In this document: piece by piece, positions 1 to 35,535 of the stretch
How the letters are laid out: each line of letters begins with the position of its first letter
Position numbering within the stretch: position 1 is the first letter of the stretch
Assembly (NCBI GenBank): GCA_021796515.1
Contig: JAKACC010000007.1
Location: 1 to 35,535 of the forward strand
Length of the DNA stretch: 35,535 nt
Origin: an archaeon
Lineage (GTDB): Archaea > Thermoproteota > Nitrososphaeria > Nitrososphaerales > Gagatemarchaeaceae
Direction of reading: 5' to 3'
The notes under the pieces: generated by a model
What the model was told of the DNA's origin: nothing
The model's database searches: none
Seen by the model: only the letters and a program-made list of their open reading frames with translations
Translations under genes and position numbers: made by a program

Positions 1-750
1 CAGTACGCCCTGGCCCTCTCCAGAGGGGTCGGAGCCGGCTCCAGCGTCGTCGACTTCTTCGCTTCCGAAGCGGCGGTCCTGGCGGTCATGGCTTCCGGCA
101 TCTATCTGGTCTACCGGGGAGCAAGGGCGATGGACCCCGGGAATCTCTCCTTACCTTCGATAATCGGCGCGGCATTCTCCTCCAGAAAGACCATGAGGCT
201 CGCAGTGGGAGGGGGAATCCTCTACGCCTTCGCCTTCCTCTTCCTTTCGGGGACCCTGGTATACCAGCCGACCGTCGACTTCAGCCAGGTGTACGGGGCG
301 TCCTCCCCCGGCTGGGCCTCCGCCGTCTGCTGCGGCACCCTCGGATCGGTCCCCGAACTGAAGCTCTACCTGTTCCCGGCGCTCCATCTGGGGGCGCAGC
401 TCCTTCCCCTCACACTCCTGATGCTCGTCCTGGTCCCTCCCCTGGTGACCCTGAACATCGCGGTGGCTCTGGGGTCCCTGAGACAGAAGGCGCTCAGGTC
501 GGGCCGGCTGGTCACCTCTGTAGGGGCCCTGGTAGGTCTCGTGACCGGATGCCCCACCTGCGCCGGATACTTCCTCCTTAGCGCGGCGGGGGGGCTGGGG
601 GCTTCAGCCTTCACCTTCGTACTTGCGCCGTATCAGCTGCTGTTCGTCGTCGTAAGCCTCCCGTTACTCGTCATAGGTCCGTTCCTGACCGCCTACGGGC
701 AGAGGAAGGCGCTGTCTTCGGCCTGCGAGATCCCGGGCGCTCCTGACTAG
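1..750 (+). CDS. Polytopic membrane protein with CPTC motif, 5' partial
   Basis: The reading frame is open from the first base of the window, so the start lies upstream; an internal ATG at 88 is possible, but the upstream codons continue the same hydrophobic style. The visible part has about five hydrophobic segments. After the second comes an extracytoplasmic-looking stretch with a Cys-Cys pair (AVCCGTLGS), and before the fourth a GCPTCAG motif, a thioredoxin-like CxxC set next to a membrane helix. Such motifs may bind metal or exchange thiols, but I do not recognise the family, so no function is assigned. The gene ends 265 bases before nuoA, which has its own promoter, so it is probably not part of the nuo operon. 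Confidence 0.75.
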   Translation, partial: QYALALSRGVGAGSSVVDFFASEAAVLAVMASGIYLVYRGARAMDPGNLSLPSIIGAAFSSRKTMRLAVGGGILYAFAFLFLSGTLVYQPTVDFSQVYGASSPGWASAVCCGTLGSVPELKLYLFPALHLGAQLLPLTLLMLVLVPPLVTLNIAVALGSLRQKALRSGRLVTSVGALVGLVTGCPTCAGYFLLSAAGGLGASAFTFVLAPYQLLFVVVSLPLLVIGPFLTAYGQRKALSSACEIPGAPD

Positions 751-980
751 GCGCGCTCCGACTCCAGCGCTCATTACCGAGACCAGGGACGAGAGGAGCG
801 GGGCAGCTGGTCTTGCTGCGAACGACTGGTGACGCTAGCGCGCCCGACCCACAGCTCGGCCTGACGCTCGCCGCCTGCGTGCAGGGAGGACTGCACCCTC
901 GACGTCCCGTGTCTGCCGCGCCGATGGTTCTGGCCAAGAACTCTGTTTTCCGCCAGTCGAGGAGGGCGAGCACCCCACCA
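751..980. other. Intergenic region without a convincing gene
   Basis: This GC-rich stretch between the membrane protein and the nuoA promoter shows no ORF with family resemblance, no tRNA-like T-loop and no long repeat. Short frames across it on both strands have arginine- and serine-rich translations typical of random GC-rich sequence. Confidence 0.5.
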
Positions 981-990
981 ATCTTAAATA
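981..990 (+). promoter_or_regulatory. TATA box of the nuoABCD operon
   Basis: The element cttaaata stands out in GC-rich sequence and is centred about 29 bases before the nuoA ATG. That is the archaeal TATA spacing and predicts a leaderless or nearly leaderless transcript. Confidence 0.6.
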
Positions 991-1015
991 GCGTGAGACG
1001 GTCGCAATTTTTGAA

Positions 1016-1387
1016 ATGGCTCTCTTCGGGGACATCGGGACGGTCTTCGCGATGGGCCTGGTCGGCATGGGGTTCACCCTCCCGGTCGTCCTCCTTCCGC
1101 GCCTCTTCGGTCCGAGGCACCCTAACCCCCTGAAGAACGCCCCCTTCGAGTCCGGACAGGTCCCCCAGGGGGCCGGGAAGATGCACTTCATGATGCAGTA
1201 CTACGCCTACCTCTTGATGTTCATCGTCTTCGACGTTCTCGGGATGTTCCTCTACGCCTGGGCGGCGGCCTACAAGCCGCTTTCACTCGGCTTATCGTCT
1301 GACTGGGCGGTCACGCTCTTCATCGGGATGCTCTTCATTCCCATGGGGTTCGCATTGGTGCTGGCAGGGAGGCGCGATCTGTGGTAG
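1016..1387 (+). CDS. nuoA: NADH-quinone oxidoreductase subunit A
   Basis: This is the small membrane subunit of complex I (123 residues, normal for NuoA). It sits in the membrane arm near the quinone channel and helps couple quinone reduction to ion pumping. Three hydrophobic helices are visible. The family signature lies in the loop after helix 1: NAPFESG followed by Q-V-P-Q-G, then the conserved acidic helix with [12 protein letters not shown]. The ATG at 1016 follows a TATA box at the expected distance. The gene overlaps the GTG start of nuoB by seven bases and is the first gene of the nuoABCD operon. In archaea without NuoEFG the electron donor is usually ferredoxin or F420H2 rather than NADH; which applies here cannot be told from this window. 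Confidence 0.93.
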
Positions 1388-3042
1388 TCGCGCAGCAGCA
1401 AAAGTCCGGGGCCTTCCAAGTCTTGGTCGGGAAGATAGATGACATCCTCCAATATGCCATAGGCGATCCGATGCGCTACCTCGCAAACTGGGGGCGCCTT
1501 TACTCACTCTGGCCCGTCCATCTAGAGACGGCTTGCTGTGTCCCTCCGGAAACCGTCATCCTGGGAGACGACAAGCAGATCTCTGAATACGAACCCGGGG
1601 ACATGGCCGCCTCGGCTTCGGGGCTCGTCACTGTCACCAGGACCTTCAAGCGGCAGTACAGCGGCTACATGCTTGAAATCACGGGACGCGGGATGCTCCC
1701 CATCCGTCTGACCCCAGAGCACCCAGTCCTCGTCGCTTCGCGGTTGCTCAGGAGCGGCAAGGGAGAATACCTCCCTGGAACCAGTTGGAAGAAGGCATCA
1801 GAACTTGTCAGCGCCCCGCCGGTCAAGGCGAACGGCGAGTCCGTCTTTCCTGACGTGGCGCACGACTGCCTCCTGATACCGCGGATCAAAGGGCACCTCG
1901 AGCTGACCAGCATCCCTCTCAGTCCCTATGCGAACCGCCGCGGCCTTGCCGTCATGAGAGCCCGGCGGGACAGCCCGCCCTTGGACTTTCCGCTCAATGT
2001 GAAAACGGCATGGCTCCTGGGTGTCTACGTCGCGCAAGGCTGGACCAGCGAGAACCACTACGTCTTCTTTTCCGTCGGGAAGCACGAGAAGAGCCTCGCC
2101 AGGCGCATCTCGCTGCTGGCGAAGTCTCTTGGGTATTCGCCGCAGATCAGGGAAAGGGAGACCGCGCTCGTCGTGAGGTTCTCATCCAGCGTCCTCGCAA
2201 GAGCCCTGAGGGAGTGGTGCGGGCACCTCGCGGAGAACAAGAAAGTCCCCGACTTCATACTCCACCACAGGAGCGAACCTCTGTTGCGTTCGTTCCTCAG
2301 CGGCTACCTGAAGGGCGACGGAAGCGTCACCGTCGACAAAGGGGGTCCCGTCTTCGACCATGCGAGCACAACTTCGAAAGTCCTTGTCCTCCAGCTGCAG
2401 CTGGCGTATGCCAGGCTTGGGCGTTTCGCAAGAATCAGACTGGAGCGCCGAGAGGGGGTCGCACAGATCGAGGGAAGGACAGCCAAGGAGAGGGATGCCT
2501 ACTCTCTTTCCCTGCTCGCGTCTGACAGGAAGGTTGCCGACTTCCGCATCAGCCCGGATTACATCATCGTCCCGATAAGGAAGATTTCGAAGTTACCTTA
2601 CTCCGGTCAGGTGAGGAACCTTGAGACAAGCGACAGCACGTACCTCGTGTCGAACGCTGTCGTCCACAACTGCAGCGTCGAGGTCGGAGCGGCCGCCGGG
2701 TCGAGGTTCGACATGGAGAGGTTCGGCGCCCTCGAGGCATTCGGCTCCCTCCGTGCCTGCGACCTGATCATAGTCATGGGGACTGTCACGCGCAAGCTCG
2801 CCCCCAGGCTGAAGTTCATCTACGACCAGATGGCCGAGCCCAAGTGGGTCATGGCGATGGGCGCATGCAGCATCACCGGGGGGCTCTACTTCGACTCCTA
2901 TAACGTCCTGAGGGGGATCGACGACATCATCCCGGTCGACGTCTACATCCCGGGCTGTCCGCCGCGGGCCGAAGCCGTGCTCCAGGGCCTCGTCTTGCTC
3001 CAAGAAAAGATCAGAAGGGCTCCATCTCTAAGCGGCCGGTGA
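1381..3042 (+). CDS. nuoB: NADH-quinone oxidoreductase subunit B precursor with in-frame intein
   Basis: The precursor has 553 residues. Residues 1-52 and 431-553 form a normal NuoB of 175 residues after removal of a 378-residue intein (53-430). NuoB binds the terminal 4Fe-4S cluster N2, which passes electrons to quinone. Its four ligands would be C52 and C431 (adjacent after splicing, motif ACCSVE), C496 (MGACS) and C526 (PGCPP). The intein sits exactly between the two tandem cysteine ligands, so the unspliced protein cannot form the N2 site. The start is a GTG overlapping the end of nuoA. nuoC begins seven bases after the stop. The extein parts match NuoB clearly: [18 protein letters not shown], and MGTVTRK in the middle. 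Confidence 0.95.
1537..2670 (+). mobile_element. Intein with degenerate LAGLIDADG endonuclease, inserted in nuoB
   Basis: This self-splicing element (378 residues) starts with Cys (C53 of the precursor, CVPPETVI) and ends VVHN, followed by Cys+1 (C431), a class 1 intein layout. The block B motif TPEH is at 111-114 and the block F/G region is [13 protein letters not shown] then AVVHN. It also has the two LAGLIDADG helices: LLGVYVAQG (212-220) and [10 protein letters not shown] (305-314). The second keeps its acidic residue (D313), but the first has Gln (Q219) where DOD homing endonucleases carry Asp or Glu, so DNA cleavage is probably weakened or lost while splicing residues look intact. Hand-counted samples gave GC near the host's (58% and about 75% over two 60-base lines), suggesting an old, adapted insertion. 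Confidence 0.93.
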
Positions 3043-3049
3043 CACCTGC

Positions 3050-3625
3050 ATGAGCAAGGCACAACCCCCGCAGCCCTCACCGCCTCAACCCCTGACTGCC
3101 GCGCCGACCACTCCTCCGCGCGCGCAGGCTCCTCCAGCCGCGCCCGCCCCGACGAACCCAGAGCCTGTCAGGGCTAAAGAGTTCGCCGCGAAGTTCACGG
3201 CGAAGTTCCCAAGCGCGAAGGTGGATTGGACGAAGGAGCACAGGGTCAAGTTGACCGTAACACCCCAGGAGGTCGGGGAAGCGGCACTCTTCGTCCGCGA
3301 CTCTCTCAAATTCGATCACATAAGCACCGTCAGCGGAGTCGACTGGATCGCGAGGAACGAGCTCGAAGTTGTCTATTTCGTGGGTTCCTCGGTCACCGGA
3401 CTGGAGGACTTCGTCTTTGCCCTGGCCGAGCGGGTCCCCAGAGACGACCCGGTGGTCCCGACCCTCATCGCGGTCTGGAGGGGCGCGGAGTACCCTGAGC
3501 GCGAGACGCACGAGATGTTCGGAATCAACTTCAAGGGGCATCCCAGCCAGGCCCATCTGTTTCTCCCTGAGGACTGGAACGACCTACCTCCGCTGCGCAA
3601 AGACTACGTGTCGCCAGGAAGATGA
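3050..3625 (+). CDS. nuoC: NADH-quinone oxidoreductase subunit C (30 kDa)
   Basis: This hydrophilic subunit of the complex I peripheral arm binds NuoB and NuoD near the quinone site. The core (about residues 42-191) carries the family signature ERETHEMFGI, then F-K-G-H-P, FLPEDW and PLRKDY at the C-terminus. Unusually, residues 1-40 are an extension made almost only of Pro, Ala, Gln and Thr, likely disordered; it is not part of the usual NuoC fold. An alternative start beyond this extension would still give a complete core, but no good start codon lies there, and the ATG at 3050 is closely coupled to the nuoB stop. The stop overlaps the nuoD start (ATGA), pointing to translational coupling. 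Confidence 0.93.
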   Translation: MSKAQPPQPSPPQPLTAAPTTPPRAQAPPAAPAPTNPEPVRAKEFAAKFTAKFPSAKVDWTKEHRVKLTVTPQEVGEAALFVRDSLKFDHISTVSGVDWIARNELEVVYFVGSSVTGLEDFVFALAERVPRDDPVVPTLIAVWRGAEYPERETHEMFGINFKGHPSQAHLFLPEDWNDLPPLRKDYVSPGR

Positions 3626-4746
3626 GCATGGCCCAGGAATCAGAGTACTCTCCCGACTCGGACAGAATCATGGCCGTCTCCCTGGGACCCCAGCACCCGG
3701 GCGCGGGTCACTTCCGCATCCGCCTCTGGCTCGATGGGGACTACGTCGTCCGGTCAGACCCAGACCCGGGGTATGTCCACCGGGGAGAAGAGAAGATGAG
3801 CGAGTACAGGAACTACATCCAGAACGTCCCGCATCTCGAGAGGCCTGTCATACTAGACAGCTCTAACATCCTCTTTCCCTACGCCTTGGGGGTCGACGAG
3901 CTCATGGGGAGCAAGATTCCGCCTAGAGGGCAGTATCTCAGGGTGATCATGTCCGAGATAAACCGCATCATCTCCCACATGTACTTCCTCGGCATCCAGG
4001 GATACTTCATGGGGCACACGACGATGATCACCTGGTGCATGGGTGACAGAGATTTCTGGATCGACCTCGGCGAGCGCATAGGCGGAGCCAGGGTCACCTT
4101 TGCTTACGTCATCCCGGGAGGGGTGAGGAACGACATCCCAGAGTACGCCATAGAGAAGGGGCTCAAGACCTGCGACTGGTTCGACAAGCGGATGGATGAA
4201 TATGAAAAGATTTTCTTCGACAACCCCATGGTCCGCCAGCGTTCCGACGGGGTCGGGGTCCTGTCGAGGGAAGACGCAGTAGCCCTCGGGGCGACCGGGA
4301 CGGTGGCGCGAGCCTCGGGGCTGACCTTCGACGTCCGCAAGGACGAGCCTTACAGTTCCTACGGGGACTTCGAGTTCAAGACCCCGGTGCTCGCTCAGGG
4401 GGACTCTTGGGCGAGGGCATACGTGGCCCTTCTTGACATGAGGGAATCTGTGAAGATAATCCGTCAGGCCCTGAAGAAGCTTCCGCAGGGTCCGGTTCGG
4501 CTGAAGCTCGGTCCACAGCCAAGGGTCCCGGCAGGGGAGGTCTACTCCCGGACCGAAGGGGCCAGAGGGGAGATGTCCTACTATATCGTCAGCGACGGGT
4601 CGCCCCGCCCCTACAGGCTGAAGATTGGGGTCCCGTCGGCGAAGAACCTAAGGATTCTCCCCCATCTGCTGAAGGGTGTTCACGTGGCAGACGTCCCCGT
4701 GATATACTGGGGTCTGAATTATTGGCCAGTCGAAGCCGATAGATGA
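3622..4746 (+). CDS. nuoD: NADH-quinone oxidoreductase subunit D (49 kDa)
   Basis: This 374-residue subunit forms the quinone-reaction chamber together with NuoB. The signature LGPQHPGAGH with its His that contacts quinone is near residue 22-31, followed by the GYVHRGEEK segment; it lacks the NiFe-site cysteine pairs of group 4 hydrogenase large subunits, as expected for a true NuoD. The C-terminus ends ..PVEADR, a variation on the common GEVDR ending. The start ATG overlaps the nuoC stop. The operon appears to stop here: a hairpin follows and the next gene is on the other strand, so subunits H, I, J, K, L, M and N must be elsewhere. Confidence 0.93.
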   Translation: MSMAQESEYSPDSDRIMAVSLGPQHPGAGHFRIRLWLDGDYVVRSDPDPGYVHRGEEKMSEYRNYIQNVPHLERPVILDSSNILFPYALGVDELMGSKIPPRGQYLRVIMSEINRIISHMYFLGIQGYFMGHTTMITWCMGDRDFWIDLGERIGGARVTFAYVIPGGVRNDIPEYAIEKGLKTCDWFDKRMDEYEKIFFDNPMVRQRSDGVGVLSREDAVALGATGTVARASGLTFDVRKDEPYSSYGDFEFKTPVLAQGDSWARAYVALLDMRESVKIIRQALKKLPQGPVRLKLGPQPRVPAGEVYSRTEGARGEMSYYIVSDGSPRPYRLKIGVPSAKNLRILPHLLKGVHVADVPVIYWGLNYWPVEADR

Positions 4747-4766
4747 CCTTTTTCAGGCTCCTTTCC

Positions 4767-4787
4767 GTTGAATCTGCCTGATTCAAC
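4767..4787 (+). terminator. Hairpin after nuoD, possible terminator
   Basis: An 8-base perfect inverted repeat (gttgaatc / gattcaac) with a 5-base loop lies 20 bases after the nuoD stop and is followed by a C/T-rich run. It may stop or stabilise the nuo transcript; archaeal terminators usually need a T-run, which is weak here. Confidence 0.4.
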
Positions 4788-4922
4788 CCCCTTTATCCGT
4801 TCGGGCTCACCATCAGCCCTTGACACCGGAACGCTGGAGCTGCTTCATCTACGAAAGCCGCGCAATCTGTGCGTACCAATTGCTTGGGCGACTCCCGGCC
4901 CGGTATCATCGCTACTTGGTTT

Positions 4923-5849
4923 TCAGTGCTGACCCGGTGTCACCCCTCCTGCGGGGGGTGCGAACGGCTCGGCCTCGGGGCCCTTCTCCCCCCTGTGGAC
5001 TACGTAGACGCCGACGAGGATCAGCGCGCCCCCGAGGATCTGGGCGAGAGTGATCTGCTCGCCCAGGACCGCCAACCCGAAGATCGCCCCGAACACCGTA
5101 GAGCTGGACCAGACCAGCAGCATCCTGATGGCGCCGAGCCTCTTCACGGCGGCTATGAACAGGACCGTCCCGCCGGTGACGACCGCCCCGAGCAGCAACA
5201 GGACGGATACACTGTATGCAGTAAACCCGAGGTGCGCCCCGGCCACGAGGAAGACTGCTGTCAACGCGACCCCTCCTATCAGGTTCCTGTACTTGCTGAT
5301 GAGCGAGGTGTCGAACCGCTTCGTCGCCAGGGCGATGATGTTGTTCTCGAGGGCCCAGGCCAGCCCCGAGCCGAGGACGAGCAGGTTCCCGGTCAACCCC
5401 TGGAGGAAGGCGATATGCGACAGATCGAGGTTCGTGGAGACCACCACCAGCCCTGCGACAATTAGCAGCCCGCGCAGGGCCTGGCCCCGGCGGAGGGTTT
5501 CGCCGAACACCGAGAAAGCCAAGACGGTGGTGAACAGCACCTCCCCGTTTGCCAGGAGGGCGGCGTTCACCACCGTTGTCTCGTCCAGTCCCACGGTGTA
5601 CATCAGAGGGGCCAGAGCTGCCCCCACGAGCCCGAAGAACACCAGGTACCTGAGGCTCCCGGGAGTCGGCCTCCTTCTAGGCTGATAGAAGAGGAGCACC
5701 GCCCCGGAAATCAGGAAGGAGAGCCCGGTCACCACCACGGGGCCGTTGTAGGAAAGGGCAATCTTGGTGAGCGTCGACACCGACCCCGCGCAGAGGGACC
5801 CGAGGATGGCGTAGACGTATCCCTTCGTCGTCTCGGAGCTGGCCTTCAC
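4923..5849 (-). CDS. EamA/DMT-family exporter
   Basis: This is a 308-residue membrane protein with about ten hydrophobic helices arranged as two repeated EamA halves, the usual drug/metabolite transporter layout. The first half shows GLSFLISGAVLL and a GLDETTVVNAALL segment, the second WALENNIIAL and a final GALILVGVYVV helix. Family members export amino acids, purines or drugs; the substrate cannot be read from sequence. The start is a GTG at 5849; a TATA-like gcttaatg on the minus strand (5878-5885) is centred about 32 bases upstream. It is divergent from the mscL gene, with both promoters packed into about 80 bases. The C-terminal 20 residues are Pro/Gly-rich and cytoplasmic. Confidence 0.9.
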   Translation of the reverse strand: MKASSETTKGYVYAILGSLCAGSVSTLTKIALSYNGPVVVTGLSFLISGAVLLFYQPRRRPTPGSLRYLVFFGLVGAALAPLMYTVGLDETTVVNAALLANGEVLFTTVLAFSVFGETLRRGQALRGLLIVAGLVVVSTNLDLSHIAFLQGLTGNLLVLGSGLAWALENNIIALATKRFDTSLISKYRNLIGGVALTAVFLVAGAHLGFTAYSVSVLLLLGAVVTGGTVLFIAAVKRLGAIRMLLVWSSSTVFGAIFGLAVLGEQITLAQILGGALILVGVYVVHRGEKGPEAEPFAPPAGGVTPGQH

Positions 5850-5902
5850 GAGTAGCTCGCGCCGGGGAAACAGGTAGCATTAAGCATCCTCCGCGAACTC
5901 CT

Positions 5903-5909
5903 CTTAAGT
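5903..5909 (+). promoter_or_regulatory. TATA box of mscL
   Basis: The element cttaagt is centred 25 bases before the ATG at 5931 and 19 bases before the ATG at 5925, which favours the second ATG as the translation start of a leaderless message. Confidence 0.5.
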
Positions 5910-5930
5910 CAGGCCTGCCTGCCTATGGCT

Positions 5931-6347
5931 ATGGCATCTGACGACGCCATACTGGCCGAACTTCAGAAGATTAGAGAGCTCCTTACCCCGAAGCCAACTC
6001 CACCAACACCTCCTCCCCCCAAAGGAATGCGGGCCGAGTTCATGTCGTTCCTATCCCAGTACAAGGTCCTTGGCCTTGCCGTGGCGTTCATCCTAGGTCT
6101 GTACCTGGGGAACCTCGTACAGGGGCTGGTCAACGACCTGATGATGCCTCTCATCTCCATTGCGACCGGGAGCGTCGGTCCGCTAAAGGCGTGCACCGCC
6201 GGAGGGACACCGGTCCCGGCGTGGCAGTGCATCGCCGTCGGGCCCTTCCTCATCGGCTCGTTCCTCGGCACCCTGATAACCTTCATCGTAGTCGTCTTCG
6301 TCGTCTTCCTCATAGTCAAGGTGGCGAAAAGGTCAAACATCCAATAG
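5931..6347 (+). CDS. mscL: Large-conductance mechanosensitive channel, MscL family
   Basis: This 138-residue protein resembles MscL, the pentameric channel that opens under membrane tension during osmotic downshift. The core begins FMSFLSQYKVLGLAVAFILG (helix 1 with small residues at pore positions), continues VNDLMMPLI, and ends with a second helix rich in Val and Phe followed by KVAKRS. Two things differ from bacterial MscL: an N-terminal extension with a short amphipathic helix (AILAELQKIRELL) joined by a Pro/Thr linker, and a periplasmic loop with two cysteines (KAC..., WQC...) that could form a disulfide. An ATG six bases upstream (5925) is an alternative start. The CdvB gene follows after about 110 bases. 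Confidence 0.82.
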   Translation: MASDDAILAELQKIRELLTPKPTPPTPPPPKGMRAEFMSFLSQYKVLGLAVAFILGLYLGNLVQGLVNDLMMPLISIATGSVGPLKACTAGGTPVPAWQCIAVGPFLIGSFLGTLITFIVVVFVVFLIVKVAKRSNIQ

Positions 6348-6458
6348 GGGCTCTCCCGATTTCTTCCGCTGTGCGTCAAATCAGTTAAGCATACTGTCAA
6401 CGGTAATTGCCTCAGTCAGTCATCTCCATCGCTCAGGATATCAGGGCAAGATTTCGCG

Positions 6459-7103
6459 ATGAGCAGCAGCAAGTTCGAAAAAGGATGGAAGACCCAGGAG
6501 CGGGAGCCTTTCGGGAAGATGGTCCGCGAGACCGTCCGTGGGCCACAGCCGATCCGGCCTCAGGTCCAGAAAGCGACCCAGCAGCTGACCGGGGAGATCA
6601 ACCGCCTCGACCAGGCTATGGGCAGGCTGAAGCAGCGAGAGAACTCCATTTTCAAGAAGGCTGTGACGGCCGTTCAGGCGCACGACCAGGAATCCAGCAA
6701 GGCTTACTCCAACGAGCTCGCCGAGGTCCGCAAGATGGAGAAGATCGTTACGCAGTCCAGGATAGCCCTGGAGCAGATCAACACGAGGCTGCAGACGGTC
6801 ACAGACATCGGCGATTTCGCGGCGACCATCGCCCCGGCCATAGGTGTGATCAAGAACGTACGCGTCACCCTTGGCGAAGCCATGCCAGACGCCCAGGGAG
6901 CTCTGGGAGAGATCGGGGCACAGTTGAACTCGATAATGGTGGACGTCGGTCAGATAACGGGGACCACCTTCTACCAGGCCGAGAACGGCGAGGAGGCCAA
7001 CAAAATCCTGGCCGAAGCGTCCGCGATAGCTGAGAAGCGGATGTCGGAGACACTTCCTGAAGTCCCGAGCAGCTCCGGTCAGTCCATCTTCACGAGCGAG
7101 TAG
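6459..7103 (+). CDS. cdvB: ESCRT-III-like protein, CdvB paralogue
   Basis: This 214-residue helical protein belongs to the Snf7/CdvB family, which polymerises on the inner membrane face to constrict it during archaeal cell division and related remodelling. Visible features are a basic N-terminus, a long helical hairpin (about residues 30-115, including NRLDQAMGRLKQREN and ELAEVRKMEKIVTQ), then a QTVTDIGDFAATIAPAIGVIK segment, and an acidic distal helix with ANKILAEASAIAEKRM. The C-terminus ends soon after LPEVP, so it lacks the winged-helix tail by which main CdvB proteins bind CdvA; it looks like a short paralogue (B1/B2 type). The ATG at 6459 is the only good start; a TATA-like ttaag lies about 70 bases upstream. 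Neither cdvA nor the Vps4-like cdvC is nearby. Confidence 0.85.
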   Translation: MSSSKFEKGWKTQEREPFGKMVRETVRGPQPIRPQVQKATQQLTGEINRLDQAMGRLKQRENSIFKKAVTAVQAHDQESSKAYSNELAEVRKMEKIVTQSRIALEQINTRLQTVTDIGDFAATIAPAIGVIKNVRVTLGEAMPDAQGALGEIGAQLNSIMVDVGQITGTTFYQAENGEEANKILAEASAIAEKRMSETLPEVPSSSGQSIFTSE

Positions 7104-7125
7104 ACGCCCAGGGCAGCTCGGCTTC

Positions 7126-7150
7126 GGCCGGCCCGTCTTTTCTGCTTCTT
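7126..7150 (+). terminator. Possible terminator after cdvB
   Basis: The palindrome ggccggcc is followed by a pyrimidine tract rich in T (cgtcttttctgcttctt). Archaeal termination favours such T-rich tracts. The rest of the gap to 7315 shows no supported gene. Confidence 0.3.
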
Positions 7151-7315
7151 GCGGTTGGCGCGGCCTCCATTGCGAAAACAGCACCGATGCAGGAAGCAGT
7201 GCCTGAAGGACCACACCAGCGATGGGGAGGGCCGGGTGTCCTCGACCGTGATGTCCGGACTCTAGGAGGCGCGGTGACATCTGCCACGTTGGACTCGGCC
7301 GTATCCAGCATGGGG

Positions 7316-8014
7316 CTAGGCCGGAGACGAGGTCGCCCAGAGCAGCTCCATGAACTGCTTGAAGTGACTCGCCACGGCCGGGCTGTCGAGCCATCCGCAG
7401 GCCGAGTGGTCAGGGAGTCCGATTAGAGCGACTTTGTCGTCCACCAGGAGGTCGAAAGCTACCTGGTTTCCGGTCCTGGCCTCTACCCCTGGTGGGAGTA
7501 GCGCCTGCGCCTGGTCGTCACAGACAGCTCTGACCTTCACCCCTCTGTTCACCGCCCCGTCGAGGAGCTCCATCACCTTTGCGTCCTCCAGACCCATCGC
7601 GGGCGTGACGACCATCACGCTCTCTCTAGCCCCTCTGAGCATCTCGTAGATCTTCCCCAGAACTCCCTCGCTCCCCCGGAGGGTGTACACCAGCTCTGCT
7701 TCCTCGGTGGGCTCGGCCCTGTATATCCTCTGAAGCTCCTTGAACGTGTCTTCGACCCTCGAAGAAATCGTGGCCTTGACGGTCGCGGGCTTCTTGGCCC
7801 TGTATGTGACCGGTTTGCTGACGATTTTCTCTACCCATCCCTTCGCCTCGAGGGCTTTCAGCGCCGTGTAGGCGCTGGGGTAAGGGATTCGGGCCTCGGT
7901 AGCGACCCTCTTCGGCTCGGCCGGCCCGAGACCTGCGTTGGCGACATAGGCTTTGGCTTCGTAACTTGTGAGCCCCAGGTCCTTGAGCTGCTCGACTATC
8001 TGGGACCTGTCCAC
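7316..8014 (-). CDS. TrmB-family transcriptional regulator
   Basis: This 232-residue protein has an N-terminal winged helix of TrmB type (LKDLGLTSYEAKAYV, then IPYPSAYTALKALEAKGWV as recognition helix region, residues 10-65), a helical linker, and a C-terminal phospholipase-D-like effector fold (VMVVTPAMG..., VDDKVALIGLP, residues 105-232). TrmB proteins sense sugars or other metabolites and act at promoters. The GTG at 8014 is chosen because the shared TATA box is centred 25 bases upstream. It is divergent from the geranylgeranyl reductase gene only 52 bases away, so autoregulation together with control of that gene is a reasonable guess. The maltose-binding domain of classical TrmB is absent. 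Confidence 0.88.
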   Translation of the reverse strand: MDRSQIVEQLKDLGLTSYEAKAYVANAGLGPAEPKRVATEARIPYPSAYTALKALEAKGWVEKIVSKPVTYRAKKPATVKATISSRVEDTFKELQRIYRAEPTEEAELVYTLRGSEGVLGKIYEMLRGARESVMVVTPAMGLEDAKVMELLDGAVNRGVKVRAVCDDQAQALLPPGVEARTGNQVAFDLLVDDKVALIGLPDHSACGWLDSPAVASHFKQFMELLWATSSPA

Positions 8015-8034
8015 GCATGGTGAGCGGCGAAGCT

Positions 8035-8043
8035 CTTATATAG
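8035..8043. promoter_or_regulatory. Shared palindromic TATA box for TrmB gene and geranylgeranyl reductase gene
   Basis: The sequence cttatatag contains the self-complementary core tatata. Its centre is 27 bases from the ATG at 8067 (plus strand) and 25 bases from the GTG at 8014 (minus strand). Each start is at the distance expected for a leaderless mRNA, so one TATA element appears to serve both directions. Confidence 0.65.
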
Positions 8044-8066
8044 TATTTTCGTAGCGTTCGCACTAA

Positions 8067-10718
8067 ATGGCTGGCAAACCTGACTACGATGTGGTCATCG
8101 CGGGGGGCGGGATGGCTGGCCTGATAACAGCCGCTTCCGTCGGCTACCACTCGAAGGGGAACGCCCGGGTCCTGGTGGTCGACAGGAACAAGGAGGGCGA
8201 GCCGGGAAGGAAGACCAACAACGGCTGGACCTGCGGGGATGCGACCAGCAAGAGGTCTTTGGATTACCTCGAGGAGCACATAGGGATAAGGTACGGCTCC
8301 CCCGAGCTGGAACACCCCGTGAGCGGGGTCTATGTCTACTCCCCAGACAGAAAGTCGAAAGTGCTCTTCGAAGGGGAGGGCTATCTGTTCAACAGGAAGT
8401 TGGTCCCGAGGCGCCAGGTCGCAGACGCGAAGAAGTTCGGGACAGAATTCATGTTCGGGGCCACTGCAGAGAGGCTTCTCTCGGAAGAGGGCCGTATCAC
8501 CGGGGTGACGGGACGGAGGTCTGACGGGACGGCGTTCAGCGTCACCGGGAAAATCGTCATCGACGCCACAGGTTCGTCCTCCACGCTCAGGAGGTTCATG
8601 CCCATCCCGTCGCTGATAGAGAAAGAGATCGACCCGGACGACGTGGTCGGCACCGGGAGGTACATACTCGACTTCGAGCCGGCCGTAGAAGACAAGGTGT
8701 TCTTCGACTCTGATTATTGCATAATCCATCTTGATCAATTCATGGCGCCAGCAGGTTACTGCGTGGCGCCAGACACGCCAATAGTCTGCCGAAACAGTCT
8801 CAAGGCGGTGCAGGAAGTGAAGATGGGTGATGAAATACTCACTTCGGTTGGATGGATGCCCGTGTCAGCGACCAGCGTCAGGGACTTCACAGGCGAGTTG
8901 GTTGTAATCACTCCATCCATGCTGAACCAGACAATCAAACTGACCCCAGAGCATCTTGTAAGGGTCTGGAATCCAAAGACAGGCGAGACTTGGAAGCACG
9001 CTGACGAGTTGGCCCGTAACACCGGTGGAAAGCATCAGCCAGGGGACTTCCTCGTAGTAACACTCCCCACTCAGCCTTCCAAGCCACTCGAGGAATTAAG
9101 TGCCTTGGACTACGTCGATGGACTCGTCGAGGGCGACTACGTACACCTGGCGATACGACGCTCCTTCTTCAACGGGAGGGCGTCCGACGGATCCTATGTC
9201 CGGGCGAAAAGACTTGCCAAGCATCCCAAGGGTACCAAACTACCGCTGAAGATAGCGCTCACAGAGGATTTCATGGAACTGTGTGGTCTGTACGTCGCAG
9301 AAGGATGCGTCAAGAAAGATCACGTGGTGATATCGAATACAAATCGTCAGGTCATTGCAGGGGTCCACGACAAAGCCGGGCGCCTCGGCTACAACTGCTT
9401 TGATTGGATCAGTTTGAGGAGGAATCGTGCCAAGCCCACAATCAATGTGGAATTCGGGAACTCGCTTCTTGCCAAGGTGATGAGCGACTGCTTCGGCAAA
9501 GGGGCGAGGAACAAGAAGTTGCCAGCGTGGATTCACGAGATCTCGAGGAGTTCAAAGATGGCTTTCTTGCGAGGCTACTACGAGGGAGACGGATCGCGCG
9601 AACGCCACGAGGGACATTCTGAGGGACGCACCTTCACGACAACCTCTCGCGCTCTCCTCGTTGACATGTGGCTCCTGCTCGCAGGACTTGGAATCGTTGC
9701 CAGCATCAAGAGGAACAAGAAGAAGGATGCGTGGTCCGCGGGTGTCTGGGGCCACCAGGCCGGCTTCCTTGGGGAAGACTTGGCCAAGGCAGGCAGGGAA
9801 CAGTACACGGGATTCGTAGTAGGGAACGGCCGCATCTACCTGAACATTCGGAGGTTAGAGAGAGAGAAGTATTCGGGGCCTGTCTATGACCTCAACTCTG
9901 CGGGGGATTTCTCTCCTCTCTTTAACGTCCACAACTGCTGGGTCTTCCCGAAGGGAAAGAAGAAGGTGAACATAGGGCTGGGGGTGTCCCACTCCGGGCT
10001 GGCGAGGAGGAACAGGAGGTTCGGGCTCAACGACAACCTCCAGAGCCTCATCGACAAGTACCTGGCCGACAACCCGGTCATCAGGAACTTCTCCCAGCCC
10101 TCTGACGACGCCAACGCCGGGAACACGAAGGGAAATTGGCAGGTCCCAGTGAGGCGGCACAACGACTGCATGGTCGCCAACGGCTTTGCAGTGGTGGGGG
10201 ACGCTGCTTGGATGCCCAGGCCCATCGACGCCGGAGGGATAAGCCCCTCTATCTACGGCGGGACCATCCTGGGGAAGGTGGTCGCCGAGGCGCTCGAGGC
10301 CGGGGATGCGACAGAATCGGGCCTCTGGAATTACAACGTCGAGTACATGAACACCCACGGATACCCGATGGCCAGCTTCGAGGTCCTCAGGAGATACCTG
10401 CAGACGGTCACCAACGACCAGATCAACTACGGGATGGAGCACTTCCTTTCAGAGGAAGACGTAGCGGCGATAACCGAGAGGAAGCACCCCGAATTCAACC
10501 AGGCCCGCTTCATGAACCCGGCGATGTGGTTCCGGGTCCTTAGGCAGCTTTCGCTCGCCAGGGGGCTCAGGTACACCGTCAAGAAGAGCGCCGCCCTGGT
10601 GGAGATCAACCTAGCCTACCCAGACTCCCCCAAAGGCTTCGGCGAATGGCAGAAGCGCCTGGGCAAGGAGCTCGCTGAGACCGTTGAGAAGTTCAAGCCC
10701 CTCGACGTGGCCAACTAG
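8067..10718 (+). CDS. Geranylgeranyl reductase family flavoprotein precursor with in-frame intein
   Basis: The 883-residue precursor holds a 491-residue flavoprotein (1-231 and 624-883) split by a 392-residue intein. The flavoprotein has the FAD Rossmann motif GGGMAG (13-18), the DATGSSSTLRR segment, the family motif around the splice site (APAGY then CWVFPKG after joining) and the second FAD motif GDAAWMP...DAGGI. Such enzymes saturate the geranylgeranyl chains of archaeal lipids, and relatives act on menaquinone or other isoprenoids. Substrate cannot be fixed from sequence. The ATG at 8067 is 27 bases from the centre of a TATA box shared with the divergent TrmB gene. The insertion lies in a conserved motif, as inteins commonly do. 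Confidence 0.92.
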   Translation: MAGKPDYDVVIAGGGMAGLITAASVGYHSKGNARVLVVDRNKEGEPGRKTNNGWTCGDATSKRSLDYLEEHIGIRYGSPELEHPVSGVYVYSPDRKSKVLFEGEGYLFNRKLVPRRQVADAKKFGTEFMFGATAERLLSEEGRITGVTGRRSDGTAFSVTGKIVIDATGSSSTLRRFMPIPSLIEKEIDPDDVVGTGRYILDFEPAVEDKVFFDSDYCIIHLDQFMAPAGYCVAPDTPIVCRNSLKAVQEVKMGDEILTSVGWMPVSATSVRDFTGELVVITPSMLNQTIKLTPEHLVRVWNPKTGETWKHADELARNTGGKHQPGDFLVVTLPTQPSKPLEELSALDYVDGLVEGDYVHLAIRRSFFNGRASDGSYVRAKRLAKHPKGTKLPLKIALTEDFMELCGLYVAEGCVKKDHVVISNTNRQVIAGVHDKAGRLGYNCFDWISLRRNRAKPTINVEFGNSLLAKVMSDCFGKGARNKKLPAWIHEISRSSKMAFLRGYYEGDGSRERHEGHSEGRTFTTTSRALLVDMWLLLAGLGIVASIKRNKKKDAWSAGVWGHQAGFLGEDLAKAGREQYTGFVVGNGRIYLNIRRLEREKYSGPVYDLNSAGDFSPLFNVHNCWVFPKGKKKVNIGLGVSHSGLARRNRRFGLNDNLQSLIDKYLADNPVIRNFSQPSDDANAGNTKGNWQVPVRRHNDCMVANGFAVVGDAAWMPRPIDAGGISPSIYGGTILGKVVAEALEAGDATESGLWNYNVEYMNTHGYPMASFEVLRRYLQTVTNDQINYGMEHFLSEEDVAAITERKHPEFNQARFMNPAMWFRVLRQLSLARGLRYTVKKSAALVEINLAYPDSPKGFGEWQKRLGKELAETVEKFKPLDVAN
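8760..9935 (+). mobile_element. Intein with intact LAGLIDADG endonuclease motifs in geranylgeranyl reductase
   Basis: This 392-residue element starts at C232 (CVAPDTPI) and ends FNVHN (N623), followed by Cys+1 (C624). Block B is TPEH (293-296); block F is YSGPVYDLN. Both LAGLIDADG helices keep their acids: CGLYVAEG (E412) and FLRGYYEGDG (D508), so the homing endonuclease may be active. Base composition differs from the host: hand counts of 60-base lines within it gave 48% (8881), 55% (9001) and 43% (9301) GC, against 68% in the host gene at 8101. It uses codons such as aat, aaa and tta more than its neighbours. Together these suggest recent arrival by horizontal transfer. Confidence 0.93.
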
Positions 10719-10744
10719 AAATACCACCCGGGTTCCGGGTGCCC

Positions 10745-11143
10745 ATGGTAAAGCTCGCCCCCAAGGTCATGGAGTTCCTCGAGGGGAAGCACTTCGGTAA
10801 GCTCGCGACCGTGATGAAGGACGGGTCCCCCCACGTCACCCCCATCTGGTACATGGTGGACGGGGGCAAGGTCGTAATCAACACGACTACGACCCGGGTG
10901 AAATACTTCAACATCGTCCGGGACCCAAGGGTCAGCTTCCTAGTGGATGACGGGTATCCATACGTAATACTCTTCGGGAAGGCTAGGGTGGCGCCTGAGA
11001 GGGACGCCAAAAGAGACATAGAGGCGCTGGCGATCAGGTACACGGGAGCGACCAGGGGACGGAAAGCGGCACGGTCGACCTTCTGGAAGGAGCCCCGGGT
11101 GTCGATAGAGATAGTGCCAGAAAGGGTCTTCGTCAGCCTCTAG
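10745..11143 (+). CDS. Pyridoxamine-5'-phosphate-oxidase-like split-barrel flavin/F420 protein
   Basis: This 132-residue protein has the split beta-barrel fold of the PPOX/FDOR family: a FGKLATVMKDGSPHVTPIWY opening, a VVINTTTTRVKYFNI segment that would touch the cofactor phosphate, and RDPRVSFLVDD. Members bind FMN or F420 and reduce varied small substrates; which applies here is unknown. ATG 10745 is preferred over the GTG six bases earlier because a TATA-like agaaatacc is centred 25 bases upstream, right after the geranylgeranyl reductase stop. It is convergent with a TetR gene, and the two stop codons touch with no base between. A functional link to flavin-dependent lipid reduction next door is possible but unproven. 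Confidence 0.85.
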   Translation: MVKLAPKVMEFLEGKHFGKLATVMKDGSPHVTPIWYMVDGGKVVINTTTTRVKYFNIVRDPRVSFLVDDGYPYVILFGKARVAPERDAKRDIEALAIRYTGATRGRKAARSTFWKEPRVSIEIVPERVFVSL

Positions 11144-11728
11144 CTATCTCATCGCGCGCGAGAAGAAGTCGGTCACGAACCTGCTGTATGTCTCTCTGTC
11201 CGAACTCTTCGCGAAGTGGATGTGCTGGAAGATCACCCTGTTGAGCATCCCGAGGAGGCAGTCGACGGCTAGCTTGGGGTCCGTCTTGCGGAACATCCCC
11301 CTCGTGATCGCGCGTTCCACCAGTCCGGAAGCGATCCCTGAAACCTTCTCCAGGTCGTCTGACACCATCTGGGCGCTGTGCTTGTCCAGGGTGGCCGAAT
11401 CCCTCATGTATAGTCCGATGTCGAATGTGTGCTCCGGGAAGGACCTGAGATAGGTCGAGATGAAGATCTCGAGCCCTCTCCTCGGGTCGGGGGCCTTTGA
11501 CGCGGCGGCGAGCTTCCGGATGAACTCTTCCATCGATATTTGTTTCCGAGCTACGGCTTCGAAGAGCCCCTTCTTGCTGCCGAAGTAGTAGTAGATGACA
11601 GGGGCGGTGGTTCCGGACACCCTGCAGATGTCCCTCACCGAGACGTTGGCGAACCCCTTTTCCGCAAACATCCTCGAGGCCACTCCGAGTATCTTCCCGG
11701 CGGTCGCATGCTGCTCTTCAGCCTGCAC
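11144..11728 (-). CDS. TetR/AcrR-family transcriptional regulator
   Basis: This 194-residue protein has the TetR DNA-binding domain (residues 8-55: ASRMFAEKGFANVSVRDIC, then the recognition part VIYYYFGSKKGLFEAV) and a helical ligand-binding C-terminal domain. The start is a GTG; the TATA box gttatata (minus strand, 11751-11759) is centred 27 bases upstream, giving a leaderless message. Its ligand and targets are unknown. It lies downstream of the thermosome gene on the same strand but has its own promoter, and its stop abuts that of the convergent split-barrel gene. Confidence 0.9.
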   Translation of the reverse strand: MQAEEQHATAGKILGVASRMFAEKGFANVSVRDICRVSGTTAPVIYYYFGSKKGLFEAVARKQISMEEFIRKLAAASKAPDPRRGLEIFISTYLRSFPEHTFDIGLYMRDSATLDKHSAQMVSDDLEKVSGIASGLVERAITRGMFRKTDPKLAVDCLLGMLNRVIFQHIHFAKSSDRETYSRFVTDFFSRAMR

Positions 11729-11750
11729 GTCCAGCGAAAGCCCTGCTTTC

Positions 11751-11759
11751 CGTATATAA
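11751..11759 (-). promoter_or_regulatory. TATA box of the TetR gene
   Basis: On the minus strand this reads gttatatac, centred 27 bases before the GTG at 11728, and is one of the clearest TATA elements in the window. Confidence 0.6.
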
Positions 11760-11821
11760 CGGTTGGAGGCCCGGCGAAAATAGCAGCCCGCGGCCCTTGC
11801 GACGCGAATCAGCGAGGTAGG

Positions 11822-13495
11822 CTAGTCGAATTCTCCGCCTTCGCCGCCCATCCCGCCGGCTCCCCCTCCGGGGGGCCCTGCCGGCGCCTTCGACTTCCCT
11901 GCGGCGATGACGTCGTCGATCCTAAGTATCATCGAGGCCGCCTCGGTGGCCGACCTGATGATCTGGACCTTCACGGCCAGAGGCTCGATGACCTGGCGCT
12001 GGTACATGTCCTTGACCTTCCCATCCGCGGCTTCAATCCCGAACCACTTCCCGTTCTCTGTAGCATGCTTCGCTCTGAACTCCACCTGCGCGTCGATGGG
12101 GTCCATACCTGCGTTGAGGGCTAGGGCGATGGGTATCGACTCGAGGGCCTCGGCGAACTTCTGAGCCGCAAGCTGCTCCCTCCCAGTGAGCTTGTCCGCC
12201 CACTTCAGGACCTGAGCGGCCGCCTCCGCCTCCGCCGCGCCTCCGCCGGCTACCACCGCCGGCCTCTCGATGACGTCCTTGGTCACCATCAGGGCGTCGT
12301 GAAGAGACCTCTCACCCTCGTCCACGATGCGCTGGGTCCCGCCTCTCACCAGTATGGTGACCGCCTTCGGGTTCTTGGCTCCTTCTACGAACACCCACTT
12401 GTCTTCTTCGACCTTCCTCTCCTCTACGTGCCCCGCATAGCCGAGGTCGCTGGGAGAAAGGTCCTCGAAGTTGTTCACCACCCTGCCGCCCGTCGCCTTC
12501 GCTAGCTTGGTCATATCCGACTCCTTCGCCCTCCGCACGGCGAGGATCCCGGACTTGGCCAGGTAGTGCTGGGCGATGTCGTCGATGCCCTTCTGGCAGA
12601 TGACCACGTTGGCCCCCACTTCAGCGACCTTGTCCACCATCCCCTTCAGCATCTTCGTCTCCTCGTCCAGGAACTTCTTCATCATGGTGGGGTCGTTGAT
12701 GTTGAGCTTGGCGTCGAACTCCGTCTTCTCTATCTCGAAAGGAGCGCTGATGAGGGCGATCTTGGCCTTGTCCACCGACTTCGGCATGCCAGAGTGGACT
12801 ACTTCTTTGTCCAGCACTATCCCCTGTATGAGCCTGGTGTCTTTCAGCGAGCCGCCGGGCTTCTTCTCCACCTTTACGTTGTCGATGTCTACCCTGAACC
12901 CCTTGTCTGCCTTCTCCGCCACCGCCAGGGTCGCCTCGACCACGAGCTCAGCAAGGTCCTGGGCCTCCTTCGAAACCAGCTTGGTCTGCATGCTGGTCTT
13001 CGCGACCTTCACCAGCCACTCTTTGTCGCCCGCGGAGACCTTCTCCGCCACGTCCTCCAGGGCCTCGATGGCTTTCCTCGAGGCCTTCGAATAGCCGTCT
13101 ACTATTACGGTAGGGTGCACGTCCTTGTCAAGGAGCTCCTCTGCCTTTTCCAGCAGCGCTCCCGCAAGCACCACCGCAGAAGTCGTCCCGTCGCCGACCT
13201 CGTTGTCGGTGGTCTTGGAAACTTCTACCAGCATCTTAGCTGCCGGGTGCTGCACGTCGATCTCTTTCAGCATCGTTGCGCCGTCGTTGGTGATGGTGAC
13301 GTCCCCGAGAGAGTCTACGAGCATCTTGTCCATACCCCTCGGCCCTATGGAGCTCTTCACTATCTCTGAGATCAGCTTCGCGGCCGCTATGTTGTTCCTC
13401 TGGGCCTCCCTGCCCCTGCTCTGGCTCGACCCTTCCTTAAGAATCAGGACGGGCTGCCCAGACTGGGTGACTGCCGGAATCGCGGTTGTTGACAT
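11822..13495 (-). CDS. thsA: Thermosome (group II chaperonin) subunit
   Basis: This 557-residue ATP-driven folding chaperonin forms the two-ring archaeal thermosome. Signature motifs are present: SSIGPRGMDKML near residue 52, TITNDGATML, GDGTTSAVVLAG with the catalytic Asp, and the C-terminal LRIDDVI. The tail is Gly/Met-rich (GGGAGGMGG), as in other archaeal subunits. The ATG at 13495 is preferred over a TTG eight codons upstream, since the protein then begins MSTTAIPAV and the TATA box (13526-13534) leaves a short leader of about nine bases. Which paralogue (alpha or beta) it is cannot be decided here, so the symbol is tentative. Confidence 0.95.
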   Translation of the reverse strand: MSTTAIPAVTQSGQPVLILKEGSSQSRGREAQRNNIAAAKLISEIVKSSIGPRGMDKMLVDSLGDVTITNDGATMLKEIDVQHPAAKMLVEVSKTTDNEVGDGTTSAVVLAGALLEKAEELLDKDVHPTVIVDGYSKASRKAIEALEDVAEKVSAGDKEWLVKVAKTSMQTKLVSKEAQDLAELVVEATLAVAEKADKGFRVDIDNVKVEKKPGGSLKDTRLIQGIVLDKEVVHSGMPKSVDKAKIALISAPFEIEKTEFDAKLNINDPTMMKKFLDEETKMLKGMVDKVAEVGANVVICQKGIDDIAQHYLAKSGILAVRRAKESDMTKLAKATGGRVVNNFEDLSPSDLGYAGHVEERKVEEDKWVFVEGAKNPKAVTILVRGGTQRIVDEGERSLHDALMVTKDVIERPAVVAGGGAAEAEAAAQVLKWADKLTGREQLAAQKFAEALESIPIALALNAGMDPIDAQVEFRAKHATENGKWFGIEAADGKVKDMYQRQVIEPLAVKVQIIRSATEAASMILRIDDVIAAGKSKAPAGPPGGGAGGMGGEGGEFD

Positions 13496-13525
13496 CGTAA
13501 GTCTTCGTTCGGTATACAACTAGTG

Positions 13526-13534
13526 GTTTATATT
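13526..13534 (-). promoter_or_regulatory. TATA box of the thermosome gene, overlapping the upstream stop codon
   Basis: On the minus strand it reads aatataaac, centred about 35 bases before the ATG at 13495. Its TAA is at the same time the stop codon of the upstream carbinolamine dehydratase gene. Confidence 0.55.
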
Positions 13535-13863
13535 CGTTTTGCGGGAGCGGGGGTGCTGCGAGTCTTTTCGGGCTTCCGGGGAGGGGCTACCTCCTGTATG
13601 GCCCTCGCTAGGCCGATGTCCCAGCTGGTCACGCCCCCTTCCGAGTGGGTCTGGATCGCCAGCCTGACCGTAGTGTATCTGATGTGGATGTCAGGATGGT
13701 GCTCCTGCCTCTCTGCTACTGCCGCCACCCTTTCCACGAATGCGATGCCTTCCATGAACGTGTCGAACTCGAACGTCCTGGAAATGAAACTCCCTTCGTG
13801 CCTCCACTCCTCGAGGCCCTTCAGGGCCCTGTCCACCTGGCGCGGCGTCAGGAGCTTCGGCAC
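13528..13863 (-). CDS. Pterin-4a-carbinolamine dehydratase
   Basis: This 111-residue protein matches the PCD/DCoH family: LLTPRQVDRALKGLEEW at the N-terminus, the active-site signature ERQEHHPDIHIRY, and QTHSEGGVTSWD at the proper spacing. The enzyme dehydrates 4a-hydroxytetrahydropterins; in archaea the pterin substrate is unclear. The reading frame stays open far upstream (to about 14433), but that part is antisense to other genes. A GTG at 13863 gives VPKLLTPR as the N-terminus and lies about 28 bases from an A-rich TATA-like element (13888-13897). The C-terminus adds a short Pro/Lys/Arg tail. Its stop codon lies within the thermosome promoter. Confidence 0.85.
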   Translation of the reverse strand: MPKLLTPRQVDRALKGLEEWRHEGSFISRTFEFDTFMEGIAFVERVAAVAERQEHHPDIHIRYTTVRLAIQTHSEGGVTSWDIGLARAIQEVAPPRKPEKTRSTPAPAKRI

Positions 13864-13962
13864 AGGTGCCTGTGAGAGGCCGTCCGTTTTTAGTTTTACC
13901 GAAGCGGCAACTGTAGTTGACAACGGGAGTTTACGAGCCAGCGGCGCCCTCGTTTCCGTCGC

Positions 13963-14283
13963 ATGGGAGAAAAGGAGCTCCTTCGGTCGACCGCGCAGTC
14001 TCTGCAAAGGATCAGCAGTTCGAAGTCTGAGGTGGCGTCGGGGCTCGACTCGTCCGCCATTTCGCGCCAGGTGGAGAAGGTCACGAAGCCGGGGTCCCCG
14101 GGGGCTGCCATGAAGAAGGCAGGGGTCGCACTCATCGCCGCGCCCGAGCCGTTGACCGGCGTCGCGGGAGTTGCCCTGGTCGCGTCGTCGTTCGCCATCA
14201 AAGGGAAAGAGCCGGCGAGCCTGGCGAGCATCGCCCAGGAGACGCGAAAGATCCTCCGGGAAATCCAGTCCTTTAGGATTTAA
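13963..14283 (+). CDS. Small protein of unknown function with hydrophobic middle
   Basis: This 106-residue protein has a polar, Ser-rich N-terminal half with a predicted helix (SSAISRQVEKV), a Gly/Ala/Pro-rich hydrophobic middle (VALIAAPEPLTGVAGVALVASS, two short segments) and a helical C-terminus (ASIAQETRKILREIQSF). I do not recognise the family. A TATA-like agtttacg is centred 31 bases before the ATG, which supports expression. It is divergent from the carbinolamine dehydratase gene, with about 100 bases between the starts. It could be a membrane-associated or small helical structural protein. Confidence 0.65.
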   Translation: MGEKELLRSTAQSLQRISSSKSEVASGLDSSAISRQVEKVTKPGSPGAAMKKAGVALIAAPEPLTGVAGVALVASSFAIKGKEPASLASIAQETRKILREIQSFRI

Positions 14284-14311
14284 GTAGCCGCGGAGGTGTC
14301 CGCGTAACTCG

Positions 14312-14605
14312 ATGGAACTCAAGCCATCGAAGGGACTCAAGGTGAAAGTTAACGCGCAGCGCGAAGCAGTCTTCGGCGACGAATCGGTCAGCGTCCAGGG
14401 TGCCTCGATCAAGGAGGGAGCTAGGGCCGGCACGATGACGGGTCGGACCCTGGTGGGGTTCTGCGAGGTGGAGATGCAGAAGCTCGACGGTCGCGCACAC
14501 TGGTACCCGATAGAAGACCTGACGGGGGAGCATGGCGAGAAGCTGGTCGAAGAAGAGATGCCGATAGAGCTAGAAGAGGACGAGGGCCAAGAAGAGGAGC
14601 AGTAG
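14312..14605 (+). CDS. Small acidic-tailed protein of unknown function
   Basis: This 97-residue protein has a beta-rich-looking core (LKVKVNAQREAVFGDESVSVQGASI, then RAHWYPIEDLTGEHGEKL) and a strongly acidic C-terminal tail of Glu, Asp and Gln. No family is recognised. A TATA-like atttaag (14278-14284), which overlaps the stop of the preceding gene, is centred 31 bases before the ATG. The TTG start of the next gene follows after four bases, so the two are likely co-transcribed. The acidic tail could bind basic proteins or nucleic-acid-binding partners, but this is only a thought. Confidence 0.65.
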   Translation: MELKPSKGLKVKVNAQREAVFGDESVSVQGASIKEGARAGTMTGRTLVGFCEVEMQKLDGRAHWYPIEDLTGEHGEKLVEEEMPIELEEDEGQEEEQ

Positions 14606-14609
14606 CAGC

Positions 14610-14942
14610 TTGAGCGAGGCCGCCAAGGCCGAGCTTGTCTTCGTCGTCGATGTAACCTCGTTCACCAGAGGCGGTTTCATGGGCACTACCAGCTACGGGG
14701 GGAGGAACGCGAGCATGGAGTTCGACGACGGAGGCGAAGGGGTCTTCCTCACAGTAGAGATGGCCAGTCGCATCGGGGTAAGGAAGGGGTCCGAGGTCAC
14801 GGTGGTCCTGGAGGACGGCGCCATCCGTAACTACGAGTTGACCGTTGCGGGGGTAGGGAAGTCCCTCCGCATCTCCGATTCAACGGTCTACTATGGCATA
14901 GGAAGAGAGGGTGCAGCCGTCCTAAGAATCAGGAAAGCATGA
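14610..14942 (+). CDS. Small beta-rich protein of unknown function
   Basis: This 110-residue protein begins at a TTG five bases after the preceding stop. It has no membrane segment. The predicted strands (AELVFVVDVTSF, GVFLTVEMA, EVTVVLEDG, NYELTVAGVG, STVYYGIG, AAVLRIR) suggest a compact all-beta fold. A Gly-rich stretch (RGGFMGTTSYGGRN) lies near the N-terminus. The family is not recognised. It is in the same transcription unit as the acidic-tailed protein and ends ten bases from the convergent nucleotidyltransferase-like gene. Confidence 0.65.
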   Translation: MSEAAKAELVFVVDVTSFTRGGFMGTTSYGGRNASMEFDDGGEGVFLTVEMASRIGVRKGSEVTVVLEDGAIRNYELTVAGVGKSLRISDSTVYYGIGREGAAVLRIRKA

Positions 14943-14952
14943 AACCCGCCGC

Positions 14953-15717
14953 CTACTTCAGCATCGCGTCCCCGTCAGAGTCTGGGAGGTCGTACCACCT
15001 CGACCTCTCGCCTATCCTCGCCCGCATCCTCCAGCCGAAGCTCTTGGGGCATCTCTCCATCATACCCGTAAGCTTCCTGATGCGCGATTCCAGGAGCTCC
15101 TTGTCTTCTCCTGCCAGCTCCCCCGCCATCGCGAGCACTGCCTCGAGGGACTTCCAGAAAGTAGTGTACACGCCCCAATCTTTCGAGCAGAGGTCGGCGA
15201 TCTCGTCACCCCTGATCCCCCCTGGCTCCGTGGTTACGTCGAAGTCCTTGAATGCGACCACCAGGTCCTTGTACTCTTTCTCCGTCTTCTCGACGACCTG
15301 GAGCTTGGTCATCAGCAGCTGAGTGATGGGGAGCGTATGTGTCCCGGCGAGGATGCTCTCCTCGAAGTTGAACTTGTGGCACATGATGAACTCGTCCAGG
15401 AAGAGGTCGACCCTCCGTCGGTTCCCCATATCGTAGTAGATCAGCCTCTGCCCCATGTTGAGCTTGTTGAACAACTCCCTCGGCTTGTAACCGAGCGTTT
15501 CCATGGTTTTCACAATCTCTTTCGAGTCCTCTCTCTTACCTATCAGGTCGATGTCCTTGTTCTCCCGGAAGTATCTGGGGTCGCTGGCGCTGGGACAGAG
15601 CTTCTTGGAGGCGAGCCCCCCGAAAAGCCTGAGCCTCACCCCCTTCCTCTCGGCCATGTCAATTATCTGAGTGGCGGCCTCTAATGCGTTGGCGGGAGTC
15701 AACATTAGGCTCTCCAT
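14953..15717 (-). CDS. Nucleotidyltransferase-fold protein (AbiEii/MNT-like)
   Basis: This 254-residue protein shows the nucleotidyltransferase pattern: FGGLA (G33-G34), then KDIDL with D55 and D57, and a later RRVDLFLDEF with D104, the usual third acid. A helix typical of AbiEii-like proteins follows (LPITQLLMTKLQVVEKTEKEYKDL). Such proteins transfer nucleotides to proteins or RNA, and several are toxins of toxin-antitoxin or phage-defence pairs. No obvious antitoxin partner is adjacent. ATG 15717 is about 30 bases from a TATA-like cttaaatc (minus strand, around 15747). Substrate and role are unknown. Confidence 0.72.
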   Translation of the reverse strand: MESLMLTPANALEAATQIIDMAERKGVRLRLFGGLASKKLCPSASDPRYFRENKDIDLIGKREDSKEIVKTMETLGYKPRELFNKLNMGQRLIYYDMGNRRRVDLFLDEFIMCHKFNFEESILAGTHTLPITQLLMTKLQVVEKTEKEYKDLVVAFKDFDVTTEPGGIRGDEIADLCSKDWGVYTTFWKSLEAVLAMAGELAGEDKELLESRIRKLTGMMERCPKSFGWRMRARIGERSRWYDLPDSDGDAMLK

Positions 15718-15752
15718 ACGAGCGTTGAAACGCCTTCCTGGCGATTTAAGAT

Positions 15753-16040
15753 GTGTTTAGCAGCAACGTGTTGAAGGTCGGCTGAAATGCGAAATCGTCC
15801 CGCAGCTGCGAGGCGTCCACGGAGGGCGCCCGGGCGCCCGCTCTGGCCCCCCCTCGGTCATTTCGGTTCCTCTCCCTCCCTATGGCCATACGCCAGTCAG
15901 TGTCGGTACCATCGAGGCAGAAGAGGATGGGGTGCAGTGCGTGGAAGGCTTCGGCATATCTCAGCTTCTGGGGGGCTAGCGCTCCAGGATGAGCTTCAGT
16001 TTCGCCGACGCCCCCCTTGTTTAATAACGGATGCGGCTCT
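15753..16040. other. Intergenic region with a 16-base perfect palindrome
   Basis: No gene could be supported in this stretch between the nucleotidyltransferase-like gene and nurA. It holds a 16-base palindrome at 15824-15839 made of two copies of gggcgccc, and C-rich runs. Motifs of SRP RNA, RNase P RNA and tRNA were looked for and not seen. A possible TATA element (cctttaag, 16043-16050) for nurA follows. Confidence 0.5.
15824..15839. repeat. Perfect 16-base GC palindrome (gggcgccc twice)
   Basis: Each half is itself a palindrome, so the site is both a tandem and an inverted repeat. It is non-coding. It could be a protein-binding site or simply GC-rich sequence. Confidence 0.6.
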
Positions 16041-16099
16041 ATCCTTTAAGGCTCCGACGAGGGGGCCACAAGAATGAAAGACGTAGCTCGGGTTAGGCC

Positions 16100-17845
16100 A
16101 TGTCCTTCGAGATAGCCGAAGACCTCTCCAGGCAGACCTCGGAGCTCCTTTCCCGGTTCGAAGGGAGGGCCGCCGCCTTCTCCAACAGAGAGGACCTGGC
16201 CTCGTTTGCGCTCCAGCGCGACCGAGCTGCCGCTGAGAAGACCGCCCGGGAGTTCTTCGGTCCGGGGGAGCACCTTGCGACGGGGATCGACGGTTCCATG
16301 GACTTTGACGAGCGGCTCCAGATGATACTCTTCTACGCCAACGCGACCGCCTATAGCTGCCCCTTTACAGTCGCGGAGCACCTGTCCCTGGACCTATCCG
16401 GGGCTTACAGAGAGTCGAAGATGGACGCTTCTGCAGCCATCCCGCTCTGGGCCGAGGACCTCTCCAACGTCCTCACAAACGAGCCGGAGATAGACATCGA
16501 GCTGGAGCATTCGGTTGAGAGGATCCCGAACTCTTTCATGACCCTCGGAGAGCTTTACCTGGGGTACCGGGCCTGCGAGAAGTCTAGGATCGTGTTCATG
16601 GACCGGCCTCTCTCCGGGACCTATTCGACCCTCTCCCGCGACGTCAGGCTGCTCCTCAGGCGGGGAGAGACCAAGCTCACCCGTTGGTCCCCGGACGTTC
16701 CGGCGACGCTGCTGGACATGAAGCTCTCACTGTCTCTAGGCTCCCCGTCCATGGCGGTCCCCACCAGGGGCCGCTATCTGCATGTCGCCATGCTAAAGCG
16801 CCTGCTCGCGGGCCCGGCGAGCGTAGCAGACCTCTCGAAGACGCTCAAGGTCAGGGAAGCGGAGGCGTCGAAGGCCGCCGCAAGGCTCCTCAGGTTCGAC
16901 AAGGAAGCTGGAGGGTCGGTACTGTCAGACTCAGCAGAGTCCCACCTCGGGGTGAGGGACGAGGTCCGAGGATATTGGAGCCGTACCCTGGCGCTGTCTG
17001 TCGACTACGCATCCAAGGTCTTCTCCAGGTCGAGGCACCCCCTCGCCTTGAAGGCGGACGAGTATCTTACGATGCTCGACGTGAGCGCGGTCTCTCTGTT
17101 CCTGCTCCAGGGGCTCCTCGACCGGGCCTCGGAGAAGCGGACCCTCCTGGTGGGGATAGCCAAGGACACCTCGGCGACTGACGTCGCAAGGTCGGTCCTG
17201 CCGTTCGCGTCAGCCGGCGGTTTCCTGAGACTGGGCTCTCCGGCCCCGATGCTGAGGAACGACAGGGCTTTCCTGGCGATTCTGAGCGCCGAAAACCCGG
17301 AGATCGCGACCCCCTGGAGGACGATGGGGTACGACTCCGCCTTCTCGACCATCGCCAACGTCGGAGGAGAGCTGCGCAGCGCCAGGAAACTGGTCTCAAG
17401 AGAACGGCTCTTCGTCCGGTCTTACTTCCAGCTCCGGACCCTCAGGAGCGACAGAAAGGTCAGGTCGCAGGTCTTCCTCTTCGACAGGCCGTTCGGCGAA
17501 GGAGACGAGGGCGCCGAGAGGCAGGTCAGGGTCAAGGAGAAGTCAGGGATGGCTGACGTCGGTGCCTACTTCGAAGGGGACCGCCTCAGCAAGGCGTCCA
17601 ACCTGGTCCTGCATATCTTATCCATGGCGGACAACCCGGAGGTCTTCGAAGCCTTCGGCCACAACCAGCTGCTCTACCTGGCGGACAAGGCGGTGAAGGC
17701 GGAGGTCAGGATGCTCCGGAGCTCCCTCAGGGGGGTCGCGGACCTCAGCGCTGGCGGTGTGTCCAACAGGCGGAAGATATTCGGGCTCGTTACACCTTAT
17801 AGGCAGCAGCGGGCCGAGGCCGAACACGCGAGGATGAAACAATAG
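16100..17845 (+). CDS. nurA: NurA 5'-3' nuclease, long form with winged-helix insertion
   Basis: NurA is the nuclease that works with HerA, Mre11 and Rad50 to resect DNA ends for recombination. Motifs: GIDGS (62-66, metal-binding D64), FMDRPLSG (167-174, D168), GIAKDTSATD (352-361) and a C-terminal region with GHNQLLYLADKA where the family has its last motif. At 581 residues it is far longer than usual NurA proteins (roughly 300-450). Extra sequence between the second and third motifs (about 200-290) includes a likely winged helix (HVAMLKRLLAGPASVADLSKTL, residues 228-249 and onward). Start ATG 16100; herA follows after two bases, so they form an operon. Confidence 0.9.
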   Translation: MSFEIAEDLSRQTSELLSRFEGRAAAFSNREDLASFALQRDRAAAEKTAREFFGPGEHLATGIDGSMDFDERLQMILFYANATAYSCPFTVAEHLSLDLSGAYRESKMDASAAIPLWAEDLSNVLTNEPEIDIELEHSVERIPNSFMTLGELYLGYRACEKSRIVFMDRPLSGTYSTLSRDVRLLLRRGETKLTRWSPDVPATLLDMKLSLSLGSPSMAVPTRGRYLHVAMLKRLLAGPASVADLSKTLKVREAEASKAAARLLRFDKEAGGSVLSDSAESHLGVRDEVRGYWSRTLALSVDYASKVFSRSRHPLALKADEYLTMLDVSAVSLFLLQGLLDRASEKRTLLVGIAKDTSATDVARSVLPFASAGGFLRLGSPAPMLRNDRAFLAILSAENPEIATPWRTMGYDSAFSTIANVGGELRSARKLVSRERLFVRSYFQLRTLRSDRKVRSQVFLFDRPFGEGDEGAERQVRVKEKSGMADVGAYFEGDRLSKASNLVLHILSMADNPEVFEAFGHNQLLYLADKAVKAEVRMLRSSLRGVADLSAGGVSNRRKIFGLVTPYRQQRAEAEHARMKQ

Positions 17846-17847
17846 AG

Positions 17848-19608
17848 ATGCTGGAGAGCCAGCAGAACGGGTTCTTCGACAACATGGGCGGGGAGTTCGA
17901 CGCCCGCCTCAAGATGGTCACGAGGACTACGAGGACCACCAAGAGCGACGGCAGGGAGCTGACCGTGTCCAACCCGCTCGCGATAATCGAGGCGCGGTTC
18001 AGCTACAAGGTCCTCGACAGGCTCCTCTCCCCCAACTTCGTCGCCATAGAAAGGAGCGTAGAAGGCGAGAAGCGCTACGTGATGTACGAGGTGGTGGCCG
18101 TCAACCCCACGCACTACCAGCTCCCGGGGATCGACGCTTCCATGCCCACCCTCCTCAGGAAAGAGTACCTCGACACCATCAACGAGAGCTGGGGCAAGTC
18201 CCAAGAGACCTGGATCGACCTCGCGGCGGTCCCGACCAGCTACTGCGCGAAGCTGCAGGGCGACGGCATGGAGTACGCGCGAGCCTCCTATGCACCGCTC
18301 CCGGGTGCCAAGGCGCTGCTCCTCTCCAAGCCCGCCGTCGAGAGGTTCCTGTGCGTCACCGGAGGGGTCGAGATCGGCGACATGGTGGGCTTCGAAATCC
18401 CGCTCACCGTGGACATGGACAGCCTGATCCGGTATCACATGGGCGCGTTCGGCTTCACAGGCGCAGGGAAGTCAAACCTCACCAGCGGCCTGCTCAGGAC
18501 GGCCCTGGCAAGGGACCCACTGCTTACCGCTGTGGTGTTCGACATCGCGGGCGAGTATGCGGTGAACCTGCTCGACCTGCTGAAGGCCGGATCAAAGATA
18601 TACACGACCGAGACCATGGACAGCGCTTCGGAGTTCGTAAGCTCCCAGGCCATCCCCGAGACTCTGGAGGCCGCCCTGGGGAGGGAGAAGATAGAGCAGG
18701 AGCTGTCCGGCCTCTACAGAGGCGGAGTGGAGCGGCTGTCGCTCCTTGATGCCGGGGGGATAGACCTGGCGTGGATACAGGCACTTCTTCAGGGGACTGT
18801 GGACTCGGGGAGGACCGGAGGCACTTCGGCCAAGTTAGGGATCGCCCGTCTCAGCATGTCCCTCTACGAGAAGAGAGGATACAGGTCCAGCACCAGGCTG
18901 ACCGACCTGGACAAGGAGGCGAGAGACGAGCTCAACGCCCTGCTGAAGGACATCAACCAGAGCGTCAACGAGCGCTCCGGGCTAAGGGCTGACCTGGACC
19001 TCATAATCAAGATGCTCGATGCGCCGGAAGGGGCCCCGACCGGCCCGGCCCGGGTCACTCCAGAGGTGCTTGCCGAGCGGCTTGTCCGCGGGAGCGCCCC
19101 GCGCCTGAACATCCTCTACATGCCTGACCCCTACAACGCGAGGTCGGTCGCTGCCCGGCTGATACGCCGCCTCCTGTTGCTGAAGAAGAAAGTGGGGAAC
19201 AAGCAGAGGGTCCTCATCCTGCTCGACGAGGCCCAGGAGTACATCCCCGACGAGACGACAGACCGCGACTTCACCAGGGACTCGAACCTTGCGGTGGAAC
19301 AGCTCCTCCGTCAGGGGCGGAAGTACAGGCTCCACTGCTGGATGGCCACTCAGAGGGTCGCCAGGCTCAACGTGAACGCCCTGCAGCAGCTCCACAGCTA
19401 CTTCGTGAGCACCCTCCCGCGGATGTACGACAGGATGGTGATAGCTGACGCCTTCGCGCTCCCTTACGAGGTGCTCGAGAGGTCCGCCGAACTCGGGACG
19501 GGGGAGTGGCTCTTCGTGTCCTTCAAGGCTGCGAAGCAGAGGAACGTCCCGGTCTTCCTGAAGACCGTCAACAACGAGAGCATCGTCGCCGGGGCCCTGA
19601 ACCCCTAG
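17848..19608 (+). CDS. herA: HerA-type DNA helicase/translocase
   Basis: HerA is a hexameric FtsK/HerA-family ATPase that translocates DNA and drives end resection by NurA. The 586-residue protein has an N-terminal HAS-barrel-like region (about 35-185), Walker A GFTGAGKSN (202-210, K208), Walker B ILLDEAQEY (457-465, D460/E461), a WMATQR sensor segment (498-503) and the conserved C-terminal LGTGEWLFVS region. It starts two bases after the nurA stop and is certainly co-transcribed with it. mre11 and rad50 are not next to it, although they often are in archaea. Confidence 0.93.
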   Translation: MLESQQNGFFDNMGGEFDARLKMVTRTTRTTKSDGRELTVSNPLAIIEARFSYKVLDRLLSPNFVAIERSVEGEKRYVMYEVVAVNPTHYQLPGIDASMPTLLRKEYLDTINESWGKSQETWIDLAAVPTSYCAKLQGDGMEYARASYAPLPGAKALLLSKPAVERFLCVTGGVEIGDMVGFEIPLTVDMDSLIRYHMGAFGFTGAGKSNLTSGLLRTALARDPLLTAVVFDIAGEYAVNLLDLLKAGSKIYTTETMDSASEFVSSQAIPETLEAALGREKIEQELSGLYRGGVERLSLLDAGGIDLAWIQALLQGTVDSGRTGGTSAKLGIARLSMSLYEKRGYRSSTRLTDLDKEARDELNALLKDINQSVNERSGLRADLDLIIKMLDAPEGAPTGPARVTPEVLAERLVRGSAPRLNILYMPDPYNARSVAARLIRRLLLLKKKVGNKQRVLILLDEAQEYIPDETTDRDFTRDSNLAVEQLLRQGRKYRLHCWMATQRVARLNVNALQQLHSYFVSTLPRMYDRMVIADAFALPYEVLERSAELGTGEWLFVSFKAAKQRNVPVFLKTVNNESIVAGALNP

Positions 19609-19822
19609 GCCCTGTCACTCCTCACTTTCGTTGATATCGTCCAACTCCCCGTTTCCAGGGGCACCAGGCGTGCTTGGCTTCCAGCCGGCGTCGACGCGGC
19701 GCATTGTCCATCATGAAGCTCTCGGAGGCTCCGCCTGTGCAACCTGTGAGGATGAACCCGAACCAGGACTTGCTCTACAGGCATGTGGAGGGCGCAGACA
19801 GAGATGACAACCGTCAGGCTCC
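19609..19822. other. Gap between herA and the CoA-binding protein gene
   Basis: No gene is supported. A 55-codon plus-strand frame from 19713 and a 29-codon minus-strand frame ending near 19620 exist, but neither has a promoter-like element or recognisable composition. Confidence 0.45.
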
Positions 19823-20263
19823 TTACTTCCAGCCTTCCGCGACCCTGTGCTCTATCCGCATGCACTTGTCCATCACGTAGTCCACTCCGGCGTCGGCGAG
19901 GATCTTCTTCGCCTCCTCGTTCTCCAGGCCGAGTTGCCCCCAGAACACGAAAGGCCTCCCAGTCCTCTTCTTCATCTCGGCCACCTGCCTGGCCACTTGG
20001 GGGAGCTCTGCGGACGGCCTGAACACATCCACCACCTCGATCTTCTTCGCTGTTTCTTCGGGGATATCCGCGAGCGTCGGGTATGTCTTCTGGCCGAGCA
20101 CGACGTCCGCCGTCGGGTTCACGGGGACTATGATGTATCCGCGCTGTTGCAGGTATGCAGGGACCGTGTTTGCTTCCTTCTCCGGGTTCTTCGACGCGCC
20201 CACCACGGCGATGAACCTGTACCTCTTCATCACTTCGGTCGGCTGAACCGTGAACTTCTCCAT
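19823..20263 (-). CDS. CoA-binding domain protein (YccU family)
   Basis: This 146-residue single-domain protein has a Rossmann fold of the CoA-binding type: IAVVGASKNPEKEANTVPAYL, GYIIVPVNP, then VVDVFRPSAELPQV and FVFWGQLG. It resembles the N-terminal domain of ADP-forming acyl-CoA synthetases and stand-alone proteins that bind CoA, possibly making disulfide-type adducts or sensing CoA; its exact role is not established. ATG 20263 is 25 bases from a TATA-like gtattaac (minus strand, 20285-20292). It shares a short divergent promoter region with the 55-residue membrane protein. Confidence 0.9.
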   Translation of the reverse strand: MEKFTVQPTEVMKRYRFIAVVGASKNPEKEANTVPAYLQQRGYIIVPVNPTADVVLGQKTYPTLADIPEETAKKIEVVDVFRPSAELPQVARQVAEMKKRTGRPFVFWGQLGLENEEAKKILADAGVDYVMDKCMRIEHRVAEGWK

Positions 20264-20358
20264 GTTGGCCGAACCGGGTCTCCCGTTAATACAGCTGTCG
20301 GGCCCCGGAGCGGCGTCCGCAAACTCTAAAGCCCCTGAGACCGAGACTGACGAACGAA

Positions 20359-20526
20359 ATGTTAGCGACTCTCCTGTCGAACGTCCCGCTTGGGACCGCC
20401 GACGCGCTCTCCTGGTCGATGCTTGTCGTCGTGGCGGTCTTCTTGGTGTCGGGCACTTCCATCGCCTACTACTTCTGGAGGGAGAGCAAGAAGGGGAAGG
20501 CGGCCGCTCCTACTGGCTCTGCCTGA
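20359..20526 (+). CDS. Small single-pass membrane protein (55 residues)
   Basis: This short frame starts at ATG 20359 with a TATA-like ctctaaag centred 32 bases upstream. It encodes a short N-terminal part, one clear membrane helix (SMLVVVAVFLVSGTSIAYYF) and a basic tail (WRESKKGK) that would stay in the cytoplasm by the positive-inside rule. The last 17 bases overlap, tail to tail, the end of the convergent DUF4349/PKD gene. No family is recognised; it could be an accessory subunit or regulator of a membrane complex. Confidence 0.7.
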   Translation: MLATLLSNVPLGTADALSWSMLVVVAVFLVSGTSIAYYFWRESKKGKAAAPTGSA

Positions 20527-21718
20527 CCGGCTTCTGGTTCCTGCGCCTCAGCGGGATGAGTATCGCCGCGCCGACTGCGGCGATCGGCAGCGCCACCACC
20601 GCGACCTCCACGATCCCTTCGACGACGCCCACAAGGAGCCCCCCGACAGTGCCCATGAACGCAGAGAGCCCCGACCCTATGCTGGGAGCGGACACCTTGA
20701 CCGTGGCGCCCCTCTCGACCACCGTCCCGTTCTGGTCGGTCACGCTCACGAGGACCTTGTAGTCGCCCGGCTCGTAGTACGTGTGAATCAGGATCTGCCC
20801 CTGGGCTGCGTCTCCGTCCCCGAAGTTGTAGTTCACCACGTACGGCTGGGACCCGCCTTTCACGACGGCGTTGAAGGTGACGCTCAACGGGGACGTGCCG
20901 TTGTCAGGGGTGACGACGAGCGTCACGGAAAGGGCAGAGGGGGCGGACGTCTGGCCGACGGTGACGTAGATGGTCGCGAAGTCTATGAGCGTTCTGGTCT
21001 GAAGGATCTGGCTTTCTACCTCGTTGATCTGCTGGTTCACCTGCTGTAGCTGGGACTCTATGGCCAGGGTCCCGTTTATGCTGGACGACTCGTTGAGGAG
21101 CCTCAGCAGGGCTCCCCGTTCCGTCTGCAGGGAGGTCAGCGTCGCGTTGAGGTCGGTGTACTGCACGGTCACATCGTTCGAATTCGTCGTAAGACTGACG
21201 AACGACCCCAGGGCCTCGACCTGCCCCATGACCGCACGGTAGTCGGCCGCCGGTACCCTGATGGCGACATAGGCCGAGCTGTTATAGGTCGACTGATAGG
21301 CCACGTATCCTCCTACCGAGTATGCGAGGGCCGATACCGCAGAGGCCGTCTCTTCAGGGTAGGGGGCGGATATGGTCAGCGAAGTCGATAGCTCTATGGC
21401 CCCTCCCGGAGAGCCCTGGGTGGCGTTGGAAGGAGGCGCCGCGGGTCCGCCGCCCGAGGTTGTGGTCGATGTCTCGGCCGTGCTGACGACCTCCGTCTGG
21501 TAAGGCGAGCTATCGGGGCCGACCCCGTGCCCGCCGAGATTGTAAGTCGAGCCCAGAACCGGATTGGAGCCTGAAGCGACCGGAAGGGTCTGATAGGCGG
21601 GTCCCGCCGTGAGACCCGCGCCCATGTTGACCAGGGCGACGACGAAACCTCCGGCGACTATCGCCGCGGCCAGCCCTAGGAGCGCCTGTCTCCTTTTCAC
21701 GCCTCCGAGTCTGTTCAC
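20510..21718 (-). CDS. Surface protein with DUF4349-like and PKD domains
   Basis: This 402-residue protein is anchored at both ends. An N-terminal signal/anchor helix (11-30) is followed by a Ser/Thr/Gly-rich linker, a DUF4349-like domain (108-255) with the IRVPAADY strand, VTVQYTDLNATL and a coiled-coil helix pair (to about 240), a PKD-like beta domain (265-343: PLSVTFNAVV, NYNFGDGD, HTYYEPGDY), and a C-terminal membrane helix (362-391) with a basic tail. Several NxS/T sites suggest glycosylation. The function is unknown; such proteins are cell-envelope components. The GTG at 21718 lies 28 bases from a weak TATA (ctaactc) in a compact divergent promoter with an operator-like inverted repeat. 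Confidence 0.82.
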   Translation of the reverse strand: MNRLGGVKRRQALLGLAAAIVAGGFVVALVNMGAGLTAGPAYQTLPVASGSNPVLGSTYNLGGHGVGPDSSPYQTEVVSTAETSTTTSGGGPAAPPSNATQGSPGGAIELSTSLTISAPYPEETASAVSALAYSVGGYVAYQSTYNSSAYVAIRVPAADYRAVMGQVEALGSFVSLTTNSNDVTVQYTDLNATLTSLQTERGALLRLLNESSSINGTLAIESQLQQVNQQINEVESQILQTRTLIDFATIYVTVGQTSAPSALSVTLVVTPDNGTSPLSVTFNAVVKGGSQPYVVNYNFGDGDAAQGQILIHTYYEPGDYKVLVSVTDQNGTVVERGATVKVSAPSIGSGLSAFMGTVGGLLVGVVEGIVEVAVVALPIAAVGAAILIPLRRRNQKPVRQSQ

Positions 21719-21757
21719 GCAGGTGGTACCTTCCGGGGCCGAGTTAGTCCCAGCGTC

Positions 21758-21774
21758 ACGAACGGGATGTTCGT
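21758..21774. promoter_or_regulatory. Inverted repeat between divergent promoters, operator candidate
   Basis: The sequence acgaac-gggat-gttcgt is a perfect 6+6 inverted repeat. It lies about 12 bases upstream of the minus-strand TATA-like element (21741-21750) and about 20 bases upstream of the plus-strand one (21793-21800), a good place for one regulator to control both genes. The HTH protein encoded next to it is the obvious candidate. Confidence 0.45.
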
Positions 21775-21823
21775 TTCAGCAGAACAGGAGCCCTTATCTC
21801 ATCTCGCCCCCCATTGTCCTGCC

Positions 21824-22258
21824 TTGTCTCAGCCTTCCCGGGACAGGGTGGACTACGAGCTCCGGGGGAAGACCCTCACCGTCTACCTGTACGTCCTGAA
21901 GCACGGTAAGGCGATAGGGGTCCGCGAAGTCCAAAAGGCCTTGGGCTTCTCCAGCCCCTCGGTCGCGTTCCACCACCTCGACAAGCTCGTGGGTCTGGGG
22001 GTGGTCGAGAAGGACGAGTACGACAGGTACGTCCTCGCCAAGAAGGTCGACGTAGGCATCCTCCACTCGTTCGTCAGCGTCGGCAGGGTGACGCTCCCGA
22101 GGCTGGGGTTCTACGCCGCCTTCTTCACCACGATAGCGGCCGCCTATCTCCTCCTCGACAGGGGGTCGCTCGACCTGTACGCCCTCATCGGGACTGTAGG
22201 CGGTGCGGGGGTCTTCTGGTACGAAGCTTGGAGGGTATGGAGGAGAAAGCCGTTCTGA
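21824..22258 (+). CDS. Membrane-anchored winged-helix protein
   Basis: This 144-residue protein has an N-terminal winged helix (LTVYLYVLKHGKAIGVREVQKALGFSSPSVAFHHLDKL in outline, residues 15-65) followed by two membrane helices (about 92-112 and 115-132) and a basic end. This is the layout of one-component regulators tied to the membrane. TTG 21824 is preferred since a TATA-like cttatctc is centred 28 bases upstream; an ATG at 21767 would place that element inside the gene. The following anchored Ser/Thr-rich gene is probably in the same operon, and the DUF4349/PKD gene is divergent. Confidence 0.78.
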   Translation: MSQPSRDRVDYELRGKTLTVYLYVLKHGKAIGVREVQKALGFSSPSVAFHHLDKLVGLGVVEKDEYDRYVLAKKVDVGILHSFVSVGRVTLPRLGFYAAFFTTIAAAYLLLDRGSLDLYALIGTVGGAGVFWYEAWRVWRRKPF

Positions 22259-22282
22259 CGGCTAGAACTAACTACCTGACGG

Positions 22283-22290
22283 GGAGGAGG
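22283..22290 (+). promoter_or_regulatory. Shine-Dalgarno site of the Ser/Thr-rich surface protein
   Basis: The ggaggagg run sits six bases before the ATG at 22296. It contrasts with most operon-first genes here, which have no such site and appear leaderless. Confidence 0.6.
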
Positions 22291-22295
22291 GGGTC

Positions 22296-22736
22296 ATGAG
22301 AAAGGTGCGGTTCAGTTCCGGGCTTGCCGCAGGCGCGCTCGTGGCGCTCGCCGTGGTCGCGGCATCGGGGGGTATGTCATACCTAGGCGTAGGCTTCGTA
22401 TCTGCGTCGCCTGCGCACCAGACCAACCCTTACTCGTCCCTCACCAGCGCCGAGGAGCTGACCACGACGGCGGCCTCCTATACCGTCACGGGCAACCAGA
22501 CCCTGTCCGCTGGGGGCACCTCGACTCAGACCTCTGCTTCGACTTCCCTGTCGAGCGAGCCGTCTGTTTCAGCTCCTCCTCAGGGAGCGTCCTTCCTTCC
22601 GTCTCCCGACCTCCAGACCCTTCCGAAACAGCCTCCGCTCTCCGACGCATTCCTCCTGGTCCCGATCCTGGTCGCGTTCCTGATAGGTGCGGCCCTGTAC
22701 AGGGCGTCCAAAGAGAGAACGGAACCAGGAGAGTAG
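22296..22736 (+). CDS. Anchored Ser/Thr-rich surface protein
   Basis: This 146-residue protein has an N-terminal signal/anchor helix (SGLAAGALVALAVVAASGG), a low-complexity region rich in Ser, Thr, Ala and Pro (about 40-110) that would be outside and probably O-glycosylated, then a C-terminal membrane helix (AFLLVPILVAFLIGAALY) and charged tail. The overall design repeats that of the nearby DUF4349/PKD protein without its domains. A purine-rich Shine-Dalgarno (ggaggagg, 22283-22290) precedes the ATG, as expected for an internal operon gene, after the membrane-anchored winged-helix gene. Function unknown. Confidence 0.72.
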   Translation: MRKVRFSSGLAAGALVALAVVAASGGMSYLGVGFVSASPAHQTNPYSSLTSAEELTTTAASYTVTGNQTLSAGGTSTQTSASTSLSSEPSVSAPPQGASFLPSPDLQTLPKQPPLSDAFLLVPILVAFLIGAALYRASKERTEPGE

Positions 22737-22746
22737 GGCGCCCGTG

Positions 22747-23130
22747 CTATTTCGTCACTAGGAATTCGCGGCTGTTCGGCTCCTTCCCTTCCCAACGCTT
22801 CGACCAGTTGGCAAGCTCGCAGAGGATCCTGTAGACCTCATGCCCCTTCACTGTGAGCGAGTATTCGATCCTCGGCTTCTCCTCGGCGTAGACCTTCCTC
22901 TGCACCACCCCGAACTTCTCAAGTTGGGACAGCCTCTCGGCAAGCGAGGTGGCGCTGATCCCTTCGATGTGCCTTTTCAGCACGTTGAACCTCGTCGGTT
23001 CGATCTGGCCTAGCATGTGGATCGTGGGCAGGGTCCAGGTCCGCGTGATCTCGTTCCAGGTCTTGTGGACGACGGCACACGAGTTGAGCGTCTTCCGGTC
23101 AAGCTCCTCTGACTTGGTCAAGCTAGCCAT
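22747..23130 (-). CDS. HxlR-family transcriptional regulator
   Basis: This 127-residue winged-helix protein matches the HxlR/DUF24 family: TWTLPTIHMLGQIEPTRFNVLKR in outline, GISATSLAERLSQLEKFGVV as recognition region, and RIEYSLTVKGHEVYRIL as the wing and last helix. HxlR proteins are dimeric regulators that often answer to thiol or aldehyde stress. A single Cys (C18) lies near the N-terminus where sensing cysteines of some relatives occur, and another (C113-region) near the end. It is divergent from a split-barrel reductase gene, with one TATA-like stretch (23159-23168) between them, so it likely regulates that gene. Confidence 0.88.
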   Translation of the reverse strand: MASLTKSEELDRKTLNSCAVVHKTWNEITRTWTLPTIHMLGQIEPTRFNVLKRHIEGISATSLAERLSQLEKFGVVQRKVYAEEKPRIEYSLTVKGHEVYRILCELANWSKRWEGKEPNSREFLVTK

Positions 23131-23158
23131 GAGCTAGTTAGTTCAGACGGACTACCGG

Positions 23159-23168
23159 TCTTAAAAAC
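23159..23168. promoter_or_regulatory. TATA-like element between HxlR gene and split-barrel reductase gene
   Basis: The run tcttaaaaac is centred 27 bases before ATG 23190 and about 33 bases from the HxlR ATG at 23130. It fits the plus-strand gene best and may also serve the minus strand. Confidence 0.5.
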
Positions 23169-23189
23169 CTGCCTCGACCGGAGCCGAAC

Positions 23190-23564
23190 ATGTCCAGGGG
23201 TCAGCGCGAGAGGGGCGCGGGAGCGTTCACGGAGGCCGAGGCCGCCTACCTCGCGGAGGGGTTCATCGGGAGGGTGGCAACGGCGTCCTCTTTTGGGCAG
23301 CCCCATGTAGTCCCGGTCGGCTACAGGTTCGACGGAACGACGATAACCTTCGGCGGCTGGAACCTAAGGTCTACCCTGAAGTACAGGAACATGATGGCCA
23401 ACGACAAGGTCGCGTTTGTAGTGGACGACGTGGTGTCGACCGACCCTTGGGAGGCCAGGGGGGTCGAAGTGAGGGGGAGGGCAGAGCCCGTGACAGGAGA
23501 CGACGGTGTGAGTATGGTCAGGATAATCCCGCTCAATATTAGGAGCTGGGGTCTGAGGGGTTGA
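23190..23564 (+). CDS. PPOX-class F420/flavin-dependent oxidoreductase
   Basis: This 124-residue split-barrel protein resembles Rv1155/F420-type members: EGFIGRVATASSFGQPHVVPVGYRF in outline, then NLRSTLKYRNMMANDKVAFVVDDVVS, PWEARGVEVRGRAE and a closing IRSWGL. The conserved Lys/Arg region after the third strand suggests binding of F420 or FMN; the substrate is unknown. The gene is leaderless by TATA spacing. Its stop overlaps the TTG start of the downstream HtrA-type protease by four bases, so the two are translationally coupled, and the HxlR gene is divergent. The group suggests a stress-responsive unit. Confidence 0.86.
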   Translation: MSRGQRERGAGAFTEAEAAYLAEGFIGRVATASSFGQPHVVPVGYRFDGTTITFGGWNLRSTLKYRNMMANDKVAFVVDDVVSTDPWEARGVEVRGRAEPVTGDDGVSMVRIIPLNIRSWGLRG

Positions 23565-24526
23565 AGTTGGCGATTTCAGGGTTCGAAGGCCAGGTCACAG
23601 GGGCGGTGGAGAAGGTCAGCGAGAGTATAGTCAGCGTCGCCAGCACGAGGCTTGAGCGGCGGTTCTTCGGGGTCGTCCCCCTCGAGGGGCAGGGGTCGGG
23701 GATAGTGCTCGACAGGAGGGGGCTCATAGTGACAAACAACCACGTCATCGACGGCGCCAATCAGGTCCATGTCAGCCTCAAGGACGGCAGGACGTTCACC
23801 GGAGAGGTGGTGGGGTCAGACGAGGCGACCGATGTGGCGGTCATACGACTGGACGCCACCGACCTCCCGGCAGCAGAGCTCGGAGACTCAGAGGCGGTCA
23901 GGGTAGGTCAGTTCGTCTTGGCCATCGGGAACGCCCTCGCCCTCCCCGGAGGGCCGACAGTCTCGATGGGGGTGCTCAGCGCCAAGGGGAGGCCGCTCCC
24001 AGGTACAGACTTCATCTTCGAGGGGCTGCTTCAGACCGATGCGGCGGTCAACCCGGGGAACAGCGGAGGCCCCCTGGCGGACCTTGATGGGCGCATCATC
24101 GGCGTCACGACCATGATGATCCCCTACGCCCAGGGGATGGGGTTCGCAATCCCCATCAACACCGTCAAGAAGATAGCCGACGAGATACTGGAGAACGGCA
24201 GGGTCAGCCGCCGCTGGATCGGGATATCTGGGATAGACGTCACCCCTCAGCTTGCAAGACGGTACAGGCTTTCGACGGAGGCCGGCTTCCTGGTGGCAGA
24301 AGTGGTCCCGCGCAGCCCGGCCGACTTCGGGGGGGTCCGCAACGGGGACGTGATAGTAGGAGCCGACGGGTCAGAGGTGAAGCACACCAAGGACCTGCTG
24401 GTGGCAATCTCGAGGGCCAAACAGGGAGGGACGATAAGGCTCGACGTCAACCGCCTGGGGAGACGGGGGACCCTCGAGGTGAGCCCGACGGTGTCCCCGC
24501 CCGTCCGACCCCTCTACGGCAGTTAA
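23561..24526 (+). CDS. HtrA/DegP-type serine protease without signal peptide
   Basis: This 321-residue trypsin-like protease has a complete catalytic triad: H61 (TNNHVI), D91 (ATDVAVIRL) and S168 (NPGNSGGPL), followed by one PDZ domain (about 215-310: DVTPQLARRY, EVVPRSPADFGGVRNGDVIVG). HtrA proteins degrade or chaperone damaged proteins, usually outside the cell membrane. Here the N-terminus (MKLAISGFEGQVTG) has no signal or membrane segment, so this one probably acts in the cytoplasm. The start is TTG at 23561 overlapping the reductase stop; another TTG two codons later is possible. Linkage to a redox protein and the HxlR regulator suggests a role under protein-damaging stress. Confidence 0.9.
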   Translation: MKLAISGFEGQVTGAVEKVSESIVSVASTRLERRFFGVVPLEGQGSGIVLDRRGLIVTNNHVIDGANQVHVSLKDGRTFTGEVVGSDEATDVAVIRLDATDLPAAELGDSEAVRVGQFVLAIGNALALPGGPTVSMGVLSAKGRPLPGTDFIFEGLLQTDAAVNPGNSGGPLADLDGRIIGVTTMMIPYAQGMGFAIPINTVKKIADEILENGRVSRRWIGISGIDVTPQLARRYRLSTEAGFLVAEVVPRSPADFGGVRNGDVIVGADGSEVKHTKDLLVAISRAKQGGTIRLDVNRLGRRGTLEVSPTVSPPVRPLYGS

Positions 24527-24562
24527 ACAACGGCTTTAATCCGGCTTCGCATACCCCCCTTT

Positions 24563-25696
24563 GTGGCGTTCACAACCACGGTGGTCGGAAGCTTCCCCAG
24601 GCCCCGGGAGCTCATCGAGGCGACAAAGAAGCACGGGAAGGGCGAGCTGTCGGATGGGGAGTACGACGAGCTTCTTGACAAGGCGACCCGGTCAATAGTC
24701 GCGGGGGAGGAACAGGCAGGCATCGACGTCATAACTGACGGTGAGCAGAGGCGGAGCAGCTTCGTCAGCTTCGTCGGAGACAAAATCCCCGGCTTCGAGG
24801 TCATGCACATAACCCAGCTCAACCCTGACGCCATGGAGATACTCAAGCGCAACAAGGTCCAGCTCACCTACATGCGGGCCGTCGTGACGGAGGAGCTGGG
24901 AGACGCGGTCATCGCCCGGGACGAGTTCGACGCGGCCAAGAAGCACTCGAAGAAGCCGTTCAAAGTCACGCTCCCGGCGCCTTACCTGGTGATGTGGGAG
25001 AGCTGGCACAAGGAGCTCTCTAAGGGGGCCTACCCCAGAGCCGAAGACTTCGCCTACGCCTACGCCCGTCTCCTCAGAGCGGAGGTCCAAAGGCTGAAGG
25101 ACGCGGGGGTGTCTTTCATCCAGATAGACGAGCCGATGCTCGGAGACCTCACGGAGGCGGGGGAGAAGCCCGACAGGTACAGGAAGGTGTTCAACGAGCT
25201 CTACGGCCAGGAGTACAGAGGGTTCAAGGAGGAGCTGAAGCTTGCCGTGGACCTCCTCAACGAGGTCACCAAGGGTGTTGGCGGCGTCAGGGTGGGAGTC
25301 CATATGGACCGCTGGCCGAACAAGGACTCCCCCTACTTCGACCTCGGATACGAGCGGTTCCTCCCTGAGCTGCTCGAGACGAAGACCAAACAGTTCGTGC
25401 TGGAGTACACGAGCCCCGGCACAGGAGATCCGGCGAAGCTGGTGAAGGAGTTCCCGGACGGCATGGAGATAGGCCTCGGAGTGGTGAGCGTCCAGGATTA
25501 CGAAGTCGAGTCCCCGGAGACGATAGTCTCTCGTGCCAAGAGGGTGATTGGTTCAATCGACCCTGACCGGATCTGGCTCAACCCAGACTGTGGCTTCGCT
25601 CCCGGGATGTTCAGGGCCTTCCCGGTCGACGTCGCCTTCGCCAAGTTGAAGTCGATGTCGAAGGCGGCGGAAATGCTTAGGAAAGAGTTCGCCTGA
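24563..25696 (+). CDS. MetE-like methyltransferase (cobalamin-independent methionine synthase, catalytic domain)
   Basis: This 377-residue protein has only the C-terminal catalytic barrel of MetE, as in archaeal core-MetE proteins. Motifs: VVGSFPRP at the N-terminus, DGEQRRSS (59-66), QIDEPML (187-193), LEYTS with E281 and NPDCGF with C343. In MetE zinc is held by His, Cys, Glu and Cys; here the His-x-Cys motif reads VHMDRW, i.e. H247 then D249 in the Cys position. Archaeal core enzymes take the methyl group from methylcobalamin proteins or other donors. GTG 24563 is 25 bases from a TATA-like ctttaatcc. The MetF-like gene follows after ten bases, so they form a methionine/one-carbon operon. 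Confidence 0.88.
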   Translation: MAFTTTVVGSFPRPRELIEATKKHGKGELSDGEYDELLDKATRSIVAGEEQAGIDVITDGEQRRSSFVSFVGDKIPGFEVMHITQLNPDAMEILKRNKVQLTYMRAVVTEELGDAVIARDEFDAAKKHSKKPFKVTLPAPYLVMWESWHKELSKGAYPRAEDFAYAYARLLRAEVQRLKDAGVSFIQIDEPMLGDLTEAGEKPDRYRKVFNELYGQEYRGFKEELKLAVDLLNEVTKGVGGVRVGVHMDRWPNKDSPYFDLGYERFLPELLETKTKQFVLEYTSPGTGDPAKLVKEFPDGMEIGLGVVSVQDYEVESPETIVSRAKRVIGSIDPDRIWLNPDCGFAPGMFRAFPVDVAFAKLKSMSKAAEMLRKEFA

Positions 25697-25706
25697 GAGA
25701 CCCGTC

Positions 25707-26642
25707 TTGGGCCTGAAGGCGTTGCTGGAGAGCCGCCCTGTCATATACGAGATAGTACCTCCCAGGAGGGACCCGTCCAGGTTCAGCACCGAAATCGGCG
25801 GAGTGGAGGGGGTCCTCCTCGACGGGCGGATCGCCGCCATCAACATCCCTGAGCTGGTCAAGCGCCGGGAGGACCACGGGAGCGTCGTCTATTCCCCTGC
25901 GACCATCCCCCCCGAAGAGTACGCTATGATGATCAGGGACTACAAGGAGTCCGTCGTAAACCTGGTCGCCCCGCGTATGGAAGAGGAGGCATTCCTTGCA
26001 CGGGCGAGGAAGATCATCCATGAATACAATGTCCCTAACCTCGTCGTCGTGGGGAAAGAGAGGACGACGGACAGGCTACCGGGACCTGACGTGGCGAGGG
26101 CGCTCTCGCTCCTTTCCCAGGAGAAGGTGGACTCGGTAGCCCTGGGCGGGGTCTGCATATTTTCTCGGACCACCCCGTCCCTGGACGAACGGCGAGGCAC
26201 TTCCTCCCAGAGCGAGGCCAGGCGCGTCTGGCTGAAAGCCCAGGCCGGAGCGGATTTCGTCACCAGCCAGATCAACCTCGAAGCAGCCCCGGTCATCCGT
26301 TTCCTCAGGGCCTACCAGGCCATCTGCGAGGAGACGGGGCGGAAGCCTGTCACAGTGTTCGTGAGCCTGACGACCGTCCCCACCCGGACGATACTATCTC
26401 TCATCGAATCGCTCGACGTGGTCGTCCCGCCCCCTGTGAAGAGGAGGCTCTTGGGAGCCTCCGAAATGGGGAAGGAGTCGGTGAAAGTATCACACGACGT
26501 CTTCGCCGAGGTGCTCTCGCAGGCGGAGAAGGAAGGCATAACGGTCCCTCTGGGGCTCCAGGTCGAGCAGGTCGGTGTGAACAGCGGCGCCCTTACACTG
26601 GATCTCCTCGACTCTGTCTACCCTCTGTTCCGAGGGCGCTGA
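25707..26642 (+). CDS. Methylenetetrahydrofolate reductase-like protein (MetF superfamily)
   Basis: This 311-residue protein resembles the MetF TIM barrel: VIYEIVPPRRDPS at the N-terminus with the conserved Glu, VVVGKERTTDRLPGPDV as phosphate/flavin-binding region, VALGGVCIFSR and AGADFVTSQINL. MetF reduces methylene-folate or methylene-tetrahydromethanopterin to the methyl form that feeds methionine synthesis, fitting its place ten bases after the MetE-like gene. The match is good in the first two thirds; the C-terminal part is divergent. The start is a TTG, since no ATG or GTG is available before the conserved opening. Whether the carrier is folate or pterin is unknown. Confidence 0.82.
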   Translation: MGLKALLESRPVIYEIVPPRRDPSRFSTEIGGVEGVLLDGRIAAINIPELVKRREDHGSVVYSPATIPPEEYAMMIRDYKESVVNLVAPRMEEEAFLARARKIIHEYNVPNLVVVGKERTTDRLPGPDVARALSLLSQEKVDSVALGGVCIFSRTTPSLDERRGTSSQSEARRVWLKAQAGADFVTSQINLEAAPVIRFLRAYQAICEETGRKPVTVFVSLTTVPTRTILSLIESLDVVVPPPVKRRLLGASEMGKESVKVSHDVFAEVLSQAEKEGITVPLGLQVEQVGVNSGALTLDLLDSVYPLFRGR

Positions 26643-26682
26643 GCCGAACGATTTTTTACCGCACGAAGTCCACGCGGCGGTC

Positions 26683-27426
26683 ATGGGCAAAGGGATCCAG
26701 GCGGCTATCCTGTGCGGGGGGAGAGGGGAGCGGCTGAAACCCCTGACAGACTACTTCCAGAAGGTGATGATACCCATCGGGCCGAAGAAACTCCCGCTCC
26801 TGGCGTACATAATCGCCCTTGTGAAGCACCACGGGATAGAGGACATCGCCCTGCTCACCGGCTACCGCTCGGAAGACATCAGGCACTACTTCGGGGACGG
26901 GACGCAGCACGGAGTCAGGCTCTACTACTCCAAAGACGAAAAGGGGGTCAGCGGGAGCCTCAACGCCGTCGCCAACGCCCTCCGGAACGGGGCGATCGAC
27001 AGCGACGAGCTTCTCATCTACTACGGGGACATCCTGACGGACCTGGACATTACCGCCCTCCTCGAGACCCACAGGAGGACTGGTGCCGACGTCACCCTTG
27101 TCCTGGACAAGGGGTACACTCTCCCAGTCGGAGTGGCCGAGCTGAACGGAGACATGGTCTCTTCCTTCAGGGAGAAACCACGTGTGGACCTCACCGTTAC
27201 TACAGGGCCGATGGTCGTGGGTCCGAGTGCCATGGGCCTCATGAAGGCGCTCGCGAGCAAGGAAAAGCCGGACCTCATGACTGACTTCGTCCCGGAGATG
27301 CTGAAGAGGGGAGGTAGGGTGGCCGCGTTCTACAACCAGAAGGAGTGGTACGACGTGGGGACGCTCACGAACTTCGAGAAACTGAACCAGGAGCTGGTGA
27401 GGCACCCCCTCAGCCACCTCGTCTGA
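26683..27426 (+). CDS. Sugar-1-phosphate nucleotidyltransferase
   Basis: This 247-residue protein is a GT-A-fold nucleotidyltransferase: the nucleotide-binding ILCGGRGERLKPLT (10-23), the substrate-binding KVMIPIG, YYGDILTDLD with the metal-binding Asp, and a closing KEWYDVGTL. Such enzymes make GDP-mannose, UDP-glucose or dTDP-glucose; the exact sugar cannot be told. It lacks the left-handed beta-helix tail of bifunctional forms. ATG 26683 is 27 bases from a T-rich TATA-like element (26651-26660). The convergent ABC permease gene begins its stop only four bases after this gene's end. It may serve glycosylation of surface proteins such as those encoded in 20510-22736. Confidence 0.88.
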   Translation: MGKGIQAAILCGGRGERLKPLTDYFQKVMIPIGPKKLPLLAYIIALVKHHGIEDIALLTGYRSEDIRHYFGDGTQHGVRLYYSKDEKGVSGSLNAVANALRNGAIDSDELLIYYGDILTDLDITALLETHRRTGADVTLVLDKGYTLPVGVAELNGDMVSSFREKPRVDLTVTTGPMVVGPSAMGLMKALASKEKPDLMTDFVPEMLKRGGRVAAFYNQKEWYDVGTLTNFEKLNQELVRHPLSHLV

Positions 27427-27430
27427 GCGG

Positions 27431-28555
27431 CTAGTCTTCGCGCCAGCGGAAGAACTTCACGGCCAGGGCGAAGACGACGGCAGAGATGATGAGAAGGAGC
27501 CCCGCGTCGAAGTACGCGGGGCCGAAGTTCTTGTAGATCATCACGTCGTTCAGCCCCTCTATCATGTAGTAGAGCGGGAGGACGTGGGCGACGGTCTGAA
27601 GGTACTTGGGCATCGATGCGACCGGGAAGAACGTCCCTGAGAGGAACATCATCGGGAAGGTCACCAGGTTCCCCACCACCGAGGCCGCTTCGGGGCTGTT
27701 AGAGACTGTCCCCACGAGCATCCCCAGGGACACGAAGAAGAAGGGGCCCAGCACGAGGAACATACCGATACCCCAGTTCAGGGTTATGTGAGCCCCGAAG
27801 GCGTAGACGCCGACCAGGGTCATGAGGAAGAAGGAGACCACCGTGGTCCCGATGTACCAGATTATCTTGGCGAGGAGCCATTCGGTCTTTGTCAGAGGCG
27901 TGAGCGAGAGGAGCTTGAACACCTTGTCCCTCCGATAGGTGGAGCTGATGTTCACAAGGGCGAACATGGGGCTCGTCAGGGCTGCGAAGCCTATGAGGCC
28001 GGGGACCAGGAAGTCGATGTACTTGTAGCTCGAGGAGACGGCTGTCTTGGACGTTATCCCCACTGAGTGCACCCCGGTGGCGCCGTGGACGTTGAAACCG
28101 TTCACGATCACTGCGACGATGCCGGAAACCACGGCACTGGTCGTCGAAGTCGGGTTGCCGTAGACGGTCACGTTGACCTTGTCTCCCGCCTGATAAGCGG
28201 CGCTGAAGTTCGCGGGGATGACTACGCCGTCCGACGCGGAGTTCGACGTAAGGAATTGCGTGAAGTTCTGGTCAGAGGGGACCGGGCGCAGACAGAGTCC
28301 CGAGGTGCTGTTGGAACTGCAGTAGTTTGAGGTGCTGTTCAACGCCGACACGAACGACGAGCCGATGGGGCCCACGTCCAGGTTCTGCACGTACACCTTC
28401 GTCTGGCTAATCCCGCCGGACGAGAAGATTGCGCCGAAGAGCAGGATCAGGATGATGGGGAACACCAGTGTGAAGAAGAACCCCTCTTTGCTCCTGAGGT
28501 TCGACCTCCCATAGACCTTCAGGTCTGCCGTCATCCTACGTAGGCTGAATCCCAT
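27431..28555 (-). CDS. ABC-2 type exporter permease
   Basis: This 374-residue membrane protein has one N-terminal helix (FTLVFPIILILLFGAIF), a large extracytoplasmic domain (about 45-175, rich in Ser/Thr/Asn), and five further helices (about 185-370). This is the layout of ABC-2 exporters such as DrrB/YhfE-type permeases that move drugs, lipids or polysaccharides outward. The start codon directly follows the stop of the ATPase gene upstream, so both are translated from one transcript. The substrate is unknown. Confidence 0.9.
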   Translation of the reverse strand: MGFSLRRMTADLKVYGRSNLRSKEGFFFTLVFPIILILLFGAIFSSGGISQTKVYVQNLDVGPIGSSFVSALNSTSNYCSSNSTSGLCLRPVPSDQNFTQFLTSNSASDGVVIPANFSAAYQAGDKVNVTVYGNPTSTTSAVVSGIVAVIVNGFNVHGATGVHSVGITSKTAVSSSYKYIDFLVPGLIGFAALTSPMFALVNISSTYRRDKVFKLLSLTPLTKTEWLLAKIIWYIGTTVVSFFLMTLVGVYAFGAHITLNWGIGMFLVLGPFFFVSLGMLVGTVSNSPEAASVVGNLVTFPMMFLSGTFFPVASMPKYLQTVAHVLPLYYMIEGLNDVMIYKNFGPAYFDAGLLLIISAVVFALAVKFFRWRED

Positions 28556-29473
28556 CTACTCCCCCCCTTTCGCGGTCCCGCCTTCCCCCACGAGCTTGAG
28601 GAACACGTCCTCGAGGCTGTCTCTCTTCACCGTGAGGTCTCCCCACTCGGCCCCAGACTCTTCTATGGAACCCAGGGCGACCAGGGCGTCCTCCTTGTCC
28701 CTGAGTACGATCGTCACCGTCTCTCCGTCTCTCCTCACGTCCAGCTTCGTGTTCTCCTGCAAGTAGGCGAACAGTCCCTGGCCCCCTTTGACCACCATCC
28801 TCTGCCCTGTGCCGAACTTCGACTCTATCTCCGCCGTCGTCCCGATGGCCACGATCCTGCCATGGTTCATTATCGCCACCCGGTCCGCCAGCTCTTCGGC
28901 CTCCTCCAGGTAGTGGGTGGTGAGCATGACGGTCCTCCCCTCGCCCTTCAGCCTCCTGACGACCTCCCATACGGCCCTCCTAGCTTGCGGGTCGAGTCCC
29001 GTCGTCGGCTCATCCAGAAAGACTACTTCGGGGTCGTTGACCAGCGACAGCGCCATCCCCAGCTTCTGCTTCTGCCCCCCCGACAGGTTCTGGAACCAGA
29101 TGTTCTCCGCGTCGTCGAGGATCACCCTCCTGAGGAGCTCGTCAGGGTCCACCTTCCTCCCGAAGAGTGCCCCGTAGTATACAATGGCCTCACGCGGCGT
29201 CGGATAGTCGAGGAACTTGAACCCCTGGGGGATCACCCCTATCTTCTTGTGGAGCTCATACCCCGACTTCCACGGGTCCATCCCAAGGACCTGTGTGGTT
29301 CCTTCGTCTCTGTCTCTGAGCCCTTCAAGGATCTCGATCGTCGTCGTCTTCCCGGCGCCGTTCGGCCCCAGCAGTGAGAACACTTCACCCTCGCCCACCG
29401 AGAAGGAGATGCCGTCTACGGCCTGCAGTTCCCCGTACTTCTTCTTCAGTCCGTCGACCTCTATGGCAGGCAA
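28556..29473 (-). CDS. ABC-2 type exporter ATP-binding protein
   Basis: This 305-residue ATPase partners the permease. Motifs: Walker A GPNGAGKTT (36-44), Q-loop IPQGFKF, signature LSGGQKQ (130-136), Walker B VVFLDEPTTGLD (150-161) and the H-loop TTHYLEE. The C-terminal 90 residues form the DrrA-type regulatory domain (VVKGGQGLFAYLQEN, SLEDVFLKLVGEGG). The start is a TTG at 29473; a minus-strand TATA-like cgtaaataacg (29495-29505) is centred 27 bases upstream, so the transcript should be leaderless. The small membrane protein gene upstream on the same strand has its own promoter. Confidence 0.93.
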   Translation of the reverse strand: MPAIEVDGLKKKYGELQAVDGISFSVGEGEVFSLLGPNGAGKTTTIEILEGLRDRDEGTTQVLGMDPWKSGYELHKKIGVIPQGFKFLDYPTPREAIVYYGALFGRKVDPDELLRRVILDDAENIWFQNLSGGQKQKLGMALSLVNDPEVVFLDEPTTGLDPQARRAVWEVVRRLKGEGRTVMLTTHYLEEAEELADRVAIMNHGRIVAIGTTAEIESKFGTGQRMVVKGGQGLFAYLQENTKLDVRRDGETVTIVLRDKEDALVALGSIEESGAEWGDLTVKRDSLEDVFLKLVGEGGTAKGGE

Positions 29474-29514
29474 TCCGGGGTCCGGGTCTGCAGTCGTTAT
29501 TTACGGTGTTTCTT

Positions 29515-29733
29515 TCAAGTGTTGGTGGGCCGCTCCCATCCCCATGGGCCCCTCGCCCACAATCTCCCGAAGAGGATCATTGCGATACCTCCTAGAATCA
29601 GTATTATCCCGACTATCACGGCGAGGAGCTGGATGATGACCACTATGATGCTCACCACGAAGCTGGCCAGAAGTATGATGATCGCCGCCCCGACAAGTAT
29701 CATCAGGGCACCGAGCAGCGGTGACCTATGCAC
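29515..29733 (-). CDS. Small membrane protein with two hydrophobic helices
   Basis: This 72-residue protein is almost all hydrophobic: a first segment (ALMILVGAAIIILLASFVV) and a second rich in Ile, Val and Leu ending in Gly-Gly-Ile-Ala-Met, then a Trp/Gly/Arg tail. No family is recognised beyond its similarity in style to small archaeal membrane proteins. GTG 29733 is 25 bases from a clear TATA (minus strand, gataaatatc at 29754-29763). It is upstream of and on the same strand as the ABC exporter genes, and divergent from the arginase gene. Confidence 0.72.
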   Translation of the reverse strand: MHRSPLLGALMILVGAAIIILLASFVVSIIVVIIQLLAVIVGIILILGGIAMILFGRLWARGPWGWERPTNT

Positions 29734-29797
29734 TGCCTCTTCCGCCGGGGCGTGATATTTATCCTCTCGAGGGCGCTCTTGAACCCCCCCGACGCGA

Positions 29798-29816
29798 GCC
29801 CGTTAATATCACGGGC
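29798..29816. promoter_or_regulatory. Inverted repeat enclosing the TATA box of the arginase-family gene
   Basis: A perfect 6+6 inverted repeat (gcccgt / acgggc) encloses the 7-base spacer taatatc, which is the TATA box itself, centred about 27 bases before ATG 29833. A dimeric repressor bound here would block TBP. Confidence 0.55.
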
Positions 29817-29832
29817 GTAGCCGCCCCTGCCG

Positions 29833-30738
29833 ATGAAGATAGGGGTGGTCGGTGCCCCCGTCGACCTCGGCCAGCAGCGAAGGGGGGTCGACATGGGCCC
29901 CAGCGCGATGAGGATCGCCAGGCTTCAGGAGCGGCTCGAGTCGCTCGGCCATAGCGTCAAAGATTTCGGCAACATCTCCGCCGCTGACATGGCGACCGCG
30001 AAAGTCGGGGACAGGACCGCAAGGTACCTGAACGACGTGGTCAGGCAGTGCGGGCTCATCGCCCGCAGGGTGGCCGACTGCGGGTCCCAGGGCCTCTTCC
30101 CCCTCGTCCTCGGAGGAGACCAGAGCGTCTCTATCGGGACCCTGGCCGGACTCTCGTCCGGTGGGACCAGCAGGGGGATAGTCTGGCTTGACGCCCACGG
30201 CGACTTCAACACGCCGAAGACGACCCCCAGCGGCAACATACATGGCATGGCGCTTGCCGCCATACTGGGCTACGGCCCGCCGGAGCTCGTCCGCCTCGGG
30301 AAGCGCTCCCCCATGGCGTCGGAAAGGAATACCGTTCTGGTGGGGGTAAGGGATCTGGACGCGGACGAGAGGAAGGCTGTTTCGCGTTCCAGGGTGACCG
30401 TCTTCACTATGAAAGAGATAGACCAGCTCGGGATGCAGACCGTCATGAAGCGGGCCATAGGCGTGGCCGGAGACGGGGTCGATCAGGTCCACGTGAGCTT
30501 TGACGTCGACGTAGTCGACCCCAGGGAGGCACCCGGGACAGGTACCCCGGTCAGGGGGGGCCTCACCTACCGCGAAGCGCATCTCGCGATGGAAACGCTG
30601 TCCGACTCGCGCAGGGTGACCTCGGCCGAGTTCGTCGAGGTGAATCCGATCCTTGACACGGCCAACCACACGGCCGAACTGGCGGTGGAGATGATGCAGT
30701 CTCTCTTGGGAAAGAGGATAATCTCCAAGCGGGCCTGA
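29833..30738 (+). CDS. Arginase/agmatinase-family ureohydrolase
   Basis: This 301-residue protein follows the arginase pattern, which uses two manganese ions to hydrolyse guanidino groups to urea. Seen: GGDQS (94-98), WLDAHGDFN (118-126, D120, H122, D124), SGNIHG (132-138), SFDVDVVDP (223-231, D225, D227) and EFVEVNP (267-273, E270). The arginase-like SGN and EVNP favour arginine over agmatine. However, the usual GGDHS histidine, a ligand of the first metal, is Gln (Q97). The enzyme may be changed in metal content or substrate. The start is supported by the TATA box within an inverted repeat. An MFS exporter gene follows with its own promoter. Confidence 0.88.
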   Translation: MKIGVVGAPVDLGQQRRGVDMGPSAMRIARLQERLESLGHSVKDFGNISAADMATAKVGDRTARYLNDVVRQCGLIARRVADCGSQGLFPLVLGGDQSVSIGTLAGLSSGGTSRGIVWLDAHGDFNTPKTTPSGNIHGMALAAILGYGPPELVRLGKRSPMASERNTVLVGVRDLDADERKAVSRSRVTVFTMKEIDQLGMQTVMKRAIGVAGDGVDQVHVSFDVDVVDPREAPGTGTPVRGGLTYREAHLAMETLSDSRRVTSAEFVEVNPILDTANHTAELAVEMMQSLLGKRIISKRA

Positions 30739-30750
30739 CGTCCCAGGGTT

Positions 30751-30760
30751 GTTTATAACC
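30751..30760 (+). promoter_or_regulatory. TATA box of the MFS exporter gene
   Basis: The gtttataacc element, directly after the arginase-family gene, is centred about 30 bases before TTG 30785. A TTG at 30749 would place it inside the gene, so the later start is chosen. Confidence 0.55.
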
Positions 30761-30784
30761 CGGACCCCGCGCGCGGGCCGAAAG

Positions 30785-32245
30785 TTGCAGACCCCCGGAG
30801 CAGATGCGCAGCCGCCGGAAGTCCCCACGGGGACGACCTCACATCAGATGAGGGCCCTGCTCGCGATGGTGGGGGTTGCCCTTCTCCTCAACTACGTGGA
30901 GACGATGATCATTCCGGGGATCCTCACCATTCAGAGCTACTTCTCCACCACCGAGGGGACGGTCGCGTGGGTCACATCCGCCTTCCTCATAGTAGGGTCC
31001 GCCGTGTCGCCGTTGTTCGGAAAGTGGGGAGACTCTTATGGCAAGAAGCGGATGTTCCTGATCGCGCTCGTGTTCTACACCGCGGGGGTTGGAGTCGCCG
31101 GGTTCTCTCCCTCGATATACTTCCTCATCGCCGCAAGGGCGGTGCAGGGGATAGGCTTCGCCATTGTCCCTCTGGCTCTGGCGATAATCGCCGAGACCTT
31201 CCCGAAGGAGAGGATTGCCACCGCCCAAGGGGTTGTGAGCGCCACTTTCGCCATAGGGGCGGCGGCCGGCCTGATCGTCGGTTCATACATAATCCAGGAT
31301 TTTGGATGGCAGTGGGCCTTCCACTCCGCGTTCATCCTGAGCGTGGTCCTCTACGTCGTGGTCGCGCGCTTCCTCCCTAGGGGGCACCCGGGGACGGGGA
31401 GGAAGGTGGACTACGAGACGGTGGTGCTCCTCATGGCCGGCGTGTCGCTTGTGCTTCTCTACCTGACCGACGCGCCTTACAGCGGCTGGTACTCTCCCTA
31501 CGGCCTCGGCGCCCTCGTGATTGGCGTGGGGCTGACCGTCGGCTTCTTCTTTGCCGAGTGCAGGAAGTCCAACCCGCTCATCCAGCTCGGCCTCCTCCGC
31601 ATCAGGAACGTGCTGGTGGCCAACGCCATAGGGATAATCTCCGGGATCGGGCTGTTCATGCTCTTCTTCGCCGTCACCTTCTACGCCGAGGACCCTGTCC
31701 CCCTCGGCCTGGGCCTGACCCCGATAGACGCAGGGCTCACCATAGGCCCTGCCGCGGTCCTCATGCTCGTCGCTGGCCCGTTGGTAGGCAGGCTGGTGAC
31801 GAACCGTGGCCCCAAGCCCGCCATGGTCGTCGGCGGGGCGATAGCGATTGCGGGGTTCGCGCTCTTCGTCCTCAACAGGGGGACCAGGGTCGACATCGCC
31901 GTCGACGCGGCCGTCTCCATGGTCGGCGCCGTGGCCGTCATCATTCCCATAGTCAACATGATCAGCGTCTCTCTCCCCGGGGAGGCCGTAGCCACGGGCC
32001 TCGGGCTCAACACCATGCTCCGCAACATCGGCGGCGCCCTCGGCCCAGTTGTGGCGACCACCATCCTGAGCACGTACACGACGACCCTGTCGGTCCCGCG
32101 AGGCGGGCATCTGATTCCAATCCCCTTCCCCAACTCTACAGGCTTCGACTACGTCTTCTATCTGGGGATGGCGGCGATGGCCATGGCGGTTGTCATCTCC
32201 CTGGGGACGAAGAACTACGCCTTCAAGAAGCGCCAGCCCGCGTGA
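30785..32245 (+). CDS. MFS drug exporter, DHA2 (14-helix) type
   Basis: This 486-residue protein has about 14 hydrophobic helices. Features typical of the DHA2/EmrB group are the opening ALLLNYVETMIIPGIL, the loop motif LFGKWGDSYGKKRMF between helices 2 and 3, ARAVQGIGFAIVPLALA in helix 4, and a GLGLNTMLRNIGGALG segment near the end. Such proton-driven exporters expel lipophilic compounds or dyes; substrate unknown. A short soluble N-terminus rich in Pro and Gly precedes helix 1. TTG 30785 is chosen on TATA spacing. Confidence 0.9.
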   Translation: MQTPGADAQPPEVPTGTTSHQMRALLAMVGVALLLNYVETMIIPGILTIQSYFSTTEGTVAWVTSAFLIVGSAVSPLFGKWGDSYGKKRMFLIALVFYTAGVGVAGFSPSIYFLIAARAVQGIGFAIVPLALAIIAETFPKERIATAQGVVSATFAIGAAAGLIVGSYIIQDFGWQWAFHSAFILSVVLYVVVARFLPRGHPGTGRKVDYETVVLLMAGVSLVLLYLTDAPYSGWYSPYGLGALVIGVGLTVGFFFAECRKSNPLIQLGLLRIRNVLVANAIGIISGIGLFMLFFAVTFYAEDPVPLGLGLTPIDAGLTIGPAAVLMLVAGPLVGRLVTNRGPKPAMVVGGAIAIAGFALFVLNRGTRVDIAVDAAVSMVGAVAVIIPIVNMISVSLPGEAVATGLGLNTMLRNIGGALGPVVATTILSTYTTTLSVPRGGHLIPIPFPNSTGFDYVFYLGMAAMAMAVVISLGTKNYAFKKRQPA

Positions 32246-32319
32246 CCGCCCTTCCCCCGCCATGCCGGTGACCTGCGAGACAGACGGCCCGTTAGGCCCT
32301 CAATGAGGCTAGGTCCCAG

Positions 32320-32703
32320 CTACGGGGTGGGCGCTCTGGCTTCCAGGCCATACTTGGTTCCCATCTTCCTCTGCAGTTCCCTGACCTCCCTGATCCTCCT
32401 TGCCATCCTCCTCTGGAACAGAAGGTCCCTCACCCCGGCATAGCACCAGAGCAGTGATACAGCGAGGCTCGCCAACCCGACGGCCACGAGGCCGGGGTCT
32501 ACCAGGTTCACGTGCGGCTTCGTCACGCCGAGTGCATAGGGGAGGATAACAAGCTGGACGAAGTAACTCAGGGCGAAGTATGCCCCGGCGACGGTGGCGA
32601 TGATGGCAAGAGTCCTGATCCTTCTCCCTCCCATCTCGAGATGCTGCATGAACTCTTCCTGCAGTTCTATGATAGAGACCCCAGGGTCGCCATTTTCAGA
32701 CAT
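32320..32703 (-). CDS. Small membrane protein with two helices and coiled ends
   Basis: This 127-residue protein has an acidic N-terminus with a helix (SIIELQEEFMQHLEM), two membrane helices (TLAIIATVAGAYFALSYFV and VAVGLASLAVSLLWCYAG) and a basic C-terminal helix (RRMARRIREVRELQRKM). No family is recognised. ATG 32703 is used because the TATA (minus strand, ggttatatgc at 32725-32734) is centred 26 bases upstream; an ATG at 32721 would overlap it. It resembles small scaffold or regulatory membrane proteins common in Nitrososphaeria, but this is only an impression. Confidence 0.75.
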   Translation of the reverse strand: MSENGDPGVSIIELQEEFMQHLEMGGRRIRTLAIIATVAGAYFALSYFVQLVILPYALGVTKPHVNLVDPGLVAVGLASLAVSLLWCYAGVRDLLFQRRMARRIREVRELQRKMGTKYGLEARAPTP

Positions 32704-32750
32704 GTCTTCTCTGTTCCCCATTCTGCATATAACCGACGCTCACAAGTTGT

Positions 32751-33086
32751 TCATCGTTTCTCAGAGAATAGCAACTTCAGGGCGAAGTCGAGGTGAGACA
32801 GGGCCTCCATCCCCCTGGTGGTGATGGAATACTCTTCATGCCCGCCGACCGGTTCGACCCTGACCAGGCCCCCCGCGGCGAGCAACCCCATGTAGTCCGG
32901 GAGCCTGTCGTAGGGGATGTTCGTGACTCGTGCCAGCCTCGAGGGGATCTGCGGACCTGACGCCAGGGCCCGGAGGAGCTCCCAGCATATCACGGTCGTG
33001 TCCCTGTTCTTCAACGGCCCGCTTGACAAAAGAGGGACGATATGAACGAATTGCGCTCTCAAAACGAGAGCACAACTTGAGAGCAC
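32751..33086 (-). CDS. Winged-helix protein
   Basis: This frame of 111 residues contains a winged helix (WELLRALASGPQIPSRLARVTNIPYDRL in outline, then GLLAAGGLVRV, and a wing EEYSITTRGMEAL), resembling small archaeal regulators that control neighbouring genes. The conserved part starts around residue 28. The true start is unsure: GTG 33086 puts the repeats at 33055-33088 inside the gene; TTG codons at 33062 or 33029 would exclude part or all of them. It is divergent from the degenerate-ATPase operon and probably regulates it or itself through those repeats. Confidence 0.72.
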   Translation of the reverse strand: MLSSCALVLRAQFVHIVPLLSSGPLKNRDTTVICWELLRALASGPQIPSRLARVTNIPYDRLPDYMGLLAAGGLVRVEPVGGHEEYSITTRGMEALSHLDFALKLLFSEKR

Positions 33087-33088
33087 AA
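33055..33088. repeat. Repeat cluster before the degenerate-ATPase operon
   Basis: The sequence holds a perfect inverted repeat gctctc-aaaac-gagagc (33055-33071) and a second copy of its right arm: gagagcacaa occurs at 33066-33075 and 33079-33088, a 13-base period. It lies just upstream of the TATA box (33103-33110) of the plus-strand operon and at the start of the winged-helix gene, so it is a candidate operator. Confidence 0.6.
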
Positions 33089-33102
33089 ATCGTGCGTCAG
33101 CG

Positions 33103-33110
33103 CCTTAAAC
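33103..33110 (+). promoter_or_regulatory. TATA box of the degenerate-ATPase/RecA-paralogue operon
   Basis: The element ccttaaac is centred 26 bases before ATG 33133. Read on the other strand it is gtttaagg, about 21 bases before the GTG at 33086, so it may serve both. Confidence 0.5.
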
Positions 33111-33132
33111 CAAAGGCACCCTCGCGGGGCTG

Positions 33133-34356
33133 ATGAACGAGGTCGCCGGCTGGCTAGGCTATTCCCTGGACAGGCCAGGGGGGCGGATAGGGGTGAGGGG
33201 GCTCGGCGACAGGGTCCTCCTCCTCGGGAGGCAGGCAGGCAGACTCGCGTCGCTTTACTCCTATTCAGCGGCCGAGGCGGGGATGAAAGTGGCTGTCCTC
33301 GACGTCGACGGCTCTGTCTCTCCTGACGTCCGCGGATACTACGACACATACGACTACAGCTCGATGCTGTACGAGGCGTTCCGCCTGGAGGGGGAGGACG
33401 CCATGCACGGGCAGCTCGTGGCGGGCGCCTACGCCGCCGCCCTCGACCTCACGCCAGAGGAAGAGGCGATCCTTTCGGCAGCGCTGCAGAAGCTCTCAGC
33501 GCAGAACGACCTGGCCACGCCCACCTCGCTCTACGACGCCCTCGGAGGGGTAGAGGGGTTCAGGGGGTTCTACGTAGACAAGCTGAGAGGGAGGATCGGT
33601 GCGCTGAAGCTCCTCGACGCCACCAGGGCGGAACCCTTCGACAGGCTGACTTTCGAAGGCGCCCTGGTAGATTTCTCTTCCGCTCCCTATCCACAGGCGG
33701 CCGAGCTCGCTGCCTGCTTGTACGTCGCCAAAGTCCTCTATACGGCGAGGTCTTCGGCCTTCCGCTCCGATGCGCTTCTGGTCACAGGGGCTCACCGGAT
33801 CTTCAGGAGCCTGACCAGGTTCCAGCACTCAGGGAGGCTGATGGCGCACCTCCTCGAGTTCCCCGCCCCCCTGGTCCTGGCCACGCAGATCCCCGCGCTC
33901 ATGAACGACCGCCTCCTAGAGTCCATGCCTGTCCGGGTCTACTCGAGCGAGGCGTGGAATGCGAGGAGGAACTGGAAGCAGGCGGCGGCCCTGGCATGCT
34001 CGTTCATCGTCTGCGATGACAGGTCGGGGGCGTCGTCGGGGTTCGTCCCCCGCTTTGTCAGGCCGAAGCGCCCCGCTGAAAGCCCGGCCAGGCCAGGGAC
34101 TCATGTCGTGGTGAACCGCGGGCTGACGAGGACCATCCTCGAGGATGTCGTGAGGTTCGACACGGCCAGCAGGCAGTCGGTGGTGATGTATCTATCCGCC
34201 ATGTTCCTCGCGTCAGACGTGGAGGCAGAGCTCGACCGGCTCCATTCGGGAGGGTTCCTGATCCTGGAGCCCAAGGAAAACGGGTCGGGTCCGAAGATAT
34301 TCGCATACACGGTGACCGAGGCCGGAAGGCGCCTCCTCCGGGGGATGACTGAATGA
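33133..34356 (+). CDS. HerA/VirD4-like ATPase relative with degraded nucleotide-binding motifs
   Basis: This 407-residue protein looks like an inactive member of the HerA/VirD4 ATPase group. The strand-loop-helix where Walker A belongs reads LLLGRQAGRLAS (29-40), with no GKS/T. The Walker B place reads DALLVTGAHRIF (213-224), where HerA-like proteins have DEAHR. The downstream segment VLATQIPALMNDRLLESM (248-265) still looks like the sensor and arginine region of that family. The C-terminus (about 345-407) is a likely winged helix. A RecA-family gene overlaps its end by four bases. It is plausibly a DNA-binding or regulatory partner of that recombinase; this is inference and the fold assignment is by eye. 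Confidence 0.72.
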   Translation: MNEVAGWLGYSLDRPGGRIGVRGLGDRVLLLGRQAGRLASLYSYSAAEAGMKVAVLDVDGSVSPDVRGYYDTYDYSSMLYEAFRLEGEDAMHGQLVAGAYAAALDLTPEEEAILSAALQKLSAQNDLATPTSLYDALGGVEGFRGFYVDKLRGRIGALKLLDATRAEPFDRLTFEGALVDFSSAPYPQAAELAACLYVAKVLYTARSSAFRSDALLVTGAHRIFRSLTRFQHSGRLMAHLLEFPAPLVLATQIPALMNDRLLESMPVRVYSSEAWNARRNWKQAAALACSFIVCDDRSGASSGFVPRFVRPKRPAESPARPGTHVVVNRGLTRTILEDVVRFDTASRQSVVMYLSAMFLASDVEAELDRLHSGGFLILEPKENGSGPKIFAYTVTEAGRRLLRGMTE

Positions 34357-35363
34357 TCGAGCACATCAGGACCGAGTGCGCAGCCGTTGACGGGCTCACG
34401 GACGGGGGGCTGGCGACCGGGACAATCACCCAGATATTCGGTGAGAAGGCCCTCGGAAAGAGCATAATCTCTTTCCAGGCTGCCTGCTCCGTCGCCGCCT
34501 CGGGAGCGAGCGCTGTGATACTCGACACCGAGCAGTCCTACTCCAGCTACCTCGTCCCTTACTGGAAGGACAGGATGTCCAAGAGGTTCGGGAAGGAGTT
34601 CAACGTGGCCGAGGTCAAGCTTGAGAGGGCTCCGAAGGCCTCGCCGAAGAGGAGGCCCGTCACGCGCGGGGAGCTCATCAACGCCGTCGACGGCGCGCTG
34701 AGTCACCTGGGGGTGTCGTACACGGACGCACACCTCGGCGCAGTGGCTGACATATTCTCCCCCGACTTCAAGGTAGAACTCCCTCAGAAGGGGCCGTCGG
34801 TGCTGGTCTTCCAGACCCCCGAGGTTGTTGACCTCCTGAACCTCCACGGCATCGACGCGGCCAAAGAGGTGTCGAGTGGCGGCAGGGTCGAACTGAAGAT
34901 GAGGCAGACCCCAACATACCAGTCGGCCCTCCACCACATAGTCAGAGAGACCGGGGCCAGGCTCGTGATCTACGACTCCATCTCGGCCCCTTTCAAGTCC
35001 TCCTTCCCGAGCACCCAGGACCTCCCCGCCAGGAGCGCCGGCCTCGCCATGCTGCTGGCGCACGCCCAGCGCCTCTGCATCGAATTCGGCATAGCGGTAC
35101 TGGTGACCAGCCACGTCTCCATCGACCCCATCAACCCTTGGGACAGAATCCCTTACGGCGGGATCATACTCGGACACGACGCCAAGTTCTCCCTGGAGCT
35201 CACGAAGTCCCGGGCGTCGCGGAACAAAGACGGTAATCCGATGGCGATGAACCCCGACGAGAAGGACGCGTGCACCAAGGCGTTCTGGGCTGCGAGGCAC
35301 CCGGCCCTGGAGGAGTACTCGAGGTTCGCCTATGCCCGCCAGGACGACGAGGGGTTCCACTGA
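34353..35363 (+). CDS. RecA-superfamily ATPase, RadB-like recombinase paralogue
   Basis: This 336-residue protein has a RadA/RadB-type core: GGLATGTITQIFGEKALGKS with Walker A at 30-37 (K36), VILDTEQSY (55-63), Walker B LVIYDS (204-209), a loop VTSHVSIDP where RadA has TNQV, and the closing YGGIILGHDAKFSLELTKS motif. There is no N-terminal helix-hairpin-helix domain, as in RadB. About 100 residues (85-187) are inserted between the first and second halves, without resemblance to the family. Such paralogues assist RadA in recombination repair. It overlaps the previous gene (ATGA) and the next one (TGATG), so three genes are coupled. Confidence 0.85.
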   Translation: MIEHIRTECAAVDGLTDGGLATGTITQIFGEKALGKSIISFQAACSVAASGASAVILDTEQSYSSYLVPYWKDRMSKRFGKEFNVAEVKLERAPKASPKRRPVTRGELINAVDGALSHLGVSYTDAHLGAVADIFSPDFKVELPQKGPSVLVFQTPEVVDLLNLHGIDAAKEVSSGGRVELKMRQTPTYQSALHHIVRETGARLVIYDSISAPFKSSFPSTQDLPARSAGLAMLLAHAQRLCIEFGIAVLVTSHVSIDPINPWDRIPYGGIILGHDAKFSLELTKSRASRNKDGNPMAMNPDEKDACTKAFWAARHPALEEYSRFAYARQDDEGFH

Positions 35364-35535
35364 TGGGGTGGGGAGCGCGAATGCTCGCGGTCTTAGCGGG
35401 GCTAATCGCCCTGGGTCTTGGCGCGTGGCCCATCTTCCTGCTGGCCCTGGTCTACCTCGTCTACTCCTTCCGTAAGCCGGGGGCCCAGCGCGCGGTCATA
35501 CTCAGGCAGCAGGTCCTGGCGAGGCCAGATCGGAA
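35363..35535 (+). CDS. Membrane protein, 3' partial
   Basis: The ATG overlaps the stop of the RecA-paralogue gene. Fifty-seven codons are visible: one hydrophobic hairpin or single long helix (MLAVLAGLIALGLGAWPIFL, then LALVYLVYSF) followed by a basic segment (RKPGAQRAVILRQQVLARP). No family can be named. The last nine bases match a sequencing adapter, so the final three codons may not be real. Confidence 0.55.
   Translation, partial: MGWGARMLAVLAGLIALGLGAWPIFLLALVYLVYSFRKPGAQRAVILRQQVLARPDR
35527..35535. other. Adapter-like sequence at the right edge
   Basis: The final nine bases, agatcggaa, equal the start of the common Illumina adapter (agatcggaagagc). Their position at the very edge suggests leftover adapter rather than genome. 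Confidence 0.45.

Follow-up and report, generated by a model that had tools for sequence, protein, structure and literature searches.

A class 1 intein with a LAGLIDADG homing endonuclease interrupts the gene for a geranylgeranyl reductase (GGR), the probable membrane-lipid-saturating enzyme, in an uncultured soil archaeon of the family Gagatemarchaeaceae. It lies at the Tyr-x bond of the PxxYxWxFP motif of a GGR of the Sulfolobus acidocaldarius type (SaGGR-type) and is very probably a selfish element that arrived recently by homing. Sequence comparisons establish its architecture and boundaries, the empty sites in relatives, the integrity of its splice and endonuclease residues, and an evolutionary history discordant with that of its host gene. 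Inteins bearing LAGLIDADG endonucleases are well known; here, it is the host and the allele that are new. In the literature searched, whose coverage excludes many subscription journals, we found no report of GGR as an intein host or of this insertion site, consistent with the view in the initial annotation that inteins do not usually reside in GGR.

The interrupted gene lies in a 35,535-nucleotide stretch of contig JAKACC010000007.1 (assembly GCA_021796515.1), called the window below. The draft genome that carries it, G000, is 95.6% complete and 1.5-Mb in size; the other genomes compared bear labels of the same kind. Gagatemarchaeaceae are non-ammonia-oxidizing Thaumarchaeota. The family corresponds to Thaumarchaeota group I.1c (PMC10640624).

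Architecture of the intein

The interrupted open reading frame (ORF) is free of stops throughout its 883 codons (Table 1). The intein occupies residues 232 to 623 of the precursor, starting with CVAPDTPIV and ending with LFNVHN, directly followed by Cys. The initial annotation had placed a 392-residue intein here, with coordinates that prove exact to the base, and had reported all splicing motifs. These are indeed present: Cys1, TPEH in block B, YSGPVYDLN in block F, and FNVHN followed by Cys+1 in block G. The class 1 residue set is complete, comprising the nucleophile Cys1, TxxH (as TPEH), a terminal VHN, and Cys at +1. Both LAGLIDADG motifs retain their acidic residues (E, D).

Table 1. Positions in the window of the interrupted GGR gene, its parts, and the adjoining probable tract.
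Feature	Positions	Strand	Basis or remark
GGR precursor ORF, 883 aa (extein 491 aa + intein 392 aa)	8067..10718	+	ORF reading; profile and structure-database matches
N-extein, residues 1-231, ending ...APAGY	8067..8759	+	Sequence; alignment to 3atq
Probable co-conversion tract, upstream part	8666..8759	+	72% identity to G015 vs ~93% around; GC3 0.58
Intein, 392 aa, class 1 (Cys1 ... His-Asn / Cys+1)	8760..9935	+	Sequence, aligned inteins, structure model
LAGLIDADG homing-endonuclease region, limits approximate; motifs LCGLYVAEG, LRGYYEGDG	9258..9728	+	PF14528 on intein residues 266-323; motifs read directly
C-extein, starting CWVFPKG	9936..10718	+	Sequence

By profile, the endonuclease half is clear (PF14528, E = 1e-17) and the splicing (Hint) half is weak (PF14890, E = 0.04, under the cut-off). 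We accept the Hint half despite this faint match because the splice residues are conserved across 13 aligned inteins, and because an AlphaFold2 model built from these 13 (pTM 0.76, mean pLDDT 72) finds whole inteins as its best matches in the Protein Data Bank. These are TliVMA of an archaeal V-ATPase (7qsu, E = 8e-19; also 7qss), PI-PkoII (2cw7), and PI-SceI. Together, the aligned residues, the endonuclease profile, and the predicted structure identify the segment as a class 1 intein with a Hint fold and a LAGLIDADG homing endonuclease.

The GGR intein resembles TliVMA, PI-PkoII, and PI-SceI in fold over its whole length (TM 0.61-0.67), and shares with them a Hint domain interrupted by a DOD endonuclease and a C-terminal end of HN followed by C. 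It is just 14-19% identical to them in the fold alignment, and differs from them in host protein and site. Its best curated sequence relative is the intein of tetraether lipid synthase (Tes; NF045703, 52 bits, endonuclease half). That intein also sits in an archaeal membrane-lipid enzyme, although the enzyme and the site differ. The Tes-family protein of G000 is uninterrupted on its own model (NF045702).

The host enzyme

Without the intein, residues 6-479 of the 491-residue extein align with the S. acidocaldarius GGR (3atq, E = 4e-61; also 3atr and 4opc). The two enzymes have the CGD and PxxYxWxFP motifs in common, and AGYCWVFPKG of the extein pairs with GGYWWYFPKG of 3atq. The S. acidocaldarius enzyme, in contrast, has no intein, and carries Trp where the G000 enzyme has Cys+1. 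PxxYxWxFP is a motif of the catalytic cavity of archaeal GGRs (PMC10821996). It is present here as P-A-G-Y-[intein]-C-W-V-F-P, with the insertion between the Tyr and the next residue. The initial annotation had named the host a geranylgeranyl reductase, interrupted in a GY/CWVFP motif near the flavin/substrate site; the host can now be specified as an archaeal lipid-type GGR, and the site as the catalytic-cavity motif.

Full-length collinearity with a characterized GGR and an FAD-binding N-terminus identify the host, at the sequence level, as an SaGGR-type GGR. The best NCBIfam model for the spliced protein is digeranylgeranylglycerophospholipid reductase (NF041080), at 283 bits, short of the curated cut-off of 580 bits, and we do not file the host as an equivalog of that model. 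The uninterrupted orthologue of sister genome G015 scores 280 bits, so the low score reflects lineage distance rather than an effect of the intein.

No second GGR-superfamily protein matches NF041080 along its length in the 95.6% complete draft. C79 and the FixC-like C73 reach 53-54 bits over partial length, and C19 is absent from the match list. The interrupted gene is thus the best lipid-GGR candidate of G000. It is likely to be the only lipid GGR of this genome, with a precursor that is likely to be inactive, in which case lipid saturation would depend on splicing. The absence of another match along the length of the model makes this dependence plausible.

Two further observations concern the surroundings of the gene. 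The gene after GGR (10739-11143) encodes an F420-dependent PPOX-class oxidoreductase (TIGR03618). Further along, a HerA-type (DUF87) helicase gene (17848-19608) is immediately preceded by a 581-amino acid ORF (16100-17845) that has no Pfam match.

Empty sites and distribution

The GGR orthologue is uninterrupted in 24 genomes of the same genus, where matches to the precursor break exactly at query positions 232/624. Alignment with homologues, which the initial annotation had proposed, thus displays the uninterrupted form. Its concern that the extra segment might be a normal domain of the subfamily falls away, since most same-genus orthologues lack the segment at the exact bond.

We found the intein in 5 of 46 family genomes (G000, G009, G033, G032, and G031); outside the genus of G000, diverged copies occupy this bond in three further genera of the family. 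The intein on the G009 contig is 100% identical to that of G000; the same bin, which is 8% contaminated, also has an empty copy. The G031 copy runs into the end of its contig. Among 398 genomes sampled across the phylum, the intein was not found beyond G000 itself, other matches being unrelated alleles at ~30% identity.

A search for related inteins, suggested earlier as a way to find the donor, did return related alleles in three sister genera, but none of these is the direct donor. The intein query had no match in IMG/VR contigs. Phage records gave weak matches only (22-32% identity, mostly to the endonuclease half), and none of the 398 sampled genomes offered a donor candidate above ~30% identity.

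A probable co-conversion tract at the insertion site

Intein-bearing alleles read GY/CWVFP, with Cys at +1, while GYAWVFP is the reading of almost all empty alleles. At +1, the final alignment of 27 rows has Ala in 21, Cys in 4, Ser in 1, and Gly in 1; the 23 empty alleles of the same genus have Ala in 21, Ser in 1, and Cys in 1.

The extein DNA of G015, the sister comparator, is 93.1% identical to that of G000. Of the 101 extein mismatches between them, 28 fall within 108 nt, from -94 to +13 of the site, against a maximum of 23 and a mean of 14 in 20,000 permutations. Downstream of the intein, the probable tract consists only of positions 9936-9937, in the Cys codon. Mean identity across the ~18 kb locus common to the two genomes is 91.6%, and the tract is the only coding dip as low as 72%; comparable dips all lie between ORFs. 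The GC3 of the tract is low in G000 (0.58, compared with 0.85 in the rest of the gene) and high in G015 (0.91, compared with 0.85). This low-GC3 mismatch cluster at the site is probably a co-conversion tract that includes the Cys codon needed for splicing, and as such it argues for past homing. That the +1 residue must be co-converted is known from MCM inteins (PMC10643990).

Low GC3 on its own is no diagnostic sign, since intein-free G010, with Ala at +1, shows it in the tract too (0.61 vs 0.81). The sole same-genus empty allele with Cys at +1 belongs to G027 (L024, C99), and has a tract GC3 of 0.64 vs 0.86. It has 15 minority bases in common with G000 in 99 nt of the tract, compared with 44 in 1101 nt elsewhere (Fisher P = 4e-5). 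This allele may be either the scar of a precise intein loss or the donor background of the intein.

Divergence of the intein and its host gene

Extein identity is 83% between G000 and G033 and 75% between G000 and G032, while the corresponding intein identities are 62.5% and 64.5%. In column bootstraps, G000 and G033 form the closest pair in 5000 of 5000 replicates for the extein, compared with 500 of 5000 for the intein. This discordance indicates that the intein has not been inherited purely along with its host gene. Values of pS are 0.77-0.87 for the intein, where synonymous sites are saturated, and 0.62-0.66 for the extein. In both, pN is well below pS, which suggests that the intein is still constrained; codon bias differs, however, and these rates are supporting evidence only. 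From these comparisons, the intein looks recently mobile.

The same data could be read the other way around. That is, the intein would be ancestral in the genus, G015 and others would have lost it via intein-free alleles, and the divergent tract would mark a replacement in G015. Precise loss by recombination with an intein-free allele is a described route (PMC1654191), and the presence of the intein in three other genera of the family would fit. We nevertheless regard an ancestral intein as unlikely: it would require more than 20 losses inside one genus, it is G000 whose composition is anomalous (GC3 0.58 vs 0.85; G015, 0.91 vs 0.85), and the divergence of the inteins does not track the tree of the host gene.

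Under recent homing, the reading that we prefer, the endonuclease would cut intein-less GGR alleles at the conserved site. Repair would then bring in the intein, the ~95 nt directly upstream of it, and the Cys codon required by splicing, and entry into the G000 lineage would postdate its split from G015. From established intein chemistry, the precursor should be inactive until the intein self-excises, by way of an acyl shift at Cys1, transesterification to Cys+1, and cyclization of Asn392, which would join GY to CWVFP. The intein behaves as a selfish element, and a regulatory role is unnecessary as an explanation.

Other inteins of the genome and family

The window contains a second intein. 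A NuoB-like subunit (1381-3042) carries a 378-amino acid intein (1537-2670) that splits a tandem Cys-Cys motif (ETAC/...HN/CSVEVG), and its +1 Cys would be an Fe-S ligand. The NuoB intein has the same architecture as the GGR intein, to which it is 25-30% identical, and a different host. Alleles of it occur in many family genomes and in sister G015; hence, unlike the GGR intein, it is vertically shared, and it is the older of the two here. Our literature search found no description of inteins in NuoB or complex I. Elsewhere in G000 (C57), locus L007 encodes a NuoI-like subunit (1057-2700) with an intein at the ferredoxin-type cluster motif (DYGR/...HN/CVFCGLCVDACP). As read from their motifs, NuoB and NuoI, which belong to one respiratory complex, both need splicing, in each case at a cysteine that serves as a cluster ligand.

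Further inteins are carried by G000 loci L001, L002, L003, L006, and L008. Their hosts, judged from sequence, are a MoxR-like AAA ATPase (a mini-intein), a VirB11-type ATPase, an aIF2-gamma-like GTPase, RadA, and PolB. With those in GGR, NuoB, and NuoI, G000 has at least 8 inteins. PF14890 has matches in 17 of 19 sampled family genomes (≥90% completeness), compared with 31 of 131 from elsewhere in the order, and some family bins have more than 10 matches; at the threshold used for this count, the profile misses both inteins of the window. Based on these matches, the family is intein-rich, in contrast to a 2023 survey whose table for 18 Thaumarchaeota genomes has one single-intein gene (PMC10643990). 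Because this generic profile misses the GGR intein, intein-split genes are easily annotated as broken or fused.

The intein might instead be immobile now, or kept for regulation, with redox- or pH-conditional splicing gating GGR activity. Its splicing active site is cysteine based, the NuoB and NuoI inteins of G000 are placed at cysteines that ligate Fe-S clusters, and conditional splicing is known for some inteins, with P. horikoshii RadA as an example (PMC5790916). Yet the patchy presence (5 of 46 genomes, with otherwise similar enzymes), the intact endonuclease motifs, and the homing footprint are all explicable without regulation, which makes such a role very improbable. We give as little credence to the broader proposal that the GGR, NuoB, and NuoI inteins are redox/pH gates, such that membrane saturation and respiration need conditional splicing in acid-soil archaea; if it were true, inteins would control the energy metabolism of these archaea.

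We find it barely conceivable, even for a metagenome-assembled genome (MAG), that the segment is a chimera created in assembly or an extra domain normal to this GGR subfamily. A second MAG has a near-identical contig (JAKAUC010000020.1, YP3.bin16), which over 20.7 kb is 99.89% identical and shows 23 differences, all outside the ORF; three other genera have homologous inteins at this bond; and orthologues across the order lack the segment.

Implications

A membrane-lipid enzyme joins the known intein hosts, with the insertion at its catalytic motif. At this one locus are found empty sites, a probable co-conversion tract bringing the obligatory Cys+1, and a possible scar of loss. Together, these make it possible to test the homing cycle in a genus of uncultured archaea.

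Follow-up and report, generated by a model that had tools for sequence, protein, structure and literature searches.

Non-catalytic RAD51 paralogues are partners that help to load or stabilise the recombinase, and RadB is a RadA relative without an HhH domain. Proteins of the HerA type are found in other settings, namely in the HerA-NurA resection complex and in Ced/Ted DNA import, where a HerA-like protein is combined with a membrane protein. The Shu complex (SWS1-SWSAP1; Shu2-Psy3-Csm2-Shu1) has, to our knowledge, no counterpart of a dead HerA or of a membrane protein.

The archaeal locus analysed here can be compared with each of these systems. The predicted fold of its first gene product (P1) is that of HerA, VirB4, VirD4 and DndH over residues 1–315, but P1 differs from these proteins in lacking Walker A and the first acid of Walker B and in having a C-terminal winged helix. 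Moreover, P1 begins directly at the ATPase fold, whereas HerA aligns from about residue 110–150 onward, and it adjoins a RadA paralogue, not NurA. The second product (P2) shares with RadA, RadB and the RAD51 paralogues an intact RecA/RAD51 core, the Walker motifs and a match to the Rad51 model of Pfam; it is set apart from RadA and RadB by scores under the NCBIfam cut-offs, an insertion of about 90–100 residues, a tree branch of 3.79 and the dead HerA neighbour. The HerA fold and the recombination setting recall the HerA-NurA complex, but an adjoining nuclease gene is not conserved in the clustered loci inspected by eye, and a separate HerA-type protein is encoded in the same genome. A HerA-like protein and a membrane protein are also shared with Ced/Ted, although at the Ced-like locus that we read (L281) the P-loop is intact and the neighbouring genes are different. 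Finally, in five other families of the phylum a SWIM protein and a reduced RecA-like protein give the locus a likeness to the Shu complex, whereas the profile search detects no SWIM gene in the family studied here. A search of titles and abstract beginnings in the open-licence full-text literature found no description of a pairing between a dead HerA and a RadA paralogue.

Results

Layout of the locus

The window, i.e. the whole stretch of 35,535 nucleotides that was analysed, is one contig (C14) of a 1.5-Mb genome in 114 contigs that is 95.6% complete. Metagenome-assembled genomes are the source of the loci that are near-identical or related to it. Features of the locus are given in Table 1. 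In the window, the stop of P1 and the start of P2 overlap by 4 bases. P3 starts at the final base of the P2 stop codon and has hydrophobic N-terminal helices, in agreement with the first-pass annotation, which had seen a membrane protein with an overlapping start. The last 9 bases of P3 in the window are probably an artefact. Residues 14–346 of P3 were found on contig C56; in near relatives the protein is about 346 aa long, with its hydrophobic helices within the first 100 residues. Most loci of the window's family keep the divergent winged-helix gene and the small membrane-protein gene upstream of P1-P2.

Table 1. Positions of genes and protein motifs at the locus (numbering of the window)
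Feature	Coordinates	Strand	Evidence
P1 (gene 1), dead HerA/VirB4-fold protein with predicted C-terminal winged helix, 407 aa	33133..34356	+	ORF, model, structure matches, alignment
P-loop relic of P1, residues 32–41, GRQAGRLASL (without the initial strand)	33226..33255	+	alignment; only the first Gly invariant
Walker B relic of P1, residues 214–224, ALLVTGAHRIF	33772..33804	+	alignment; Arg222 and Phe224 invariant in 25/25
Predicted C-terminal winged helix-turn-helix of P1, residues 329–406	34117..34350	+	model secondary structure HHH-EE-H; weak MarR/PadR profile matches
P2 (gene 2), RadA/RAD51-type ATPase without HhH domain, 336 aa	34353..35363	+	Pfam, NCBIfam, model, alignment
Walker A of P2, GEKALGKS	34440..34463	+	alignment, invariant in 22/22
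Insertion region of P2, about residues 84–190, ~90–100 residues	34602..34922	+	model; profile alignment
Walker B strand of P2, ending at Asp208	34956..34976	+	alignment
P3 (gene 3), start, membrane protein	35363..35535	+	N-terminal hydrophobic helices, soluble C-terminal domain; cut by the window end
Small winged-helix protein gene (HTH_45 / Sso10a-like), divergent	32751..33086	-	Pfam/NCBIfam matches; neighbour clustering
133-aa membrane protein gene, divergent, downstream of the winged-helix gene	32320..32721	-	neighbour clustering

P1 keeps a predicted HerA/VirB4-type fold and has lost its catalytic motifs

P1 has no match in Pfam or NCBIfam. Its AlphaFold (AF2) model, computed from a 25-sequence alignment, reached a pLDDT of 85.5 and a pTM of 0.87. 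Foldseek placed HerA and VirB4 at the top with TrwB close behind, the best E value (5.1e-8) being to HerA. With VIA-align, the C-terminal domain of DndH gave Z 20.9 (3.6 Å over 293 residues), VirB4 gave Z 20.4 and HerA Z 17–19; rows within 1 Z unit are counted as tied, which makes DndH and VirB4 equal for P1. The top rows as a whole have Z 17–21 over about 270–300 residues at ~8–14% identity, and the structure matches are confined to residues 1–318. The HerA/VirD4 outline that had been read from the P1 sequence is thus borne out by the predicted fold, and the C-terminal winged helix noticed at the same time reappears in the secondary structure of the model.

The motif counts for P1 refer to 25 aligned relatives, a chosen subset of the available loci. 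The P-loop motif is present in none of the 25 relatives from the window's family, as compared to 22/22 for P2. The first acid of Walker B is likewise missing in all 25; nine of them retain the second, which the window lacks. The earlier claim that the Walker A Lys is lost therefore stands; the claimed loss of the Walker B acids holds for the window and fails for the family. The invariant residues of P1 are Asp57, Arg222, Phe224, Ser271 and Trp275. The Walker B relic aligns with the active VEEAHRLLP of P4, a large HerA-type protein of some relatives (see below), at a low hhalign probability of 11%. Judging by these motifs, P1 should not hydrolyse ATP.

Comparison of the window with six relatives gave dN/dS values of 0.16–0.35 for P1 and 0.06–0.16 for P2, with high synonymous change in some pairs. 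P1 is under purifying selection. A decaying pseudogene is ruled out by these values together with the frame, which is open in 25/25 aligned relatives. An extra copy of P1 on contig C66 of genome G023 has stops; this genome shows 6% contamination. No P1 relative was found in viral contigs and no P2 match in plasmids, and a plasmid or viral origin was dropped on these grounds.

P2 is a RAD51/RadA-type ATPase with an insertion

P2 matches the Rad51 model of Pfam over the cut-off (8.4e-17), and KaiC only weakly (1.2e-4). Walker A, the glutamate of the DTE motif and the Walker B Asp are invariant in 22/22 aligned sequences, and so is a YDS motif. The model has a pLDDT of 80.9, and its best PDB matches by Foldseek include RAD51 and RadA. 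By predicted fold and motifs, P2 is an intact RAD51/RadA-type ATPase. It starts at the ATPase core and therefore has no N-terminal HhH domain. The spacing from DTE to Walker B is ~148 residues in P2 and roughly 55 in RAD51/RadA, so that the insertion amounts to about 90 residues; in a profile alignment with RadA paralogues much of residues 80–190 is left unmatched, which marks the same insertion. P2 scores below the NCBIfam cut-offs for RadB (61.7 vs 172.4 bits) and for RadA (59.9 vs 361.15 bits; 70.6 vs 259 bits for NF003301). The first-pass annotation had called P2 an intact RadB-like protein with a 100-residue insertion: intactness and insertion hold, and by the NCBIfam cut-off the protein is not RadB itself.

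Conservation within the window's family

A search of 61 genomes (the window's own and 60 relatives) detected P1 in 32, corresponding to 32 of the 37 members of the window's family. Across 151 genomes of the order it occurs in 28, all from this family, which has 33 members in that sample. At E<=1e-100, 26 of these genomes have P2, always together with P1; in the remaining two genomes with P1 (G014 and G031) the contig ends within or just after it. The two genes are always adjacent in the window's family where the contigs allow. P3 is present in 27 of the 151 genomes, contig-edge fragments included (the match in G018 is P4, not P3). With the start codons chosen, 19 of 22 loci show a 4-base overlap between the stop of P1 and the start of P2; one has an overlap of 8 bases and two have a gap of 1 base. 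Inspection of the clustered loci by eye found no nuclease, channel or pilin gene conserved beside P1-P3. The association of P1 with P2 is more than chance, given the conservation of the pair and the low dN/dS. The survey of archaeal genomes thus confirms a conserved pair in the window's family, and a RadA paralogue is the partner in other families too.

P4 and P5 in some relatives

P4 is a HerA-type protein of ~900 aa with an intact P-loop (6/6), followed by the gene for P5, a long protein whose first half is of low complexity. Eight of 33 genomes of the window's family carry P4 (G008, G015, G018, G023, G027, G029, G125 and G151); in G027 and G029 it is in broken pieces. It lies directly downstream of P3 in G023 (contig C88) and G027 (C107) and ~7 kb away in G125 (C12); in the remaining carriers it is elsewhere in the genome or on other contigs. 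Loci L130 and L167 likewise have copies of the two divergent genes (winged-helix and membrane protein) close to P4-P5. In G151, these two divergent genes and a 131-aa frame with a piece of P1 precede P4-P5. The window's own genome, at 95.6% completeness, has no P4; the one match there is a different HerA-type protein of 595 aa.

The first 100 residues of P3 match the start of P4 (local matches; hhalign probability 93.5). The idea that P3 and P1 are two halves of a split P4-type translocase was only partly supported, with a probability of 93.5 for P3-P4 and 11 for P1-P4. The membrane proteins of other families gave probabilities of 0.2 with P4, 0.2 with P3 and 16 with an active HerA-like protein. 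P5 has no Pfam or PDB match of weight. A G-D...E-x-K pattern can be seen by eye in its C-terminal part, imperfect in rows L128, L057 and L058; a PD-(D/E)XK assignment was not adopted on such evidence, and we call P5 only nuclease-like.

Dead HerA and RadA paralogues in other families of the phylum

A search of 398 genomes of the phylum with the P1 profile gave five matches, of which two belong to the window's genus. The best outside match came from genome G288 (E 2.4e-9); it is a dead HerA of 468 aa that ends in a winged helix, and its profile alignment with P1 has a probability of 95.8. Within the group of G288 and its relatives, 19 of 81 genomes gave a match, some being fragments or weak, and a profile of 14 dead-HerA proteins matched 57 of the 398. 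The loci read comprise 15 dead-HerA loci from the first searches and 14 places from the 57-genome search, other weak matches being left out. Ten of these 14 places encode a dead HerA and four (L281, L285, L286 and L287) an ordinary HerA-type protein with a P-loop; the protein at L214 is also of the ordinary type with a P-loop. The other families are f20, f41, f44, f49, f51, f52, f57, f59 and f63. A P-loop at the proper place is absent from 14/14 dead HerAs of f20 and f52 (with one chance match in a C-terminal tail) and from the ten further ones, and the motif is present in all active HerA-type controls (6/6, 4/4 and 1/1). In profile comparisons over most of the length, P1 (A1) matched the dead HerAs of other families with probabilities of 96.1 (A6-A1) and 98.0 (A9-A1); A9 matched A6 at 100 and active HerA at 99.3, as compared to 0.2 for the RadA controls.

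The gene order at these loci is a divergent wHTH gene, then a membrane protein of ~180–250 aa that has a membrane hairpin at its N terminus, the dead HerA, a small protein (~100–140 aa) and a RadA paralogue, which here carries an HhH domain. The RadA paralogue follows the dead HerA in 24 of 25 loci read, and in the 25th (L275) the contig ends before it. Some loci are incomplete: the RadA paralogue of L183 is cut by a contig end, the dead HerA is broken in L209 and masked in L279, and with the simple gene finder the membrane gene is indistinct in L208 and L209 and the small gene in L206 and L213.

Besides the module copy, a second RadA over the family cut-off is found in 7/7 and 9/10 module genomes, the exception being a genome that is 45% complete. 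Nearly all module genomes encode a RadA that scores better than the module copy, and this includes G354, G339 and G404, where the RadA of the module passes the cut-off too. P2 is homologous to the RadA paralogues of the other families (profile alignment probability 98.3). In a tree of 52 sequences P2 forms one group (branch 3.79) and the other RadA paralogues fall into more than one. Since no single clade unites P2 with these paralogues, recruitment of the partner may have happened repeatedly; in view of this split we do not claim that P2 descends directly from the RadA paralogues of other families.

In f52, f51, f44, f49 and f41 two more genes come after the RadA paralogue, one for a SWIM-motif protein and one for a reduced RecA-like protein. 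The SWIM-type protein is ~102–133 aa long and has the CxC..CxH pattern in 6/6 read (CxHxxA in four, CxHxxS in two). According to PMC6316741, CxC..Xn..CxHxxA is the signature of Shu2/SWS1, which are partners of RAD51 paralogues. The Pfam SWIM model gave 0.058 in one protein and no match in three others scanned. Of 20 genomes searched with a profile of the SWIM protein, seven gave matches at E<1e-29; in five of these, from which the profile was partly built, the match adjoins the RadA paralogue, and in G354 and G339 it lies elsewhere. The same profile detected no SWIM protein in seven genomes of the window's family or in G329, and five f20 genomes gave no match of weight (one with E 0.28). The reduced RecA-like protein has 130–207 aa, with an intact P-loop in G258 and none in the others read.

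Discussion

A dead HerA-winged-helix protein constantly adjoins an extra RAD51-type ATPase, and non-catalytic RAD51 paralogues have a known role in assisting the recombinase. For these reasons we favour a recombination-mediator module, in which the dead HerA would bind DNA and act as a scaffold, close to the membrane, for a dedicated RadA paralogue; we put this tentatively, at slightly under an even chance. More specifically, P2 as the dedicated paralogue would bind ATP and probably DNA and/or the main RadA, and without an HhH domain it would probably not form long filaments by itself. P1, with its RecA-like fold and winged helix, would be unable to power translocation and would most likely bind DNA and give P2 a scaffold or loading platform. 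The complex may be tied to the membrane by P3 or, elsewhere, by the upstream-encoded membrane-hairpin protein, and the active P4 together with P5 could in some relatives provide a link to DNA translocation. Gene order and knowledge of the families suggest the physical complex, the DNA binding, the mediator role and the membrane location. The same two sources point to the adaptor role of the dead ATPase, the repair role and the membrane link that the first-pass annotation had supposed; a role in segregation, which it also named, gained no support of its own. Several points count against the mediator reading: the winged helix of P1 could make it a transcription regulator, P2 and the RadA paralogues of the other families fall into separate groups, the SWIM protein is missing from the seven searched genomes of the window's family and from G329 and has no match of weight in five f20 genomes, and P3 and the membrane protein of the other families match with a profile probability of just 0.2.

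The winged helix leads to a different explanation, a regulatory complex in which P1 is a DNA-binding regulator, P2 an ATP-dependent KaiC-like switch controlling it and P3 a membrane sensor. The divergent small winged-helix gene and the weak KaiC-type matches of P2 agree with this, but P2 fits RadA/RAD51 far better than KaiC (8.4e-17 vs 1.2e-4), and elsewhere the partners are HhH-containing RadA paralogues and SWIM proteins, which points to recombination. We regard regulation as distinctly improbable. A membrane apparatus for DNA translocation or uptake that hands DNA to recombination, comparable to crenarchaeal Ced, is unlikely as well. Here P1 and P3 would be a dead, reduced copy of a membrane HerA translocase acting with the active P4 (and the nuclease-like P5), and P2 would load recombinase on the incoming strand. 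The position of P4 directly after P3 in G023 and G027 and near it in G125 speaks for such an apparatus, as do the likeness of the N-terminal membrane parts of P3 and P4, the intact P-loop of P4 and the copies of the divergent genes near P4-P5. However, P4 is present in only 8/33 genomes of the window's family and missing from the window's own, and P1-P3 have no conserved channel, pilin or nuclease partner.

DndH is the best structural match of P1 (Z 20.9, tied with VirB4), P4 matches the HerA and mad8 models of PADLOC (best 1.6e-12) and the distribution of P4-P5 is patchy. These observations would suit a defence or genome-conflict system, with HerA-like and PD-(D/E)XK-like proteins directed against foreign DNA as in DndFGH or HerA-nuclease systems. 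On the other hand, PADLOC gave no match at E<=0.1 for P1, P2, P3 or P5, P1-P3 are kept through most of the family with low dN/dS, and relatives of P1 are missing from the viral contigs and those of P2 from the plasmids. A defence function is thus very unlikely.

The mediator reading can also be widened to an ancient complex of the whole phylum, where the inactive half of a membrane translocase of the HerA/VirB4 type would have been kept as a DNA-binding scaffold at the membrane that loads a dedicated RadA paralogue, joined in some lineages by SWIM (Shu2/SWS1-like) and reduced RecA-like subunits. Such a complex would be the archaeal equivalent, tethered to the membrane, of the RAD51-paralogue/Shu mediators of eukaryotes, and the window's family would have a streamlined form. 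We consider this wider version doubtful.

Conclusions

The eukaryotic RAD51-paralogue mediators are well studied, but their archaeal roots are poorly known. The cluster described here, consisting of a RadA paralogue, a dead motor, a membrane protein and, in some families, a SWIM protein of the Shu2/SWS1 type, offers a concrete set of proteins for studying how recombinases were loaded before eukaryotes arose. Moreover, it would be a clear example of a HerA/VirB4 ATPase that has been inactivated but retained as a structural part. The recurrence of the pairing in distant archaea probably points to an overlooked, partly membrane-linked recombination helper complex.

Contig end and a further copy of the module

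The membrane protein gene (gene 3) that follows the degraded HerA-like gene 1 and the RadA-type paralogue, gene 2, is cut by the end of the window. The final 9 bases (35527–35535), AGATCGGAA, differ both from a related locus (L031) and from contig C56, which carries the remainder of the gene and shares an overlap with the window contig ahead of 35527. These bases are the start of the common Illumina adapter. Both the end of the contig and the final residues that the window gives for gene 3 are probably artefacts. Genome G023 has intact copies of genes 1-2-3 on other contigs and an additional one on C66 with in-frame stops. Given that contamination of this genome is 6%, the C66 copy may come from a different strain.

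Main RadA and accompanying genes

In the window's genus the main RadA is interrupted directly after the P-loop Gly-Lys by an intein-like insertion that starts with CVAGDT and ends with HN preceding Ser; RadA of G005, G033 and G034 is uninterrupted. In other families, a small conserved protein (~100–140 aa) is encoded between the dead HerA and the RadA paralogue, and a Pfam search with it gave no match of weight.

P4, a membrane HerA-type ATPase of ~900–970 aa, is followed by the gene for P5; the pair is distributed patchily within the window's family. The first half of P5 looks disordered, a Pfam search with P5 returned no matching family, and its end is possibly PD-(D/E)XK-like. In G151, a 131-aa frame containing an N-terminal piece of gene 1 adjoins the divergent winged-helix and membrane genes, with P4 directly after it. 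Judged from this gene order, it looks as if the remainder of a second module had been replaced by P4-P5.

Coordinates of the features discussed
Feature	Location	Remarks
P4-P5	L057:1072-6355; L128:2669-7433; L129:1249-5725	
Small protein gene, other families	L276:7289-7666; L274:6941-7318	Equivalents in further loci
131-aa frame and P4	L167:5559-8891	G151
Second gene 1-2-3 copy	G023:C66:276628-279865	
Main RadA with intein-like insertion	G000:C89:3980-6412 (L226)	Also in G015, G022
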